64,000 nt of DNA from Thermosipho affectus. GTDB taxonomy: Bacteria > Thermotogota > Thermotogae > Thermotogales > Fervidobacteriaceae. The stretch is taken from positions 1-64,000 of the forward strand of contig NZ_LBFC01000018.1 of NCBI RefSeq assembly GCF_001990485.1, written 5' to 3'. The notes beneath the pieces are model-generated. The model ran no database searches, had not been told where the DNA came from, and saw only the letters and a list, made by a program, of their open reading frames with translations. Below, piece by piece: positions 1 through 64,000 of this stretch; positions within the stretch are counted from its first letter, which is position 1; each line of letters starts with the position of its first letter. The translations under genes were made by a program, and so were the position numbers.

Positions 1-820
1 AACAATACATCAAATGGATTGTATACCTTTTCCCCTAGAAAATTGTACCCATTGTACCACTTTTTCATCTCTTCTTTGTCTACCCCTTCTAATAACTCTT
101 TAAATCCTTCTTCTAATTCTTTTTGCGTTATACCACATATGCTCGCATACCTTGGATCAAGTGTTATATCGTTGGATCAAGTGTTATATCGTTTAAATTG
201 TTCAACCCAGAAAATATCGATGCTTTCGAAAATTTGGTTACCCCTGTTATAAATACAAATTTTATATATTCATCTGCATCTTTTATCACTGAATAAAAGT
301 TCTTAAGGCTTTCTCTCATCTCTTTTGCTATCTCTTTCTCTTCTATGTTGTCTAATATCGGCTTGTCATATTCATCTACTAATATCACTACTTTTTCTTT
401 CTCTTTTTTGTATACCTTTTCTATTAATTCTATAAATCTATTCTTTATACTTTTCTCCTCTAGTTTTATATCGTATCCTTCTGCGTGTTTCCTTAATATC
501 ATATCCTGTGTTTCTCTTAGTTCTTCCTCTGTTTTATGTACCCCTGCTCCAAAGGATATATAGATAACAGGATATTTTTTACTCCAATCCCAATTCTTCT
601 CAAGGTATAACCCTTTAAATAGTTCCTTTTTTCCCAAAAATGCTTGCCTTAATGTGTCTAAAAATAAGCTCTTTCCAAACCTTCTTGGCCGTGAGAGAAA
701 AAAATATCCCGATGTCTCTTCACTTAACATCTTTATAAATCTCGTCTTATCTACATAATAAAAACCTTTATCCTCTCTCAGTTTTGCAAAACTTTGTATC
801 CCTATCGGTAATCTCTTCAT
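1..820 (-). pseudogene. AAA-ATPase-like / PD-(D/E)XK nuclease family protein, frameshifted and cut by window edge
   Basis: The N-terminal part is an AAA-ATPase-like domain (PF09820 type): a DKT motif, a P-loop-like RPRRFGKSLF near residue 50, and a Walker B-like VVILVDEYD. Members of this family often end in a DUF1703 nuclease-like domain; their function is not settled. The reading frame stops at 164 after ITLDPTI. A 20-bp unit is present twice in tandem at 152-171 and 172-191. If one copy is removed, the frame reads on as NLNDITLDPRYASICG and then TQKELEEGF, the family's normal continuation, and stays open to the window edge. The gene therefore looks recently inactivated by slippage, unless the duplication is a sequencing artefact. 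The start chosen is ATG at 820 behind GGTGGTGG; a GTG at 832 is in frame upstream. Confidence 0.8.
152..191. repeat. 20-bp perfect tandem duplication (two copies)
   Basis: TTGGATCAAGTGTTATATCG occurs at 152-171 and immediately again at 172-191. Twenty is not a multiple of three, so the second copy shifts the frame of the ATPase-like gene on the minus strand and creates its TAA stop. Confidence 0.95.
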
Positions 821-849
821 ATCTTCCACCACCTATGAGGAATTAACCT

Positions 850-2043
850 TTATAAATATATTTTTGTACAATACTTTATCCTTTCCTCAACAGAAGGGTG
901 GTTATAATACCAAACTTTGTACAAAGGCCAAGGATTTAAATTTATCAAATTTTCCTTCATAAGTCTTTTTAACGCAGATGTTAAATATTTTGATGTTTTT
1001 AACTTTTCAACGGAATACTCATCTGCCTCAAATTCGAATTTTCTTTGTATTTTATTTATAAATGGCATTACAAAAAACATTAAATGAGAAACAAATATAA
1101 AAGCATAGATAAAAGCTGTATACGGTTTATCAACGTAATTTAGCACATAAGTATAAACTACATTTGTTATATAAAAAATAAAAGTGTAAAATACAGAAGA
1201 AATGACCAGAAGTTTTGGAATGTGTCTTTTTTCGTAATGTCCAAGTTCATGTGCAACTATCGCAAGAATTTCCTCTTTTGGATATTCGAGAAGTGTATCG
1301 AAAAGTACTAATCTTTTCGATTTTCCAATACCCGTTAAAAATGCATTTTGCTTTTTTGTTCTTTTTGATGCATCCATTACATATACATCTTTTATCTTAG
1401 TTGAAAGTTTTCTAATCTTATCTTTCAATTCTTTATCTTCTAAAGGAGTTAACTTGTTAAAAAGGGGAATAATTACAAGAGGGTATAAAAACAAAACAAA
1501 GGATTGAAATGCAATAAAAATCAAAGAAACTTTCCACCACCAATTGTTATCTACACTTATTACGTAAATAATTAAAGATATAAGAGGAACAAAAAAGATA
1601 ACACTTATCAATGCGTTTTTTAGCACATCCAAAAAAAATGTTCTATAGGTCATGGTATTAAATCCGTATTTTTTCTCTACAACAAAATTCAAATAAAAAT
1701 TAATGGGTATACCCACAATTAAGGTTATTAGCCAATATATTCCAAAAAACAACATCCCTTGTAATATAAGAAAATTAGACACACTAGAAACTAATTTTTC
1801 TAAATATGGAAAACCATATAAAATAAATACCAACAAAACAAACAAATTAACAATATCTGAAGCAATCTTCACCTTTGCCTTATCCACTAAATAACTCAAA
1901 GATTGCCTTATATGCTCCTGGGAAATTTTATCCTTTAAAACATCTGGTATATCTGTGTGTTTTTTGGAATACAAAACATTGGAAATTTCAAGTATTATCT
2001 CCCACAACACTTGTAAAATTACAACAAGCAAAATAAATTTCAT
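850..2043 (-). CDS. M48 family (Ste24-type) membrane zinc metalloprotease
   Basis: This 397-residue multi-spanning membrane protein has the Ste24/CAAX-protease layout: an N-terminal M48_N region with several hydrophobic helices (about residues 1-190), then the catalytic domain. The zinc site HELGH is at residues 265-269, and the third ligand is the Glu in FEFEADEYS near residue 340. Ste24-type proteases act at the membrane on membrane-anchored or misfolded substrates; bacteria usually lack prenylated substrates, so the role here is probably membrane protein quality control (inference). The ATG at 2043 is preceded by GGAGGTGG. The gene is alone on this strand, divergent from the DUF5320 operon. 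Confidence 0.88.
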   Translation of the reverse strand: MKFILLVVILQVLWEIILEISNVLYSKKHTDIPDVLKDKISQEHIRQSLSYLVDKAKVKIASDIVNLFVLLVFILYGFPYLEKLVSSVSNFLILQGMLFFGIYWLITLIVGIPINFYLNFVVEKKYGFNTMTYRTFFLDVLKNALISVIFFVPLISLIIYVISVDNNWWWKVSLIFIAFQSFVLFLYPLVIIPLFNKLTPLEDKELKDKIRKLSTKIKDVYVMDASKRTKKQNAFLTGIGKSKRLVLFDTLLEYPKEEILAIVAHELGHYEKRHIPKLLVISSVFYTFIFYITNVVYTYVLNYVDKPYTAFIYAFIFVSHLMFFVMPFINKIQRKFEFEADEYSVEKLKTSKYLTSALKRLMKENLINLNPWPLYKVWYYNHPSVEERIKYCTKIYL

Positions 2044-2081
2044 TCAATACCACCTCCGTACAAATTATATCACACAAATTA

Positions 2082-2110
2082 TTGACAAATTTATACTAAT
2101 GATATATAAT
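2082..2110 (+). promoter_or_regulatory. Consensus sigma-70 promoter for the DUF5320 genes
   Basis: TTGACA at 2082-2087 and TATAAT at 2105-2110 are separated by exactly 17 bp, a perfect match to the housekeeping consensus. Transcription would start near 2117, about 30 nt before the first DUF5320 start codon. Confidence 0.85.
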
Positions 2111-2147
2111 CAATAATGAAAGAAGAACAACATTTGGAGGTGAAAGT

Positions 2148-2381
2148 ATGAGAGGGTTTGGCAGAGGGTTTGGAAGAGGCTATGGTAGAGGATTTGGATA
2201 TGGAAGAGGGTATGGTAGAGGTTTTGGATACGGCAGAGGGTATGGTTTTGGAAGAGGCTGGGAAGATGAAGAAATGTACATACGTGATGAAAGAGAAATG
2301 CTTTTAGATTACAGAGACTATTTAAAAAGTGAATTAGAATACGTTGAAAAAAGATTGCAAGAACTAGATTCAGGGAGGTGA
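2148..2381 (+). CDS. Gly/Arg-rich DUF5320-type small protein
   Basis: A 77-residue protein in two parts. Residues 1-38 are repeats of GFGRG, GYGRG and GFGYGRG, low complexity and very basic. Residues 40-77 are charged and helical (EEMYIRDEREMLLDYRDYL and onward), a likely short coiled coil. This matches DUF5320-type proteins that sit beside NifX/NafY-like genes in anaerobes; their function is unknown. It starts at ATG behind GGAGGTG and lies 4 bp upstream of a second family member, so the two are co-transcribed. The Arg/Gly repeats could bind nucleic acid or metal clusters, but nothing in the sequence settles this. Confidence 0.75.
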   Translation: MRGFGRGFGRGYGRGFGYGRGYGRGFGYGRGYGFGRGWEDEEMYIRDEREMLLDYRDYLKSELEYVEKRLQELDSGR

Positions 2382-2385
2382 AAGC

Positions 2386-2616
2386 ATGCCTGGTTTTGAT
2401 GGAACGGGCCCATTTGGAACAGGACCAATTGGTTGGAGAAGGGGAAATTGCACCTTAAGAGCTACAGCGAATGGATATATGTATGGTTATGGAAGAGGTT
2501 TTGGATATGGAAGAGGATATGGCTTTGGACGAGGAAGAGGGTATGGTTTTAGCAGAAGAAGCTTTGGATGGAAAAATAATTTCGGATATAGAAGAGGTTT
2601 TAACAGAATTTGGTAA
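2386..2616 (+). CDS. DUF5320 family small protein
   Basis: A 76-residue protein opening with MPGFDGTGPFGTGPIGWRRG, the signature N-terminus of DUF5320 proteins, usually annotated next to dinitrogenase iron-molybdenum cofactor (NifX-like) proteins. The remainder is GYGRGFGYGRG-type repeats, like its upstream neighbour. One cysteine (NC near residue 22) follows the conserved head. The RBS is GGGAGGTG. It is probably co-transcribed with the preceding gene; a 24-bp palindrome and a separate promoter lie between it and the NifX-like gene. The function is unknown. Confidence 0.78.
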   Translation: MPGFDGTGPFGTGPIGWRRGNCTLRATANGYMYGYGRGFGYGRGYGFGRGRGYGFSRRSFGWKNNFGYRRGFNRIW

Positions 2617-2650
2617 ATCCCCACACTTAAGTGTGGGGATATGTTATAAT
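2617..2650 (+). promoter_or_regulatory. 24-bp perfect palindrome abutting an extended -10 promoter (putative operator)
   Basis: Positions 2617-2640 form a perfect palindrome with arms ATCCCCACACTT and AAGTGTGGGGAT. It is followed on neither strand by a T-run, so it is not an ordinary intrinsic terminator. TGTTATAAT (2642-2650) directly downstream is an extended -10 element (TGN plus TATAAT), which puts the palindrome over the -35 region of a promoter for the NifX-like gene. An operator for a dimeric regulator, or an mRNA processing hairpin, are the simplest readings. Confidence 0.55.
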
Positions 2651-2683
2651 AAAACTGAGAAAAAACATTAAAGGAGGAAAAGT

Positions 2684-3049
2684 ATGCTAATTGCCATACC
2701 AGTAATTGAAAATAAAGGAGAAGACTCCATAATTTCAGAACACTTTGGGCATGCACCTTATTTTGCCTTTATCAAAGTAAATGAAAACAAGATAGAAGAA
2801 ATAAAGATCGAGAAAAATCCATATGAAGAACATGGTCCAGGCATGATCCCTGAATACATTCACAAAAACGGTGCAAAAGTTTTAATAGTTCGCGGTATAG
2901 GAGCACGTGCTATTAGTTTTTTTGAGCAATACGGTATCAAGGTTATTAGAGGTGCATCTGGTAGCATCAAAGAAATTGTCACTTCATTCATATCAGGTCA
3001 TATTAAAGATATGGAATATAAGGTAAAAGAAAAATTCCACGAGCACTAG
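2684..3049 (+). CDS. NifX/NafY-like (dinitrogenase iron-molybdenum cofactor family) protein
   Basis: This 121-residue protein has the Nitro_FeMo-Co fold pattern: the start MLIAIPVIENKGEDSIISEHFGHAPYF, the E-HFGHA motif, a GPG loop near residue 52, and the GIGARAISFFEQYGIKV segment. Family members bind iron-sulfur or FeMo-type clusters. No nitrogenase genes are in the window, and in Thermotogota such proteins are thought to act in general cluster handling (inference). The start is ATG behind AAAGGAGG. Two DUF5320 genes lie upstream on the same strand; an intrinsic terminator overlaps the convergent gene's end. Confidence 0.85.
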   Translation: MLIAIPVIENKGEDSIISEHFGHAPYFAFIKVNENKIEEIKIEKNPYEEHGPGMIPEYIHKNGAKVLIVRGIGARAISFFEQYGIKVIRGASGSIKEIVTSFISGHIKDMEYKVKEKFHEH

Positions 3050-3074
3050 TGCACCTTATTTAGGTGCACTTTTT
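3048..3074 (+). terminator. Intrinsic terminator after the NifX-like gene
   Basis: AGTGCACCT at 3048-3056 pairs with AGGTGCACT at 3062-3070 across a 5-nt loop, followed by TTTT. It overlaps the last codons of the convergent diguanylate cyclase gene. On the minus strand no T-run follows. Confidence 0.8.
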
Positions 3075-4553
3075 AAAATACACTCTATTTTTTCCCAGTC
3101 TCTTTGCCATGTAAAGATTTTCATCTGCCTCTGATATTATATTCTGATACTTTGTATTTTTTGGTAATTCTGAAACCGCTCCAATACTTACTGTAATTAA
3201 CAGCGTATTTTCCTCATATAATATATGCGTATTTTCTAAATCCATCCTAAATTTTTCAAGCAAACTCAAAAAGTCTGTTTTTTCTTTTGAAATGTAGTAA
3301 ACTACAAATTCCTCTCCACCATATCTAAAAAGTTTATCAGACTTACGATGAAAATGTTTTCTTAATACACTTGAAAACACTCTTAAACATTCATCACCCG
3401 CCTGATGACCATATGTATCGTTTATCTTCTTAAAATCATCCAAATCCATTATGGCAAAATTTAAATACATATTTTCCCTTAGTGCAAAATTATAATCTTC
3501 TGGAAAAACTTCATTAAAAAACCTTCTATTGTACAATCCTGTAAGTTCATCTCTTATGGAGAGTTCTCTGAGTTTACTATTCTTTTTCTTTATTTCCTTT
3601 GTTTTTTCTTCTATTATCCTTTCAGTGTTTTCTACATATCTTTCCAAATCTTCTGTAATCTGGTTGTATTTTTTTATAAACACCTTTATCTCATCTTCAA
3701 AATCATCATTAATGTCTATCTTTTTAAATTCTTTTCTTCTAAAATTCTCTAGATTTTCACTCACTTTTCTAATAGAATACGTTATTTTATCTGCCAAATA
3801 CCTAGAAACAAAAGAGGAAATCAAAATAAAGATAAGTAAAAATCCAAACATCAAAACTATAGTTTTCCGTAATGGTTCATACAATTTTGATTTTGGTTTT
3901 ACAACGTAAAAGACAAAATCGAATACTTTTTCTTCACTGGATTTTGCAAAGTCTTTCAAATCTTTTACCTTTTTAATATTACCATTGCTATACAAATAAT
4001 ATGTTCCATTGTAAAAAATGGCAAAACTTTGTCCTTCATATCTTTCTTTTTTTACAAAGCTTGAAAAAATACCCGTAAAATCCAAAAGTGAATAAAGATT
4101 TACACCCACACTTGAACTTTTATAGACTAAATATAACCTTCCATCATTTATAGAAATCCTTTCGTTAATATTAAAATGCCCTTTAAAATAAACAATTTCT
4201 CCTTCTTTCTCAATAGCTAGTGCTTTTACAAAGGGAAACTTTACCAATACACTATCAATGTACTCTCCCAATTTTGCGTAAACAAAACCTTGGAGCAACC
4301 TATTTTTTACAAAAATAAGATGCACATCATTTCCATCTAAAATAGGGGAAATTACAGTTTGATAATTTTTAATTGCCCCCATAAACCCACAATTTGCAAA
4401 TCTTCTTGCAAAAAGATCTAAATTTTCCTTTTCAACGGACAATCCCCTCAGAAAAAAAGTAATAAAAAAGAAAGTAAATAAAGAAAATAAAAGTAAAATG
4501 TTAAAAATTAAAAAAGTTCTAAAAAACTTTGTCTTTAACTTCAATTTAATCAC
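3060..4553 (-). CDS. Membrane-bound diguanylate cyclase (GGDEF)
   Basis: A 497-residue protein: one N-terminal membrane helix (about 10-34), an extracytoplasmic sensor region (about 35-230), a second helix (about 232-252), a HAMP-like linker with a coiled coil to about residue 330, then a GGDEF domain. The active-site signature is RYGGEEF, a functional variant of GGDEF. An RKSD (RxxD) inhibitory site precedes it, so product feedback is expected. It makes c-di-GMP from GTP. The reading frame overlaps the upstream periplasmic binding protein gene by 8 bp; the GTG at 4553 has weak spacing, and a TTG a few codons in, behind AGGTGA, is an equally good start. The overlap suggests the binding protein feeds this cyclase. 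Confidence 0.88.
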   Translation of the reverse strand: MIKLKLKTKFFRTFLIFNILLLFSLFTFFFITFFLRGLSVEKENLDLFARRFANCGFMGAIKNYQTVISPILDGNDVHLIFVKNRLLQGFVYAKLGEYIDSVLVKFPFVKALAIEKEGEIVYFKGHFNINERISINDGRLYLVYKSSSVGVNLYSLLDFTGIFSSFVKKERYEGQSFAIFYNGTYYLYSNGNIKKVKDLKDFAKSSEEKVFDFVFYVVKPKSKLYEPLRKTIVLMFGFLLIFILISSFVSRYLADKITYSIRKVSENLENFRRKEFKKIDINDDFEDEIKVFIKKYNQITEDLERYVENTERIIEEKTKEIKKKNSKLRELSIRDELTGLYNRRFFNEVFPEDYNFALRENMYLNFAIMDLDDFKKINDTYGHQAGDECLRVFSSVLRKHFHRKSDKLFRYGGEEFVVYYISKEKTDFLSLLEKFRMDLENTHILYEENTLLITVSIGAVSELPKNTKYQNIISEADENLYMAKRLGKNRVYFKKCT

Positions 4554-5409
4554 CTATCATCTCTAGATAATCTTCATAGTGGATTCCAAAATACTTAAAA
4601 AACAACGCGTTAAAGTCTGTACTTTCAAGGTATTTTTTAAATTCCCTTGCTAAAAGTTTATCCTTAAAACCAAAAGCAAGAAAACCTCTAGACGCTGAAA
4701 AAAGTGGCTTTACTTCATTTCTCAGAAACTGTGCCTTAAAATACTTTTGAACAAAAGATAAAGAGTCAAAAATGGATATATCCGCGTTATTCTCTAAAAG
4801 TTGAATAATTACAAAATACGGAGAATATCTATATCCCTTTGGAACAAGCAATATTTCAACTTTATCTTTATCCACGGGATTGTGCGTAATAAATTTAAGT
4901 TTATTATTTTCATATATTACCTTATTGATAACGTAATCTATATTATTTTCTTCAAGCAAATTCAAAAGAGTCTTGTAATATGCAAAATCCTCATATGTTA
5001 TTACCCTTTTTCCTTTAAAATCCTTTAAAGAAGTTGCTTTTATATCCTCTCTTGAGATAAATATTTCGTTATTTTTAACGAAAGGGATCATAATCATTAG
5101 CTTTTTTCTTTCAGGAGTCACAGTTAATATATCTGCTATCATATCCACTTTTTCAAAAAAATCTGGAGAAAAATATTCACTAAATTTTTCCACAACATAA
5201 ATTTTTGGAGAAATCCCCAGATATTTTGCAAACCCACTTGCAAGTTCATAGCAAAATCCAGGATACTTTTCATTTCCCGGAAAATATATAGTTTCACTTG
5301 GAATATTCCTCGTTGCAATTAAAATTTCCCTTGAATCTAAAATTTCCATAAAAGTTCTTGAAAATAACATAACGGAGAATAACAAAAAAACAAAGATAAT
5401 CCTCTTCAT
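4546..5409 (-). CDS. Periplasmic solute-binding protein, family 3 type
   Basis: A 287-residue exported protein. The N-terminus MKRIIFVFLLFSVMLFSRTF is a signal peptide without a lipobox. The body resembles SBP_bac_3 domains: REILIATRN at the mature start, FCYELASGFAKYLGI, then DMIADILTVTPERK, the family's characteristic strand-and-turn. No ABC permease genes are nearby. The gene overlaps the following GGDEF cyclase, so the likely role is extracytoplasmic sensing of an amino acid or similar ligand for that cyclase (inference). The ATG at 5409, with GAGGTG before it, is preferred to the in-frame TTG at 5424. It starts 4 bp after mnmG ends. Confidence 0.72.
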   Translation of the reverse strand: MKRIIFVFLLFSVMLFSRTFMEILDSREILIATRNIPSETIYFPGNEKYPGFCYELASGFAKYLGISPKIYVVEKFSEYFSPDFFEKVDMIADILTVTPERKKLMIMIPFVKNNEIFISREDIKATSLKDFKGKRVITYEDFAYYKTLLNLLEENNIDYVINKVIYENNKLKFITHNPVDKDKVEILLVPKGYRYSPYFVIIQLLENNADISIFDSLSFVQKYFKAQFLRNEVKPLFSASRGFLAFGFKDKLLAREFKKYLESTDFNALFFKYFGIHYEDYLEMIGD

Positions 5410-5413
5410 TTTT

Positions 5414-7288
5414 TCACCTCTCAATATAGCTTATTATATTTGCTATATCTGCAGGTGTAACACCGGGAATTCTCATTGCCTGACCTATTGAACGTGGCAA
5501 AACTTTTTTCAACTTCTCACGTGCCTCTGTGGAAAGATTTGGAACCTTATCAAAATTTATATTTGATATATCAAAGGATTCATATTCTTCAAAAACCTTT
5601 ACCTCTTCCAACATCTTTTCTATGTATCCTTCATACTTTATATAAATTTCTATCTGCTCCAAAAGTTCTTTGTTTTCTATTTTTTCATCGTCTAATTCCT
5701 TTATATCTACGTATCTAATTTCTGGTCTTTTTAATAGATTATAAAGCTTTGTCCCCTCTTTAAGTGGTGTTGTACCCAAATTTTTCAAAAGATCGTTCAC
5801 CCTATCTGATTTTGGTACTTTTACATTTCTCAACCTTTCAATTTGTGCATTTAAACTTTTTTCCAGACTCAAAACTTTTTCGTAAAACCATTTTGGTATA
5901 AGTCCCACCCTATACCCATACTTTGCAAGTCTTAAATGCGCATTATCATGTCTTAAAAGAAGCCTATACTCTGCTCGTGAAGTAAGAAGTCTATACGGTT
6001 CATCTACCCCTTTGGTAGTTAAATCATCTATTAAAATCCCTATATAACTTTCAAAGCGTTTTAAAATAAGTGGTCTTTCACCTAAAATCTTCATTGCGGC
6101 ATTTATTCCTGCAATTAATCCTTGACCAGCTGCCTCTTCGTATCCACTTGTACCGTTTATCTGCCCTGCAAAGTACAATCCTTCAACCAATTTTGACTCA
6201 AGTGTTTGATACAACTGCAATGGATCAATATAGTCATATTCTATTGCATACGCAGGTCTTACTATCACCACATTTTCAAGACCAGGTATTGTCCTTAGCA
6301 TTTTTATCTGTGCAGCATACGGCAAGCTTGTAGATAAACCGTTTAAATAATACTCTTGGGCATCTTTTCCCTCTGGTTCGACAAACACCTGATGTGAATC
6401 TCTGTTAAACTTTACTACTTTATCCTCGATAGAAGGACAATACCTTGGCCCCACACTTTGTATAAGTTTTACATCCCCATACAATGGAGAGTACACAAGA
6501 TAATCCCTTATTATCTTATGCGTTTTCTCGTTTGTATGTGTTAACCAGCAAGGATGTGTTTTGGAAAGTATTTTGGGCTCACTAAAGTACGAAAAAGCGC
6601 GCGGCTCATCGTCTGTATCTTGTCTTACCATCTTTGAAAAATCTATACTACTTTTTAAGACTCTCGCAGGGGTACCCGTTTTAAATCTTGAAAGGTTAAA
6701 CCCCAAAGATTTTAAACTTTTACTAAGACCCTTTGCGGGTAAATCTCCCATTCTACCAGCTTCCATAGTGTCTCTTCCTATAAATATCTTTCCACGGAGG
6801 AAAGTACCTGTGGTAATAATCACAGCCTTTGCATAATAATCTATTCCAAATGAATCTACAACACCTTTTACCTTCCCATTTTCCACCAATATTTCTTCTA
6901 CAACTCCAAATCTTAAAACCAAATTTTCTTGAGTTTGCAACTTATTTTTCATAGTTTGAGAGTAGGAATATTTATCTATTTGGGCTCGCAATGCCCTTAC
7001 CGCGGGGCCTTTTCCCGTATTTAGCATCCTTACATTTATCATGGTCTCATCTGTGGTCTTTGCCATTTCTCCACCCAAAACATCTATTTCCCTTACCACA
7101 ATTCCCTTAGCAGGCCCACCAATTGCGGGATTACAAGGAGCCCATCCCACACTATCAAGATTAGTTGTTAAAATAAGCGTTCTAAGACCAAGTCTTGCAG
7201 GTGCAAGCGCTGCCTCAATACCTGCGTGTCCTGCACCAACCACTATAACCTCAAATTCCCTATCATCTTTTGGCCTTTCAAAAAACAT
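5414..7288 (-). CDS. mnmG: tRNA uridine-5-carboxymethylaminomethyl modification enzyme MnmG (GidA)
   Basis: At 624 residues this is normal MnmG length. The FAD-binding motif [12 protein letters not shown] is near residue 16, followed by the family signatures [23 protein letters not shown] and [12 protein letters not shown], and the C-terminal helical domain ends in [17 protein letters not shown]. With MnmE it installs the cmnm5 group at U34 of tRNAs using methylene-tetrahydrofolate and FAD. MnmE is not in the window. The gene starts at ATG after a GGAGG-type site and is followed closely by the binding-protein/GGDEF pair, so part of that pair's expression may come from this transcript. Confidence 0.97.
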
Positions 7289-7323
7289 ATCAAGCCTCCT
7301 TAATTTTTAATAAATTATACCAC

Positions 7324-7352
7324 AAAAAAATTCTGGGGATATTCCCCAGAAT
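7324..7352 (-). terminator. Intrinsic terminator after lpdA
   Basis: On the minus strand ATTCTGGGG and CCCCAGAAT form a 9-bp stem around AATAT, followed by a run of seven T (7324-7330 region). It overlaps the stop codon of lpdA and separates it from mnmG. Confidence 0.85.
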
Positions 7353-8695
7353 TATATGTGAATCGACCATTTTCCTTCAAATGCACCTAGTAGTGTTTCT
7401 GTCAACGTGGGATGGGGATGTATGGCCTCTGCCACTTGATGTGCGGTCATTTTGTATCTTACCGCTAAAACTCCTTCCATTATCATATCCGTTGCACTAG
7501 GTGAAACAATTGTTACTCCCAATACCTTTCCCGTCTTTTTATCTTCGATAACCTTTGCAAATCCCACTTTTTCTTCCATAGTTCTTGCCCTTCCATTTGC
7601 AGAAACGGGAAATTTCCAAACATTTATACTTTCCTTATTCACATCCCCTTCCTTTATACCAACTGACGCAATCTCAGGATTTGAAAAGATAATAGAGGGT
7701 ACTGCAGAGTAATCCATTTCCTTTTTCTCTCCCGCAATATTGTGTGCCGCAACTATTCCTTCGTACATGGCAACGTGAGCAAGCATTATCTGCCCCCTTA
7801 TATCTCCAATTGCATAAATATTTTCAATATTAGTTTTCATATGGTTATCTGTAACTATTCCTTTATCTACATTTATTCCTAAATTGATCACATCTTCTGT
7901 AATATTTGGTCTTCTACCAACTGCAAGTAATACCTTTTCCACTTCAAATTCTTTATCTTTCAACTTCACCACATAGCCCTTTTCTCCCTTTATTACCTCT
8001 TCAACTTTTTCTCCTTCTATCACCTTAACTTTTTTCTTTTTCAACTCCTTCTTTATCTCCTCTGCTACATCAATATCTTCAAATGGTAAAATATGCTCTG
8101 CAAGTTCTACAATTGTCACATCTACATCAAATGTGGAAAAAAACGTTGCAAATTCAATTCCAATAACTCCTCCACCTATTATCAATATACTCTCTGGAAG
8201 TTTATCCATTTTAAATACATCATCACTAGTCCAAATTCCAGGTACACCATCAAATGGTGGAAAGATCACAGGAACAGAACCTTGAGCAAGGATTAAATGT
8301 CTTCCCTTAATTTCCTCCCCACTCTTTTTTAAAAGCACCGTCTCATTATCTTTTAACACACCTTCATCTTTAAATACATCTATTTTATTCTTTTTCATCA
8401 AAAACTCTATACCTTTCCTTGACATAGTTACAGACTTTTGCATATGTTTCATTATAGAAGAAAGTTCAAAACTTACACCTTCCACCTTTATACCAAACTT
8501 TTTGGCTTTTTCCCTTATGTCTCTATACAAATGCGCACTTGTAAGCATGGCCTTTGTGGGAATACATCCTTTGTTTGTACAAGTACCTCCCAATTCTTCC
8601 TTTTCTACAACCGCTACTTTCTTTCCAAGCTGTGAAAGCCTGATTGCCGCTACATATCCCCCTGGTCCCCCTCCTAAAATTACCACATCATACAT
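7352..8695 (-). CDS. lpdA: Dihydrolipoyl dehydrogenase
   Basis: A 447-residue pyridine-nucleotide disulfide oxidoreductase. FAD-binding GGGPGGYVAA is at residues 8-17; the redox disulfide GGTCTNKGC spans Cys39 and Cys44; the NAD-binding GGGVIGIE is in the middle; the second FAD motif is YAIGDI; and the dimerisation domain ends with HPHPTLTE, the His-Glu pair of the active site. It reoxidises protein-bound dihydrolipoamide with NAD+. No pyruvate dehydrogenase E1/E2 genes adjoin it. Since pyruvate is normally oxidised by ferredoxin enzymes in this group, a glycine-cleavage or independent role is possible. It starts at ATG behind GGGAGGGGAGAG and has its own terminator. Confidence 0.93.
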   Translation of the reverse strand: MYDVVILGGGPGGYVAAIRLSQLGKKVAVVEKEELGGTCTNKGCIPTKAMLTSAHLYRDIREKAKKFGIKVEGVSFELSSIMKHMQKSVTMSRKGIEFLMKKNKIDVFKDEGVLKDNETVLLKKSGEEIKGRHLILAQGSVPVIFPPFDGVPGIWTSDDVFKMDKLPESILIIGGGVIGIEFATFFSTFDVDVTIVELAEHILPFEDIDVAEEIKKELKKKKVKVIEGEKVEEVIKGEKGYVVKLKDKEFEVEKVLLAVGRRPNITEDVINLGINVDKGIVTDNHMKTNIENIYAIGDIRGQIMLAHVAMYEGIVAAHNIAGEKKEMDYSAVPSIIFSNPEIASVGIKEGDVNKESINVWKFPVSANGRARTMEEKVGFAKVIEDKKTGKVLGVTIVSPSATDMIMEGVLAVRYKMTAHQVAEAIHPHPTLTETLLGAFEGKWSIHI

Positions 8696-8751
8696 ACTCT
8701 CCCCTCCCTTAAAAGGTCTTCAACTAAATTATATATTTTTAAAAAAAAGAG

Positions 8752-9414
8752 TCAATCAAACTTTAAAGGAATTTCTTTTTTAAATATCACCCATCCATCC
8801 TTAAAGGAAAACAATAACGGAACTATTTCAACACCTGCTCTATGAGCCTCTTTTAACCTCTTTGAAAATACAGGATCAACTTTGTAGTTTGGTGAAAAAT
8901 ATTTTGCATCTGAAAAAACTAAAAAGTATATTTCCGCACAATATCCCATTTTCTTTAACATAATTAATTCTTCTATATGACGAATACCCCTTTTAGTAGG
9001 GGCATCTGGAAACATTGCCACGCCATCTTTTGACAGCGTACAACCTTTTACCTCTATAAATTTATTACCATCAACAAAAAAATCTATTCTGCTATTACCC
9101 ACTTTTACCTCTGGCTTTACTATTTTATACTTTTTTCTTAAAATCTTCTCTGCTATATATCGATGATACTTGGAGTTTAAAAGTACAAATTCCTTCCCGC
9201 TCCACGCAGCAATTAAATCGTACTTTGTTTTCCTCCCCTTTTTATCTTCCCTCTTAATTAACACTTTATTTTTTTCGTATAATAATTCTTTCAATCTACC
9301 TGGATCATGGATATGTACATATTCTTCTTTCTGTAAGTGCACCACACCTACAAATTTATTTACCCTTTTCAAAAAAATCGCAGGTTCTGTTCCATTAATT
9401 TTATAAATTCTCAC
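8752..9414 (-). CDS. sfsA: SfsA family protein (sugar fermentation stimulation homologue)
   Basis: A 220-residue protein with the SfsA pattern: an N-terminal OB-like segment, HIHDPGRLKELL near residue 36, and the nuclease-like core RIDFFVDGNKFIEVKGCTLS and AMFPDAPTKRGIRHIEEL. SfsA binds DNA and has a restriction-nuclease-like fold; its cellular role is unclear. The GTG start directly follows the TAA of the thioredoxin-like gene, with AAAGGGGGA overlapping that gene's end, so it is the last gene of the permease/thioredoxin transcription unit. Confidence 0.9.
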   Translation of the reverse strand: MRIYKINGTEPAIFLKRVNKFVGVVHLQKEEYVHIHDPGRLKELLYEKNKVLIKREDKKGRKTKYDLIAAWSGKEFVLLNSKYHRYIAEKILRKKYKIVKPEVKVGNSRIDFFVDGNKFIEVKGCTLSKDGVAMFPDAPTKRGIRHIEELIMLKKMGYCAEIYFLVFSDAKYFSPNYKVDPVFSKRLKEAHRAGVEIVPLLFSFKDGWVIFKKEIPLKFD

Positions 9415-9651
9415 TTAATCCCCCTTTAAAAATTTTCTTACCTCATCTACTGTGGGCACTTTTCCAGAAACAACAATCTTTCCATCTACTGCAACAGCAG
9501 GCGTTGCAAAAATTCCTCTTGATACAATTTCATTTATATCTTGCACCTTTTCAACAACTGCGTCAAGCCCTTTTTCATTAACAACCATTTTTACAACCTT
9601 CTCCGTTTGTTTACATTTTGGACATCCACTTCCAAAAATTTCTATTTTCAT
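9415..9651 (-). CDS. Small thioredoxin-like protein (CPKC)
   Basis: At 78 residues it belongs to the mini-thioredoxin/glutaredoxin type (thioredoxin_3 family). The redox motif CPKC is at residues 10-13 and the cis-proline is in IFATPAVAV. Such proteins are commonly encoded next to ArsP/DUF318 permeases, as here, where they may reduce or deliver a thiophilic substrate (inference). It starts at ATG behind AAAGGAGGG, 12 bp after the permease gene. Confidence 0.85.
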   Translation of the reverse strand: MKIEIFGSGCPKCKQTEKVVKMVVNEKGLDAVVEKVQDINEIVSRGIFATPAVAVDGKIVVSGKVPTVDEVRKFLKGD

Positions 9652-9663
9652 ATTATCCCTCCT

Positions 9664-10743
9664 TTAAATATGTCCGTAAATCATCCCAAACATAGTTGAA
9701 AAAACAATAACAAGCATAAAATACGTAAATGCCTTTTTCCTTCCAAATAGCTTTGTAATAACTATCATACTGGGTAAACTCAAGGAATTGCCCGCCATTA
9801 GCAATGCAAGTGTTGGACCTTTTGCCATACCTAGTTTTAATAAAGCCTGCACAATAGGTACTTCGGTAAGTGTTGCAAAGTACATAAACATACCTATAAC
9901 CGATGCCAAAAGGTTTGAAAAAATGCCGTTACTTCCAAGAAGTTTTGTAACTACCTCTTGTGGAAGAAGTTTTGTCAATATCCCCGCAAGAAAGACACCA
10001 AAAAATAAATAAGGTAAAATTTTCTTTGCAAAATCCCATGTTTCCAGTAACCAAGCTTTTATTTCTTCTCTCTCAAACAAAAAGAGTACCATAAAAGTTA
10101 TGGAAAGGAAAATTCCAAATAATACATAATACTTAAATCTTATCTTCAAACCACTAACAATTAGAAAAGAAAGTAAAAGTAGAAAAAAAGCTAGTTGCTT
10201 TCCCCCAAAATTTTTCCCTTCATCAACTACCAAACCTCCTTCTCCCTTTTCTTGATAAATAAATTCCATAATAAGTCCTATGAAAATTGCCGCGGTGATA
10301 GTAGAAACAAGCCTTGCAAATCCCAAATCCCAACCTAAAACCTTTGCAGTTAAAAATATAGCCGCAATATTTATCGCAGGTCCGCTAAATAAAAACGTTG
10401 TAGCAGGACCTATTCCCGCTCCTTTCTTGTAAATACCACCAAAAAGTGGAAGTATGGTACAAGAGCACACGGCTAAAATACCTCCAGATATAGCCGCAAC
10501 AGGATATGAAACTATCTTTTTTGCCTTTGGTCCTAAAAGTTTTAATATTGCACCTTTGTTAAGCATAACAGAAATTGCACCTGCAATAAAAAACGCAGGA
10601 ACAAGACATAAAAGTACATGCTCCCTTGCATATTCATGGAGCATAAAAAAACCATTCAACAAACTATCTTTCACTACATCCAAATTAAAAGGTACAAAAT
10701 AGAAAATTAAAAATATTCCCAATATCACCAAAAATTCTTTCAC
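9664..10743 (-). CDS. ArsP/DUF318-type permease
   Basis: A 359-residue membrane protein of the PF03773 permease family. It contains two related halves: GAISVMLNKGAILKLLG with SGGILAVCSCTILPLFGG, and AGILTKLLPQEVVTKLLG with the TEVPIVQALLKLGM region. The CSC pair in the first half is a typical conserved cysteine motif. Family members include exporters of trivalent organoarsenicals, but many are uncharacterised. The start taken is GTG at 10743 because AAGGAGGTGG lies just before it; an in-frame ATG at 10773 falls at the predicted transcription start and has no RBS. An ArsR-type regulator gene lies directly upstream. Confidence 0.82.
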   Translation of the reverse strand: MKEFLVILGIFLIFYFVPFNLDVVKDSLLNGFFMLHEYAREHVLLCLVPAFFIAGAISVMLNKGAILKLLGPKAKKIVSYPVAAISGGILAVCSCTILPLFGGIYKKGAGIGPATTFLFSGPAINIAAIFLTAKVLGWDLGFARLVSTITAAIFIGLIMEFIYQEKGEGGLVVDEGKNFGGKQLAFFLLLLSFLIVSGLKIRFKYYVLFGIFLSITFMVLFLFEREEIKAWLLETWDFAKKILPYLFFGVFLAGILTKLLPQEVVTKLLGSNGIFSNLLASVIGMFMYFATLTEVPIVQALLKLGMAKGPTLALLMAGNSLSLPSMIVITKLFGRKKAFTYFMLVIVFSTMFGMIYGHI

Positions 10744-10778
10744 AAAACCCACCTCCTTTGATGATAATTTCATAAATT

Positions 10779-10807
10779 AGTATATAAGAAAATTCTAATA
10801 TAGTCAA
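10779..10807 (-). promoter_or_regulatory. Sigma-70 promoter for the permease-thioredoxin-sfsA unit
   Basis: On the minus strand TTGACT (10807-10802) and TATACT (10784-10779) are 17 bp apart. The elements are flanked by ATTAG and CTAAT, a possible ArsR half-site pair (10800-10776 region). The permease can therefore be transcribed separately from arsR. Confidence 0.7.
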
Positions 10808-10815
10808 CAAAAAAA

Positions 10816-11076
10816 TTAATCTACAAGCTGTATAACTTTTTTTACAAACTCATCTTTAAGGGAATAATAAACTGTATTTCCTTTTCTTTCGTCCTTTACA
10901 ATCCCTAAATTTCTAAGGAGTGCTAAGTGTTGTGAAAGGTTGGGTTGATTAACTCCAAGTTTTGGAAGCAGCTCACATACACACATTTCTTTTTTGCTGA
11001 GTAAATATAATATTTTCAACCTTGTGGGATGTCCCATTGCCTTTAGGATATTTGCCTTTTTAACCAACTCTTCCAT
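10816..11076 (-). CDS. ArsR/SmtB family transcriptional regulator
   Basis: An 86-residue winged-helix regulator: KAMGHPTRLKILYLLS at helix 1-2, recognition region NQPNLSQHLALLRNLGIV, wing KGNTVYYSL. The MCVCELL segment carries Cys32 and Cys34, the alpha-3 metalloid-binding site of ArsR proteins. It should repress its own promoter and the permease until As(III)/Sb(III) or another thiophilic ligand binds (family knowledge). It starts at ATG behind AGAGGTG. Confidence 0.9.
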   Translation of the reverse strand: MEELVKKANILKAMGHPTRLKILYLLSKKEMCVCELLPKLGVNQPNLSQHLALLRNLGIVKDERKGNTVYYSLKDEFVKKVIQLVD

Positions 11077-11093
11077 TTTTTCACCTCTTGTCT

Positions 11094-11123
11094 ATTATAA
11101 CCAACTCTTATTATTTTTGTCAA
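11094..11123 (-). promoter_or_regulatory. Sigma-70 promoter for arsR
   Basis: On the minus strand TTGACA (11123-11118) and TATAAT (11099-11094) are 18 bp apart, about 18 nt upstream of the arsR start codon. Confidence 0.75.
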
Positions 11124-11144
11124 TTTAATGTTAAAATTTTCTGC

Positions 11145-11166
11145 TAAAATGTTAGTAATCCTAACA
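11145..11166 (+). promoter_or_regulatory. Extended -10 and inverted repeat upstream of the MATE gene
   Basis: TGCTAAAAT (ending at 11150) is an extended -10 without a clear -35. TGTTAG (11150-11155) and CTAACA (11161-11166) form a 6-bp inverted repeat around TAATC at the likely transcription start, a possible operator. It is divergent from the arsR promoter. Confidence 0.4.
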
Positions 11167-11184
11167 AACAAAAGGAGGGAATAT

Positions 11185-12522
11185 ATGCACATATACAGAA
11201 AGCTCTTCAAAATTGCTATCCCCATTGCACTACAACAATTTTTATTCAGTAGTGTGAACTTTTTAGACACGTTGATGATAGGAAAACTTGGCGAAAACTC
11301 CATCGCTGCTGTTGGACTTGCAAATCAATTTTTCTTCTTTTACAATTTAGTGATTTTTGGACTTGTATCAGGTGGTGCCATATTTTTTGCGCAGTTCTGG
11401 GGAAAAGGGGATCTAGAAGGGCTATCTAAATCAACGGCACTTACCACCATATCTTCTCTTTTTATTTCCATTCCATTCTTTCTACTTACACTATTTTCCC
11501 CAAAATTTGTTATGACATTTTTTTCACCTGATCCACTGGTAATCGATTTAGGGATAAAATACTTAAAAATATTATCCATTTCATTTCCAATATTTGCCGT
11601 TTCAATGGTATTTTCTTTTATGCTTCGCAGCATACACAAAGCACATATTCCTATGTATACAACAATTGTAGAATTATCTACAAACGTACTTTTTAATTAC
11701 ATACTTATATTCGGTAATTTTGGTTTTCCAAGGCTTGGTGTAATAGGTGCATCTATCGCAACTGTTATATCAAGATTAGTAGGTTTGATAGTTCTAATTG
11801 CAATAATAAAAATAAAGAATCTTCCAGGTATGTTTTCTATAACTCACATAAAACTCTTGAACAAAAGCTTTATAAAAAAATTTTTTCACTACACACTTCC
11901 CACAGTTGCAAACGAATTTGCATGGTCTTTGGGATTCACCATGTATTCTGTTATATACGCACATATGAGCACTAAAGTAATTGCCGCACGAAATATAGTA
12001 GGTACAATTGAAGGATTTGCCTGGGCTTTTTCATTTTCCCTTGCAAATGCCGCTTCCGTTATTGTTGGAAATTACCTAGGTGCGAAAAAATACAATGACG
12101 CATACAAAATATCAAAAAAAATAATAACGCTCACGGAAATAGTAGCTATTATTTCGGCACTTGTTACGTACATATTAACCATATATGCGGTAAACTTATT
12201 CAACGTCTCTCAAGAAGTTAAAAGATTGGTAATAATAGCCATGGCTATATCTATGGGATTTGTCCCTGTGAAAATTTTCAATGGATTAAACGTCGTAGGA
12301 TTCTTACGCGCAGGTGGAGATACCAGGTTTTCCTTTGCAGTAGAGGCCTCCACCCTTTGGTTTTTAGGTGTTCCCCTTGCTGCATTTGGAGGACTTGTAT
12401 TAAAACTAAGTTTTCCAATTGTATTACTCCTTACAATGACAGATGAACTTGCAAAATTTCTAATACTTTTATTACGATACAAAAGTAAAAGGTGGATTAG
12501 AAATGTTGTTGAAAATATTTAA
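11185..12522 (+). CDS. MATE family multidrug/toxin efflux transporter
   Basis: A 445-residue protein with about 12 membrane helices in two related halves, the MATE/NorM arrangement. Typical segments are ALQQFLFSSVNFLDTLMIGKLG at the N-terminus, GLVSGGAIFFAQFWGKGD, and the second-half counterpart SLANAASVIVGNYLGAKKY. MATE proteins export cationic drugs or metabolites using Na+ or H+ gradients; the substrate cannot be read from the sequence. The ATG at 11185 behind AAAGGAGGG is preferred to the in-frame upstream start at 11128, which has no RBS. Its 3' end overlaps the convergent ABC-F gene by 26 bp. Confidence 0.9.
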   Translation: MHIYRKLFKIAIPIALQQFLFSSVNFLDTLMIGKLGENSIAAVGLANQFFFFYNLVIFGLVSGGAIFFAQFWGKGDLEGLSKSTALTTISSLFISIPFFLLTLFSPKFVMTFFSPDPLVIDLGIKYLKILSISFPIFAVSMVFSFMLRSIHKAHIPMYTTIVELSTNVLFNYILIFGNFGFPRLGVIGASIATVISRLVGLIVLIAIIKIKNLPGMFSITHIKLLNKSFIKKFFHYTLPTVANEFAWSLGFTMYSVIYAHMSTKVIAARNIVGTIEGFAWAFSFSLANAASVIVGNYLGAKKYNDAYKISKKIITLTEIVAIISALVTYILTIYAVNLFNVSQEVKRLVIIAMAISMGFVPVKIFNGLNVVGFLRAGGDTRFSFAVEASTLWFLGVPLAAFGGLVLKLSFPIVLLLTMTDELAKFLILLLRYKSKRWIRNVVENI

Positions 12523-14233
12523 TTTCTTCCTCGAGTGTTTCTATTTTTTCCAAAATTTTCATTATTTCATTTTCTAAACTCTCCTTCTTCTCCGTTAATT
12601 CCATAGCCTTTACATAGTCTGCACCTACCCCAGAAAGCTCTATTTCCACAAGTTCAAGCTTTTTTAAAAGCTTTTCCTCCATGCCTCTTAGTTTTTTTAT
12701 TTCTTCTTTTGCCTTTTTTAATTGATTTTTTATCTTTTTCTTCTGTTCATATTCAAAGTTGGGTGATTTTTTCTCCACTTTTTTTTCTACACTAATTTCA
12801 AAATCAGATGAAACCTCAACAAGTCTTCTATTTTTTATCATATAATATCTACTACAAACATTTTTAATCAATTCCTCATCGTGAGACACAAGAATAAGAC
12901 TTCCTTTATACTCCTTCAACGCCTTTTCAAGTGCCTCAACTGTTTCTAAATCCATATGATTTGTAGGTTCATCTAACACTAAAAGATTTGGTCTTTTTAA
13001 TAGTACTTTTGCAAGTGCAAGAATTTGTCTTTCTCCTCCACTTAATTCAAATACATTCTTAAACACATCTTCACCTTTAAAACCAAATCTTCCCGCATAA
13101 GCCCTGATTATATAATCAGGTTGAAATGACATTTCATCGGAAAGCTCTTCAAAAACTGTGTTTTCCTCATCTAAGTTTTCCACAAACTGGTCTAAAAACT
13201 CCACCTTTACGTTATGACCAAATTCCACCACTCCTTCACCTTTTAACCTTCCAGCCAACAATTTTAAAATAGTGCTCTTTCCCGAGCCATTTGGCCCAAG
13301 AATTGCCACCTTTTCCCCCGTATATACTTTAAATGACACATCTTCTAAAATATCCAAAAATTTTAAATTATCTACACTTAAAACAACATATCCAGATGGT
13401 TCGGGGATTGGTATGGAAACTTCTTTTTCCACATCTTCTTCAAATGTTACCTCAGATTGTAATTCCCCTAACATCCTTTGAAGCATTTTTTCTTTACTTT
13501 TTGCCTGCTTTATAAACTTTTCCCTTCCCCATTTCCTGTACCTTTCAATTATCTTTTTTAACCTTTCTATTTCACGTTGTTTGTTTTTCATTGAGCGTTT
13601 TTGATTTAAAATTAAAGTTTCCCTTTCTCTCAAATAGTTGTCAAAATTCATCCTAAAGTCCCAAATTTTTGAATTGTTTATCTCCAAAAATCTTTCACAG
13701 GTATCTCTCAAAAAACTTCTATCATGGGATATAATTATGTATCCTCCACGAAAATTCTTTAAAAGATTTTTTAAAAAGTGTATACCTGGTATATCCAAAA
13801 AATTCGTAGGTTCATCCAAGAGGATAAAATCTGCATCTTCTAGAAAAATTCTTCCAATGTGAAGACGTGTTTTTTCCCCTCCACTAAATGTGTTAATATC
13901 CCTGTGCCAATCTTCTTCTGCAAACCCCAAACCTTTTAGAATACTCCTAACAAGTCGTTGCTTTTCGGGGGTATCTGCAACCTCCAGATAATACTCATAT
14001 GGTGTCCTACTGTTAAATGTTCGGTATTGATCAAGGTATACCGCTTTACCTGTGGTATTTATCTGTCCTGCATAGTCTTTAAATTCACCAATTATTGCTT
14101 TTAAAAGGGTTGTTTTTCCACTTCCGTTTTTCCCAATTAACGCAACCCTTTCACCATCTGCAATATTTAACGTTACATTGTTTAAAAGCTCTTTTCCAGG
14201 AAAGTGTATTGAGACGTTATTTAACGCTATCAA
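12497..14233 (-). CDS. ABC-F family ATPase (ribosome-associated type)
   Basis: A 578-residue protein with two ABC domains and no membrane segment. The first has Walker A GKNGSGKTT (about 36-44) and signature FSGGEKTR; the second has GPNGSGKST and LSGGERQI. A charged linker (about 200-270, RERETLILNQKRSMKNKQ) and a C-terminal coiled coil (about 500-575) are typical of the Uup/EttA/antibiotic-resistance ABC-F group. Such proteins act at the ribosomal E site in translation or drug protection; the subfamily cannot be fixed here. The TTG start is behind GGGAGGT, inside the end of the upstream membrane protein gene. Confidence 0.9.
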   Translation of the reverse strand: MIALNNVSIHFPGKELLNNVTLNIADGERVALIGKNGSGKTTLLKAIIGEFKDYAGQINTTGKAVYLDQYRTFNSRTPYEYYLEVADTPEKQRLVRSILKGLGFAEEDWHRDINTFSGGEKTRLHIGRIFLEDADFILLDEPTNFLDIPGIHFLKNLLKNFRGGYIIISHDRSFLRDTCERFLEINNSKIWDFRMNFDNYLRERETLILNQKRSMKNKQREIERLKKIIERYRKWGREKFIKQAKSKEKMLQRMLGELQSEVTFEEDVEKEVSIPIPEPSGYVVLSVDNLKFLDILEDVSFKVYTGEKVAILGPNGSGKSTILKLLAGRLKGEGVVEFGHNVKVEFLDQFVENLDEENTVFEELSDEMSFQPDYIIRAYAGRFGFKGEDVFKNVFELSGGERQILALAKVLLKRPNLLVLDEPTNHMDLETVEALEKALKEYKGSLILVSHDEELIKNVCSRYYMIKNRRLVEVSSDFEISVEKKVEKKSPNFEYEQKKKIKNQLKKAKEEIKKLRGMEEKLLKKLELVEIELSGVGADYVKAMELTEKKESLENEIMKILEKIETLEEEIKYFQQHF

Positions 14234-14630
14234 CCTTTTTACCTCCCATAACTACTTTAAAAGACTCAATTGAAACAAGTATGGAGAATATGTGCCACAA
14301 TACAATACAAATCGATATTACAAATACATGAACACCTGTAAAACTTGTACTCCCTTGTGAAAGACCCGTGAACTTTGAATAAAGTTGTGCAAAAAGTATA
14401 GTTAGAAGTTCTATGCCTATAAATATTATTATCATCTTTCTTTGATGATTAAAGGCAAAAAACATAGTACCAATCCCACCAATCAAAGTAAATATCACTA
14501 ATTCAACGGGCATTAAATAATCGTAAAGAAAATGTCCTACACTAAAAAACGCTACAAATGAAAATATTATAGGCGCAACAAAGGGGATTAGGGTGAGAAA
14601 AGAAAAAAAATACAAAAAAAATTTTTTCAT
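14217..14630 (-). CDS. Small membrane protein, unknown function
   Basis: I do not recognise this 137-residue protein. It has four likely membrane helices (about 5-27, 36-56, 60-80, 100-122), with basic residues after the second (FNHQRKM) and at the C-terminus (GGKKVDSVK). The ATG at 14630, 8 nt after GGAGG, is preferred to a GTG three codons upstream. It overlaps the ABC-F gene by 17 bp, and that gene's RBS lies in its last codons, so the two are translationally coupled. A partner in the same stress or drug response is conceivable but unproven. Confidence 0.7.
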   Translation of the reverse strand: MKKFFLYFFSFLTLIPFVAPIIFSFVAFFSVGHFLYDYLMPVELVIFTLIGGIGTMFFAFNHQRKMIIIFIGIELLTILFAQLYSKFTGLSQGSTSFTGVHVFVISICIVLWHIFSILVSIESFKVVMGGKKVDSVK

Positions 14631-14711
14631 ATAAATCACCTCCCAAGTATCATTATACCATCAAACTCAACGATAAATTCAAGAATTATTCACATTTGAA
14701 TAGTTCTACTG

Positions 14712-14720
14712 TGATATAAT
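14712..14720 (+). promoter_or_regulatory. Extended -10 promoter for mrp
   Basis: TGATATAAT gives TGN plus a perfect TATAAT (14715-14720), about 30 nt before the start codon. No convincing -35 is spaced 16-18 bp upstream. Confidence 0.55.
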
Positions 14721-14749
14721 TAAAGTGGATAAATTTTGGAGGTGATATA

Positions 14750-15559
14750 ATGCCAAATCCACAGTTTAATTTAAACAATGGCGATACAAAGATAAAAGAA
14801 AAAATGTCAAAGGTAAAACACAAAATAGCGGTCTTAAGTGGTAAAGGTGGAGTAGGAAAGACAACCGTTGCAGTGAATATTTCCACTGCACTAGCGGAAA
14901 GTGGTTACAAAGTAGGGCTTTTGGACCTTGATATACACGGTCCAAATATTGCAAGAATGCTTGGTAAAAAAAATCCATCTGTAGATGGAGAGGAAATTGT
15001 TCCCGCAGAGATTTTACCAAATTTAAAGGCACTTTCAATAGGAATGCTTGTTGAAAGTGGCAAAGCAGTTATTTGGAGAGGTCCACTTAAACATTCTGCA
15101 ATTAAGCAATTTTTGGGTGACACAAAATGGGGAGAGTTGGACTTTTTAATCTTTGACCTTCCACCTGGTACTGGAGACGAAGCATTAAGTTTGTTTCAAA
15201 CACTCCCGGATTTAGATGGTGTAGTAATGGTAACTACTCCACAAAAAGTGGCATTAGATGATGTACGTCGTGCAATTGATTTCGTACATTCTATGAACAA
15301 AAAACTCATAGGTATAGTTGAAAATATGTCTTATGTAAAATGTCCAAAATGCGGTGAAAAAATAGAAATATTTGGTAGTGGCGGTGGGAACATAATTGCA
15401 AAAGAATACAACGTTGAACTCTTGGGACAAATACCACTTGATCCAAAAGCCGCTCAACTTGCAGACGAAGGAAAACCTATAACCCTGTATATGAGGGAAA
15501 CAGAAGTCGAAGAAGCGTTTAGAAAAATAGTGGAAAAAATTGCACAGATAGTAGAATAA
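14750..15559 (+). CDS. mrp: Mrp/NBP35-type iron-sulfur cluster carrier ATPase
   Basis: A 269-residue P-loop ATPase of the Mrp/ApbC group. The deviant Walker A is SGKGGVGKTT (about 33-42), with LDLDIHGPNIARMLG, FDLPPGTGDEALS and late CPKCGEK (CxxC, about 199-202), the cluster-binding pair. These proteins bind and transfer [4Fe-4S] clusters to apoproteins. The N-terminal 25 residues are polar and lack the DUF59 domain. It starts at ATG behind GGAGGTG, has its own promoter, and ends in a terminator. Confidence 0.92.
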   Translation: MPNPQFNLNNGDTKIKEKMSKVKHKIAVLSGKGGVGKTTVAVNISTALAESGYKVGLLDLDIHGPNIARMLGKKNPSVDGEEIVPAEILPNLKALSIGMLVESGKAVIWRGPLKHSAIKQFLGDTKWGELDFLIFDLPPGTGDEALSLFQTLPDLDGVVMVTTPQKVALDDVRRAIDFVHSMNKKLIGIVENMSYVKCPKCGEKIEIFGSGGGNIIAKEYNVELLGQIPLDPKAAQLADEGKPITLYMRETEVEEAFRKIVEKIAQIVE

Positions 15560-15584
15560 CCCCCAAATCTGGGGGTTTTTCTTT
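15558..15584 (+). terminator. Intrinsic terminator after mrp
   Basis: AACCCCC (15558-15564) pairs with GGGGGTT (15571-15577) around a 6-nt loop, followed by TTTTTCTTT. The stop codon lies at the foot of the stem. Confidence 0.88.
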
Positions 15585-15665
15585 CCATAATTCAATGTTT
15601 TATGATATAATCATACGAAGAACCTTTTTCTTAACTGGAAAGTCGAAAATTAGAGGTGAGTAACT

Positions 15666-16127
15666 TTGAGGATAGAACCTACAGGCGACCCGAAAATAAA
15701 AAATGAAAAAATAAAAAAGAAAAAAGGTTCAAAAGGTAAAAAAGTGAATTTCACAAACGAAACTCCCGGCTTTTTCGATGTATTAATGGATGTAGAAGAA
15801 GAAAAGATAAACGTAGAACTTGAAAAGATTGTAAATGAAATATTGGATGCGGGAAATGATTTTATTAGATCCCCTACACCTGATACTTTGAAAAAGTACA
15901 AGGAAAAAATTAAAAAATTTCTAAAACTCATTGAAAAGAAAATGTACAAATTATCCGGTAAGATGGATTATTCAACTAATTCACCGAGATTACACGTAAT
16001 TGTAGAGGATATAGATGAAAAACTAAAAAACCTTGCTGAAAAGCTTATAACTTCAGAAGGTGGAACCATCAACTTTGCCGCCAAAGTTGATGAAATAAAC
16101 GGTTTAATATTAGACTTGTATAAATGA
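15666..16127 (+). CDS. YaaR family (DUF327) protein
   Basis: A 153-residue protein with a basic N-terminus (KNEKIKKKKGSKGKK) and a mostly helical body. The conserved YaaR segment is FFDVLMDVEEE, then GNDFIRSPTPDTLKKYKEKIKKFL, ending in VDEINGLILDLYK. The family's function is unknown. The TTG start is preceded by AGAGGTGAG. It heads a tight run with surE, def and a DEAD helicase. Confidence 0.72.
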   Translation: MRIEPTGDPKIKNEKIKKKKGSKGKKVNFTNETPGFFDVLMDVEEEKINVELEKIVNEILDAGNDFIRSPTPDTLKKYKEKIKKFLKLIEKKMYKLSGKMDYSTNSPRLHVIVEDIDEKLKNLAEKLITSEGGTINFAAKVDEINGLILDLYK

Positions 16128-16138
16128 GGAGGAAAAAC

Positions 16139-16906
16139 ATGAACATCTTGGTAACAAATGACGATGGGGTAACGGCAAATGGCATATTGTGTCTTGCAAG
16201 ACATTTAAGCAAAAAACACAAAGTAACCGTAGTTGCGCCTGAAACGGAACAAAGCGCTGTAGGACATGCAATAACGTTGAGGCTTCCTTTGTGGCTTAGA
16301 AAAATAGATATAAACGAAGATTTTGAAATTTACGCAGTTTCTGGTACTCCTGCAGATTGTGTAAAGATAGGTATAGATGTCGTATTAAAGGAAAAACCAG
16401 ATTTACTAATCAGTGGAATAAACAGGGGAAACAACTTGGGAACGGATGTGGTGTATTCTGGAACGGTAAGTGGCGCGCTAGAAGGTGCTATAGCGGGAAT
16501 TCCAGCCATAGCCGTATCAAGTTTTAGTTTTGAAAATCCCATATATGAAACAGCGGCAAAGTTTATACTAGATTTTCTAGAAGAATTTGATATTAATTCC
16601 ATACCGCAATTTACCGCATTAAACATAAACGTACCTTCCATCCCTTACGAAAAACTTAAAGGTTGGAAACTAACAAAACAAAGCAAGAGAATGTATGAAG
16701 ACTACTTTGAAGAACGAAAAGACCCATCCGGTGGAAATTATTACTGGATGATGGGAAACATAATAGAAAATGACCCAGATCCAAAAGCAGATTACAAAGT
16801 ACTAACCCAAAATTTCGTATCGGTAACTCCAATTAGTGTATTTTTGACAAACGAAGAATATCTAAAGCGATTGGAGGAAAGGTATGAAGATAAGGCTATA
16901 CGGTGA
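16139..16906 (+). CDS. surE: 5'/3'-nucleotidase SurE
   Basis: A 255-residue SurE phosphatase. The N-terminus MNILVTNDDGV carries the metal-binding Asp pair; GNNLGTDVVYSGTVSGALEGA and the GTPADCVKIG loop are family hallmarks. It dephosphorylates nucleoside monophosphates, aiding survival under stress. The ATG at 16139 with GAGGAGG before it is preferred to an in-frame upstream start at 16124 that would bury the RBS. It overlaps def by 23 bp. Confidence 0.95.
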   Translation: MNILVTNDDGVTANGILCLARHLSKKHKVTVVAPETEQSAVGHAITLRLPLWLRKIDINEDFEIYAVSGTPADCVKIGIDVVLKEKPDLLISGINRGNNLGTDVVYSGTVSGALEGAIAGIPAIAVSSFSFENPIYETAAKFILDFLEEFDINSIPQFTALNINVPSIPYEKLKGWKLTKQSKRMYEDYFEERKDPSGGNYYWMMGNIIENDPDPKADYKVLTQNFVSVTPISVFLTNEEYLKRLEERYEDKAIR

Positions 16907-17381
16907 TCCAATTCTTAGGAAAAAGGCAAAAAAAGTTGAAGATTTTGAATACTTACAAAGTATAAAAGATGATATGTTAAAAACTATGTACATAGAAGAT
17001 GGTGTGGGACTTGCCGCGCCGCAAGTGGGTATTTCTTTAAGATTTTTTGTTATGGATGATGGAAATGGACCACTTTTTGTTGTAAACCCCGAAATACTGG
17101 AACATTCAACTGAAAAAGAAATTGGAGAAGAGGGATGTCTAAGTCTTCCGGGTATTTTTGCCGATGTTGAAAGGTATAAATGGGTTAAATTGAAATTTCA
17201 AGACGAATATGGAAAAGTTCAGACGAAGTTGTTTGAAGGATACAGTGCAAGAATAGTACAACACGAAAGAGATCACCTTGATGGTATATTATTTATCGAT
17301 CACCTTCCAACCACTGTAAAAAGACGACTTTCTCCTGAGCTTTCCAAAATAATGAGGATGAGATTGGAGGAAACAAAGTGA
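16884..17381 (+). CDS. def: Peptide deformylase
   Basis: At 165 residues it has all three deformylase motifs: GVGLAAPQVG (motif I, 40-49), EEGCLSLPG with the metal-ligand Cys85 (motif II), and QHERDHLDG with His127 and His131 (motif III). It removes the formyl group from nascent N-termini using Fe2+. No fmt gene follows; instead a DEAD helicase overlaps by 4 bp. The ATG is preceded by GGAGG inside surE. Confidence 0.97.
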   Translation: MKIRLYGDPILRKKAKKVEDFEYLQSIKDDMLKTMYIEDGVGLAAPQVGISLRFFVMDDGNGPLFVVNPEILEHSTEKEIGEEGCLSLPGIFADVERYKWVKLKFQDEYGKVQTKLFEGYSARIVQHERDHLDGILFIDHLPTTVKRRLSPELSKIMRMRLEETK

Positions 17382-18925
17382 ACTTTGAAGATTTTAACTT
17401 AAGTGAAAAGACGCTTCGCGCAATTTACGAGAAAGGATTTGAAACACCAACACCTGTGCAAGAAAAGGTAATACCTATACTGCTAAAAAAGGAAAAGAAT
17501 TTAATTGTACAGGCAAAGACAGGCACGGGAAAGACTGCGGCATTTGGAATACCACTCATAGAACTTTTGGAAAACAAGGGGTATGTCCAAGCGATTATAC
17601 TCACCCCTACACGTGAACTGGCACTGCAAGTTTCAGAGGAGATAAACTCTTTAAAAAGGAAGAGGCTCAAGATACTTCCCATATACGGAGGACAGTCTAT
17701 AAAGAGGCAAATAGACCATCTAAAAAGAGGTGTTGATATAGTAGTTGGTACACCGGGAAGGATCCTTGACCATCTAGAAAGAAAGACGATAGACCTTTCA
17801 AAAGTAGAGTACTTTATCTTAGATGAAGCAGATGAAATGCTTGATATGGGCTTTATAGACGACGTGGAAAAAATACTGAAAAATACAAATGGTGAAAAAT
17901 TCTTTTTGATGTTTTCTGCAACGATCCCAAAGAGAATCATAGACCTTGCAAAAAAATACATCAAAAACTACGAAGTTATAAAGATACTTGATAAACAACT
18001 CACCACAAACCTTACAGAACAAATATACATAGAATTAAACGAAAGCGATAAATTTGAAGCACTTTGTAGAATAATAGATGTGGAAGATGATTTCTACGGT
18101 ATGGTATTCTGTAGAACAAAAGTAGAAGTAGATACTGTATCTTCAAAACTCATTGAAAGGGGATACGACGCAGAAGCACTACATGGAGATTTTTCACAAT
18201 ACCAACGTGAGAGGGTATTGAAAAAATTTAAAGAAAAGAAGATAAATATACTTGTCGCAACTGATGTTGCAGCACGTGGAATAGATATTACCGGTTTATC
18301 TCACGTAATAAATTACTCCATTCCACTTAACCCTGAACACTACGTGCACAGAATAGGTAGAACGGGAAGGGCTGGAAAAGAAGGTATCGCCATAACGTTT
18401 GTTACCCCAAAAGAATACAGACAACTCTTTAGAATAAAGAAATTTTCAAAGGCAAAGATCAAAGAAGGTAAAATCCCTTCAGTGGAACAAATAATAAAGG
18501 CAAGATCGGAAAAAATAAAAAAAGATATTTTAAATCATAATAAAAATATACAGAAAGTATACTACAACCTTGCTGATGAACTCCTTGAACACGCAGAACC
18601 AAGAGAAGTTGTAGCAAAGCTTTTAAGTACTGCTTTTAAATCTTTAAATCCGGAAAATTACAAAAAAGTATCACCTACTTCAAAAGCAAAAGAAGTTGTA
18701 AGGTTGTTTATAGCGAAAGGAAAACAAGCTGGTCTTACCAAAAAAGATCTAGTTAAATTTATCGTTGAAAAAACCAACATAAATCCAAAAGTAATAAGTG
18801 ATGTACTTGTTTTGGACAAATTTTCATTTATAACCGTTCCATACAAAGAAGCGGAAATAATACTATCAATCTTTAAAAAACGAGGAAGAAGATCCTTAAT
18901 ATCCAAAGCAAAAGAAAGAAACTAG
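17378..18925 (+). CDS. DEAD-box RNA helicase with DbpA-like RNA-binding C-terminus
   Basis: A 515-residue helicase. The Q motif (FETPTPVQEKVIP) is followed by Walker A AKTGTGKT, PTRELALQ, TPGR, DEADEMLDMG, SAT, and in domain 2 ATDVAARGID and HRIGRTGRAG. The last ~80 residues resemble the DbpA/RBD domain (KQAGLTKKDLVKFIVEKTNI), which targets rRNA in DbpA and CshA-like proteins. A role in ribosome assembly or RNA turnover is likely. The GTG start overlaps the def stop. Confidence 0.93.
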   Translation: MNFEDFNLSEKTLRAIYEKGFETPTPVQEKVIPILLKKEKNLIVQAKTGTGKTAAFGIPLIELLENKGYVQAIILTPTRELALQVSEEINSLKRKRLKILPIYGGQSIKRQIDHLKRGVDIVVGTPGRILDHLERKTIDLSKVEYFILDEADEMLDMGFIDDVEKILKNTNGEKFFLMFSATIPKRIIDLAKKYIKNYEVIKILDKQLTTNLTEQIYIELNESDKFEALCRIIDVEDDFYGMVFCRTKVEVDTVSSKLIERGYDAEALHGDFSQYQRERVLKKFKEKKINILVATDVAARGIDITGLSHVINYSIPLNPEHYVHRIGRTGRAGKEGIAITFVTPKEYRQLFRIKKFSKAKIKEGKIPSVEQIIKARSEKIKKDILNHNKNIQKVYYNLADELLEHAEPREVVAKLLSTAFKSLNPENYKKVSPTSKAKEVVRLFIAKGKQAGLTKKDLVKFIVEKTNINPKVISDVLVLDKFSFITVPYKEAEIILSIFKKRGRRSLISKAKERN

Positions 18926-18936
18926 GAGGGAAAAGT

Positions 18937-19422
18937 ATGAAAAAAGTGGGTTTTCTAGTCGTATCTATAGCTATTTTACTCTCATTTGTACTACTCTTTG
19001 CAGGGGGAGACACAAACCAAAGTCCAAAAATTGCATACATTGATTCAAACAAAGTACTACAATCGTACGATAAATTTATAACACTCCAATCCAAGTATCA
19101 AGAAGATGCACAATTTTATCAGAAAAAACTCAACGAACTTGCAGCAGAAATAAATCAAATGAAAAAAGATGGTGCAAGCGAACAAGAGTTAAATAAAAAG
19201 TTAGCAGAATACACACAAAAACAACAACAATATTCACAACTTTTAAATAACGAATATCAACCAAAATTTTCACAGCTTGAACAGGAGATACTCCAAAAAA
19301 TAGCAGAATACGCAGAAATAATGGGATATGATTTTGTGTTTAACAGCAAATCAATGGCGTATGGCTCTCCAAAATACGATATAACGGATAAATTTATTGA
19401 ATACTTGAAATCCGCGCAATGA
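18937..19422 (+). CDS. OmpH/Skp-like periplasmic chaperone
   Basis: A 161-residue exported protein. It has a signal peptide (about 1-24, ending LLFAGG), then KIAYIDSNKVLQSY, the OmpH/Skp strand, and a long Gln/Lys-rich coiled coil (about 50-120), then the second strand YDFVFNSKSMAYGSP with ITDKFIEYLKS at the end. Skp-type trimers carry outer-membrane proteins across the periplasm; in Thermotogota this would serve the toga (inference). It starts at ATG behind AGGAGGG and overlaps the LptB-like gene by 4 bp. Confidence 0.88.
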   Translation: MKKVGFLVVSIAILLSFVLLFAGGDTNQSPKIAYIDSNKVLQSYDKFITLQSKYQEDAQFYQKKLNELAAEINQMKKDGASEQELNKKLAEYTQKQQQYSQLLNNEYQPKFSQLEQEILQKIAEYAEIMGYDFVFNSKSMAYGSPKYDITDKFIEYLKSAQ

Positions 19423-20114
19423 AAATAGTATGTAAAGATATAAAAAAAAGATTTGGAAAAAAACAAGTTTTAAACGGTGTAGATTTAATCGTAAACACAA
19501 ACGAAATAGTGGGCTTGCTGGGGCCAAACGGTTCCGGCAAGACTACTTTATTTAATATTATATTGGGTGTAGTAATTCCAAGCAGCGGTAAAGTTTTTTT
19601 AAATGAAAAAGATATTACAAAGGTACCAATACACAAAAGGGCAAGGTTGGGAATAACATATCTTCAACAGGAAACATCTGTCTTTAGACAACTTACTGTG
19701 GAAAAAAATTTAAAACTCGTTATAGAACATTACGACAAAGATTTTGGTAAGATAGACACGCTTCTCAAAAATTTTGGATTACTTGATTTGAAAAACCAAA
19801 TGGCATTTAGTCTATCTGGTGGGGAGAAAAGAAGGCTTGAACTTGCACGTATGATGACACTCTCTCCAAAATTCTTACTCCTTGATGAACCATTTGTGGG
19901 TATAGATCCAAAGACGGTAAAGGAAATTCAAAAGATGGTGCTAGAATTGAAAAAAATGGGATTGGGGATAATTATAACAGACCACAGTGTAGATGCACTA
20001 AAAGATATTGTGGATAGGTTATACGTAATACACAAAGGTGGTATAATTGCAAGTGGGGAACCAAGCGTTGTCTTAAACGATGAAATTGTCAAAAAAGTGT
20101 ATTTGGGGGGATAG
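19419..20114 (+). CDS. lptB: LptB-like ABC transporter ATPase
   Basis: A 231-residue ABC ATPase closest to LptB and branched-chain amino acid ATPases: Walker A GPNGSGKTT (about 34-42), Q-loop YLQQETSVFRQLTV, signature LSGGEKRR, Walker B FLLLDEPFVGIDP, H-loop ITDHSV. LptB powers lipid or LPS extraction to the outer membrane; coupling to an OmpH-like gene supports an envelope role. The permease partners LptF/G are not adjacent. The symbol is tentative for a toga-bearing cell without classical LPS. Confidence 0.8.
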   Translation: MKIVCKDIKKRFGKKQVLNGVDLIVNTNEIVGLLGPNGSGKTTLFNIILGVVIPSSGKVFLNEKDITKVPIHKRARLGITYLQQETSVFRQLTVEKNLKLVIEHYDKDFGKIDTLLKNFGLLDLKNQMAFSLSGGEKRRLELARMMTLSPKFLLLDEPFVGIDPKTVKEIQKMVLELKKMGLGIIITDHSVDALKDIVDRLYVIHKGGIIASGEPSVVLNDEIVKKVYLGG

Positions 20115-20115
20115 C

Positions 20116-20847
20116 ATGAAGGTTATCTTAACTTTTTTATTTTCAATTTGGGGGCTTTTCGCTCCAGAAAGTATTGTTGTAAAAAACGGTGATTACTTTA
20201 TTTCTCAAATGGGAAAGCTATACGTTGAAGATGGTAGTGTACTTTATATGTCAAAGGAAAAAAACGAAATGCTTTTAAAAATGGTAGATCCACGGGGAAT
20301 GTTCAAAGAAGGTAAATACCTCTGGATTGTAGATTTTGATAGGCTGGTAAGGCTTGATCTTTCAACGGGAAAGTACAAAAACTTTTTTGCATCTTCTCCT
20401 AAGTATTTAAACGATATAGTAAAATACAAAGAAAAATATTACGTTACAGATACATATGGAAACACAGTATACAAATTAAACGATGAAAAATTAGAAGTTA
20501 CATACAATTTAAAAAGGCCAAATGGTATTACAACAGATGGAGAATATTTATACATTATATCCTTTACTTCTCCAGCTGTCGTCTACAAATGTGACGAAAA
20601 CAAAGTCATTGAAACATATACCTTAAACGAGGTAAAAGGTGGAGATGGTATAGTGTATGCAGATAATATGTTTTTCATATCGGGTTATACTTCAAAAAAC
20701 GTGGTAATTTACAATTCTTCTTGGAAAAAGATTGGTGAAAAGAATGGATTTTCATCTCCCGCTGATATATACTACTCAAATGGAAATCTTTACGTACCAG
20801 ATATGAAAGAGGGAAAAATTTACGTATTTAAGGTGGAAAATGAATAA
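20116..20847 (+). CDS. Exported NHL/YVTN-like beta-propeller protein
   Basis: A 243-residue protein with a short signal peptide (MKVILTFLFSIWGLFA). It is followed by repeated beta-sheet blades of about 40 residues marked by GKYLWIVDFDRLVRLDLSTGKY, KYYVTDTYGNTVYKL, EYLYIISFTSPAVVYKC and NMFFISGYTSKNVVIY. This looks like a propeller, but ligand and role are unknown. The ATG at 20116 behind GGGGGGAT is preferred to the upstream in-frame start at 20080, which lies inside the ATPase gene. It overlaps the DUF2344 gene by 8 bp. Confidence 0.7.
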   Translation: MKVILTFLFSIWGLFAPESIVVKNGDYFISQMGKLYVEDGSVLYMSKEKNEMLLKMVDPRGMFKEGKYLWIVDFDRLVRLDLSTGKYKNFFASSPKYLNDIVKYKEKYYVTDTYGNTVYKLNDEKLEVTYNLKRPNGITTDGEYLYIISFTSPAVVYKCDENKVIETYTLNEVKGGDGIVYADNMFFISGYTSKNVVIYNSSWKKIGEKNGFSSPADIYYSNGNLYVPDMKEGKIYVFKVENE

Positions 20848-21445
20848 ATATCTGATTAAATTTAAAAAACTTGGAATGTACAGATTCATTTCGGGGCTTG
20901 ATACCATATCCATGATAGAGAGAACATTTAGAAGAACAAATCTTAAAATGCAATTTACAGAAGGGTTTCATCCAAAACCCAAGTTTACTTATGTTGATCC
21001 AGTTGCAACTGGGGTAATAGATTGGGCTTTTTATCTTACAATTGAACTTTTGGAAGATTATAACACATCCTTCGTAAAAGAAGAAATAAAAAATGTACAA
21101 CCTCCGCATTTTGTAGTAGACAAAGTTTTAAAAAAAGATGTCAGTCTTTCAAAAATACGTGCATATGAATTTCAAATTATAGCAAGAAAAAACTTTAATC
21201 TTCCGGAAAAAATAGTAAAAAAGACAAAAAGGGGTTTTAGGGAAATCCCCATATCTTCTTTGGAAAATCTCAAAATTATTGAAAAAAAGGACTATATTGT
21301 GATAAACTATATAATTGAAAAGGAAAATACATTTAATCCGTATATCATTTCAGATGCCGTGTTCTTAGCTATAAGAAAGGAATGTTATCCTTCTTTTCTT
21401 TTTGAAGGGAGTGTATTAGATGAAAAAAATCCTCGTAGTGGATGA
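20840..21445 (+). CDS. TIGR03936/DUF2344 radical SAM-associated protein
   Basis: A 201-residue protein with the DUF2344 signature: [28 protein letters not shown], then [21 protein letters not shown]. In many bacteria this domain is fused to or adjoins a TIGR03960 radical SAM protein, absent here; the function is unknown. It ends 26 bp inside the response regulator gene. Confidence 0.8.
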
Positions 21446-21788
21446 TTCTGAAGTTTTGCGAAAAATCACGTCTTTTAACTTAAAAAAAGCGGGATACGAA
21501 GTGTACGAGGCCTTTGATGGGGTAGATGGCCTCGAAAAGATGAAAGACATAAAACCTGATCTCATAATATTAGATATAATGATGCCAAGACTCGACGGGT
21601 TTGGTGTTTTAAAAGAAAAGAAAAACATAGAGGAAATAAAAAACATCCCCGTAATTATACTCACCGCAAAGGGTGGAGCAGAAGACGAAAAAGTAGCCAA
21701 AAGCTTAGGAGCACAAATAGTCATGACCAAACCATTTAGCCCATCAAAATTAATCGAAGAGGTAAAGAGGCTGATTTCCGATGATTGA
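21420..21788 (+). CDS. CheY-like single-domain response regulator
   Basis: A 122-residue receiver domain: acidic pocket VVDDSE near residue 8, phospho-acceptor Asp52 in [13 protein letters not shown], conserved Thr in ILTAKGG and Lys in MTKPFSP. There is no output domain. It overlaps the following SpoIIE-type phosphatase by 8 bp, so the pair probably forms one partner-switching or stress-signalling unit. No histidine kinase is encoded in the window. Confidence 0.92.
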
Positions 21789-23148
21789 AAAATTGGAAAA
21801 ACTATACCTAAAATTACTTGAAATTTCAAAAAACCCACAGAAACCATACTCATCTGAAGAGGAACTTTGGGCATTGGTAGAAGAAGAAATTAATATAATT
21901 ACAAGTGAATTTCTATCTTACAAGCAGGAATTGGAATCATCTACAATACTTATTGAAAGTCAACTTGAAGAAATTTCAAGACTGTATGAAGAAATTTCAA
22001 CACTTTTTGAAATAAGTAAAATTGTAGCATCCAACATAGAAACAAAGCAGATTCTAATGCCCGTGTTAATTACTTTGAAAAAGGCAATTAATTTTTCATG
22101 TGGAATAATTAGTATAAACTTTGATGGGAAATTTTCCGAAACTATTGGAGAATGTCCCAATAACATTGAAGAGGTATTAAAAGATAATTTAGACGAAAAT
22201 GCAGACATTGTATTCAAAGAAACCTGTAAGAAATTAAATAATAGAAGTATAATATACAAATCTATATCCACCGCGTCAAATAAAAGAATGGGGTATATCC
22301 TTGTTGTTGGAAAGGAATCCGGCACTATATTTACAGCAGGTGATAAAAAGATTATAGAATCTGCAGCACAGCAGATTGCAAGTAGTATAGAACGCGAAAT
22401 AGCTTTAAGAGAAGAAATAGAAAGGGAAAAGTTAAACCAACAAATTGAAATTGCAAGAAGTATTCAATTTAACTTTTTCCCGAAGGCATTCCCTCAAGAT
22501 GAAAATTTTGATTCATTTGGCGAAAGCATCCCCGCTATACACGTTGGTGGAGATTACTTTGATGTGTTCTTGAAAAATAATAGTCTCTACGGTATAGTAG
22601 CCGATGTATCTGGAAAGGGGCTTCCCGCATCTTTGATTATGTCTTCTCTTAGAAGTGCTTTTAAATCGCTAATAGAAAGTACAAATGGCGATCTATTAAA
22701 AACAGTGACAAGTTTAAACAACATGCTCTCATACGACGTTGGAGATGACAAATTCGTAACCGCTGTATTTGTGAAATTAAATAGGGATGGAGCACTGGAA
22801 GTGATAAACGCGGGACATGATCCACTCTATATAGTAAAAGATAAAATTACAAAGATAAACTCCACAAGCATTCCTATAGGTATGTTTGAATTCATGGAAT
22901 TTGAAATGCAACGTACACAACTTTCCGAAAATACACTTATTTTTGCATACACAGATGGTATCCCAGAGGCAAGAAATATAAACAACGAAGAATATGATTT
23001 TGAAAGATTGGAAAGATTACTAAGTAAGATTCACATTTTACCTGCAAAAGATATAGTCGATAGTGTTGAAAAAGATGTCTTTAGATTTTCACAAGGTGCA
23101 CTACAGCACGATGATATGACAATTTTGGCGATAAAATACTTAGGATAG
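21781..23148 (+). CDS. PP2C/SpoIIE-type serine phosphatase with GAF-like sensor
   Basis: A 455-residue cytoplasmic protein. It has a helical N-terminus (1-70), a GAF-like domain (about 75-200, [15 protein letters not shown] at its start), a linker helix, then a PPM phosphatase of the RsbU/SpoIIE kind. That domain includes [42 protein letters not shown] and NAGHDPLY, and the metal Asp in [10 protein letters not shown] and HDDMTILA. It would dephosphorylate an anti-sigma antagonist or similar target, probably under control of the upstream receiver. No anti-anti-sigma gene is in view. Confidence 0.9.
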
Positions 23149-23159
23149 GAGGTAGTTAA

Positions 23160-23717
23160 ATGATAGATGTAGGTGCATTAAGTAAAGGTATGTACATAAA
23201 GTACGACGGAGATATTTACAGAGTGGTAGACGTTAACAAGCACTTTAGAGCAAGGGGTTCTGGGTTAATTAGAACAAAACTAAAAAATCTTTCAACGGGA
23301 TTAATGAGAGACGTTAATTTTAACAGTGGTGAAAAGGTGGAAGAAGCAGAGGTTAATTTTAGAAAGGCATCTTACATATACAACGACGGTGAAATGTATT
23401 ACTTCATGGACAATGAAACATTTGAACAATACGGTATTCCAGAATCCGATATTGAAGATGAAAAAAATTACTTAGTGGAAAACACCGAAGTGGATTTAAT
23501 AATGCATGATGGAAAACCACTAGGTATACAACTTCCAACAAGTGTTGTACTTGAAGTAGTGGAAACTGAACCAGGTTTTAAAGGTGATACGGTTTCAGGG
23601 GGAGGTAAACCAGCAATCCTGGAAACTGGTTTAAAAATTACAGTTCCTTTCTTTGTGGAGAAAGGTCAGAAAGTTAAAGTAGACACAAGGACAGGCGAAT
23701 ACATAGAAAGAGCCTAA
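23160..23717 (+). CDS. efp: Elongation factor P
   Basis: A 185-residue, three-domain EF-P. KOW-like domain I includes [15 protein letters not shown], with the loop residue at the Lys/Arg position normally modified; OB domains II and III end in GEYIERA. EF-P relieves ribosome stalling at proline stretches. The ATG is behind TAGGAGGT. It starts a translation-related run: efp, asp23, nusB. Confidence 0.97.
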
Positions 23718-23730
23718 AGGAGGGATAAAT

Positions 23731-24060
23731 ATGGATTTTGAGCAAGGAAGTATAAACATAAGCGATGATGTTTTAAAAGAAATAGCCTTTAGAAGTTTTA
23801 TCGAAGTACTTGCACCAGATGAAAAAGATGTAAAAAAACTAAAGAAAAGTATCGAAATCGAAAGAACACCGGACGACAACGTAATAGTATATGTAAGGAC
23901 TGTTGCACCATATGGACAAAGCCTTGTAGAATTCGGTAAAAAAATTATGAAAAACATATCGGAAAATATACAAAGAATGACAGAACTTCAAGTTTCCGCT
24001 GTTAATGTTACAATAACTGATGTTGTTGAAAAGATTGAAACAACGGAGGAGGAAGAGTAA
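23731..24060 (+). CDS. Asp23/Gls24 family protein
   Basis: A 109-residue protein of the DUF322/Asp23 family: INISDDVLKEIAFRSFIEV at the start, VIVYVRTVAPYGQSLVEFGKKIMKNISENIQ, and VSAVNVTITDVV. The family is often encoded between efp and nusB, as here; in Gram-positives members are envelope-stress proteins. The function in this lineage is unknown. The ATG follows AAAGGAGGG. Confidence 0.88.
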   Translation: MDFEQGSINISDDVLKEIAFRSFIEVLAPDEKDVKKLKKSIEIERTPDDNVIVYVRTVAPYGQSLVEFGKKIMKNISENIQRMTELQVSAVNVTITDVVEKIETTEEEE

Positions 24061-24486
24061 TTGATAAAGAGTCGGCACAAAATGAGAGAAGCTATTTTTA
24101 AAGCTCTCTTCCAGTGGGATTTCAACAAAGATGAAAATCTAGAAGACATATCCAAAGAACACATTAGCGTATTAGATGATTCTTTGCAAGAACTTGCGAA
24201 AAAATACGTGAGGGGGATAAGGGAAAATATATTAAAGATAGACGAAATTATATCCAAGTATCTAAAAAACTGGACGCTAGATAGGCTATCTGTTACCGAT
24301 AGAAATATACTTAGGCTTGGAACTTTTGAGTTATTATACATAGATGATATACCCATAGAAGTTACACTAGATGAAATGATAGAACTGGGAAAAGCCTACG
24401 GTACGGAAAACAGTGGAAAGTTTGTAAATGGTGTATTGGATAAAATAGCAAAAGAGGAGGCACCAAAAGAAAAGTTTGAAATCTAA
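24061..24486 (+). CDS. nusB: Transcription antitermination factor NusB
   Basis: A 141-residue all-helical NusB. The opening [18 protein letters not shown] is the family signature, with [31 protein letters not shown] in the C-terminal half. With NusE it binds boxA RNA in rRNA transcripts. The TTG start directly follows the asp23 stop; GAGGAGGAAGAG lies just upstream and fits TTG better than the internal ATG seven codons in. Confidence 0.95.
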
Positions 24487-24498
24487 GGTGGGGGGAAA

Positions 24499-24957
24499 AT
24501 TTCTTTTTCCGAGGTCATCATTTCTCTGCTTATTTCAATATACGTAATCTACGCGTGTTATCTTATTCTTGATTCAACCATTGAATGGTATATATTTTTG
24601 AAAACGGACTATATTAAATCTCTCGAAACGTTTTACGTGGTAAATTACATACGTCACGATTTTTACACGCGTGGTATATCTGGTGTAAATTTTGAAAATG
24701 AAAAATGCATATCCTTTACAGAAAAATTGAAAAATGGCGATGTAAAATTGGTAAAATACAAGGTTTTGGATACAAAAGACGGTATGTTTTTAAAAAGGGA
24801 AGTACAAGGTCTGGGAAACTACCTTGGTCCATTTAAAACGACTCTTTCATTTAAAAACGCCGCAACTATAGTATACATCCAAACTTACAGGGGAAGGTTT
24901 GTACTTCCCAAAGAGCCTCTTGAGTTTAAAATAAAAAAAATCTTAGTCTCCTTTTAA
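24499..24957 (+). CDS. Pseudopilin-like protein, probable AUU start
   Basis: The first ordinary start codon in this frame is TTG at 24598, which has no RBS. The open frame reaches back to 24487, and AGGTGGGGGG sits just before an ATT at 24499. From there the protein (about 152 residues) begins xSFSEVIISLLISIYVIYA, a hydrophobic helix with Glu at position 5, exactly the type IV pilin/pseudopilin pattern but without a leader peptide. The rest (RHDFYTRGISGVNFEN and TTLSFKNAATIVYIQTY) is beta-rich, as in GspJ/ComGF-like minor pilins. A prepilin whose leader was lost, or AUU initiation, are the two readings. It overlaps flhB convergently by 15 bp. Confidence 0.5.
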   Translation: MSFSEVIISLLISIYVIYACYLILDSTIEWYIFLKTDYIKSLETFYVVNYIRHDFYTRGISGVNFENEKCISFTEKLKNGDVKLVKYKVLDTKDGMFLKREVQGLGNYLGPFKTTLSFKNAATIVYIQTYRGRFVLPKEPLEFKIKKILVSF

Positions 24958-26076
24958 GCTGTACACATATGCTAGTACTTCTGCAACTGCTCTGTAGAAT
25001 TTCTCTGGAATTTCGTCTCCCACTTCTACGTTAAAATACAACTCCCTTGCAAGTTTTGGATTTCTAAAGACAGGTATGTTATTTTCCCGTGCAATTTTTT
25101 TTATCTTTTCTGCTATATTATCCACACCTTTTGCAACAACAATTGGTATCTCCATTTCATCTACTTCATATTTTATAGCAACAGCATAGTGTGTAGGATT
25201 GGTGACCACCACAGTAGCCTCGGGAACTTCTTGCATCATTCTATGCATAGAATATTGCATCATAATCTCCCTTTGCTTTCTTTTTACTTCTGGATTTCCT
25301 TCAACTTCTTTGAATTCCTCTTTAACCTCTTGTTTTGTCATTCTTATATTCTTTTCATATTCGTACCTTGAATAAAAATAATCGGCTACTGATACAATAA
25401 AGAGTGCTATACCACACTTTATCAAAAGCTCAAACGTTATATTCCAAATAAGTAGCGCGCCCTCTAAAACACTCGTATCTGTTGCAAGCAACAACTTATT
25501 CCAATTGACTTTCACTACCAAAAATCCTACATATCCCACTATAACCAACTTTAAAATGGACTTTAAAAGTTCAAATAACGAACGCAATGAAAACATCCTC
25601 TTCAAACCACTGATGGGATTTATCTTTGAAAAATCAAGTTTTAAAGATTTGAACGTAAATAAAAACCTTGTTTGTAAACTTCCAACAAAAATTCCCGTTA
25701 CCATTACTATTGCAACAAAGATTATCAAATCAACAATTAACCCTTTAAACGCATCAAATGTGTATATTCCCAAATCGTTGATAGTCAACGTATCATAGGA
25801 GGGTAATTGTGCAAAAAAGGATATAGCAGATTCTAATCCCAGTATAATTCCCCTGCCTAAAAATGCAAAACCAATCACCGCCGCCAAGAATGTAAAACCA
25901 GAGGTAAGTTCCCTTGAAACTGGAACTTGGCCTTCTTCTCTTGCCTTTTGTCGCCTTCTTGGAGTTGCCTTTTCCGTCTTATCTGGATCGGCAAATAGCT
26001 GTATATCTATCCTGAAAGAAAATGCTGCAGGGTTTTTTCTAAAAGAACTGCCAACTTTGCAGAAGTCTCCGCCCAT
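24943..26076 (-). CDS. flhB: Flagellar type III export protein FlhB
   Basis: A four-helix membrane domain is followed by a cytoplasmic autocleavage domain with NPTHYAVAI (cleavage between Asn and Pro; about residues 293-296). The conserved family start DIQLFADPDKTEKATPRRR begins only about 22 residues into the frame, in the region overlapping fliR, where no ATG, GTG or TTG is nearby. The ATG at 26076 (GGGGATGGTG upstream) is therefore given, making 377 residues, but a non-standard start near 26010 is possible. FlhB switches export specificity from hook to filament. It overlaps fliR by about 70 bp. Confidence 0.92.
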   Translation of the reverse strand: MGGDFCKVGSSFRKNPAAFSFRIDIQLFADPDKTEKATPRRRQKAREEGQVPVSRELTSGFTFLAAVIGFAFLGRGIILGLESAISFFAQLPSYDTLTINDLGIYTFDAFKGLIVDLIIFVAIVMVTGIFVGSLQTRFLFTFKSLKLDFSKINPISGLKRMFSLRSLFELLKSILKLVIVGYVGFLVVKVNWNKLLLATDTSVLEGALLIWNITFELLIKCGIALFIVSVADYFYSRYEYEKNIRMTKQEVKEEFKEVEGNPEVKRKQREIMMQYSMHRMMQEVPEATVVVTNPTHYAVAIKYEVDEMEIPIVVAKGVDNIAEKIKKIARENNIPVFRNPKLARELYFNVEVGDEIPEKFYRAVAEVLAYVYSLKGD

Positions 26077-26771
26077 AACGGCACCATCCCCAAAAATATT
26101 AAAAAAACCAATATGCTTTTTAGTGGTATTCCAACCATAAATACATTCATTTGCGGTACCAACCTTGAAAGAATCCCCAAAAGCACGTTTACTATAAACA
26201 TATAGCCTATAACTGGGAGTCCTATCTTTAATGCCACAAAAAATAATTCTATAAATTTTGACGTTATAAACTTAACAAAACCAAAATCCAAAAAATCCAA
26301 GTTAAGTGGAAACACTTTAATAGAGTCCACAACCGCTTCGTATATTAACAAATGCCCATTTAAAGAGATAAACACAAAAATTGCAAGAAGAAATATAAGT
26401 TGCCCTATTATGGGACTTTCTTCCATAGTTGGATCCATAGAAGTAGCAAGCCCAAAACCAGACTCTATACCCAACAATTCCCCTGCAACGGCAAATGCTC
26501 CAAAAATCATATATGCCAGTAATCCAATCGCAAAACCCACAATGAAGTTATTTAAAAGGGAAAGTACTATATGAAGAACAGGAGTATCTAGTGCTATAAC
26601 ACTTTCCTGTGGAAGCAGTGAATATGAAAATGCAAGCACAAGAAAAGCCTTTACTGTGGAAGGAATAAACCTTCCTGACAGTAAAGGCGAAATTACAAAA
26701 ATCCCAGTTATTCTACTTATTAGCATTCCCCAATTTAAAAATTGAGTCTCTACAAATTGATATAAATCCAT
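26007..26771 (-). CDS. fliR: Flagellar export protein FliR
   Basis: A 254-residue membrane protein with six or so helices: RITGIFVISPLLSGRFIPSTVKAFL at the start, GELLGIESGFGLATSMDP in the centre, RLVPQMNVFMVGIPLKS near the end, all typical of FliR. It is part of the export gate with FliP and FliQ, which are outside the window. The ATG overlaps the MCP gene's stop (TAATG), with GGAGG in the last MCP codons, so the three genes form one transcript. Confidence 0.95.
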   Translation of the reverse strand: MDLYQFVETQFLNWGMLISRITGIFVISPLLSGRFIPSTVKAFLVLAFSYSLLPQESVIALDTPVLHIVLSLLNNFIVGFAIGLLAYMIFGAFAVAGELLGIESGFGLATSMDPTMEESPIIGQLIFLLAIFVFISLNGHLLIYEAVVDSIKVFPLNLDFLDFGFVKFITSKFIELFFVALKIGLPVIGYMFIVNVLLGILSRLVPQMNVFMVGIPLKSILVFLIFLGMVPLWAETSAKLAVLLEKTLQHFLSG

Positions 26772-29068
26772 TATCCTCCTATTTTAAACCAATTTGCTAT
26801 ACTTTTCAATTGTTCAGAGACCAAATCAATAGCTTTAACTGTTTCGTGTAATCTTTGGGAAAATTCCTCTAATTTTGACATATTCTCGTTAACCATCGCT
26901 AATTTATTCACCGCTTCTGAAACCGTATTTGTAGATCTTTCTGAGATATATACCATCTCGTTAAATACTTCTTTTGCTTGCTCTAAAACTTCCGATACCG
27001 TCTTTGTGGTTCCCGCAAGTTTTTGGATACGCTCAATTACAATTTGGAAACCTTGAGAAAATTCTTCTTTTGTCTTTGAAAGGGCTGAAAAATTATTCTT
27101 CGAATCTTCATATACCTTGTTTAAACCACTGAGATTTTGTGTGTATTCTTCCATATCCTTTACAAGTTTTTTTGAAATATCGTTTATCTCTATAGATAAC
27201 TTCATAATCTCATCTGCAACTACCGCAAAACCCTTTCCCGCTTCTCCGGCCCTTGCCGCTTCTATTGCGGCATTAAGTGCAAGTAAATTTGTCTGATTTG
27301 CAACATTTTGTATCTTTGATATTTCACCAGTAACCCTGTTAAATTGCCCTATAGTTTGGTTAATATAACTGTTAAATTTTTCCATGGCATCTAGCGACCT
27401 TGTTATACTGTTATCCATTTCCTTTACAAGTTTTGTATTATCATCTAGCCTTTCCTCCGTATCTATTATATCATTAACCAACTCTTCTAATGTATTTTCT
27501 ACATTTTCTATAGATTGTTTTGCACCTTCTGTTGTACTTTTTAGGTTATCAAACTCATCTAAAATATCAGTGGTATTTTTAGAGAAAACCTCTATAGTAC
27601 TTGAAAACTCCCTGGAGGTCTTTTCTAATATATTGCTCAATTCTTCTAAGCCATCTACACGAGAAACAAGCCTATTTGAATTTGAAAGAAGATTTTGTGC
27701 AAAATCTTTAAACCTTTCAGAAAGATTTTTTAAAGAGTCCATCATAACTTTAAATTCTCCAGAAACCTTCACACCGTCAAAGCTTTCAAATCTTCCCTCG
27801 GATAATCTTTCAATAACCGTCTTTGAATGTTCAAGTGCTTTTGAAAGCTGATCTGTTATAACAAATATCAAAATCACACTTATAACAAGAACAAAAACAA
27901 CCAATAAAATTGTCTTTTTCACAATAATAGAATTGTCAATCTTTAAATTAATCGAAACATTTGGTTTTTCAAGTTTTGGAACAACAAATGGTTTGGGTTT
28001 TGGCAATTCAACACTTGTATCAATAGCCTTAAATGGAATAGCAACTTCTATTTCACCTATCTTCTTTCCAAGGTATTTAAATTCACCTACTTTTGCAAAA
28101 TAGGTATCTTTCAAAATTTCAATTATATTACCTTTTAACTTTCTTAAAGGCTCTCCTACAAGTCTTTTACCATCTTCCCCTACCTTTGTGGTTATAAGCG
28201 CTTTACCATTTACATACAACGTGATCTCTGCATTTGAAACGGATTTTATTTCATCTAAAAATTTATTGTCCATCTTATCAACAAATACAACAAAACCATT
28301 TACCGTGTTACCAAGTATGGGGTGCATTACGGGAACAATGACAATTGAATACAAAAAATTATCATACGGAAAAATCAAAGAACGATAAAAAACAGACTTT
28401 GCAGAAATTATACTTGAAAAATTTTCTTCAAGTTCCCTAATGTATGGCGGTTTTTTGTAAAAACTTACATTTGCACCTGATGAAACGGATTTTGCATATT
28501 CTACTATGTATTTTCCATTGTATTTTGTATACAATCTACTTTTAATCTTTGGCTTTTTTTCATCTATTGTCCAAAGTGCAGCATATTCAACAGAAAATTT
28601 TTCTATAAAGGGAAATAAAAGGGATTTTCTTTCAGTTAACGACAAATCTTTGTCATTTGCGGCATTTACAGTCTCCTTTAAAGATGCCGCAATTTGTGCA
28701 CCTGTTAAAAGTTGTTCTGTCCTTTCCTTTATTAAATTTACAACCGTATCAAATGTGAAATTCACTTGATTTTCAAGCGCCTTTTCGTAAACTTCATTAA
28801 AAGATTTTTGTATCTTTTTTTCTTGTTCTCTCACCGTTTCACTTAATCTTTTCGTATATTCCTCTGATTGTTTCAAAAGTTCACCTTTGAAACTATCAAT
28901 GTACGATTCATATTTTGAAATAACGTTTTTTTCAACGTATAAAGATATGTCTTTTTGCAAATTTTCGATCTGAGAATTTACCCCTCTGATATTGAAATAC
29001 GTAACCAAGAATACTGGAACCGTTACCAAAATTATTGCAAACAAAACTACTTTTACCCTAAAAGACAT
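26771..29068 (-). CDS. Methyl-accepting chemotaxis protein
   Basis: A 765-residue receptor: membrane helix about 5-26, a large extracytoplasmic region (about 27-385) that opens with coiled coil and contains a Cache-like part, and a second helix about 388-410. A HAMP-like linker and the signalling domain follow, whose hairpin tip reads [22 protein letters not shown]. The ligand is unknown. It lies upstream of fliR-flhB, so receptor and export genes share a transcript. Confidence 0.92.
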
Positions 29069-29079
29069 ATTTTCACTCC

Positions 29080-29901
29080 TTAAATTTCTTTAACAAGTTC
29101 AGAAATTATTCTTACAATCATTCCTCCTGTTTTATTTGCAACTTCTAATACTTCTTCTGCTGTAAGTGGTTTTAAATCATCATGTACCGCTTTATCTGTA
29201 ATAGCGGATACACCAAGAACCTTTAAACCGCCGTGATTTGCAACAATAACTTCTGGAACAGTTGACATACCTACGGCATCTGCACCCATCCATCTTAACA
29301 TCTTTAATTCAGCGGGAGTCTCAAAATTTGGTCCCGATACTGCAACATATACACCTTCATAGAATGGTATATTAAGTTTTTGTGCAATTTCAATAGCCCT
29401 TTTTCTCAAATCTTTATCGTATGCATTTGACATATCTGGAAATCTTGGCCCCCATTCTTCTACGTTAGGACCAATCAACGGATTATCTCCCATCATGTTT
29501 ATGTGATCGGTAATAAACATAGGTCTTCCAATCTCAAATTCTGGATTCATTCCACCCGCCGCATTTGTTACTATCAATACTTCTACACCCAAAAGTTGCA
29601 TAACCCTTATTGGGAAAGTTACGGTCTTCATATCGTATCCTTCATAATAATGGAATCTTCCATTCATTAACATAACATCTTTACCATTGAGTTTTCCAAA
29701 TATAAGTTCACCCTTGTGTCCTGGCGCAGTTGATACTGGAAAACCTGGAATATCCTTGTACGAAAATTTCTTTGGATTTTCAATACTATCCGCTATCCCA
29801 TGTAAACCAGAACCAAGGATTATGGCAATCTGTGGTATAGAATCAATGTGTTCCTTCAAAAAAGCTACCGCTTGATTTACTCTTTCAATGTATTCTTTCA
29901 T
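29080..29901 (-). CDS. punA: Purine-nucleoside phosphorylase
   Basis: At 273 residues this is the trimeric class. Motifs are [11 protein letters not shown] (phosphate site), [31 protein letters not shown] and [19 protein letters not shown]. It cleaves guanosine or inosine with phosphate to free base and ribose-1-phosphate. The ATG at 29901 behind AAAGGAGGGT is preferred to an in-frame upstream start. It has its own extended -10 promoter just downstream of the pduL terminator. Confidence 0.95.
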
Positions 29902-29936
29902 CTTTTTGACCCTCCTTTTTATTTTATACATTGATA

Positions 29937-29945
29937 ATTATATCA
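29937..29945 (-). promoter_or_regulatory. Extended -10 promoter for punA
   Basis: On the minus strand TGATATAAT (29945-29937) is TGN plus a perfect TATAAT, directly after the U-tract of the pduL terminator and about 36 nt before the punA start codon. Confidence 0.55.
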
Positions 29946-29972
29946 TAAAAAAAGCGGCTATAAAGCCGCTTA
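29945..29972 (-). terminator. Intrinsic terminator after pduL
   Basis: On the minus strand AAGCGGCT and AGCCGCTT form an 8-bp stem around TTAT, then TTTTT. It overlaps the last codons of pduL. Confidence 0.88.
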
Positions 29973-30557
29973 TTCCTCTATTATATAGACTAAATCTCCT
30001 GTTTTTAAAAGTGCCGCATTTGCTTCATCTGTATCCACGTGAAATTCCAAAGCGTATTTCTCACTAACCCTTATAAGCACATCATCAAAAATTAATCTTC
30101 TTCCTTCTTTTTCGACTAACACTTTTACAATATCTTTATCTTTTACACCGTATTTTTCAGCATCACTTGTGTGCATGTGTATGTGTCTTTTTGCAATTAT
30201 TACCCCTTTTTCTTTTATAACACTACCTTTTGGTCCCACTATAACTATTCCTGGAGTTCCTTCTAAATCTCCCGAATCTCTTACAGGTGGTCTAACTCCT
30301 ATTTTAAACGCATCTGTAAGGGAAATTTCAACTTGTGTTTCTTTTCTTTCGGGGCCAAGTACTCTTACCTTCTCAATTGCACCTTTTGGTCCTACAATAA
30401 TTACCGTTTCTTGACATGCAAATTGGCCGGGTTGACCTAGGTCTTTAATAGGTGTAAGTTTGTAATCTTTACCAAAGAGTACTTCCACATCTTCCCTTGA
30501 AAGGTGCACATGTCTGTTACTAACACCTGCTACAATTCCAGGTTGTTTTAAATTCAT
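29970..30557 (-). CDS. pduL: PduL-type phosphate acyltransferase
   Basis: A 195-residue protein with two PduL domains. The zinc-binding histidines are in GVSNRHVHLS near residue 14 and AKRHIHMHTSDA near residue 128; GQFACQETV and RVLGPERKETQVE are also conserved. PduL converts acyl-CoA plus phosphate to acyl phosphate. In Thermotogota, which often lack a classical Pta, it probably serves acetate formation from acetyl-CoA with an acetate kinase (inference); no microcompartment genes are nearby. The ATG overlaps the yqeH stop. Confidence 0.92.
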   Translation of the reverse strand: MNLKQPGIVAGVSNRHVHLSREDVEVLFGKDYKLTPIKDLGQPGQFACQETVIIVGPKGAIEKVRVLGPERKETQVEISLTDAFKIGVRPPVRDSGDLEGTPGIVIVGPKGSVIKEKGVIIAKRHIHMHTSDAEKYGVKDKDIVKVLVEKEGRRLIFDDVLIRVSEKYALEFHVDTDEANAALLKTGDLVYIIEE

Positions 30558-31633
30558 TTTATCCCTCCTCTTTTCGGCTTAAGCAATCTATCCCTAACAA
30601 CTACCTTAATTTTTTCTGGAATTGTAACTTTTATTGTAAATGGTCCTCTTTTAATGTTTAAAAAGCCCAAACCAGCTATTACTACCTCTTTCTCCTCATC
30701 TACTTCAAATATGTGTGTTACAAAATTTTCATCTATATCTTGCTTTTTACACGGCGGAATTAGAAGATCCCCTGCCCTCTTTTTCATTAACTCATCTGCC
30801 TTTTCTTTCTTTGTTTCATGAAAAGTTACCTTCTCAGGTGCGAAAATCTGGAAAATAGGCTTTTTTTCCGTTTTAAATTCCACCTCTATTTTACAAAATG
30901 CACTTACCAACACTGCTCTACTTTCGTCTATTTTAAAGGTTTTTCTTGTAAAAGACTTTGTATTTAAAATTTTTGCCTGACATTCTACAGAAAGTAAATC
31001 TGTTACTCTATCGTTTGTTAATATTCCAGGTGTGTCAAATAAATTTACATCAAAGACTTTTCTTTTTATTATCCCCAAAGTCGTACCCGGAAATGGGGAA
31101 ATAGTTGGTTTTGCTTCTGTAAAATGCGAAAGTAACGATGACTTTCCAACATTTGTAACACCCAAAATTAAGATATCTTCCCTTAGACTTCTTAAAAATT
31201 TTTCAAACTTTCTCAACCCAAATTTATTTTTACTACTTAACAAAAATATACGCTCAGAAGAGCAACCAAACTTGTTTTTTAACCATTCTTGAGCTTCAAT
31301 AGATGAAAGTGATTTTGGCAAAAGGTCAAACTTTGTAACGGCAAAATATACTTCTTTTCTGTTTAATTTTTTCATTATTTCCTTTCGAAAAGTACCTTCA
31401 AAATCCGTTATATCAACAACGTATATTACCTTTTTAAAATCCTTTAAAATTTCATCTAATTTATCCAAAAATATCTCCTCTTCAACCGGTACACTCAACT
31501 TTCCATAATGGATCATTTTATAACAGCGCTGGCAGAGCGGTTCTTTTTCTTCCAACAGCACATGTTCTGGTATATATCCAGGTTTTTTTGGATCTTTAAA
31601 TTGCAATTCAACTCCACAACCTCTACACTTCAT
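30554..31633 (-). CDS. yqeH: YqeH-type circularly permuted ribosome-assembly GTPase
   Basis: A 359-residue protein. The N-terminal zinc finger is CRGC near residue 3 with CQRCY near 34. The permuted G domain runs G4 (TKFDLL), G5, G1 (GVTNVGKSSLL near 176), G2 and G3 (DTPG near 215). The C-terminal third resembles the YqeH treble-clef region. YqeH is needed for 30S assembly in Bacillus. The ATG is behind GGAGGTTAAC. Confidence 0.9.
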   Translation of the reverse strand: MKCRGCGVELQFKDPKKPGYIPEHVLLEEKEPLCQRCYKMIHYGKLSVPVEEEIFLDKLDEILKDFKKVIYVVDITDFEGTFRKEIMKKLNRKEVYFAVTKFDLLPKSLSSIEAQEWLKNKFGCSSERIFLLSSKNKFGLRKFEKFLRSLREDILILGVTNVGKSSLLSHFTEAKPTISPFPGTTLGIIKRKVFDVNLFDTPGILTNDRVTDLLSVECQAKILNTKSFTRKTFKIDESRAVLVSAFCKIEVEFKTEKKPIFQIFAPEKVTFHETKKEKADELMKKRAGDLLIPPCKKQDIDENFVTHIFEVDEEKEVVIAGLGFLNIKRGPFTIKVTIPEKIKVVVRDRLLKPKRGGIK

Positions 31634-31635
31634 CG

Positions 31636-32910
31636 TTAACCTCCTATATAAAGCTTTACCATAACAAATGCAAATCCAACTAAACTAGTCAAAAGATAAG
31701 GTTTAAACGCCCACTTTATATATTCACCAAATGAAAATTCTCTACCTATTTGTTTTGAAAGTAAATTAACCCCCACAATATTCTGAACGGCACCAAGTGG
31801 CGTAAGGTTAGTGGCAAGATTTGCGCTTACCGCATATATCCACCAAAAAGAAGGTGAAAAACCAGCATTCACCAAAATCTTTATAACAGGTGCGATAATC
31901 AAAGTTCCTGGAACAGCACTAAGCCAAGGAATTGCAATTGAAGTAAAGGCAAATATTGCAAGAAGCGAGTAAAATAGATGTCCAGAAAGTGGTAAAAACA
32001 TATTTGCAAGTAGGCGTGTAATACCTACTTCTTCAAGTGCATATGACAAAATGTAAAGCCCTGCATAGAAAAATAAAGTATCCCAATCTATCTCATTACT
32101 TATATCATTAAAATTCTTCTTGTGAAACAGTATCACAGCTACCGCTCCAAGTAATGCAACAAATGAAAGATCAACCTCTACTACTTGATGAAGACCAAAA
32201 AGGGAAAGTACTATAAGAAAAACTAATAGTGTAAATCTCAAAGACTTTTTATCCGTAATAGCCATTGTTTCATCAATATCTGAAAGCTTTTCAAGTTTTT
32301 CTTCAACATCTTTATCAACTACTGTATATTTTTTAAACAAAAGCATAGTAATAGCAAATGAGATTATGGTAATCAATCCCATGTTTTTAATAAAATCATT
32401 AAAACCTAAACCGCTTACTGAACCAAGCACAAGGTTTAAAGGGCTACCAATCAATGTAGACATTCCACCAATATTGTCTATAAAGATGGTTAGCATTAAA
32501 AACGGAATGGGATTTAAGCCAAGTGAATCTGTAATAAGAAAGATCATAGGGGCTATAAGGATTATCGTAACAAGGTTATCCAAAAAAGCAGAAGATACGG
32601 CTACTAAAATCATCAACCCAGTTATGGTCAAAAAAAACCTCTTGCCACCTATTTTTACCACACGTATAGCCAAAAACTGAAAAAGACCCGTTTTTTTCAA
32701 AAACTCCACTATAACAGTCATTCCCGCAAGAAGACCTAATGTGTTAAAATCTACTACTCTACTAATATTCTCCGGTTCTAATCCCTCAATAAGCTTAAGT
32801 GCGGAAACTAAAATTGCCAACCCAAAAACTATAGGCGCCTTATACTTTTTACCGAAAATAATATACCCATATGCAATTATTACAATAGATAATGCAAATA
32901 CCTTTTCCAC
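31636..32910 (-). CDS. ArsB/NhaD superfamily ion transporter
   Basis: A 424-residue protein with about 11 helices of the ion-transporter superfamily. Motifs are FNTLGLLAGMTVIVEFLKKTG, SAFLDNLVTIILIAPMI, GGMSTLIGSPLNLVLGS (the substrate-loop signature) and AVPGTLIIAPVI. Family members move arsenite, Na+/H+ or dicarboxylates; the substrate cannot be chosen from sequence alone. The GTG start follows GGGAGGTGG. It heads the transcript yqeH-pduL and is divergent from iorAB. Confidence 0.85.
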   Translation of the reverse strand: MEKVFALSIVIIAYGYIIFGKKYKAPIVFGLAILVSALKLIEGLEPENISRVVDFNTLGLLAGMTVIVEFLKKTGLFQFLAIRVVKIGGKRFFLTITGLMILVAVSSAFLDNLVTIILIAPMIFLITDSLGLNPIPFLMLTIFIDNIGGMSTLIGSPLNLVLGSVSGLGFNDFIKNMGLITIISFAITMLLFKKYTVVDKDVEEKLEKLSDIDETMAITDKKSLRFTLLVFLIVLSLFGLHQVVEVDLSFVALLGAVAVILFHKKNFNDISNEIDWDTLFFYAGLYILSYALEEVGITRLLANMFLPLSGHLFYSLLAIFAFTSIAIPWLSAVPGTLIIAPVIKILVNAGFSPSFWWIYAVSANLATNLTPLGAVQNIVGVNLLSKQIGREFSFGEYIKWAFKPYLLTSLVGFAFVMVKLYIGG

Positions 32911-33150
32911 AAGTCCACCTCCCTATCACATTTTTTATTATAACTCTAATTTTCACATTTTCTTGTTAAAAATTATATAAATTTATATTTTAACTTCTTT
33001 TCTTTTTTTCCTTTTCTATTAACATTTGTGAAAAAAATCAATATATTAAATATTCCAAATCTTATCACCTAAAATGGAAAATATTACGGTTTGCAAAATC
33101 ATTACTTATATTAGAAAATAAAAATGAAGAAACTAAAAAGGGGTGATAAA

Positions 33151-35079
33151 ATGGCAAAAGTTTCTAATATGGTCTTGTTGAACAAACCCGGTGAAAAGAT
33201 ACTCCTTTTAGGTAACCATGCAATAGCAAGAGGAGCACTTGAAGCAGGCATAGCGCTCTTTGCTGCATACCCTGGAACTCCTAGTTCCGAACTAACGGAT
33301 ACAATGGCAGCGGTAGCAAAAGATGCAGGCGTTTATATGGAATACTCTACAAACGAAAAAGTGGCATTCGAAACGGCTTTATCTGCTGCATGGAGTGGTC
33401 TTCGCGCGATGACTGCTATGAAACATGTGGGGTTAAACGTTGCTGCAGATTCATTTATGAGTGCCGTAGGAATGGGAGTAGAAGGTGGATTTGTTATAAT
33501 GGTCGCAGATGATCCAAGCATGTGGTCCTCACAAAATGAGCAAGATACAAGGGTTTTTGGGAAATTTGCAAATGTTCCCGTATTAGAACCATGTAGTGTT
33601 CAAGAAGCAAAAGACCTTACAAAATACGGTTTTGAAATTAGCGAAAAGTACAAACACATGGTAATTCTCAGAACAACAACTAGGTCTTCACACATGAGGG
33701 GAGATGTGGTATTAGATAAACTACCAGATGAAATAGTAAACAAAATAAGAAGAGTTGGAAAATTTGAGAAAGATCCAAAAAGGTTTGTCGATATACCCGC
33801 ACATTCTAGAACTTTTCATCCAAAAATTCTTGAAAACATAGAAAAAATTAGAGAAGAATTTAACAACTGTCCATTCAACAGAATAGAAGGTGATGGAAAG
33901 GTAGGAATCATTACCTCAGGTCTTTCATATGCATATGTAAAAGAAGCTATCTCCTGGCTGGGAATAAACAACGTAAAAGTCCTTAAACTTTCAACTCCAT
34001 ATCCCGTTCCATTTGGACTTGTCGAAAAGTTCTTAGAAGGACTTGAAAAAGTATTAATAGTTGAAGAGCTTGAACCAGTTGTTGAAGAACAGATAAAATT
34101 GTGGGCATATGATAAGGGTTACACCATTCCTATATATGGCAAAAACATTGTACCAAGAACATACGAAATGGATACAAAACGTGCAGTAAAAGCTATTTCG
34201 AAATTTTTAAACATCGACACGCCCATTGATTTTAACGCACTAGAAGAAAAATACAAAGAAATAAGCTCAATGCTTCCACCAAGACCACCTTCATTGTGTC
34301 CCGCATGTCCACACAGAAATTCGTTTTTTGCAATTAACAAAGCTACAAGAAAAAATGCAATTTTTCCAAGTGATATAGGATGTTATACCTTAGGTGTATT
34401 GCCACCTCTTAGTGCCGTTGACACAACAGTTGCAATGGGTGGATCAATTGGGATAGCACATGGACTTAGCGTATCACTAAATGGTGCAACAAATGAAGAA
34501 ATATACAATAAAAAAGAAGTAATTGTTGCAACAATAGGAGATTCTACCTTTTATCATACGGGACTTCCCGCAATAGCAAATGCCATATACAATAGATCAA
34601 ACATACTGGTGGTAATTGTAGACAACGAAATTACAGCTATGACTGGTGATCAACCAAATCCAGGTACTGGAGATACCCCACATGGACCTGGAAAAAGAAT
34701 CCCCATTGAAGATGTGGTAAAGGCTATGGGGGCAGATTTCGTCGAAGTAGTAAATCCGTACAACATAAAGAAAACAACCGAAGTAATCAAAAAAGCATTG
34801 GATGTAGACGGTGTTAGTGTTGTTGTATCAAGACAAGTGTGTGCTTTACATAGGGTAAGTCAAGCAAGAAAGAAAAAACAAAAATTACCCACATTTAGGG
34901 TTAATCCAGATAAATGTACAGGTTGTAAAGTATGTGTCACCACATTTGGATGCCCTGCAATATTCTGGGATAGTGAAAATAACAAGGCAAAAATTGATCC
35001 TACCATGTGTTGGGGTTGTGGAAGCTGTGCACAAATATGTCCATTTGGAGCCTTTGAACTTGTAAAGGAGGCGAAATAA
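33151..35079 (+). CDS. iorA: Indolepyruvate:ferredoxin oxidoreductase alpha subunit
   Basis: A 642-residue TPP enzyme. The N-terminal pyrimidine-binding part includes [13 protein letters not shown]; the C-terminal TPP part includes [23 protein letters not shown] and [17 protein letters not shown]. The end carries two [4Fe-4S] motifs, [14 protein letters not shown] and [12 protein letters not shown]. With IorB it oxidises aryl-pyruvates from aromatic amino acids to aryl-acetyl-CoA and reduces ferredoxin. The ATG at 33151 behind GGGGTGAT is preferred to one at 33124. It overlaps iorB by one base. Confidence 0.95.
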
Positions 35080-35684
35080 TGGTTAAAGAATACAATATAG
35101 TTATTACAGGTGTAGGAGGACAGGGAATACTAACAGCTGCAAACCTACTTGGATGGGCCGCACTAAAAGAAGGCTACAAAGTTAGAGTAGGAGAAGTACA
35201 CGGAATGAGCCAAAGATTCGGTAGCGTTATATCTTATGTAAGGTTTGGCGAAAATGTCTACGGTGCGATGGTACCAGAAGGAAAGGCAGATGTGATAATA
35301 TCATTTGAACCAGTAGAAGCATTAAGATATATCAATTACTTAAAAGAAGGTGGTCTTGTATTTACAAATTCCAGACCCATTCAACCTGTACAAGTATCAA
35401 TGGGACTTGCAAAATACCCTTCACATGAAGAAATTAAAGATATCGTAGAAAAAAATTTTAACGCAAAATATTTAAGTTTTGATGCAGAAAGCCTTGCAAA
35501 AGAGGCGGGAAATATAATTACAACAAATGTGGTATTAATTGGCGCTTTAACATCAACACCAGACTTTCCACTCTCTTCCCAAACAATAAAGGAAGTAATT
35601 AAAGTTAGTGTTCCACCAAAAGCTGTAGATTTAAATATAAAGGCATTTGAATTGGGGTTAAGCAAAGCAAAAGAAATGTTATAA
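35079..35684 (+). CDS. iorB: Indolepyruvate:ferredoxin oxidoreductase beta subunit
   Basis: A 201-residue gamma-type subunit of 2-oxoacid:ferredoxin oxidoreductases. Motifs are [20 protein letters not shown] at the start and [19 protein letters not shown], then [14 protein letters not shown]. It completes the IorAB enzyme. The RBS AAAGGAGG lies in the last iorA codons. A strong terminator follows, so iorAB is a two-gene operon. Confidence 0.95.
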
Positions 35685-35705
35685 AATAACAAAAAATGAG
35701 TGTAA

Positions 35706-35742
35706 AACCCCTTGCAAATTTTGCAAGGGGTTGTTTTTTTTT
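35706..35742 (+). terminator. Intrinsic terminator after iorB
   Basis: AACCCCTTGC and GCAAGGGGTT form a 10-bp stem extendable through AAA/TTT, followed by TTGTTTTTTTTT. Confidence 0.92.
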
Positions 35743-35793
35743 GCTTTCTAAGTTAAAATATAAAGCAAAATGTAAAATGAAAGGAGAGAATAA

Positions 35794-36717
35794 ATGTATT
35801 TACTTTCTTCTATAATCTTTGGTATACTACTGGGTTCAAATGATTCTGCAAATATCTTTGGCCCTTCTGTAGAAATGGGAATATTAAAATACAGAAAAGT
35901 CACAATAATTGCGGCTATTTTTACCTTTTTAGGTGCAATAATCGGTGGAGAAAATGGAATAAGAACTATAAGCACCTTTTCAAATATTGATATTTACAGT
36001 GCAACAATTTCCGTTATTTCAGCCGCAATTACCATGTTTATACTCTCAAAAATTGGCATTCCTTCGTCTTCTTCACAATCTATTGTTGGAGCAATAATTG
36101 GTATAAACTTATTAACCAATAATCTAAATACAAAACTTCTTTTAAAACTCTTTCTTGCCTGGATTTTTACACCCATTGGTGGGATAATCTTTACATACTT
36201 ATTATATAAAACTTTATCTCCACTGTTTAATAAGATAAAATCGATACAAACAAGGGAGAAAATTATAATACTTTCAACATTAATCATAGGTTCATACGGT
36301 GCATATTCCCTTGGAGCAAATAACGTTGCAAACATTACCGGAGTTTTTGCAAACAATATTGGAATTAAAAATGCAACATTTATAGGCGGCATAAGTATGG
36401 CAATTGGGGCGCTACTTTCAAATAAAAAGGTTATGTACACTATAAGTAAAAAAATAATGGAATTAGATTATTTTTCCTCTGCTGTATCTTCACTTGGTCA
36501 AGCTATAACTGTGTGGATATACTCACTTGTCGGAATACCCGTATCCGTCTCCCAGGCCATTGTTGGCGCAGTCATAGGTGCAGGATACGCAAAGGGATCA
36601 AAGATAACAAACAAAAAAGTAATTATCCAAATATTCCTCACTTGGATTCTTACACCCACTTTTTCGGCGTTTATCTCAATTATTCTAAATTACCTTCTTA
36701 AAATTTCCATTTTTTAA
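35794..36717 (+). CDS. PiT family inorganic phosphate transporter, copy 1
   Basis: A 307-residue protein with about ten helices. The PHO4 signature occurs twice: GSNDSANIFGPSV near residue 14 and LGANNVANITGVFAN near residue 170, the inverted repeats of PiT carriers. It imports phosphate with Na+ or H+. The start is ATG behind AAAGGAGAG. A paralogue of exactly the same gene length follows, and a DUF47 protein comes after that, the usual PiT partner. Confidence 0.92.
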   Translation: MYLLSSIIFGILLGSNDSANIFGPSVEMGILKYRKVTIIAAIFTFLGAIIGGENGIRTISTFSNIDIYSATISVISAAITMFILSKIGIPSSSSQSIVGAIIGINLLTNNLNTKLLLKLFLAWIFTPIGGIIFTYLLYKTLSPLFNKIKSIQTREKIIILSTLIIGSYGAYSLGANNVANITGVFANNIGIKNATFIGGISMAIGALLSNKKVMYTISKKIMELDYFSSAVSSLGQAITVWIYSLVGIPVSVSQAIVGAVIGAGYAKGSKITNKKVIIQIFLTWILTPTFSAFISIILNYLLKISIF

Positions 36718-36741
36718 ATTTTCATCAAAAAATAAAATATG

Positions 36742-36755
36742 TTACTATATAGTAA
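36742..36755. promoter_or_regulatory. 14-bp perfect palindrome upstream of PiT copy 2
   Basis: TTACTATATAGTAA is perfectly self-complementary and lies about 37 bp before the start of the second transporter gene. It could be an operator or include a -10 element (TATATAG); no partner site was found. Confidence 0.35.
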
Positions 36756-36791
36756 TTGTTAAAATAAATAAGAAATTGGGAGGTGGTGTAA

Positions 36792-37715
36792 ATATTTATA
36801 TACCTACTTCCAGCTGTTTTTTTTGGCTGGTCTCTTGGAGCAAATGATGCGGCGAATATATTTGGAACCGCAGTGTCAAATAGAATTATTAAATATCGAA
36901 CTGCAACAGTAATTTCTGCAATATTTATAATAATCGGTGCAATTATTGGTGGAGAAAAAGGTATTTTAACTATTAGCAGTATTTCCGCAAGCGACTTAAA
37001 ACTTGCTGCAATATCCGTACTTTCGTCTGCTATTACAATGACCACCATGACTTATATAGGTGCTCCTGTTTCTTCTTCCCAGGCAATAGTAGGTTCAATA
37101 ATTGCAACTTCTTTAATAGAAGGTACAGTAAAATGGGGCATACTCTCAAAACTTTTTCTTGCGTGGTTTTTTACACCAATTGGTGGTATCTTTTTTAGTT
37201 ATATATCGTATAAAATCTTTGCAAGGCCATTTAATAAAATAAAATCTATTTATGTAAAGGAAAAAGTTATATTTTTTGCAACATTAATAATAGGGGCATA
37301 TGGTGCATACTCACTTGGTGCAAATAACGTTGCAAATATCACAGGGGTATTTGCAAATGCCATTGGAATTAAAAATGCCGCATTGTTAGGTGGAATAAGT
37401 ATAGCATTGGGTGTTTTAACGTATAGTTACAAGGTAATGTACACAGTGGGTACACAAATAATAGAGCTTGATTATTATTCCTCTGCAATTGCGGTATTAG
37501 GCGAATCTATTACCGTATGGATCTACGCGCTGCTTGGTATACCCGTCTCAACATCGCAAGCAATAGTAGGGGCAGTTATAGGTGCAGGATATGCAAAGGG
37601 CTCGAGAATTTCAAGTAAAAAAATTATTTTCAAAATAGTTAGTGCTTGGATTAATACCCCTGTAATTGCAGGGGCTATAACTTTTCTGATATACTATTTA
37701 ATGAGACTGGTATAA
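36792..37715 (+). CDS. PiT family inorganic phosphate transporter, copy 2, probable AUA start
   Basis: The first GTG in frame (36873) would delete the first signature GANDAANIFG and the first helix. The frame is open back to 36789, and GGGAGGTGG (36779-36786) stands 5 nt before an ATA at 36792. From there the product is 307 residues, the same length as copy 1, and IYLLPAVFFGWSLGANDAANIFG aligns with YLLSSIIFGILLGSNDSANIFG. A second ATA at 36798 aligns exactly with the Met of copy 1. Initiation at AUA, or a point mutation of ATG, is implied. The second repeat LGANNVANITGVFAN is intact. Confidence 0.85.
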   Translation: MFIYLLPAVFFGWSLGANDAANIFGTAVSNRIIKYRTATVISAIFIIIGAIIGGEKGILTISSISASDLKLAAISVLSSAITMTTMTYIGAPVSSSQAIVGSIIATSLIEGTVKWGILSKLFLAWFFTPIGGIFFSYISYKIFARPFNKIKSIYVKEKVIFFATLIIGAYGAYSLGANNVANITGVFANAIGIKNAALLGGISIALGVLTYSYKVMYTVGTQIIELDYYSSAIAVLGESITVWIYALLGIPVSTSQAIVGAVIGAGYAKGSRISSKKIIFKIVSAWINTPVIAGAITFLIYYLMRLV

Positions 37716-37730
37716 AAGGAGGAAAATAAT

Positions 37731-38369
37731 ATGAGTCTATTTTTTGGTAAAAAAGAGCAACTAGTAATTGAGTTATTTGAAAGTCATTTGGATTCCGTAG
37801 AAGATACCATAAAAAAATTGGTAGAACTTGTAAAGGAAAATGATATAGAAAAAAGAAAGGAGCTTGCCGAGGAAGTTAGAAAAATAGAATCACAGACAGA
37901 TCAAATTAGAAGAAAATCAGAACTTGAAATGTACTCCGGTGCATTTCTTCCAAACTTTAGGGGAGACCTTTTGGGTACCATTGAAGCACTAGATAGAATT
38001 GCAAACAAAGCAGAATCAGTAGCCGATGAGATAGATCTACAAAATCTAGTAATCCCACAAGAAATTAGAGAAAATATTATAGATCTCGTTGAAACATCTC
38101 TTGAAACCTATAAAGCCTTAAAAAAAGCCGCAAAAAAGATGTTTAAAGATTTTGATAAAGCAAGTGAGATGATAATAGAAACGGAAAAGTTCGAACATAA
38201 AACAGATGATATAGAAAGGGAAACAATAAGAAAGATATTTAATCTTGATATATCACTTGCGGAAAAAATACAATTAAAAAAGCTAGTACACAGAATAGCT
38301 GACATATCCGATACTTCAGAAGATGTCTCAGATAGAATCCAAATAATACTTTACAAAAGAAAAGTATGA
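37731..38369 (+). CDS. DUF47/PhoU-like phosphate transport accessory protein
   Basis: A 212-residue all-helical TIGR00153/DUF47 protein, the PhoU-like partner commonly encoded next to PiT carriers. Typical features are the start MSLFFGKKEQLVIELFESH, acidic helices (EEVRKIESQTDQIRRKSE) and SLAEKIQLKKLVHRIADISDTSEDVSDRI, which carry the metal-binding acidic residues. It probably regulates transport. It lies 15 bp after PiT copy 2 with GGAGG. Confidence 0.9.
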   Translation: MSLFFGKKEQLVIELFESHLDSVEDTIKKLVELVKENDIEKRKELAEEVRKIESQTDQIRRKSELEMYSGAFLPNFRGDLLGTIEALDRIANKAESVADEIDLQNLVIPQEIRENIIDLVETSLETYKALKKAAKKMFKDFDKASEMIIETEKFEHKTDDIERETIRKIFNLDISLAEKIQLKKLVHRIADISDTSEDVSDRIQIILYKRKV

Positions 38370-38387
38370 GACATTTGAGGAGTAAAA

Positions 38388-39023
38388 TTGATTAGTAAAA
38401 AAAACATTACAAAAGAAATTTTATCTTTAAAAGAAAATATCAAAGAACATTGTAAAATTTTCCATATAGAAAAAAATGAAGTATTACACTCACCACATGA
38501 AAAATTGGAACAAATAAGTGTTGTTTTAAAGGGAAGACTAAAAGTTGTAAAATTTACATCAGAAGGAAATGAACAAGTTGTAAAATATATAAGTGAAATG
38601 GAAAGCTTTGGTGAAGGGCTAATATTTGCTGGTGAATTTTATCCATCCTTTATAATCTCCGAAAAGAAATCAGAAATAATGGAAATCTCTAAGGAAGGAA
38701 TTTTATTTTTGTTAAAAAATAACGAAGAATTCCTTATTACTTATTTGAATGAAATATCAAGAAAAATGGTAAATTTATCAAATGTAATAGATATACTCAT
38801 TATTAAATCTGTAAAAGAACGGATAATAAAGTACTTCTCACTACTACATAAAACTCAAAACAGTGATGTAATATTTTTTAAGTCAAAACAAAAAATAGCA
38901 AATGATATCGGTAGCGTAAGAGAAGTTGTTTCAAAAAAGATTAAAGAACTAGAAAAAGAGGGGATAATAAAGATAATAGATAAAAATCACATTAAAATCA
39001 TAAATAAAAGGCTTTTTGAATAA
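38388..39023 (+). CDS. CRP/FNR family transcriptional regulator
   Basis: A 211-residue protein with a cyclic-nucleotide-binding-like beta domain (about 20-115, ISVVLKGRLKVVKFTSEGNEQVVKYI), a dimer helix, and a C-terminal winged HTH (KQKIANDIGSVREVVSKKIKELEKEGII). It has a single cysteine, so it is not an FNR-type 4Fe-4S sensor; the effector is unknown. The TTG start is behind GAGGAG. A terminator separates it from the split permease genes it may control. Confidence 0.9.
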   Translation: MISKKNITKEILSLKENIKEHCKIFHIEKNEVLHSPHEKLEQISVVLKGRLKVVKFTSEGNEQVVKYISEMESFGEGLIFAGEFYPSFIISEKKSEIMEISKEGILFLLKNNEEFLITYLNEISRKMVNLSNVIDILIIKSVKERIIKYFSLLHKTQNSDVIFFKSKQKIANDIGSVREVVSKKIKELEKEGIIKIIDKNHIKIINKRLFE

Positions 39024-39055
39024 AACCGTGATTGAAATCACGGTTTTATTTTTTT
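39021..39055 (+). terminator. Intrinsic terminator after the CRP-like gene
   Basis: TAAAACCGTGAT (39021-39032) and ATCACGGTTTTA (39037-39048) form a 12-bp stem around TGAA, followed by TTTTTTT. Confidence 0.92.
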
Positions 39056-39102
39056 GTGTAAAATATAATGAAATTAGAAAAATTTATAAAAGGAGTGATT
39101 TA

Positions 39103-39579
39103 ATGAACACTATAATTTTAATCGTCATAGCAATACTATTTTTAACTTGGTCAATATTTAAAAGTAAAGAAAAAACAAAAGAAAGCCTTATCTTATCAAA
39201 AAATCTCCTTATAAAGACATTTATCGAAATAATAGGAGTTATGGCATTAGTTGGTCTAGTTTTGGCAATATTACCACCAGAACTCATAAAGCAACTACTT
39301 GGAAATTCAAATGAATTTTTAAGCACGCTTTATGGAGCAATTATAGGGGCCTTAACTATAATACCCGCTTTTATAGCCTTTCCACTATCCAAATCACTTT
39401 ATCAAAGTGGTGCTAACTTAACTGCAATTGCTGCATTCATAACCACACTAACAATGGTAGGTTTTGCAACTATGCCAATAGAAACAAAGTATTTTGGAAA
39501 AAAATTTACACTACATAGGTTATGGTTAAGTTTTGTTGCTGCAATATTAATAGCCTCAGGTATGGCGGTGATATTGTGA
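39103..39579 (+). CDS. Half-size permease (ArsP/DUF318-like), N-terminal part
   Basis: A 158-residue membrane protein with one N-terminal helix, a basic cytoplasmic linker (SKEKTKES), and four further helices. The core LIKTFIEIIGVMALVGLVLAI, then ELIKQLLGNSNEF, GALTIIPAFIAFPLSKSL and TMVGFATMPIETKYFG, resembles one half of the full-length permease at 9664-10743. The ATG at 39103 behind AAAGGAGTGAT is used; an in-frame start at 39016 would lie in the preceding terminator. It overlaps the second half gene by 4 bp. Confidence 0.75.
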   Translation: MNTIILIVIAILFLTWSIFKSKEKTKESLILSKNLLIKTFIEIIGVMALVGLVLAILPPELIKQLLGNSNEFLSTLYGAIIGALTIIPAFIAFPLSKSLYQSGANLTAIAAFITTLTMVGFATMPIETKYFGKKFTLHRLWLSFVAAILIASGMAVIL

Positions 39580-40262
39580 TTAAATTAATAAAAAACAATA
39601 AATTAATATTTATTAGTATATTTCTCTATACTATAGCATTTTTTGTAAAACCATCGATATTTTACAAAGGTTTGGAAATGACAAAAGGATTTCTTATAGA
39701 AATGCTAGAAGTTATGCCACCCATTCTTATAATATCTTCACTAATAACAGTATGGGTACCTTCAGAAATTATAATGAAACACTTTGGAAAAAAATCTGGG
39801 ATAAAGGGTAAACTCTTATCAATATTTACAGGTGCAATATCGGCAGGTCCAATATACGCGGCTTTTCCCATTGCACAAGCTCTATTTTTCAAAGGGGCAA
39901 GTATTGCAAATTTAGTGATAATTATTAGTTCATGGGCAGTAGTTAAAATCGTAATGTTTATGGTCGAATCAAGCTTTCTTGGACTATCTTTTGCATTAAC
40001 AAGATATATACTAACAATACCGGCTATTTTACTGATGGGATACATTATGGAAAAATTAGTTAAAAGAGAAGACATTTTAAATGAAATCTCAAACAACAAT
40101 TACACGTACAAAAATATAAAGGAAGTATTACACGATTTACCAAACATGGATTGCGGTGCCTGCGGATATGCAAATTGCAAAGCTTTTGCAAAAGGAGTTT
40201 TAAATAAAGAAGTTACAATTGATGATTGTGTTATCAGAAAAAACGCAAAAAAAATAGCATAA
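39576..40262 (+). CDS. Half-size permease fused to a 4Fe-4S domain
   Basis: A 228-residue protein. Residues 1-175 are membrane helices matching a permease half (MPPILIISSLITVWVPSEIIMKHFG, GAISAGPIYAAFPIAQALFFKG). The C-terminal 45 residues hold DCGACGYANCKAF with a further Cys in IDDCVIRKN, the CxxCx4C...C pattern of the FeS (PF04060) domain of RnfB-like proteins. A cytoplasmic iron-sulfur cluster on a transporter suggests redox gating or cluster-linked transport (inference). The GTG start at 39576, behind GGCGGTGAT, overlaps the upstream half's stop. Confidence 0.75.
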   Translation: MIKLIKNNKLIFISIFLYTIAFFVKPSIFYKGLEMTKGFLIEMLEVMPPILIISSLITVWVPSEIIMKHFGKKSGIKGKLLSIFTGAISAGPIYAAFPIAQALFFKGASIANLVIIISSWAVVKIVMFMVESSFLGLSFALTRYILTIPAILLMGYIMEKLVKREDILNEISNNNYTYKNIKEVLHDLPNMDCGACGYANCKAFAKGVLNKEVTIDDCVIRKNAKKIA

Positions 40263-40290
40263 GTCCAGTTCCAAGTGGAACTGGACTTTT
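40261..40290 (+). terminator. Intrinsic terminator after the permease/Fe-S gene
   Basis: AAGTCCAGTTCC (40261-40272) and GGAACTGGACTT (40277-40288) form a 12-bp stem followed by TTTT counting from 40287. No T-run follows on the minus strand, so the convergent tsf gene is not obviously terminated by it. Confidence 0.85.
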
Positions 40291-40295
40291 AATAA

Positions 40296-40886
40296 TTATT
40301 CACCTACTGTAAATTTAACAAATCTTGAAACTTTGATATTTTCTCCTATCTTTGCAATTGCTTCTTTTATCATATCCTCAACTGTCTTTTCTTCATCAAA
40401 TGCAAATTTTTGTTCGTAAAGACAATTTTCCTCAAAGAATTTGTTTAATTTTCCTTCAATTATTCTTTCAATAACATTTTCTGGTTTTCCAGAATCTTTG
40501 AGTTGTTCTCTGTAGATATCCTTTTCTTTTTCGATAACCTCTTGTGGTACTTCTTCTCTTTTTACCCATCTTGGTGACATTGCAGCAATGTGCATTGCTA
40601 TTTTGTTTCCAAGTTCTTGGAATTCTTCTGTTCTTGCAACAAAGTCTGTTTCACAATTTAATTCCACCAAAACTCCTATTCTTTTGTTAAAATGTACATA
40701 AGATGCAATTATACCTTCTCCTGTTTCCCTTGATGCCTTTTTTGCAGCCTTTGCAATACCCCTTTTTCTTAAGACCTCTATGGCCTTTTCTATATCTCCG
40801 TTTGCCTCTTCTAGTGCCTTTTTACATTCCATCATTCCAGCACCCGTTCTATCTCTAAGCTCCTTAACAAGTTTTGCACTAATCAT
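40296..40886 (-). CDS. tsf: Elongation factor Ts
   Basis: A 196-residue EF-Ts of the short type. The UBA-like N-terminus is [26 protein letters not shown]; the core has [28 protein letters not shown]. It exchanges GDP on EF-Tu. The ATG at 40886 behind GGAGGAG is used rather than the longer frame to 40937, which overlaps the PHP gene. Unusually, rpsB is not next to it; the gene follows pyrG and a PHP phosphatase. Confidence 0.96.
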
Positions 40887-40899
40887 ACTTTCTCCTCCT

Positions 40900-41610
40900 T
40901 TATATATTTTTAGAAGATATTTTCCACCCATTCTCATATACCATCAAATACTTTATACCTACCTCTTCTAAAATTTCATACACCTTTTCTATTCCCCTTC
41001 CAACATGTTCTACTTTATGGGCATCGGAACCTATTGTAACATATTTTCCACCAAGTTTCTTAAAGAGTTTTAAAATATCAATTGAAGGATTTGGCTCACC
41101 ATATCTAAAAATACCAGCAGTATTAACTTCGATTGTTTTTCCCTTTTCAAGTACAAGTCTTAACACATCTTCAATAATTGGATAAAGCTTTTTAGAAAAA
41201 GGTTCAAAACCATCAGAAAACCTCCTTGGAAAATCAAGATGCCCTAGTACGTGAAAATCATCTATTTTCTTTACAAATGTGTATAAATCCAAAAGATACT
41301 TCTCATATACCTTTTGTCTATCTTTTTCATCATATCTCTTATGATTTGAAAGAATAACAAAATCAAATTCCTTTAAATCTATATCAATCTTTCCTTTTCC
41401 GTCCCATCCAAATTCCACACCTATTGGTAGATTCCTTTTTCTCATCTCTCTTTTATACACTTCCACATCAAATTTAAAACTTTCCTCACCATCCACTGCT
41501 TCATAGTGATCCGTTATTATTATACTCAAATTTCCAGCCATACTTAGTATATCATCTATAGAAGATGTGGAATCTGCGGAAAAGTTACTGTGTAAATGGT
41601 AATCTATCAT
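40900..41610 (-). CDS. PHP-domain phosphatase (histidinol-phosphatase-like)
   Basis: A 236-residue PHP protein. The metal-binding motifs DYHLHSNFS (residues 3-11), ITDHYE, LGHLDFP and GSDAHKVEH are all present, as in HisJ/HisK histidinol phosphatases. No his genes adjoin, so the substrate is uncertain. The ATG at 41610 behind AGGTGGAAAG overlaps the pyrG stop by 4 bp, so it is translated with pyrG. Confidence 0.82.
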
Positions 41611-43181
41611 TTCTTTCCACCTGCAATATTTACTAACCACTTAAAAATTGGATGAGGTGTTCCAACCTTTGATTTGTATTCTGGATGGTACTGTACTCCC
41701 AAGAAAAATGGATGATCTTCCAATTCCACAGCCTCAACAAAATCTGATTTTGCAGAAATCGTTAATTTATAACCCTCATTACCAGGTAATTTAAATATAT
41801 CTGAAAATGATTCGGCATCAACTTCGTATCTGTGTCTATGTCTTTCGTATATTACTAATTGGTTGCCGTATATTTTGCTCAAAAGTGTGTTTTCTAAAAC
41901 ATTTGTCTTTTGAGCTCCAAGCCTCATAGTACCACCTAGTTTTAAAATTTCTTTTTGAGATTCCATCATATTAACCACGGGATACGGTGTATTTGGATCA
42001 AATTCTGTGGAATTTGCCCATTCGTATCCTCCGACGTTTCTTGCAAATTCAATTGCCATAAGTTGCATACCAAGGCATATTCCAAGAATGGGTTTTTTAT
42101 TCTCACGCGCATACTTTATCGCCTTTATTTTACCTTCTATTCCCCTTCTTCCAAACCCTCCTGGTATAATTAACGCATCAAAACCATCAAGGTAATCTTT
42201 TACCTGTTCATCTGTCATATCTTCAAGTTCTTGTGCATCTACAATCACGGGTTTTTGAGCACCAGAAAGGTATACAGATTCAATTATACTTTTGTATGCA
42301 TCATCTGTACCAAGGTATTTTCCTACAATTCCTATTTTTAAAAGCTCAAATGATTTTGGATAATTCCAAGAAAAATTATCTTTAATATCCAAGTCCAATT
42401 TTTCAGAAATAAGATTATGTAAATTTAACGAGTGAAGTACCACTGGTACCTCGTATACATTTGATACATCTGGGAGATTTATCACCCTATTTTTTGGTAC
42501 ACCACTAAATAACGCTACCTTAAACAAACTATTAGCATCGATAGGCATTTCCGTTCTAACTATTATAGTGTCAGGGTGAATACCTATTTTCCTTAAAAGC
42601 TGAACAGATTGCTGAGTGGGTTTGGTCTTAAACTCATTTGTGGTTCTAAGATACGGAACATATGTTACATGCACAAAGTGGAAATTTTCCCTTCCCACTT
42701 CAAAGGCAAGTTCTCTTACCGCTTCTAAAAACACTTCACCCTCTATATCTCCAACTGTTCCCCCTATTTCTATTACCAAGAGTTCTCCATCCATTGACTT
42801 AATTCTATCTTTAATTTCAGATGTGACATGAGGTACTATTTGAACGGTGGAACCCAAATACCTTCCATCCCTTTCACGTTGGATAACGGAAAAGTATATC
42901 TGCCCCGCCGTAATATTATTTTTTCTTGAAACGTTTATTCCCAAAAATCTTTCATAATGTCCCAAATCAAGGTCTGCCTCATAACCATCGTCTGTAACAA
43001 ATACTTCACCGTGCTGATTTGGATTCATAGTCCCCGCATCTACATTTAAGTAAGGATCTATCTTTAATATATTAACATCTATACCACTATCTTTTAAAAT
43101 CCTGGCAAGAGATGCGGAAAAAATTCCCTTTCCTATTCCACTTAATACACCACCAGTAACCACAATAAATTTTTGAGGCAT
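41607..43181 (-). CDS. pyrG: CTP synthase
   Basis: A 524-residue two-domain enzyme. The synthase domain opens KFIVVTGGVLSGIGKGIFSASL and contains DPYLNVDAGTMNPNQHGEVFV. The class I glutamine amidotransferase domain has the nucleophile in GICLGMQLM and the His-Glu pair in GVQYHPEYKS. It makes CTP from UTP, ATP and glutamine. The ATG follows AAGGAGGG. A 16-bp palindrome lies just upstream. Confidence 0.98.
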   Translation of the reverse strand: MPQKFIVVTGGVLSGIGKGIFSASLARILKDSGIDVNILKIDPYLNVDAGTMNPNQHGEVFVTDDGYEADLDLGHYERFLGINVSRKNNITAGQIYFSVIQRERDGRYLGSTVQIVPHVTSEIKDRIKSMDGELLVIEIGGTVGDIEGEVFLEAVRELAFEVGRENFHFVHVTYVPYLRTTNEFKTKPTQQSVQLLRKIGIHPDTIIVRTEMPIDANSLFKVALFSGVPKNRVINLPDVSNVYEVPVVLHSLNLHNLISEKLDLDIKDNFSWNYPKSFELLKIGIVGKYLGTDDAYKSIIESVYLSGAQKPVIVDAQELEDMTDEQVKDYLDGFDALIIPGGFGRRGIEGKIKAIKYARENKKPILGICLGMQLMAIEFARNVGGYEWANSTEFDPNTPYPVVNMMESQKEILKLGGTMRLGAQKTNVLENTLLSKIYGNQLVIYERHRHRYEVDAESFSDIFKLPGNEGYKLTISAKSDFVEAVELEDHPFFLGVQYHPEYKSKVGTPHPIFKWLVNIAGGKK

Positions 43182-43195
43182 ATTATCCCTCCTTT

Positions 43196-43211
43196 TAGTA
43201 AAATTTTACTA
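43196..43211. promoter_or_regulatory. 16-bp perfect palindrome in the pyrG 5' region
   Basis: TAGTAAAATTTTACTA is perfectly self-complementary and lies about 15 bp upstream of the pyrG start, in the leader of the minus-strand transcript. It could be an operator, but its A/T content makes a chance palindrome plausible. Confidence 0.3.
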
Positions 43212-43241
43212 TTTTTTGTTATATTTCGTGTTTCTTTAAAG

Positions 43242-43290
43242 TTACAGCTTTTCTTTTTTTGTGGTATCATATATTTGGAAACGTTCCAAA
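43242..43290 (+). promoter_or_regulatory. Promoter and LacI-type operator of the cinA-lacI operon
   Basis: TTACAG (43242-43247) and TATCAT (43265-43270) are 17 bp apart, and TGG before the -10 adds an extended element. TTTGGAA-ACG-TTCCAAA (43274-43290) follows at the expected transcription start: 7-bp inverted arms around a central CG step, as in LacI-family operators. The LacI-type gene at the end of the operon is the obvious candidate regulator. Confidence 0.7.
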
Positions 43291-43311
43291 CACGAAAAGA
43301 GGTGAATTCAT

Positions 43312-44502
43312 ATGAAAAAATCCATAATTTTGGCAATAGGAAATGAACTAGTCGAGGGAATAATACTAGATACAAACTCAAAATATATATCAAGAAAGTT
43401 ATTAGATTTTGGATACAAAACTATAGCTATAAAAACACTTCCAGATGACATGAAAATATTGGTAGAAGAAATTAAAAGTTCCTTAAAAAAAGCAGATTTA
43501 TTAATAACAACTGGAGGTTTAGGTCCTACAGAAGATGATCTAACAAGAGAGTCGGTTTCCAAAGCCATTGGAAAAAAACTCGTATTTTCAGATAAAATAT
43601 ACAAAAGCATATTAGAAAAGATAAAAAAATTTCACAGAGAAGTGCCAGAAAATGTAAAAAAACAAGCATGGGTAATAGAAAGTGCAAAGGTAATAGAAAA
43701 TCCCGTTGGAACAGCACCTGGACAGATAATTGATAATATAATTATTCTTCCAGGTCCTCCTGTTGAAATGAAACCTATTTTTGATAAAGCGTTAAACTAC
43801 ATAGAAAAAGGTGAAAAAATATATCAAAGAAGGGTTAAATTTTTGGGTATTCCAGAGGCCGTATTGGTAGAAAAATACAAAGATATAATATACAAACACG
43901 ATATCAACGTTGCAACAATGGCAAGTCATATCACAGGTGTGGAATTAAGGTTTACCGGTGAAAGAAAAAAAGTAGATGAAATAGTAAATTTACTTAAGGA
44001 AAAATTATCCGATTATATTTACGCATTTGACGACAAAACAATAGAAGAAGTGGTCTTTGAAAAATTGGGAGATAAAACTGTCTCCTTTGCAGAATCTTGT
44101 ACAGGTGGATTGATTTCCTCAAAATTTGTTAGTCTCCCTGGTGTTTCAAAAGTATTTAAAGGCGCAATTGTAGCATATTCAAATGAAGTAAAGGAAAATG
44201 TTTTAAATGTAAGTAAAAATACCATTAAAACTTTTGGAGCTGTAAGTAAAGAATGCGTAACTGAAATGGCAAAAGGGGTATGTAAGATTCTAAATAGCGA
44301 TTATTCCGTCTCGGTATCTGGTATAGCAGGACCCACAGGTGGTACCAAGGAAAAACCCGTAGGGACTGTTTGGATTTGTGCCTACGATAGACAAAAAGAT
44401 GTTTATCTTGCAAAAAATTTTCTCTTTAGGGGAAATAGACAAATAATAAGGGAAAAATCTTCACTCTATGCATTAAATCTACTAAGGAGGATTATAGAAT
44501 GA
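43312..44502 (+). CDS. cinA: CinA family protein (NMN amidohydrolase / competence-damage protein)
   Basis: A 396-residue two-domain CinA. The N-terminal MoaB/COG1058 domain includes AIGNELVEG, DTNSKYIS, TTGGLGPTEDDLTRE and PGPPVEMKP. The C-terminal PncC domain includes VSFAESCTGGLISSKFVSLPGVS, GAIVAYSNEVK and SGIAGPTGGTKEKPVGTVW. PncC deamidates NMN in pyridine-nucleotide salvage; the COG1058 domain hydrolyses ADP-ribose. The ATG is behind AAGAGGTG. It overlaps the LacI gene by 4 bp. Confidence 0.93.
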   Translation: MKKSIILAIGNELVEGIILDTNSKYISRKLLDFGYKTIAIKTLPDDMKILVEEIKSSLKKADLLITTGGLGPTEDDLTRESVSKAIGKKLVFSDKIYKSILEKIKKFHREVPENVKKQAWVIESAKVIENPVGTAPGQIIDNIIILPGPPVEMKPIFDKALNYIEKGEKIYQRRVKFLGIPEAVLVEKYKDIIYKHDINVATMASHITGVELRFTGERKKVDEIVNLLKEKLSDYIYAFDDKTIEEVVFEKLGDKTVSFAESCTGGLISSKFVSLPGVSKVFKGAIVAYSNEVKENVLNVSKNTIKTFGAVSKECVTEMAKGVCKILNSDYSVSVSGIAGPTGGTKEKPVGTVWICAYDRQKDVYLAKNFLFRGNRQIIREKSSLYALNLLRRIIE

Positions 44503-45482
44503 AAAAGAAAAATATTACCATAAAAGATGTGGCAAAAAAAGCAGGTGTTGGTGTGGGAACTGTTTCGCGGGTTATAAATAACAGTCCGCACGTTAACCCA
44601 AGAACTAAAGAACATGTATTAAAAATTATACAGGAAATGGGTTACATGCCAAATCCTCATGCAAGAAGGCTTTCAAGTGGACACACAAAGATAATAACCA
44701 CTATCTTTCCACAGATGGTTGGTGAATTTCACCAACTTTTGCTTTCTGGAATAGATGAAGTATTTGAAAAAGAAGGATATACTTCCTTTGTATATCCACT
44801 TTACAGTGAAAATAGATATAAATTTGTAAGGGAAAGCTCTGATTTTGTGCTTGGTACCGACGGAGTAATAATTGATGCGCTAAATGTTGACAAGCTCTTA
44901 AAACAGTATATCCCAAAAAATGTACCCGTTGTTTCGGTGGAATTTGATTCGCAAAAGTACGATTCTGTAATATTGGATAATTTCTACGGTGGAATGATAG
45001 CAGGAGACTATCTATCTAATTTTGAAGGTGATTTATTTATAGTAACACACGATAGAAAAACAAAATTAGAAAGTACCGTCTTTGAAGAAAGGGTAAGTGG
45101 ATTTATCGAATCAATAGAAAGAAAAGGAAGAAAAGTAGCAAAAATATTTAAAATAGATCTCGATTGGCTTGAAGCAATTAAAGTTGCAAAAGCTGTTTTT
45201 TCCATTTCAAAAAAACCCCTTATATTTGCAACAACAGATTACTTTGCATTCCCGGTAATAGAATTTGCAAGGATAAAAGGACTTGAACCTAAAGAAGACT
45301 TTTTTCTCTGTGGATTTGATAATCTTACTTTATCCAGCATATTAAATATTACCACCATAAAACAACCTATAAAGAAAATGGGAAAAACTGCAGGTGAAAT
45401 GTTATTAAGAAAAATAAAGGGATATAGCAGAAAAAGACAAACAGTTGCCTTTAAACCTGAATTAATAGAAAGAAATACATAA
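44499..45482 (+). CDS. LacI family transcriptional regulator
   Basis: A 327-residue regulator. The HTH TIKDVAKKAGVGVGTVSRVINNSPHVN and hinge helix PNPHARRLSSG are standard; the periplasmic-binding-like sugar domain ends with TTIKQPIKKMGKTAGEMLL. The effector is unknown. It is translated from the cinA transcript (ATG overlaps the cinA stop, with AAGGAGG) and probably represses that operon through the palindrome at 43274-43290 (inference). No sugar genes adjoin, unlike most LacI members. Confidence 0.93.
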   Translation: MKKKNITIKDVAKKAGVGVGTVSRVINNSPHVNPRTKEHVLKIIQEMGYMPNPHARRLSSGHTKIITTIFPQMVGEFHQLLLSGIDEVFEKEGYTSFVYPLYSENRYKFVRESSDFVLGTDGVIIDALNVDKLLKQYIPKNVPVVSVEFDSQKYDSVILDNFYGGMIAGDYLSNFEGDLFIVTHDRKTKLESTVFEERVSGFIESIERKGRKVAKIFKIDLDWLEAIKVAKAVFSISKKPLIFATTDYFAFPVIEFARIKGLEPKEDFFLCGFDNLTLSSILNITTIKQPIKKMGKTAGEMLLRKIKGYSRKRQTVAFKPELIERNT

Positions 45483-45493
45483 GGAGGAATATT

Positions 45494-46129
45494 ATGAAAA
45501 AAGGTGATTTTATTTGGATATTTACATTTCTTCTAATAATTTTTCTTTTAATCTTTCTCCATGACTATTATATAGCTTTAAATAGATCCCATCCATACTT
45601 TATGGGATTTTTAAAGGTATCCATACTTGCAACTATGGGAGAAGTACTATCTTTGAGATTACAAAGAAAAAGATATACAAAACCATACGGATTAATATAC
45701 AGATTTATTATATGGGGATTTCTAGGTATGTGTTTTGTACTTGTATTTGAATTATTTTCAAGTGGCACGTATATTGTTATGGAAAAAGGACTTCTTCCAG
45801 GAAAAAATAAATTCCTTCACGCATTTTTTACCAGCACACTGATGAACCTTATATTTGCTCCAACTTTTATGGCATTTCATAGAATAACCGATACCTACAT
45901 AGACTTGGGAAAAGGAAGAATAAAAGAAATATTTTCCGTAAAATTTAGTGATGTTATAAATACAATTGACTGGAATAAATTTTTTGGTTTTGTTGTTCTA
46001 AAAACTATACCGTTTTTTTGGATTCCAGCCCATACTATTACATTCTTACTACCAGCAGAATACAGGGTATTAACAGCTGCAATGCTCTCTATTGCACTGG
46101 GAGTGTTGTTATCCATACGAAAGGGGTAA
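45494..46129 (+). CDS. Membrane protein with Mpv17/PMP22-like pattern
   Basis: A 211-residue protein with four to five helices. An early AT-MGEVLSLRLQRK segment and a late DWNKFFGFVVLKTIPFFWIP, then AHTITFLLPAEYR and LGVLLS, resemble the Mpv17/PMP22 family, whose C-terminus reads W-x-PxQ-x-NF-xx-VPxxxR...LS. The match is by eye and moderate; Mpv17 proteins form small channels in eukaryotic organelles. It lies 11 bp after the LacI gene with AAGGAGG and 4 bp before an SRPBCC gene, so it may belong to the cinA operon. Confidence 0.6.
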   Translation: MKKGDFIWIFTFLLIIFLLIFLHDYYIALNRSHPYFMGFLKVSILATMGEVLSLRLQRKRYTKPYGLIYRFIIWGFLGMCFVLVFELFSSGTYIVMEKGLLPGKNKFLHAFFTSTLMNLIFAPTFMAFHRITDTYIDLGKGRIKEIFSVKFSDVINTIDWNKFFGFVVLKTIPFFWIPAHTITFLLPAEYRVLTAAMLSIALGVLLSIRKG

Positions 46130-46133
46130 TACT

Positions 46134-46577
46134 GTGCTTAAATTGAAACCCATGCATTTTACAGATTTTATAGATGCACCTGTTGAAAAGGTATACAAAA
46201 CGTTTGTAAATGAAAACGGATGGGATCCATGGTTTACAGATGGCATGAAAATGGAATTAAAAGACGGTGGAAAGATATTCTTTAGATGGGAAAGATTAAC
46301 AGGTGAAGAGGTTATTGATAGGGGATACACTATTGAAATAATTCCAAACAAGTTATGGGAATTCTGGTGGTATGAATACGAAGACGGATTTAGATCAAAA
46401 GTTACTATAAAGTTTCAAAAGAACTTAGACGGTGGAACTTGGATAAGTATAACGGATAATACCATTGTTAAAAGCATGGAAGAAATAGACATTAGATACG
46501 GTTGTGCATTTGGATGGGGACAGATGCTCATACTCGCAAAGGCATATATAGAACAAAATATAATACTACTTCGGTAA
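46134..46577 (+). CDS. SRPBCC (START/Bet v1-like) domain protein
   Basis: A 147-residue single-domain protein of the AHSA1/polyketide-cyclase-like group. FTDFIDAPVEKVYKTFVNENGWDPWFTDGM opens the helix-grip fold, GKIFFRWERLTGEE is the strand region, and a long C-terminal helix GCAFGWGQMLILAKAYIEQN closes the pocket. The ligand is unknown. The GTG start at 46134 behind AAAGGGGT is chosen; the longer in-frame start overlaps the upstream gene. Confidence 0.75.
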   Translation: MLKLKPMHFTDFIDAPVEKVYKTFVNENGWDPWFTDGMKMELKDGGKIFFRWERLTGEEVIDRGYTIEIIPNKLWEFWWYEYEDGFRSKVTIKFQKNLDGGTWISITDNTIVKSMEEIDIRYGCAFGWGQMLILAKAYIEQNIILLR

Positions 46578-46889
46578 GTATTTTGGAAAGTTTATATACT
46601 ACATATAGTTCTTTGGAAAGATTTATACACTATATATTGATTTCTAACCACATGGTAAGAAATTTACTTTCCAATTTGTAGAATTTCTTACCACTAAAAA
46701 ATCACGAACAATCGTCTTTTATCGTATATAATAAGAAAAACAAAAACTTACCACCAAAAACCTTATTTTATAAGTATTTATCTTCTTCTTACCAAAGACT
46801 GGTAACTTACCATTTAGAAAATTGGAAAGTTACAAATTAAGAAATAGCAACAATTTACAAGCCTTTTTTCAAAATAACTTTCCAATTTT
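46572..46889. repeat. Cluster of ten TGGWAAG motifs with nested inverted repeats in a 364-bp non-coding region
   Basis: No gene is evident between 46578 and 46941. TGGAAAG occurs at 46584, 46614 and 46823, TGGTAAG at 46653. The reverse forms are CTTTCCA at 46667 and 46878 and CTTACCA at 46687, 46747, 46788 and 46806; a near match CGGTAAG is at 46572. The motifs build three dyads: a 12-bp stem (46653-46664 with 46682-46693), a perfect TGGTAA-C-TTACCA (46800-46812), and a 15-bp stem (46818-46832 with 46875-46889). The first two copies lie in imperfect 30-bp direct repeats. This density is iteron- or operator-array-like. The region leads into the helicase gene. Confidence 0.75.
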
Positions 46890-46941
46890 CACCCTCTATA
46901 TTATTATTATTAATAAGAAAATATAAAGAAAGGATGAAAAA

Positions 46942-48825
46942 ATGTTTGAAAAAGAACTTGATGAAGAACAATATGAAGCGGTAACAAAATCACAAGGGAA
47001 AACATTAGTAATAGCAGGACCTGGCAGTGGTAAAACAAGGGTAATTACATACAAAATAGCATACCTTATAAACTCCGGTGTAAAACCACAGGAGATAATG
47101 CTTGTTACATTTACAAAAGCAGCTGCAAAAGAAATGCTACAAAGGGCTAAAATAGTTTCAAAATCAAATCTAGAAGGTATTACGGCAGGTACGTTCCATC
47201 ATGTATGTAACCTATTTCTTAGAAGATATGGAAGTACAATTGGACTAAAACCAAACTTTACCATCCTAGATAGTGAGGATGCAAAAGATTTAATGGAAAG
47301 CATTAGAAGTCAATTAATACCAAAGTCTGAAAGAAAAACAGTACCAACTGCAAAGCAACTGCTCTCAATATATTCATATATGAACAATACACTTTCATCG
47401 CTAAAAGAAGCAATAACAAGATACAATCCAAGATTTCTAGAACAAGAACATACAATAGAACAAATATTAATAAAATACCAACAAGAAAAACAAGCTCAAA
47501 ATTCTGTAGATTATGATGACCTTTTAATCCATACACTCCACATACTTTCAACAAGCAAAAGCATCAGATTAAGAGAATCGGAAAGATACAAGTGGATACT
47601 CGTTGATGAATTTCAAGACACCAATATAGTACAATTTAAAATAGTAGAACTACTATCAACTGTACATAAGAACCTAATAGTTGTTGGAGACGATGCACAA
47701 AGCATTTATTCATTTAGAGGTGCAAGGTTTGAAAATGTACTCGATTTTCAAAAAGAAGCAGAAACATTCAAAATCCAAACAAATTACAGAAGTTCACAAG
47801 AAATAGTCAATTTTATAAACGAAATGCTCCCAAAAAAATCTATAAAGAAAACATTATGCGCAAAAAGAAGTACAGGTATAAAACCATTTTTAGTACAAGT
47901 ATTTGACCATTACGATGAAGCAGATTTTGTAGCAAATGAAATTGTAAACTTTCAACATAACGGAATATCCTTAAATGACATTGCAGTGCTATACAGAGCA
48001 CACGCACATTCCCTTGAACTTCAACTTGAACTTTCAAAACATAACATTCCTTTTAAGTTATACTCTGGTTTACGATTTACCGAAACAGCACATGTAAAAG
48101 ATTGCATGGCATTTCTAAAGACCACGGTAAATCCTGAAGAAAAGATTTCATGGATACGGCTCCTAAAACTTGTAAATGGCATAGGAAATATAAAGGCAAA
48201 CAACTATGCAGAAGAAATTTCAAAAATAGGATATAGCGCATTAGACAAAATAAAGGAAAAAAGTTCCGATTTTAAAAAACTAAGGGAAACTATTAAAAAT
48301 ACACTAACTGTGGAAAATCCAGGTGAAAGAATAAAGATATTTTACATAGACTTTTATCACAAAAAAATGGAGGAAAAATTTGAAGATTACAAAGATAGAA
48401 GAGAGGATATAGAGCGCCTTATAGAAATGGCATCATTTTACAAAAACACCGAAAACTTTATCGGTGATATATTAATAAGTGAAAGCTATGAAATGAGAAA
48501 TGAAGACAACGAAAAAGAAAAGGTAACACTTACTACTATCCACCAGGCAAAAGGGCTTGAATGGAAAGTAGTTTTTATTTTAAGTGTTAACCCCGGTGAT
48601 TTTCCACATATAATGAGTCTACGCGAAAATAACATAGATGAAGAAGAAAGGTTATTTTATGTTGCAATAACACGTGCAAAAGATTATCTATACATAATCC
48701 ACAGTATAGGTGGTTCATCTAGAATATTCTACGGAAATGATTATCTAATAAGACGTGGAAAGAGCTTTATAGACGAGATACCCTTTCACCTTGTTGAACA
48801 CCTTGAATATGGAGTTGAAAAATGA
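46942..48825 (+). CDS. UvrD/Rep-type superfamily 1 DNA helicase
   Basis: A 627-residue SF1A helicase. Motifs: LDEEQYEAV (Q), AGPGSGKTRV (I), VTFTKAAAKEM (Ia), DEFQDTN (II), GDDAQSIYSFRGA (III), QTNYRSS (IV), TIHQAKGLEWKVVF (V) and EERLFYVAITRAKDYLYI (VI). It is somewhat shorter than UvrD/PcrA and lacks their long C-terminal tail. It unwinds DNA 3' to 5' in repair or replication restart. The ATG follows AAAGGAT. The unusual motif cluster upstream is its 5' region. Confidence 0.93.
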   Translation: MFEKELDEEQYEAVTKSQGKTLVIAGPGSGKTRVITYKIAYLINSGVKPQEIMLVTFTKAAAKEMLQRAKIVSKSNLEGITAGTFHHVCNLFLRRYGSTIGLKPNFTILDSEDAKDLMESIRSQLIPKSERKTVPTAKQLLSIYSYMNNTLSSLKEAITRYNPRFLEQEHTIEQILIKYQQEKQAQNSVDYDDLLIHTLHILSTSKSIRLRESERYKWILVDEFQDTNIVQFKIVELLSTVHKNLIVVGDDAQSIYSFRGARFENVLDFQKEAETFKIQTNYRSSQEIVNFINEMLPKKSIKKTLCAKRSTGIKPFLVQVFDHYDEADFVANEIVNFQHNGISLNDIAVLYRAHAHSLELQLELSKHNIPFKLYSGLRFTETAHVKDCMAFLKTTVNPEEKISWIRLLKLVNGIGNIKANNYAEEISKIGYSALDKIKEKSSDFKKLRETIKNTLTVENPGERIKIFYIDFYHKKMEEKFEDYKDRREDIERLIEMASFYKNTENFIGDILISESYEMRNEDNEKEKVTLTTIHQAKGLEWKVVFILSVNPGDFPHIMSLRENNIDEEERLFYVAITRAKDYLYIIHSIGGSSRIFYGNDYLIRRGKSFIDEIPFHLVEHLEYGVEK

Positions 48826-49568
48826 TATACATAGGAACAAGTGGTTTTCAATTTGATGATTGGATAGGTACAGTATATCCAAAAGACATTAAAAAGGCAC
48901 AGATGTTAAATTATTACGTTGGAAAGTACACATTTAATACAGTTGAATTAAACTACACGTATTATAGAATGCCAAAATACAAAGGTATTGTATCTCTTTT
49001 AAGAAAAACTCCAAGAAATTTTGTATTTTCAATAAAACTACACGGTGGAATAACACACGAAAAAAGTTTAGAACTTGTGGATAAATTCTTGCAAGAAACA
49101 TGTGAAATGGAAAACGAAAATAGATTGATAGGTTATCTTGCACAATTTCCGTTTTCATTTAAAAAAACTCCAGAAAGTGAAAGATATTTGTATAAACTTT
49201 CAAAAAAGATAAAAAATTTGTTTGTTGAGTTTAGACATATATCTTGGTTAGATTTTAAAACAAAAGACTTTGAAATAATAACAATTGATCAACCACAGTT
49301 AAAGGATTTCTATCCATTTAAGATAAATGCAAATGAGAAATTATACGTTAGACTCCATGGAAGAAATAAAAAGTGGTTTGAAGGAGATGTTAAAACAAGG
49401 TATAATTACAATTACAAAAGAAAAGAACTTTTGGAAATTTATGAAAAAATAAAGGATTTTGAAGGGGAAAAGTATATTTACTTTAATAACTGCTATCGTG
49501 GATACGCACTTTTAAATGCAGTGGAATTTAGGGAAATAATTGGTGGTGGAAAACTTGAAATTTTTTGA
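48822..49568 (+). CDS. DUF72 family protein
   Basis: A 248-residue TIM-barrel-like DUF72 protein: YIGTSGFQFDDWIGTVYP at the start, FNTVELNYTYYRMP, FSIKLHGGITH, VEFRHISWL, and YVRLHGRNKKWF. The function is unknown. The ATG overlaps the helicase stop by 4 bp, so the two are co-translated. Its 3' end overlaps the sigma factor gene slightly. Confidence 0.92.
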   Translation: MIYIGTSGFQFDDWIGTVYPKDIKKAQMLNYYVGKYTFNTVELNYTYYRMPKYKGIVSLLRKTPRNFVFSIKLHGGITHEKSLELVDKFLQETCEMENENRLIGYLAQFPFSFKKTPESERYLYKLSKKIKNLFVEFRHISWLDFKTKDFEIITIDQPQLKDFYPFKINANEKLYVRLHGRNKKWFEGDVKTRYNYNYKRKELLEIYEKIKDFEGEKYIYFNNCYRGYALLNAVEFREIIGGGKLEIF

Positions 49569-50163
49569 ACACAAAGAAAAAGACAATAGTCAAATTAGTT
49601 GGGAAGGTGAAAAAAAGTTTATAGATGCCCTAAAAAGGGGAGAAGAATGGGCATATAGAAGGTTGTACAGAGAATATGCGCCAAAGATCGGTTCATTTGC
49701 CAAAACGTATTTTGGAACAGATGATGTAGATGACATAGTACAGGAAGTTATGTTAAGGATATTTAAAGGAATAAAGAAATTTAAGGGAAACTCTTCACTT
49801 TCTACTTGGATATATAAAATAACGTTAAATGTGTGCAACACGTATTACGAAAAATTCAAAAAGAAAAGTGAGAAAGTTTTTAGTGTGGAAAACGATGAAG
49901 AAGATATAGAAACAGATATTCCGGATAAAGAAAAAGATGTGCAAAAAGAAGTGGAATCGGAATTATTATACGAAAAAATCAATAAAGTGCTAGAAAAGCT
50001 CCCGGAAAATGAGAGAATATTAATAAAACTTAGGGATATAGATGAAATGTCTTACCTTGAAATAGCGGATATCCTAAGCATACCTGAAGGCACTGTAAAG
50101 AGCAGACTTCACAATGCCAGGAAAAAATTTAAAAATCTTCTTAAGGAGGAAGGTATAGTATGA
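49555..50163 (+). CDS. ECF-type RNA polymerase sigma factor
   Basis: About 202 residues with sigma region 2 (AYRRLYREYAPKIGSFAKTYFGTDDVDDIVQEVMLRIF) and region 4 (LPENERILIKLRDIDEMSYLEIADILSIPEGTVKSRLHNARKKF), joined by an acidic linker; region 3 is absent. The TTG at 49555 fits GGTGGTGGA best; TTG 49540 or GTG 49543/49546 are alternatives. It overlaps DUF72 by 14 bp and the small membrane protein downstream by 4 bp, the usual sigma/anti-sigma coupling. Confidence 0.92.
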   Translation: MKFFEHKEKDNSQISWEGEKKFIDALKRGEEWAYRRLYREYAPKIGSFAKTYFGTDDVDDIVQEVMLRIFKGIKKFKGNSSLSTWIYKITLNVCNTYYEKFKKKSEKVFSVENDEEDIETDIPDKEKDVQKEVESELLYEKINKVLEKLPENERILIKLRDIDEMSYLEIADILSIPEGTVKSRLHNARKKFKNLLKEEGIV

Positions 50164-50447
50164 CCGAGGAAAGATACGGAAAAGTTATAGAACTATTAAA
50201 ACAAACCACTTGCTATAGACCGGGAGATATTTTGGAAGAAAAGGTAATTAATAATATCAAAAAAAAGAAGAGATTTTCTACGTTGTACAAATCGATAATT
50301 TTGATAGCGGGAATTAGTATAATCTCGTTAATTTACGTGGGAATTGACAAACCCAAAAATGAGGTTTTTACGCAAAAAAACACCGCACCTGTTATGGAGG
50401 AATTTGAACCAATTTATGATATAACATTGGTAAGCGATGGATTTTGA
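50160..50447 (+). CDS. Putative anti-sigma factor (single-pass membrane)
   Basis: A 95-residue protein: a cytoplasmic N-terminus (1-40, MTEERYGKVIELLKQTTCYRPGD), one membrane helix (about 43-61, LYKSIILIAGISIISLIYV), and a short acidic outside tail. It lacks the zinc-binding HxxxCxxC of ZAS proteins. Position and topology directly after an ECF sigma gene support an anti-sigma role; sequence alone does not prove it. The RBS AAGGAGGAAGG lies in the sigma gene's end, and the next gene starts nearby. Confidence 0.65.
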   Translation: MTEERYGKVIELLKQTTCYRPGDILEEKVINNIKKKKRFSTLYKSIILIAGISIISLIYVGIDKPKNEVFTQKNTAPVMEEFEPIYDITLVSDGF

Positions 50448-50458
50448 GAGGTGAAATA

Positions 50459-51175
50459 GTGAAAAGATTTTTTCTTTTTTTCTCGATATTTATTTCTGTA
50501 TACATTTTCCCACAATCTTATCATGCATTTAGATTGATATTTGAATACTACAAAGATCAACTTCAAATGGTAAGGTATGAGGAAGTTTTCTGCAAAGATG
50601 GTAACAAAATAGTTTTTGTAAAAGTTCCAAAAAAGATAACGTGGGTAAAGTTAAATGGAAAATTTTACATTGGAACTGAAAAGTTAAAACTTTCACCACC
50701 TATAAATGACTTGGAGGATGTGTTTTATAAGTATCTTGATACACATAAACTTTCAAGGGATTTTAATGGAGAAATTACAATTGCAGAAAAATTGTTTACA
50801 ATAAAAGCAGTAAAAACAAATGGAATGCTTACGAAAATTGTTAGAAAATTTAGTAATATTTTAACTGAGATGCACTTTATTTATCTTCCAACTACAAAGA
50901 CATTTGAGGATATTTTATCTTCTTTAAAATTATCTGATGAAAGTGATTTACCTTATAAAATATACAGTATTTTAAATAAATTTTTGTGGTTTACACCAAA
51001 GATTTCAAAAGATAACCTTGAGATTTACGCAATAGATAAAAATGGTGAAGAAGTTATCCTTGAAATCTCGAAGAAATACGGGGAATTTAAGATAGATTCA
51101 TTTTATTTAACTATAAAAAAATCAAGTAAAGAGACAAGAGAGGAAATAAAAAATGAAATCAGCCGTGTTAATTGA
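50459..51175 (+). CDS. Exported protein, possible RseB/LolA-like partner of the sigma unit
   Basis: A 238-residue protein with a signal peptide (KRFFLFFSIFISVYIFPQS). The beta-rich body (QMVRYEEVFCKDGNKIVFVKVPKKITWVK and onward) recalls the RseB/MucB or LolA half-barrel only in general pattern, so this is a low-confidence family guess. Genes in this third position of sigma/anti-sigma operons often sense envelope state. The GTG at 50459 is behind GAGAGGTGAAA. It overlaps the radical SAM gene by 23 bp. Confidence 0.5.
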   Translation: MKRFFLFFSIFISVYIFPQSYHAFRLIFEYYKDQLQMVRYEEVFCKDGNKIVFVKVPKKITWVKLNGKFYIGTEKLKLSPPINDLEDVFYKYLDTHKLSRDFNGEITIAEKLFTIKAVKTNGMLTKIVRKFSNILTEMHFIYLPTTKTFEDILSSLKLSDESDLPYKIYSILNKFLWFTPKISKDNLEIYAIDKNGEEVILEISKKYGEFKIDSFYLTIKKSSKETREEIKNEISRVN

Positions 51176-52700
51176 TGGATATGTGGATGAACCTGCTGTT
51201 TTAGGAGTTCCACCATATATAAGCACATACGCCCGCTATATAGCGGGCACTTTGTTGCTAAAAGGCTTTGAAGTAACATATACTACTATAGACCAAATAA
51301 GAGAAAAAGATAATTGGCAAATTTTCAACGATTACGATGTTATGGTTATTTTATCCTCCGTTACAGTTCCTGGAAAGTACATCGGTGGAACACCAATAAC
51401 GATAGATGAAATCGAAAAGCTATTTGAGCTAAACAAAAAGCCTTTTAGAATTTTAACAGGTGCAATTGTGAAATTTTTAAAAAGTACAAAAGCAGATGAT
51501 GTAGCTGAAGATTTTTTAAAGTATGCATTTGAAAATGTAAGCTACGAAATAATTAGGAAAGTTTCTATAGAAGGTGCACAGATTGTAAAACAACATCCGA
51601 GATATCCAGACGTTATCTGTGAAATTGAAGTTTCATTGGGATGTGAAAGAAAAACGTATTGTACTTTTTGCAGTGAGCCAATTTTACACCCAATTTTTTC
51701 ATCAAGACCTGTAAAAGATATAGTAGATGAAGTCGAAGCCCTTTATAAGTGCGGAGTAAGGGCTTTTAGACTAGGAAGAAGTGCAAATATACTTGCATAC
51801 GGATTTGACAAAAATTCATCAAAAATTAATATTTCATTAATAAATGAGTTGTACAATGGAATTAGAGATGTAGCGCCTGAGTTGGAAGTATTGCATACAG
51901 ACAATGCAAACCCGGGATTTATAGCAAAATATTATCCAGAAAGTGCCAGGGCAATAGAAATAATCGTAAATTACAACACACCAGGTGATATTTTTTCGTT
52001 TGGAATTGAAAGTTTTGACGAAAATGTAAGAAAGAAGAATAATATCCAAGGAAGTGTAGATGATATAGATTTTGCAATAAGACTTGTAAACGAGGTTGGT
52101 GGAAAAAGGGTGGAAGGCGTACCAAAGCTTTTGCCAGGATTAAATTTTATATTTGGTTTATACGGTGAAACAAAAAAGTCCTATGAGATATTGTACAAAA
52201 AATTAAAAGAATACTTAAATGATAATGTATTGATAAGAAGGATAAATTTAAGGCAGCTTTATTTGGTACCAAATACGCCTATGTGGTATTTGAGCAAGAG
52301 AAAACATCTTAAGGTAAATAAAAAGTTATTTAACCACTATAAATATCTAATTAGAAGAGAAATAGATGCCCCTATGCTAAGAAAAGTATTTCCAAAAGGA
52401 ACTATCATTCGAAATGTAATTTCTGAATTTAGAGAGGGAAATATAACGTTTGCAAGACCTCTTGGCACTTACCCTATTCTAATAGGTGTTATAGGAATTT
52501 TCGAAGGAAAATCAGATGTTTATGTGGTGGATCATGGAAGAAGGTCCATTACGGCAATTGAAATGGAAAGAAAAGTAGGCGATTACTCAATTAATGAGCT
52601 TACAAAAATTCCGGGTATAGGAAAATCAACTGCACAAATGTTAAAAGAAAAATTTTTCAACCAGCCTTTATGGAAAGTATTGGAGGGACAAGTTGATTAA
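51153..52700 (+). CDS. Radical SAM enzyme with C-terminal helix-hairpin-helix (COG1031)
   Basis: A 515-residue protein. The N-terminal domain (1-150, VLIDGYVDEPAVLGVPPYISTYARYIAG) resembles a B12-binding-like fold. The radical SAM cluster motif is CERKTYCTFC, that is Cx5CxxC instead of Cx3CxxC, as in the COG1031 group. The end has a helix-hairpin-helix, LTKIPGIGKSTAQMLKEKF, which usually binds nucleic acid. The substrate is unknown; an RNA or DNA modification is the best inference. It is translated from the sigma operon transcript and overlaps the GGDEF gene by 8 bp. Confidence 0.85.
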   Translation: MKSAVLIDGYVDEPAVLGVPPYISTYARYIAGTLLLKGFEVTYTTIDQIREKDNWQIFNDYDVMVILSSVTVPGKYIGGTPITIDEIEKLFELNKKPFRILTGAIVKFLKSTKADDVAEDFLKYAFENVSYEIIRKVSIEGAQIVKQHPRYPDVICEIEVSLGCERKTYCTFCSEPILHPIFSSRPVKDIVDEVEALYKCGVRAFRLGRSANILAYGFDKNSSKINISLINELYNGIRDVAPELEVLHTDNANPGFIAKYYPESARAIEIIVNYNTPGDIFSFGIESFDENVRKKNNIQGSVDDIDFAIRLVNEVGGKRVEGVPKLLPGLNFIFGLYGETKKSYEILYKKLKEYLNDNVLIRRINLRQLYLVPNTPMWYLSKRKHLKVNKKLFNHYKYLIRREIDAPMLRKVFPKGTIIRNVISEFREGNITFARPLGTYPILIGVIGIFEGKSDVYVVDHGRRSITAIEMERKVGDYSINELTKIPGIGKSTAQMLKEKFFNQPLWKVLEGQVD

Positions 52701-53652
52701 ATCGTATTTTGACCTTTTGACATCTAAAATTTTACTGGAAACAACTGTGGAAGTTTTAAAAGATGAAAGTGTAGATAAGTTTTTCCATAAGTTAGCGGAT
52801 AAATCATTACCCATTTTAAAATTTGACGCATGGTCTGTTTTGGAAGTGGAGGATAAAGAAAGGGTAAAGTTTGTTGCTGTATCTGATTTTTACCAAAGGT
52901 TTGATGTTGAAAAAATTGAAAAAAAACTTTCTTTTCAAGATTTTGCATTGTATAATGTAGTTTTAAATACCAAGAGGTGGAAATATATAAAAGACGTTTC
53001 AAAGACAAGGGCTTGGGTACCAAATAATAGAATTTCTTCTTGGATAGGGATTCCATTGCTTTTTGATTCTAAAGTATATGGTGTTTTAAGTTTAGATTAT
53101 TTTAAGATAAAAAGACTTGGACTAAAAGAAAAGCTATTTTTGGATAATTTTCAAAGAAATTTTTCCCAAATTGCATCTGATTTTAGACAGCTTAAGGAAC
53201 TATTCTATCAAAAGTATATTGATCAACTTACAAGTTTAAAAAACAGGCATTTTATAGAAGAATTTTTCGAAAGTAATAAAGAAAGGGTTGGATTAATTTT
53301 TTGTGATTTAAATAAATTTAAATCTATAAACGATACATATGGACATAGATTTGGCGATGAAGTTATAAAGGTCGTGGCAAAGAGATTAAAAAATGTATTA
53401 AAATCCACTGATCAAGTGGTAAGATACGGAGGAGATGAATTTATAATCATAACAAAAAATGTGGATAAAATACATGTAATAATAAATAGGATTAAGAATA
53501 TAATTAAAAAATATGATATAATTATCGATGGGAAGAAAGTGAATTTGGGAATTTCTTGTGGATATGCAATCTTTCCAGATGATGGAACGGATCTTTGGGA
53601 AATACTACATATTGCTGATCTTAGAATGTATGAAGAAAAAAAAAAGGAGTAA
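52693..53652 (+). CDS. Diguanylate cyclase with GAF-like sensor
   Basis: A 319-residue soluble protein. The N-terminal 165 residues look like a GAF domain (FDAWSVLEVEDKE and RISSWIGIPLLFDSKVYGVLSLDYF); the C-terminal GGDEF domain has LTSLKNRHFIEEF, CDLNKFKSINDTYGH and the active RYGGDEF. The position five residues upstream is KSTD, not RxxD, so product inhibition at the I-site is probably absent. The TTG start is behind GGAGGGAC. An HD-GYP gene follows 3 bp later: synthesis and breakdown of c-di-GMP in one operon. Confidence 0.9.
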   Translation: MIKSYFDLLTSKILLETTVEVLKDESVDKFFHKLADKSLPILKFDAWSVLEVEDKERVKFVAVSDFYQRFDVEKIEKKLSFQDFALYNVVLNTKRWKYIKDVSKTRAWVPNNRISSWIGIPLLFDSKVYGVLSLDYFKIKRLGLKEKLFLDNFQRNFSQIASDFRQLKELFYQKYIDQLTSLKNRHFIEEFFESNKERVGLIFCDLNKFKSINDTYGHRFGDEVIKVVAKRLKNVLKSTDQVVRYGGDEFIIITKNVDKIHVIINRIKNIIKKYDIIIDGKKVNLGISCGYAIFPDDGTDLWEILHIADLRMYEEKKKE

Positions 53653-53655
53653 AAG

Positions 53656-54885
53656 ATGAAGATTCTTTTTAATACGATAAATCTAGTTCCAAATTTTGGT
53701 GTACATTCTCTTCAAGTAGCCTTTCTATCATCTGAGATTTCAAAATTGCTTTCCCTTGATTATAAAAAGGCATTTATAACAGGATATATACATGATATTG
53801 GAGTTTTAATTCCCCATGAAGGTTTTGTTTTGGATGATATCAACTCATCATATCTTTTACTCCATGATGTATCAAGTCTTAATGAGCTTACAAGAATGCA
53901 TACTATAATAGGAAGTTTTATAATAAGCCAGATAAATTCACTAAAAGAATATTCGGATATCATCCTAAAGCACCATGCTGTTCCAAAGTTTTTGGATGAA
54001 AAATTTAAAGATGATATCTATGCGAATGTTATTTCAATATCTGAAGAAATATCAAAGTACCATTTTATTAACGATGATGTGGATTACGACGATCTCTTTT
54101 TTCCAATTTTATCCATAAAAAATAGATTTTTTAAAGAAGTTTTTGATGCAGCTTTAGAATGCATAAAAAAAGAGTACGTGATGTGGATATTGGATGATAT
54201 AAAACGTAATATATTAAAGGAAAAGCTAATCCAAGAATTTATAGATATAAGAAAAGACCAAGATTTCTTAGTTGAGTTGGGGATTTTAATTTCATTTATA
54301 GTAGATGTAAAGAGCAAATTTACAAAAGATCACTCATGGAGAGTTGCAACGGTAGCACGTGAAATGGCAAGTGTAGCTTCATTGGATAAAGACTCCATGT
54401 TTTTAGCGGGATTGTACCATGATATTGGAAAGATAACAACGCCTATAAGTATTTTAGAAAAAAAAGGAAAGTTAACGGAAAGCGAGATAAAGATAATGAA
54501 AAAACACGTGTATTATTCTATGATTATCCTACACGATTATTTGAATGAAAGTTGGTATTTACCCGCTGTAAGACATCAGGAGAGGTGTGATGGAACGGGA
54601 TATCCGCTTAGATTAATTTCTGATAATATGGAATTTGAAGATAAAATACTTCAGGTAGCAGATTATTTTTCTGCATTGCTTGAAGATAGGCCATATAGGG
54701 AAGGTTTTAGTGCTGAAAAGGCTTTTGAAATAACCTATGAGACGGCAAAAAAAGGTACATTGTCTGTTGAAGCTGTGGATGTTTTAAACGAAGTGTTGAA
54801 AAAAGATATGGATTTTAAAAATATTCCATATATTTCAGATGTGCAAAAAAACATTGATCAGTTTATAAATGGTATAACCATTTAA
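53656..54885 (+). CDS. Tandem HD-domain protein with C-terminal HD-GYP phosphodiesterase
   Basis: A 409-residue protein. A first HD-like domain (about 15-150: HSLQVAFLSSEI, YIHDIGV, LKHHAVP) lacks the GYP element. The second (about 210-385) has KDHSWRVATVAREM, GLYHDIGKI, KKHVYYSM, HQERCDGTGYP and LQVADYFSALLEDRPYR, all the metal ligands and the GYP triad. It should hydrolyse c-di-GMP. The pairing with the preceding cyclase suggests a local signalling unit. Confidence 0.88.
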   Translation: MKILFNTINLVPNFGVHSLQVAFLSSEISKLLSLDYKKAFITGYIHDIGVLIPHEGFVLDDINSSYLLLHDVSSLNELTRMHTIIGSFIISQINSLKEYSDIILKHHAVPKFLDEKFKDDIYANVISISEEISKYHFINDDVDYDDLFFPILSIKNRFFKEVFDAALECIKKEYVMWILDDIKRNILKEKLIQEFIDIRKDQDFLVELGILISFIVDVKSKFTKDHSWRVATVAREMASVASLDKDSMFLAGLYHDIGKITTPISILEKKGKLTESEIKIMKKHVYYSMIILHDYLNESWYLPAVRHQERCDGTGYPLRLISDNMEFEDKILQVADYFSALLEDRPYREGFSAEKAFEITYETAKKGTLSVEAVDVLNEVLKKDMDFKNIPYISDVQKNIDQFINGITI

Positions 54886-54896
54886 GGGGGGAGTGT

Positions 54897-55364
54897 GTGA
54901 AGTTTTTGGTAATTTCCGATTTACATATTCCCACTAGAAATAGGGAAATACACCCAAAGATTGTTGAGCTTTCTAGAAGCTGTGATGGTATTTTTGCATT
55001 GGGTGATTTTGTTGATTTAAATACAGTTTTGTATTTGCAATCTTTAAATAGAAATTTTTACGCAGTGTTTGGCAACATGGATGATTATGACGTAAAAGAT
55101 TATCTTCCCGCACAAAGAGTGGTAAAGATAGGAAGATATGTTATTGGGCTTACACATGGAAGCGGTTCACATATAAGGATTCCAGAAAGAATAGTAAATT
55201 GGTTTGATGACGATGTGGATGTAATATTATTTGGACACAGCCATGTACCTGAAGATAGAATTTTTCGTGGAAAGCGTTTCATAAATCCCGGGACAGCAAT
55301 GGAAACATACGGTATAATGGAGATTAATGAGAAGTTAAAATTTGAAGTATTTAAGGAGGATTAA
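54897..55364 (+). CDS. YfcE/MJ0936-type metallophosphoesterase
   Basis: A 155-residue calcineurin-like phosphodiesterase: VISDLHIP (metal site, residues 5-12), ALGDFVDLN, GNMDDYD, LTHGSGSHIRIP, LFGHSHVPE and NPGTA. These proteins hydrolyse phosphodiesters in vitro; the physiological substrate is unknown, but its position after HD-GYP hints at nucleotide turnover. The GTG start is behind AAGGGGGGAG. The GH13 gene starts 2 bp after its stop. Confidence 0.9.
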   Translation: MKFLVISDLHIPTRNREIHPKIVELSRSCDGIFALGDFVDLNTVLYLQSLNRNFYAVFGNMDDYDVKDYLPAQRVVKIGRYVIGLTHGSGSHIRIPERIVNWFDDDVDVILFGHSHVPEDRIFRGKRFINPGTAMETYGIMEINEKLKFEVFKED

Positions 55365-55366
55365 GG

Positions 55367-56734
55367 ATGATTGGTTATGAAATTTATATCCGCTCTTTTT
55401 ACGATTACAACAGCGATGGTATTGGAGATTTCAAAGGACTTTCACAAAAGATATCTTATTTAAAGGATTTAGGTGTAGACCTTGTTTGGATAATGCCGCA
55501 TTTTAGAGCACCAAGTTATCATGGATATGATATAATTAATTTTTTTGATACAAATATTTCGTATGGAACACTAGAAGAATTCAAAAAAATGGTAGATGTT
55601 TTACATGAAAATGGTATAAGAGTTGTCATTGATTTACCTTTAAATCACGTTTCTTCAAGGCATCCTTGGTTTAAAGCAGCACTTGAAGATGATCCAAAAT
55701 ACAAAAATTATTTTCTTTGGGCAGATGAAGATGTAGATTTAAACGAAAAAAGGCCTTGGGATAATGAGGTGATTTGGCATCCATATAAAGGAAAGTGGTA
55801 TTATGGAGTATTTGGGGGAGCATCACCCGATTTAAACTATGAAAATGAAGAAGTTGTAGAAGAGGCGCTAAAAATTGTGGAGTTTTGGTTGAAAGTGGGG
55901 GTAGATGGTTTTAGATTTGATGCGGCAAAGCATATTTACGATTATGATACTGTAAACAAGAGATTTCACTACAATCATGAAAAAAATATTGCTTTTTGGA
56001 AGAAAATAATGGATAAAGCAAGGGGAATAAAAAGTGATGTATTTGCCGTAACTGAAGTATGGGATTCTCCGGAAATAGTTATGGAATATGCAAAGACAAT
56101 AGGATGTTCATTTAATTTTTACTTTACAGAGGCCCTAAAGGAATCTATGACAAATGGAAATACACATAAAATATGGGATTGTTTTTCAAGGACTTTAATG
56201 GATAATAGAGGGTTGTATATCCCTTCAAATTTTTCCGGAAATCACGATATGACACGACTTGCATCTGTTGTAAAATCAGAAGAACAAAGAAAGGTTTTCT
56301 TTGCAATGCTTTTAACGACACCTGGTATACCATTTATTTACTATGGTGATGAATTGGGAATGAAAGGCGTTTTTGATCCATACTTTACCGAAAACGTAAT
56401 AGAACCTATGCCTTGGTATGCTTCACTTTCAGGTGAAGGACAAACTTTATGGAAATCTATAGGTTTTAATTATGCATTTACAGGTGTTTCCGTTGAGGAG
56501 CAATCAAAGAGAGAAGATAGTTTACTTAACACCGTAAAACAATGGATAAGGTTTAGAAAAGAAAACACTTGGATGGTAAATTCGTGGATAGTGGATTTAA
56601 AAACAAGTGAGTTTGTTGTAGCGTATACCATTACAAATGGAGAAAAGTCCTTTAGAATATATCACAATATAGCAGGGCACGAAGAGCATTTTGAGGGAAT
56701 TCACCTAAAACCATTTGAATCGAAGGTGCTTTAA
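55367..56734 (+). CDS. GH13 family alpha-glucan hydrolase
   Basis: A 455-residue cytoplasmic protein without a signal peptide. GH13 regions: DLPLNHVS with His94 (I), GVDGFRFDAAKH with nucleophile Asp185 (II), VFAVTEVWD with acid/base Glu230 (III), and NFSGNHDMTRL with Asp294 (IV). The opening YEIYIRSFYDYNSDGIGDFKGL is typical of oligo-glucosidases and maltodextrin-acting members. It probably degrades intracellular maltodextrins. It overlaps mutL by one base, an odd partner. Confidence 0.92.
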   Translation: MIGYEIYIRSFYDYNSDGIGDFKGLSQKISYLKDLGVDLVWIMPHFRAPSYHGYDIINFFDTNISYGTLEEFKKMVDVLHENGIRVVIDLPLNHVSSRHPWFKAALEDDPKYKNYFLWADEDVDLNEKRPWDNEVIWHPYKGKWYYGVFGGASPDLNYENEEVVEEALKIVEFWLKVGVDGFRFDAAKHIYDYDTVNKRFHYNHEKNIAFWKKIMDKARGIKSDVFAVTEVWDSPEIVMEYAKTIGCSFNFYFTEALKESMTNGNTHKIWDCFSRTLMDNRGLYIPSNFSGNHDMTRLASVVKSEEQRKVFFAMLLTTPGIPFIYYGDELGMKGVFDPYFTENVIEPMPWYASLSGEGQTLWKSIGFNYAFTGVSVEEQSKREDSLLNTVKQWIRFRKENTWMVNSWIVDLKTSEFVVAYTITNGEKSFRIYHNIAGHEEHFEGIHLKPFESKVL

Positions 56735-58392
56735 TGGCAAAGATAAAGAAACTTGACAAAAATGTAATTTCAAAAATAGCAGCGGGAGAAGTTGTGGCAG
56801 GACCCTTTTCAGTTGTAAAAGAACTCGTGGAAAATGCATTAGATGCCGATGCAAAAAAAATAGAAGTAGAACTCCAAAACGGTGGAAAAAGTTATATAAA
56901 AGTAAAAGACAATGGAGAAGGTATGTCAAAAGATGACCTTCTCCTTTCTGTTGAAGAACACACAACTAGCAAAATAAAAGATTTTGAAGATATATACACT
57001 TTGTATTCATTTGGATTCAGAGGTGAGGCGCTATCTTCTATATCAAAGGTAAGTAGAGTTGTAATTACTTCAAATAATGGAAAGGAATCTCATAGACTTG
57101 AAGTTATAGGAGGGAAAATAAAGAAGATAGAGGAATTTCCCACTATTGAGCGAGGAACAACTGTTGAGGTTCTTGATTTGTTTTTTAATGTACCTGCAAG
57201 GAGAAAATTTTTAAAATCCGCAGCTGTTGAAAAAAGGCGTGTTATAGAATTTGTGGAAAAGTTTTTGCTGAGCAATCCTGAAGTTTCCTTTACTCTAAAG
57301 TCCGATGGTGATGTTTTGTACAATGCAGAATCTTCCAGTTTGGAAGAAAGATTTAAGTTGATATTTCCAGAGGTAAGAGAATTTACAAATATTAACGGGA
57401 AATTTGTAAATGGTATTATCTCATCTCCCAACTATTACAGAAAAAATCGTACAGGACAAATCTTTTTTGTACAAAAAAGATATGTAGTAGATAAAATGCT
57501 TTATTATGTATTTGAAAATGGATATGGAGAATCCTTGGTAAATCACCCATATGGTGTGTTGTTTATAGATTTACCACCAAAGTATGTAGATGTAAACGTA
57601 CACCCACAAAAACTTGAGGTAAAGTTTTCAGATCCCAACGCGATTTATTCGGATATAATAAGAACTGTTAGGAATGCACTGAAAAAATTTATATCAAAGA
57701 AAATATTTGTAAGTGATAAAAAATTTGAAGTTAAAGAAAGGCATCTTAACTACATTAATAGGCAAAAGGTAGAAAATGAAATTCCAAAAAATCAAATTTT
57801 TCAGACTTTGTTTGATATAGAGAGAAGGAATTTGGAAGTAAAAAGAGATGTTATTATTTTAAGGAAAAGATATGTCTTGTTTGAATCTGAAGATGGTATC
57901 TATATAATGGATTTTCACGCAGCGCATGAGAGAATATTGTATGAAGATATATTAAAAAAGTTAAATGAAAAAGTAGATGTGTTGGATTTAATGATACCTA
58001 TTGAAGTAAAATTTGGAAAGAGTTTTTTAAGTATTGCAAGCGAGAGGAAAAATGATTTTGAAAAGTTTGGATTTGATATAAAAATAGAAGATGATAGTAT
58101 AAAGATCCTTTCTGTTCCGTCGTTTATTAAACCTTCAAATGTTGAAGAAGTATTAAGGGAAATATTGGATGAATTTAGATTACCTGGGGATAGTCCCAAA
58201 AATATGAAACACATTATTGCAGACAAAGCGTGTAAGAGTGCGGTAAAAACAGGATATGATATTACTGAAAGTGAGGCAAAAAAACTAGTTGAGGAAGTTT
58301 TAAAAAGGGGACTGACTACTTGTCCCCATGGAAGACCTCTTTTTTTAAAATTAACTTTTCACGAACTTGATAGTTATTTTGAGAGGATTTAG
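56734..58392 (+). CDS. mutL: DNA mismatch repair protein MutL
   Basis: A 552-residue MutL. GHKL motifs are ELVENALDADA (about 30-40), KDNGEGM and GFRGEALSSIS; the central domain includes VDVNVHPQKLEVKF. The C-terminal domain carries the endonuclease metal motif in the form DFHAAHERILYE and the late CPHGRP, so it should nick DNA. mutS is not in the window. The ATG is behind GAAGGTG. Its last 77 bp overlap the convergent phosphoesterase gene. Confidence 0.96.
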   Translation: MAKIKKLDKNVISKIAAGEVVAGPFSVVKELVENALDADAKKIEVELQNGGKSYIKVKDNGEGMSKDDLLLSVEEHTTSKIKDFEDIYTLYSFGFRGEALSSISKVSRVVITSNNGKESHRLEVIGGKIKKIEEFPTIERGTTVEVLDLFFNVPARRKFLKSAAVEKRRVIEFVEKFLLSNPEVSFTLKSDGDVLYNAESSSLEERFKLIFPEVREFTNINGKFVNGIISSPNYYRKNRTGQIFFVQKRYVVDKMLYYVFENGYGESLVNHPYGVLFIDLPPKYVDVNVHPQKLEVKFSDPNAIYSDIIRTVRNALKKFISKKIFVSDKKFEVKERHLNYINRQKVENEIPKNQIFQTLFDIERRNLEVKRDVIILRKRYVLFESEDGIYIMDFHAAHERILYEDILKKLNEKVDVLDLMIPIEVKFGKSFLSIASERKNDFEKFGFDIKIEDDSIKILSVPSFIKPSNVEEVLREILDEFRLPGDSPKNMKHIIADKACKSAVKTGYDITESEAKKLVEEVLKRGLTTCPHGRPLFLKLTFHELDSYFERI

Positions 58393-59131
58393 CTTCTCCC
58401 ATATCAAAAGTTTTACCAAGTGCAAGTACTACTCCTAATTCAATGGGAAGTCCTTTTTTGACTATTTTTTCAACCACTGTTTTTATGTTGTACTCTACAA
58501 ACTTAAATTTGTAACTTACCACTCCATTTTCTATTTCCAAAATTAAGTACGTAGCACCTGGTTTTCCATCCTTTGTTCTTCCCACACTTCCCGGGTTTAA
58601 AATAATTTTTCCACAAAGATATTTTGCCATTGTAATATGTGTATGACCTGTGATTATTATATCCTCATTTGTAGATTGTGTAATTAGCTTTAGCCTTTCT
58701 TGGGAAATATCTGGTTTTACGTATTCTAAAAGATAATTTAGCGGACTTCCGTGTACTAGCAAAATTTTTACATTTTCTACTTCTAAAGAAAGCTTCTGTG
58801 GAAGGTTTTTCAAAAATTCTTTATTTTTGTCACTGGTATTCCTTATTGTCCATGAAAGAGATATATCACCTATTTCTGTCTCTCTGCCAGGATTATATGA
58901 ACAACCACAACTGTTTTTTTCATTTCCCACTGCATCGTCGTAATTTCCCATAACAGAGATAATACCTTTTTCCTTAATTAGTTCAACTACCTCGTTTGGA
59001 TTTGGACCGTATCCTACTAAATCTCCTAAACAATATATTTGATCAACTTTTTCATTTTCGATATCAAATAGTACACTTTTAAGTGCTTCAAGATTTGAAT
59101 GGATATCTGATATGAATGCAATTTTTTTCAA
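58316..59131 (-). CDS. Calcineurin-like metallophosphoesterase
   Basis: A 271-residue phosphoesterase: FISDIHSNLEAL at the start, CLGDLVGYGPNPNEV, VMGNYDDAV, LLVHGSP, ITGHTHITM and LNPGSVGRT. The CGCSYNPG insert is typical of the larger DNA/Ap4A-hydrolase-like group. The C-terminal 75 residues beyond the fold are helical and Lys-rich and are encoded opposite the end of mutL. The TTG start is behind AAGGAGTGAG. Confidence 0.87.
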   Translation of the reverse strand: MKKIAFISDIHSNLEALKSVLFDIENEKVDQIYCLGDLVGYGPNPNEVVELIKEKGIISVMGNYDDAVGNEKNSCGCSYNPGRETEIGDISLSWTIRNTSDKNKEFLKNLPQKLSLEVENVKILLVHGSPLNYLLEYVKPDISQERLKLITQSTNEDIIITGHTHITMAKYLCGKIILNPGSVGRTKDGKPGATYLILEIENGVVSYKFKFVEYNIKTVVEKIVKKGLPIELGVVLALGKTFDMGEAKSSQNNYQVREKLILKKEVFHGDK

Positions 59132-59179
59132 AAACTCACTCCTTTTTTTGGGATATTAATTATATTGTATCATTTGTTT

Positions 59180-60064
59180 TTATTCTTTTATCCATTTTTC
59201 CACTTTTTCCGTATCTATGGTTGCAAGTGCTATGTAATTATCTGCTCCTCCGTAATAAATGTAATATTTATCTTTGTATCTTACCATTGCATCTGAAAAG
59301 ACAACGTTTGGAACTCCTCCAAAAATCTCCCATTCTTCTTTGGGTTCTAAAATAGGTTCTTGTGATCTTTTAATTATTTTAGTTGGATCATTTAAGTCAA
59401 GAAGCATAAATCCCAATCTGTATATATTTCGTGGAGCTTTTTGTACGCCGTGGTACAAAAGAAGCCAGCCATATTCGGTCTTAATTGGAGGTGCACCTGC
59501 ACCAATCTTAAGGTTATCCCAGTAATTTTTTCTTGGAGATGCTATTTTCACGTAATTTTCCCAATGAATTAAGTCATCTGAAAATGCAAGATAAATATCG
59601 GGTTCGATCCTGTGAATAAGTACATATTTTCCGTTTATTTTTTCTGGAAAAAGGGTGGCATCTTTGTTGGGACTTTCAGGGAGTATTGTTCCAAATCTTT
59701 CATACGTTATGAAATTTTTTGTTCTTGCCATTGCAACTTTAATACCCGTTGGAGAATATGCAGTGTAATTTATATAGTAGTATCCTTCTAAGAAAGTAAT
59801 CCTTGGATCTTCAACTCCGTATAATTCTTCTTGTGTTGATGGACCAAATACGTATTTTTCAAGTCTATTCCAGTGTATACCGTCTGTGCTAACGGCATAA
59901 CCTAATCTTGATACCATATCTTCTCCTTGTGCTCTATAGAGCATATGGAATAATTCTCCATCGAACACTACTGCGGGATTAAAAACAAATCTACTTTCCC
60001 ATATATGATTTGGATTGGGACCAAATAAAGGATTTTTTGGATGTCTTTCAAGTTTTAATTTCAC
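59180..60064 (-). CDS. GH130 family glycoside phosphorylase/hydrolase
   Basis: A 294-residue five-blade propeller of GH130. It has the start RHPKNPLFGPNPNHIWESRFVFNPA, LYRAQG, YGVEDPRITFLEGYYYINYTAYS with the catalytic-region Asp, HRIEPDIYLAF, and LLYHGVQKA. GH130 enzymes phosphorolyse beta-1,4- or beta-1,2-mannosides. The substrate is not clear. It lies 15 bp downstream of the LacI gene, so mannoside-responsive control is plausible. The GTG start follows GGGGCGA. Confidence 0.9.
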   Translation of the reverse strand: MKLKLERHPKNPLFGPNPNHIWESRFVFNPAVVFDGELFHMLYRAQGEDMVSRLGYAVSTDGIHWNRLEKYVFGPSTQEELYGVEDPRITFLEGYYYINYTAYSPTGIKVAMARTKNFITYERFGTILPESPNKDATLFPEKINGKYVLIHRIEPDIYLAFSDDLIHWENYVKIASPRKNYWDNLKIGAGAPPIKTEYGWLLLYHGVQKAPRNIYRLGFMLLDLNDPTKIIKRSQEPILEPKEEWEIFGGVPNVVFSDAMVRYKDKYYIYYGGADNYIALATIDTEKVEKWIKE

Positions 60065-60079
60065 ATATTTCGCCCCTTT

Positions 60080-61054
60080 CTATATAGAACTTTTTCTCTT
60101 GATAAATTTAGTAAATAAAGATATCATAACAGGATGAGTATCATGACCAATAAGAAGTTCATACATTCTCTTTGCGGTTAAAGATCCCATCTCATCTTTG
60201 AAAACCTTTAAAGTAGTTAAAGGTGGTTCAAACTCTTTTGCACTGAGTATATCGTCAAAACCTATTATTGATACATCTTCTGGTATTTTAAAATTCCTTT
60301 TTTTTAATTCTCTAATCACTCTCATTGCGGTGATATCATTTGAAGCAAAAATAGCTTCTGGAATACCGTCTTTTTTTATCATAAATTCTATTACATCTTC
60401 CATGTTATCTTTCACATCATCGTATTCATAATACTTTGGAAGTAGATTTGCTTGATGCATAGCCGTGGTATATCCTTCGAATCTTCCCTTAAAACCGTAT
60501 GAATTCAATGGGCCGTGTATGTGAAATATTCTTCTAAATCCTTTCTTTATTAAATAATTAGTTGCATAATATGCCCCATCGTATCCATTTGTGACAATAC
60601 AGTTAACCTTTTCTCCTGGAATGTAATGGTCCAGAAGCAAAAAAGGCTTTTTGATATCTTTGTAGTATTTTACCGTTTCTTTCGTAGTATCACCACCTAC
60701 AAGTATATATCCATCACACTCTATAGGAGTAAGTAATTTTGTTTTGCAAAATTCAATGCCATATTCTTCCCCTATTTTTTCTAAAAATGTTAAAATAACA
60801 GAATAAAATTCTGGAGATATATTTTCCTTTTCCATTTTTATCAATCTGTCACTTTCACAAATTCCCACTTTAAACTTTTTTTTATGCCTTGCAAGTGCAG
60901 AAGCAAGAATCTTTGGTTTGTAATTTAATTCTTCAATTGCTTTCCAAACTTTCATTTTGGTTTTTTCTGAGACATTTTCTAAATTATTTAACACACGTGA
61001 TACGGTTGCAATAGAAACCCCAGCTTTTCTTGCAACATCGTCTATTGTTATCAC
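60080..61054 (-). CDS. LacI family transcriptional regulator of the GH130 gene
   Basis: A 324-residue LacI regulator: ITIDDVARKAGVSIATVSRVLNNLENVSEKT HTH, hinge YKPKILASALARHKK, then a sugar-binding domain ending LTTLKVFKDEMGSLTAKRMYELL. Co-transcription with GH130 suggests a mannoside-type inducer (inference). The GTG start is behind AAAGGAGG. Two LacI-like sites lie in the 214 bp upstream. Confidence 0.92.
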   Translation of the reverse strand: MITIDDVARKAGVSIATVSRVLNNLENVSEKTKMKVWKAIEELNYKPKILASALARHKKKFKVGICESDRLIKMEKENISPEFYSVILTFLEKIGEEYGIEFCKTKLLTPIECDGYILVGGDTTKETVKYYKDIKKPFLLLDHYIPGEKVNCIVTNGYDGAYYATNYLIKKGFRRIFHIHGPLNSYGFKGRFEGYTTAMHQANLLPKYYEYDDVKDNMEDVIEFMIKKDGIPEAIFASNDITAMRVIRELKKRNFKIPEDVSIIGFDDILSAKEFEPPLTTLKVFKDEMGSLTAKRMYELLIGHDTHPVMISLFTKFIKRKSSI

Positions 61055-61071
61055 GAAAAATCCTCCTTTTT

Positions 61072-61230
61072 TGTAAGCGGTTTTCTATAGTGTATTAAAT
61101 AGCTTAACACTTTAAGAGATATTTTCAAAATTTAAATATGCATTTTATTTGAAAATTATGCGTAAAAATATAAATTTTTTTTCAAATTATCTAGTTTTTT
61201 CTTTAAGTATCTATATGTAACCGTTTACAT
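61072..61230 (-). promoter_or_regulatory. Two LacI-type operator-like sites upstream of the GH130 regulator
   Basis: ATGTAACCGTTTACAT (61215-61230) is a dyad with arms ATGTAA/TTACAT and a central CG, close to the LacI-family consensus TGTAAACGTTTACA. A second, weaker site, TGTAAGCGGTTTTC (61072-61085), lies next to the RBS. The two are about 145 bp apart, which would allow looping and autoregulation. The region between is AT-rich and holds no gene. Confidence 0.6.
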
Positions 61231-61233
61231 TAC

Positions 61234-61267
61234 AAAAAAATAAAAAAGGCCACCTGGAGGTGGCCTT
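61234..61267 (-). terminator. Intrinsic terminator after trpB2
   Basis: On the minus strand AAGGCCACC and GGTGGCCTT form a 9-bp stem around TCCA, followed by TTTTTTATTTTTTT. It ends the trpB2 transcript before the LacI operator. Confidence 0.9.
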
Positions 61268-61268
61268 T

Positions 61269-62522
61269 TTACACGTATGCTGCTAAATCAAATAATCCGT
61301 GACCTGAAAGTGTAAATACAATTGTTTTTTCTATTTTTTCTTCTTTTGCTTTCAGTGCTTCTTTTATAGCTCCTGCTATTGCGTGAGCAGATTCAGGTGC
61401 TGGTATTATTCCTTCAACTTTAGCAAAAAATTTTGCAGCTTGAAAGGTTTCGTTTTGATCAAACGCTTCTGCCTCGATTAATTTATTTTTCAAAAGAGCT
61501 GAAACGATAGGAGCAGCTCCATGGTATCTTAATCCACCTGCGTGTATTTTAGGTGGAACAAAGTCTTTTCCAAGTGTGAACATCTTTAAAAGTGGAGTAA
61601 ATCCGACACTGTCTCCAAAATCGTATTTATATTCTCCTTTTGTTAAAGTTGGACAACTTTTTGGCTCGCAAGCCAAAAATTTTATGTTTTTTCCGGAGAG
61701 TTTTTCCGGGATAAACGGTAATATTGTACCTCCAAAATTTGAACCTCCACCATGACAACCTATTAAAACATTGGGAATTAAACCTAATTTTTCAAGTTGT
61801 TTTTTTATTTCAAGTCCAATTATCGTTTGATGCAAAAGCACATGATTTAATACACTGCCCAGCGCATACTTTGAGTTTTTTTGTTCCAAAACTTTTTCCA
61901 TTGCCTCACTAATTGCAATTCCAAGTGTTCCAGGATGATCTTCTCCGTATTTTTTTCCAGATGCCGTTAGATTACTTGGGGATGGAACAACTTCTCCATT
62001 AAAGAGATTCATTAGTTGTTTTCTGGCAGGTTTTTGCATATAGCTTACTCTTACCATGAATACTTTTACTTTCAATCCAAATTTTAATCCCGCATATGAA
62101 AGTGCACTTCCCCATTGACCGGCACCTGTTTCTGTATAAAGGGTTTTAGTGCCAGAAATCTTGTTGTAATATGCTTGTGCAAGTGCGGTATTTGTCTTGT
62201 GACTACCTGTAGGACTTACTCCTTCGTATTTGTAGTAAATCTTTGCAGGAGTCTCTAAATATCTTTCGAGAAAAGTTGCTCTGATTAATGGAGTTGGTCT
62301 AAAAACATAGTATTCATTTAATACTTCTTCTGGGATTTCAATAAATCTCTTATCTGAAACTTCTTGTTCCAATAACGGTTGTGGGAATGTTTTTAATAGT
62401 TTTTCTGGAGTCATTGGTTTGTTTGTCTCTGGATCAAGAGGTGGATCAAGCTTAAACGGTAAATCTGCAAGTACGTTGTACCAACTTTTTGGAACTTCCT
62501 GAAGATGTACATATTTTCTCAT
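61269..62522 (-). CDS. trpB: Tryptophan synthase beta chain, TrpB2 type
   Basis: A 417-residue PLP enzyme of the TrpB2 class, recognised by the N-terminal extension (LPFKLDPPLDPETNKPMTPE) and RPTPLIRATFLERYL. The PLP lysine is Lys109 in PTGSHKTNTA; GAGQWGSAL and the phosphate-binding CHGGGSNFGG are intact. It makes tryptophan from indole and serine; TrpB2 works without tight TrpA binding. No other trp gene is in the window, so it may salvage indole. The attenuator upstream shows that its expression responds to tryptophan. The ATG is behind AAGGAGGG. Confidence 0.93.
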   Translation of the reverse strand: MRKYVHLQEVPKSWYNVLADLPFKLDPPLDPETNKPMTPEKLLKTFPQPLLEQEVSDKRFIEIPEEVLNEYYVFRPTPLIRATFLERYLETPAKIYYKYEGVSPTGSHKTNTALAQAYYNKISGTKTLYTETGAGQWGSALSYAGLKFGLKVKVFMVRVSYMQKPARKQLMNLFNGEVVPSPSNLTASGKKYGEDHPGTLGIAISEAMEKVLEQKNSKYALGSVLNHVLLHQTIIGLEIKKQLEKLGLIPNVLIGCHGGGSNFGGTILPFIPEKLSGKNIKFLACEPKSCPTLTKGEYKYDFGDSVGFTPLLKMFTLGKDFVPPKIHAGGLRYHGAAPIVSALLKNKLIEAEAFDQNETFQAAKFFAKVEGIIPAPESAHAIAGAIKEALKAKEEKIEKTIVFTLSGHGLFDLAAYV

Positions 62523-62544
62523 TTCTATCCCTCCTTAATATAAT

Positions 62545-62573
62545 AAAAAATGCCGGGCAGATAATGCCCGGCA
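62545..62573 (-). terminator. Intrinsic terminator (segment 3:4) of the trpB2 attenuator
   Basis: TGCCGGGCA (62573-62565) and TGCCCGGCA (62559-62551) form a perfect 9-bp stem around TTATC, followed by TTTTTT (62550-62545). It lies 20 nt upstream of the trpB2 start codon. Confidence 0.93.
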
Positions 62574-62638
62574 ATTGTCCTCTCAAGTATATTTTTACCA
62601 CAACAAAGGTGGTGGACAATCGCCACTGTTCCACCACC
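62545..62638 (-). promoter_or_regulatory. Tryptophan attenuator: alternative hairpins in the trpB2 leader
   Basis: Three mutually exclusive stems can be drawn on the minus-strand RNA. Stem 1:2 pairs GGTGGTGGA (62638-62630, covering the Trp codons) with TCCACCACC (62616-62608). Stem 2:3 pairs GGCGATTGTCC (62624-62614) with GGACAATTGCC (62580-62570), 11 pairs with one G-U. Stem 3:4 is the terminator at 62573-62551. Stall at the Trp codons frees segment 2 to form 2:3, which uses up TGCC of the terminator stem and lets trpB2 be read; with Trp plentiful the terminator forms. Confidence 0.9.
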
Positions 62639-62696
62639 AAACAAAGTTTTCACTTTTAAAATAGGTAAAATATTCTTTTGTCGATAATTTTTTCAT
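62595..62696 (-). CDS. trpL: trp leader peptide
   Basis: A 33-codon reading frame on the trpB2 leader RNA, starting at ATG 62696 behind GGTGAT and ending at TAA 62597-62595. It opens MKKLSTKEYF and ends FVWWWNSGDCPPPLLW: three consecutive TGG codons at 62639-62631 and a fourth as the last sense codon. Ribosome stalling at these codons during tryptophan shortage would control the downstream terminator. The triple Pro after the Trp run may add a pause. No homology to known leaders is claimed; the assignment rests on position, Trp content and the RNA folds. Confidence 0.9.
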   Translation of the reverse strand: MKKLSTKEYFTYFKSENFVWWWNSGDCPPPLLW

Positions 62697-62729
62697 AATA
62701 TCACCAACTGTTAATTTTTTCTTTCTATT

Positions 62730-62758
62730 ATTTTAATATAAAGAAGCGATATTGTCAA
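62730..62758 (-). promoter_or_regulatory. Promoter of the trpL-trpB2 operon
   Basis: On the minus strand TTGACA (62758-62753) and TAAAAT (62735-62730) are 17 bp apart. Transcription would begin near 62723, about 27 nt before the leader peptide. Confidence 0.85.
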
Positions 62759-62815
62759 TTAATTTCAGATTCTGTTCAAAAAACAAAGAGATATAAAACA
62801 AATAGGCATATAGAG

Positions 62816-63010
62816 CTATGAACTAAATATATTCGAATAACAAAGTATCTTGCACAAAATTAAATAAAAAATTATTTGGAATAACTCTATCAAGTTGTAC
62901 AATATAATTCTTACATATACACGCAGTTTTGGTGTTTTAAATAAAAAAGTTCTATCTCCGAATATGTTTTTCACTATTCCTATTATCTGTTCTATTCTGT
63001 ACTTGATTTT
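62816..63010 (-). pseudogene. C-terminal relic of an IS5/IS4-type transposase
   Basis: A 64-residue open frame without a start codon encodes KYRIEQIIGIVKNIFGDRTF followed by LFKTPKLRVYVRIILYNLIELF. The E-x-IGIVKN-FGDR and LR-x-x-RIILYNL patterns resemble the end of IS5/IS4 DDE transposases, where the Glu of the E helix precedes them. The upstream part is missing, and no inverted repeats were found, so this is a decayed element between the trp promoter and the CRISPR array. The family assignment is by eye. Confidence 0.45.
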
Positions 63011-63052
63011 TTAATAATTTTCTTTGATTTTTGTACACACACACACAATGAA

Positions 63053-63432
63053 GTTTCCATTCCTCATAGGTATGTTCTAAACGAAAAATGGCTTGCAGAA
63101 GAAAATGTCAAAGCTATAAATATTGCGTTTCCATTCCTCATAGGTATGTTCTAAACAAAAAAAATCTCGCTCCCAGATGGGAGCGAAGAAATTTTAAGTT
63201 TCCATTCCTCATAGGTATGTTCTAAACCACAAAAAAACAGATAATGAAATTATAGAAATGTTAGCTGGGTTTCCATTCCTCATAGGTATGTTCTAAACAA
63301 AATACAATAGACGATGAAATATATCGAACAATAAAAGTTTCCATTCCTCATAGGTATGTTCTAAACGAAATAGAAGAATTACTATATATTCTTCTGTTTC
63401 CAGTTTCCATTCCTCATAGGTATGTTCTAAAC
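63053..63432 (-). CRISPR. CRISPR array, six identical 30-bp repeats, five spacers, no cas genes
   Basis: Repeats lie at 63053-63082, 63127-63156, 63198-63227, 63269-63298, 63337-63366 and 63403-63432. Each begins GTTTCCATTCCTCAT and ends AGGTATGTTCTAAAC on the plus strand, with no variation. Spacers are 44, 41, 41, 38 and 36 nt from left to right. Read on the minus strand the repeat ends ATGAGGAATGGAAAC, like type I-B/III repeats whose last eight bases form the crRNA 5' tag, so transcription is probably leftward with the leader at 63433 onward. No cas gene is in the window. Confidence 0.95.
63157..63186 (-). terminator. Intrinsic-terminator-like structure inside a CRISPR spacer
   Basis: Within the second spacer from the left, minus-strand TCGCTCCC (63186-63179) and GGGAGCGA (63174-63167) pair around ATCT, then GA and a run of eight T (63164-63157). 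If the array is read leftward this would stop transcription before the last spacer. No other terminator is visible between the array and the trp promoter. Confidence 0.65.
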
Positions 63433-64000
63433 CCAATTAAAAATCTCATAAATTATTATAAACCACATTATTTTCGTTTTGATTAACTGGAAGTTACTCG
63501 AAAGTAAACACGTTATTTTAAGCCATATACAAGCTTTTTTGTTAACGGAAAAGGTCATCGAATATTCCTTATATTTTTCGTCTTAACCCAAACGTTACAA
63601 TTAGTTACAATTGATATTTTATTAAACAAGGTATTTTTGATGAGTTTGTGTAAATGGAAAACCTATTAGTTAATTTATTTTTATTTGTTTATAATTAACA
63701 AATTATATTAAATATTATTTTATTTTATATTACATAATTTTATGTTTTATTCATAACGAATGATATTTTCTATTTAATAAAAGAAAATACAGTGTTTAAT
63801 ATAAAATAATATAATTATAATATTATAATAATTTAACTATATATTCTTCACGTAAATAAAATACATGATTAATCATAGAAAATTAAACTTAATATAATTA
63901 AAAATAATGAAAAAATTATTGTTGAAAGACAAAAATGAAAGGTAGGAAATTTATAACATACAAATACGATGTTATATGGTTAGATAAATACACATGATCA
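63433..64000. other. AT-rich non-coding flank, probable CRISPR leader
   Basis: No gene is visible. The first ~170 bp next to the array are the likely leader, on the basis of repeat orientation. GTTACAATTA and GTTACAATTG stand in tandem at 63594-63613. From 63660 to 64000 the sequence is nearly all A and T with only short frames; nothing specific can be supported there. Confidence 0.5.

Follow-up and report, generated by a model that had tools for sequence, protein, structure and literature searches.

The evidence very strongly favours a ribosome-mediated (trpL-type) transcription attenuator as the control element of the single-gene unit trpB2 of Thermosipho affectus, a gene that would encode an indole-salvage tryptophan synthase. 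Three consecutive Trp codons in a short leader frame, three alternative stems and an intrinsic terminator directly precede the gene, and this arrangement recurs in front of trpB2 in most of the Thermotogota genomes compared.

Anatomy of the trpB2 leader

The leader is located on the minus strand of the window (the whole stretch of 64,000 nucleotides that was analysed). Listed in the direction of transcription, the leader and the unit that it precedes consist of the following features:

62730..62758, minus strand: promoter TTGACA-17-TAAAAT, 11/12 consensus
62701..62705, minus strand: leader ribosome-binding site GGTGA, read directly from the sequence
62595..62696, minus strand: leader peptide MKKLSTKEYFTYFKSENFVWWWNSGDCPPPLLW*, 33 codons; WWW conserved across Thermotogota
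62631..62639, minus strand: sensor, three consecutive Trp codons TGGTGGTGG
62630..62638, minus strand: region 1, 5' arm of the 1:2 stem, over the Trp codons, GGUGGUGGA
62614..62624, minus strand: region 2, 5' arm of the anti-terminator, GGCGAUUGUCC / GGCGATTGTCC; covariation
62608..62616, minus strand: 3' arm of the 1:2 stem, UCCACCACC, encodes the CPPP stretch
62570..62580, minus strand: region 3, 3' arm of the anti-terminator, GGACAAUUGCC / GGACAATTGCC, overlaps the terminator; covariation
62545..62573, minus strand: intrinsic terminator 3:4, 9-bp stem UGCCGGGCA/UGCCCGGCA, 5-nt loop, T6; covariation
62529..62536, minus strand: strong trpB2 ribosome-binding site AAGGAGGG, read directly from the sequence
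61269..62522, minus strand: trpB2, 417 aa, TrpB-like PLP enzyme, ATG at 62522 (TIGR01415, NF009057)
61243..61270, minus strand: terminator closing the trpB2 transcription unit

The promoter, the leader frame with its Trp codons and the set of three mutually exclusive stems before the trpB2 ribosome-binding site had already been described in the first-pass annotation; promoter and frame were confirmed, and the stems were recovered in every detail: The 1:2 stem comprises 9 bp (62638-62630 with 62616-62608), the 2:3 anti-terminator 11 pairs, one of them G-U (62624-62614 with 62580-62570), and the terminator stem spans 62573-62551 and is followed by U6 at 62550-62545. Since positions 62573-62570 are common to anti-terminator and terminator, the two structures are mutually exclusive. 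The three helices were also kept in modelled folding at 65-75 C, the check at growth temperature that the first-pass annotation had proposed. The leader stop codon (62597-62595) is positioned approximately 16 nt past the end of region 2 (62614). A CRISPR-type array (repeat GTTTAGAACATACCTATGAGGAATGGAAAC; window 63060-63430, minus strand) immediately precedes the promoter region of trpB2.

The leader is not a chance arrangement: The fold energy of the region corresponds to a z value of -6.1 (0/200 shuffles as low), within the window the leader is the sole short frame with WWW and no other WW frame has a terminator, and 20 random sequences of 64 kb with matching dinucleotide composition contained no such frame. 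Genome-wide, the leader covariance model returned exactly one match, namely the leader of the window.

Conservation and covariation of the pairing segments

The first-pass annotation had read the region as an attenuator, an interpretation that is supported by the homologous leaders: They keep the Trp codons (WWW or WWWW in nearly all of them; the weakest leader, that of G044, has WYWW and a duplex value of -8.9) and the pairing segments, with covariation. In the 16 leaders on which covariation was computed, 98.3% of the anti-terminator cells were paired and four pairs were changed on both sides; its covariation score was reached by 0/500 shuffles, which leave relatedness in place, and was lost on sliding the partner arm. 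In the terminator, five pairs were changed on both sides, and its score was likewise found in 0/500 shuffles. Of the mutually exclusive stems, 2:3 and 3:4 thus carry both-sided changes; the 1:2 stem is paired and changes solely to G-U, because one of its arms consists of the fixed UGG codons.

As the shuffles preserve relatedness, an arm-swap duplex test on 65 distinct leaders (trp operon leaders included) provides the stronger evidence: The region 2/3 duplex had a mean of -26.6 kcal/mol with a leader's own arms, -16.2 kcal/mol with swapped and -12.8 kcal/mol with shuffled arms, and the difference between own and swapped arms is conservative, since arms were exchanged within a set that contains near relatives. 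A promoter with at least 10/12 consensus positions was present upstream of 50/64 distinct leaders, compared with 21/320 shuffles.

Distribution of the leader among Thermotogota

The upstream regions of trpB2 were read in relatives, and two covariance models (R1, built on alignment A3, and R2, built on A2) were then run over 103 Thermotogota genomes together with searches for trpB2 and trpA. The trpB2 gene was found in 75 genomes (in 72 above the family cut-off, in the other three partial); G041 and G045 (L230), in which the contig ends within its upstream region, were left out, so that 73 genomes were readable. A leader with Trp codons and terminator preceded trpB2 in 65 of these 73 genomes (by family: f1 15, f2 9, f3 6, f6 1, f7 2, f8 9, f9 16, f10 4, f11 3). 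Most of this tally derives from an automatic leader-plus-terminator scan; G048, G049, G066, G069, G098, G099 and G039 were counted solely by a model match directly upstream and G102 by reading.

The eight genomes with a leaderless trpB2 (G021, G025, G027, G029, G031, G035, G037, G033) are all Thermotoga-like, and in G033 the gene itself is broken (pieces at G033:C1:121964-124302). All eight possess trpA, compared with 9/65 of the leader-bearing genomes. In a TrpB2 tree of 58 genomes, with the outgroup rows placed outside, the seven intact leaderless sequences formed one clade (support 99/95) within leader-bearing lineages; a single loss is therefore the simplest reading. At loci of the G029 type, the start of a divergent gene seems to lie immediately 5' of trpB2, which leaves no space for a leader, and the scan found no Trp leader at the trp operon of G029. 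Judged by its distribution and by the TrpB2 tree, the Trp leader before trpB2 looks ancestral to the Thermotogota; the view of the first-pass annotation that such an attenuator is unexpected in this phylum has to be corrected accordingly, as it would not be an isolated oddity.

Leader loss in G005 and G013 was considered and rejected. In G005 the leader is intact and is separated from trpB2 by an oppositely oriented transposase gene of the IS110 family (L127:5280-6437), so that its control of trpB2 may have been lost. In G013 a single gene, which encodes a LivJ-like binding protein (L128:5542-6705), stands between the leader and trpB2. In G016 and G017 (L233, L234) the order is leader, trpB2, LivJ-like protein; no permease gene evidently adjoins the LivJ-like gene in L233. 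The LivJ-like protein in the trpB2 unit of these three genomes is a candidate for binding tryptophan or indole, and illustrates how the detectable leader offers a route to other Trp-responsive genes. In the window's own genus, no LivJ-like binding protein of this kind was found at the threshold used.

All strong model matches with a readable downstream gene were located before trpB2 or trp operon genes, and in G030 and several f8 genomes the trp operon and trpB2 each have their own Trp leader. At L235 (G078:C2:125300-128500), trpB1 is situated behind a WWW leader with a weak region 2/3 duplex in a genome without a trpA match. Trp-rich leader frames and terminators before trpB2 were also observed in Bacteroidota/Ignavibacteria-type records (L040, L056, L085, L089; Flavobacteriales, Melioribacteraceae, Melioribacter and Sphingobacteriales).

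TrpB2 and the trp gene content of the genome

The trpB2 product scored 664.2 bits against TIGR01415 (trpB_rel; curated cut-off 518.85) and 675 bits against NF009057; its nearest solved structure is 6hul chain B. The genome is 99.8% complete and contains one TrpB-family gene, trpB2; trpA, trpB1, trpE and tryptophanase (tnaA) had no match in it, and for trpC and trpD nothing above the cut-off was found. A weak sub-cut-off trpD match, which recurs in nearly all relatives, was taken to be a paralogue. As none of these other genes was found genome-wide, trpB2 is alone in the genome and not merely in the window, and its description as a lone gene in the first-pass annotation holds on this larger scale. 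From these absences it would follow that tryptophan can be formed via trpB2 only from outside indole and serine, the cell having no known route of its own to indole. The downstream neighbours of trpB2 encode a beta-1,2-mannobiose phosphorylase-like protein and a LacI-family regulator (window 59180-60064 / 60080-61054, minus strand), which have no evident link to tryptophan.

Proposed mechanism and ribosome-position model

The observed anatomy, its conservation, the covariation and the gene content suggest the following course of stalling, read-through and indole use. Under a shortage of charged tRNA-Trp, the translating ribosome would stall at the WWW codons and cover region 1; region 2 would then pair with region 3, the terminator would not form and trpB2 would be transcribed. 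When tryptophan is plentiful or the leader is not translated, region 2 would be covered or sequestered in the 1:2 stem, so that the terminator would form and transcription stop before trpB2. The enzyme would condense scavenged indole with serine to tryptophan; scavenged indole is its most likely substrate because the remainder of the trp pathway is missing from the genome.

This scheme was compared with a simple, static footprint model that ignores kinetics and in which the nascent RNA ends before the 3' arm of the terminator (65 C; comparison leaders f2 L024 and f1/g3 L018 only). The modelled probability of the anti-terminator was 0.99 with the A site at W20 and 0.87 at W21, approximately zero with the ribosome at N23 to L31, and 0.04 without a ribosome; within the terms of the model, these values support a leader that would be on when starved and off when untranslated.

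One result of the same model stands against the proposed mechanism: For a ribosome positioned at the stop codon, region 2 was left free with a probability of 0.99 in the window's leader, compared with 0.0 in f2 L024; the stop codon thus masks region 2 in the f2 representative and not in the window's leader. In the subclass of the window, the stop codon being located past region 2, a ribosome waiting there leaves the anti-terminator free in the static model. Repression by tryptophan would consequently need either prompt release of the ribosome and folding of the 1:2 stem, or passage or pausing of the ribosome over region 2, for instance slow passage over the CPPP codons. Masking of region 2 by the stop codon is a trait of the classic E. 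coli case and not of all attenuators. The retention of trpB2 without a leader in the Thermotoga-like genomes is a second point against the mechanism.

It is possible, if rather unlikely, that in the window's subclass the polyproline stretch CPPP, and not the stop codon, parks the ribosome over the anti-terminator arm. The CPPP codons sit at the end of and just beyond region 2 and complement the UGG codons at the codon level, so that, if this reading were true, a single sequence would provide for the 1:2 pairing and also for a pause in translation; the leader would then represent an attenuation variant with a built-in second pause. CPP(P) is common to the close relatives of the window's species; most f10 (Marinitoga) leaders have CLL instead, and CPP(P) is therefore not essential for the whole group.

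Alternative explanations and the function of TrpB2

The physiological role of TrpB2 has been disputed between tryptophan synthase, indole salvage and serine deaminase. The attenuator could be real while TrpB2 mainly performs another reaction, e.g. serine deamination, and tryptophan serves only as a signal. The enzyme was indeed once proposed as a serine deaminase from phyletic patterns; however, the serine deaminase activity of the T. maritima and S. solfataricus TrpB2 proteins is poor (PMC1854888), and in Thermococcus kodakarensis TrpB1 and TrpB2 are reported to act in indole salvage (Hiyama 2014, as cited in PMC11085991). Phylum-wide control by Trp charging, shared with trp operons, likewise fits a Trp-supplying role, and a principal function other than tryptophan supply is improbable. 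The argument of the first-pass annotation that TrpB2 serves tryptophan supply is, at the level of sequence comparison, much strengthened by the phylum-wide association of leader and gene: A Trp-codon attenuator that occurs in genomes with and without a trp operon would make TrpB2 a member of the tryptophan regulon, and opens the question of its role to direct testing.

Regarding the leader itself, an intrinsic terminator could by itself reduce expression, and the terminator might be a constitutive or protein-controlled (e.g. TRAP-like) attenuator beside an incidental Trp-rich frame. Against this, the WWW codons, the frame, its stop and the 2:3 complementarity are kept across families that have otherwise diverged, no TRAP-type trinucleotide repeat series was seen by eye in the leader, and at the gathering score no Rfam family, including RF00513 (Trp_leader), T-box and other regulators, matched it; an incidental frame is thus very hard to reconcile with the data. 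Least credible of all is a Trp-binding riboswitch or T-box governing the terminator, as might be supposed for a structured region upstream of a Trp gene: Even permissive Rfam settings gave only sub-threshold chance matches in the window, RF00513 not being among them, and conservation falls on the elements of a ribosome-mediated attenuator and is low elsewhere in the leader.

Comparison with known attenuators

The mechanism of the ribosome-mediated attenuator proposed here is that of the textbook trp attenuator. In the trpL leader of E. coli (RF00513), a short Trp-rich leader peptide and three alternative stems precede a terminator before the first gene, and the ribosome stalls at the Trp codons. 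The leader of the window resembles it in the Trp-rich peptide, the alternative stems and the terminator before the gene; in contrast to E. coli trpL, it controls a lone trpB2 and not trpEDCBA, has no RF00513 match and, in the window's subclass, is translated through region 2, with the stop codon beyond it. Within the same phylum, amino-acid attenuators of the same general mechanism were reportedly described in Thermotogales in a comparative study by Vitreschak and co-workers from 2004. The TrpB2 proteins of T. maritima, S. solfataricus and T. kodakarensis belong to the same enzyme family as the window's protein, to which the Thermotoga-like orthologues are approximately 73-74% identical; unlike the genome of the window, the Thermotoga-like genomes have retained the trp operon in full, and their trpB2 is not preceded by a leader.

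Outside the Proteobacteria, candidate trp attenuators with two or three UGG codons in a row and with anti-terminator/terminator pairs were described in Corynebacterium and Streptomyces, including one upstream of trpB2A in C. diphtheriae (PMC1262725). The UGG cluster and the anti-terminator/terminator pair are shared with the leader of the window; the actinobacterial trpB copy, however, stands in an operon with trpA, whereas the trpB2 of the window stands by itself and its genome has no trpA. No paper on a Thermotogota trpB2 attenuator was found in the searchable open literature, and, as far as could be checked, trpB2 as the target and the phylum-wide, apparently ancestral distribution are new. 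A survey of Rfam attenuator motifs in 255 genomes, 11 of them from Thermotogales, suggested that such attenuators arose in gamma-proteobacteria and were seldom transferred (PMC3766115); ribosome-mediated Trp attenuation that occurs throughout the Thermotogota and is apparently ancestral there contrasts with such an origin.
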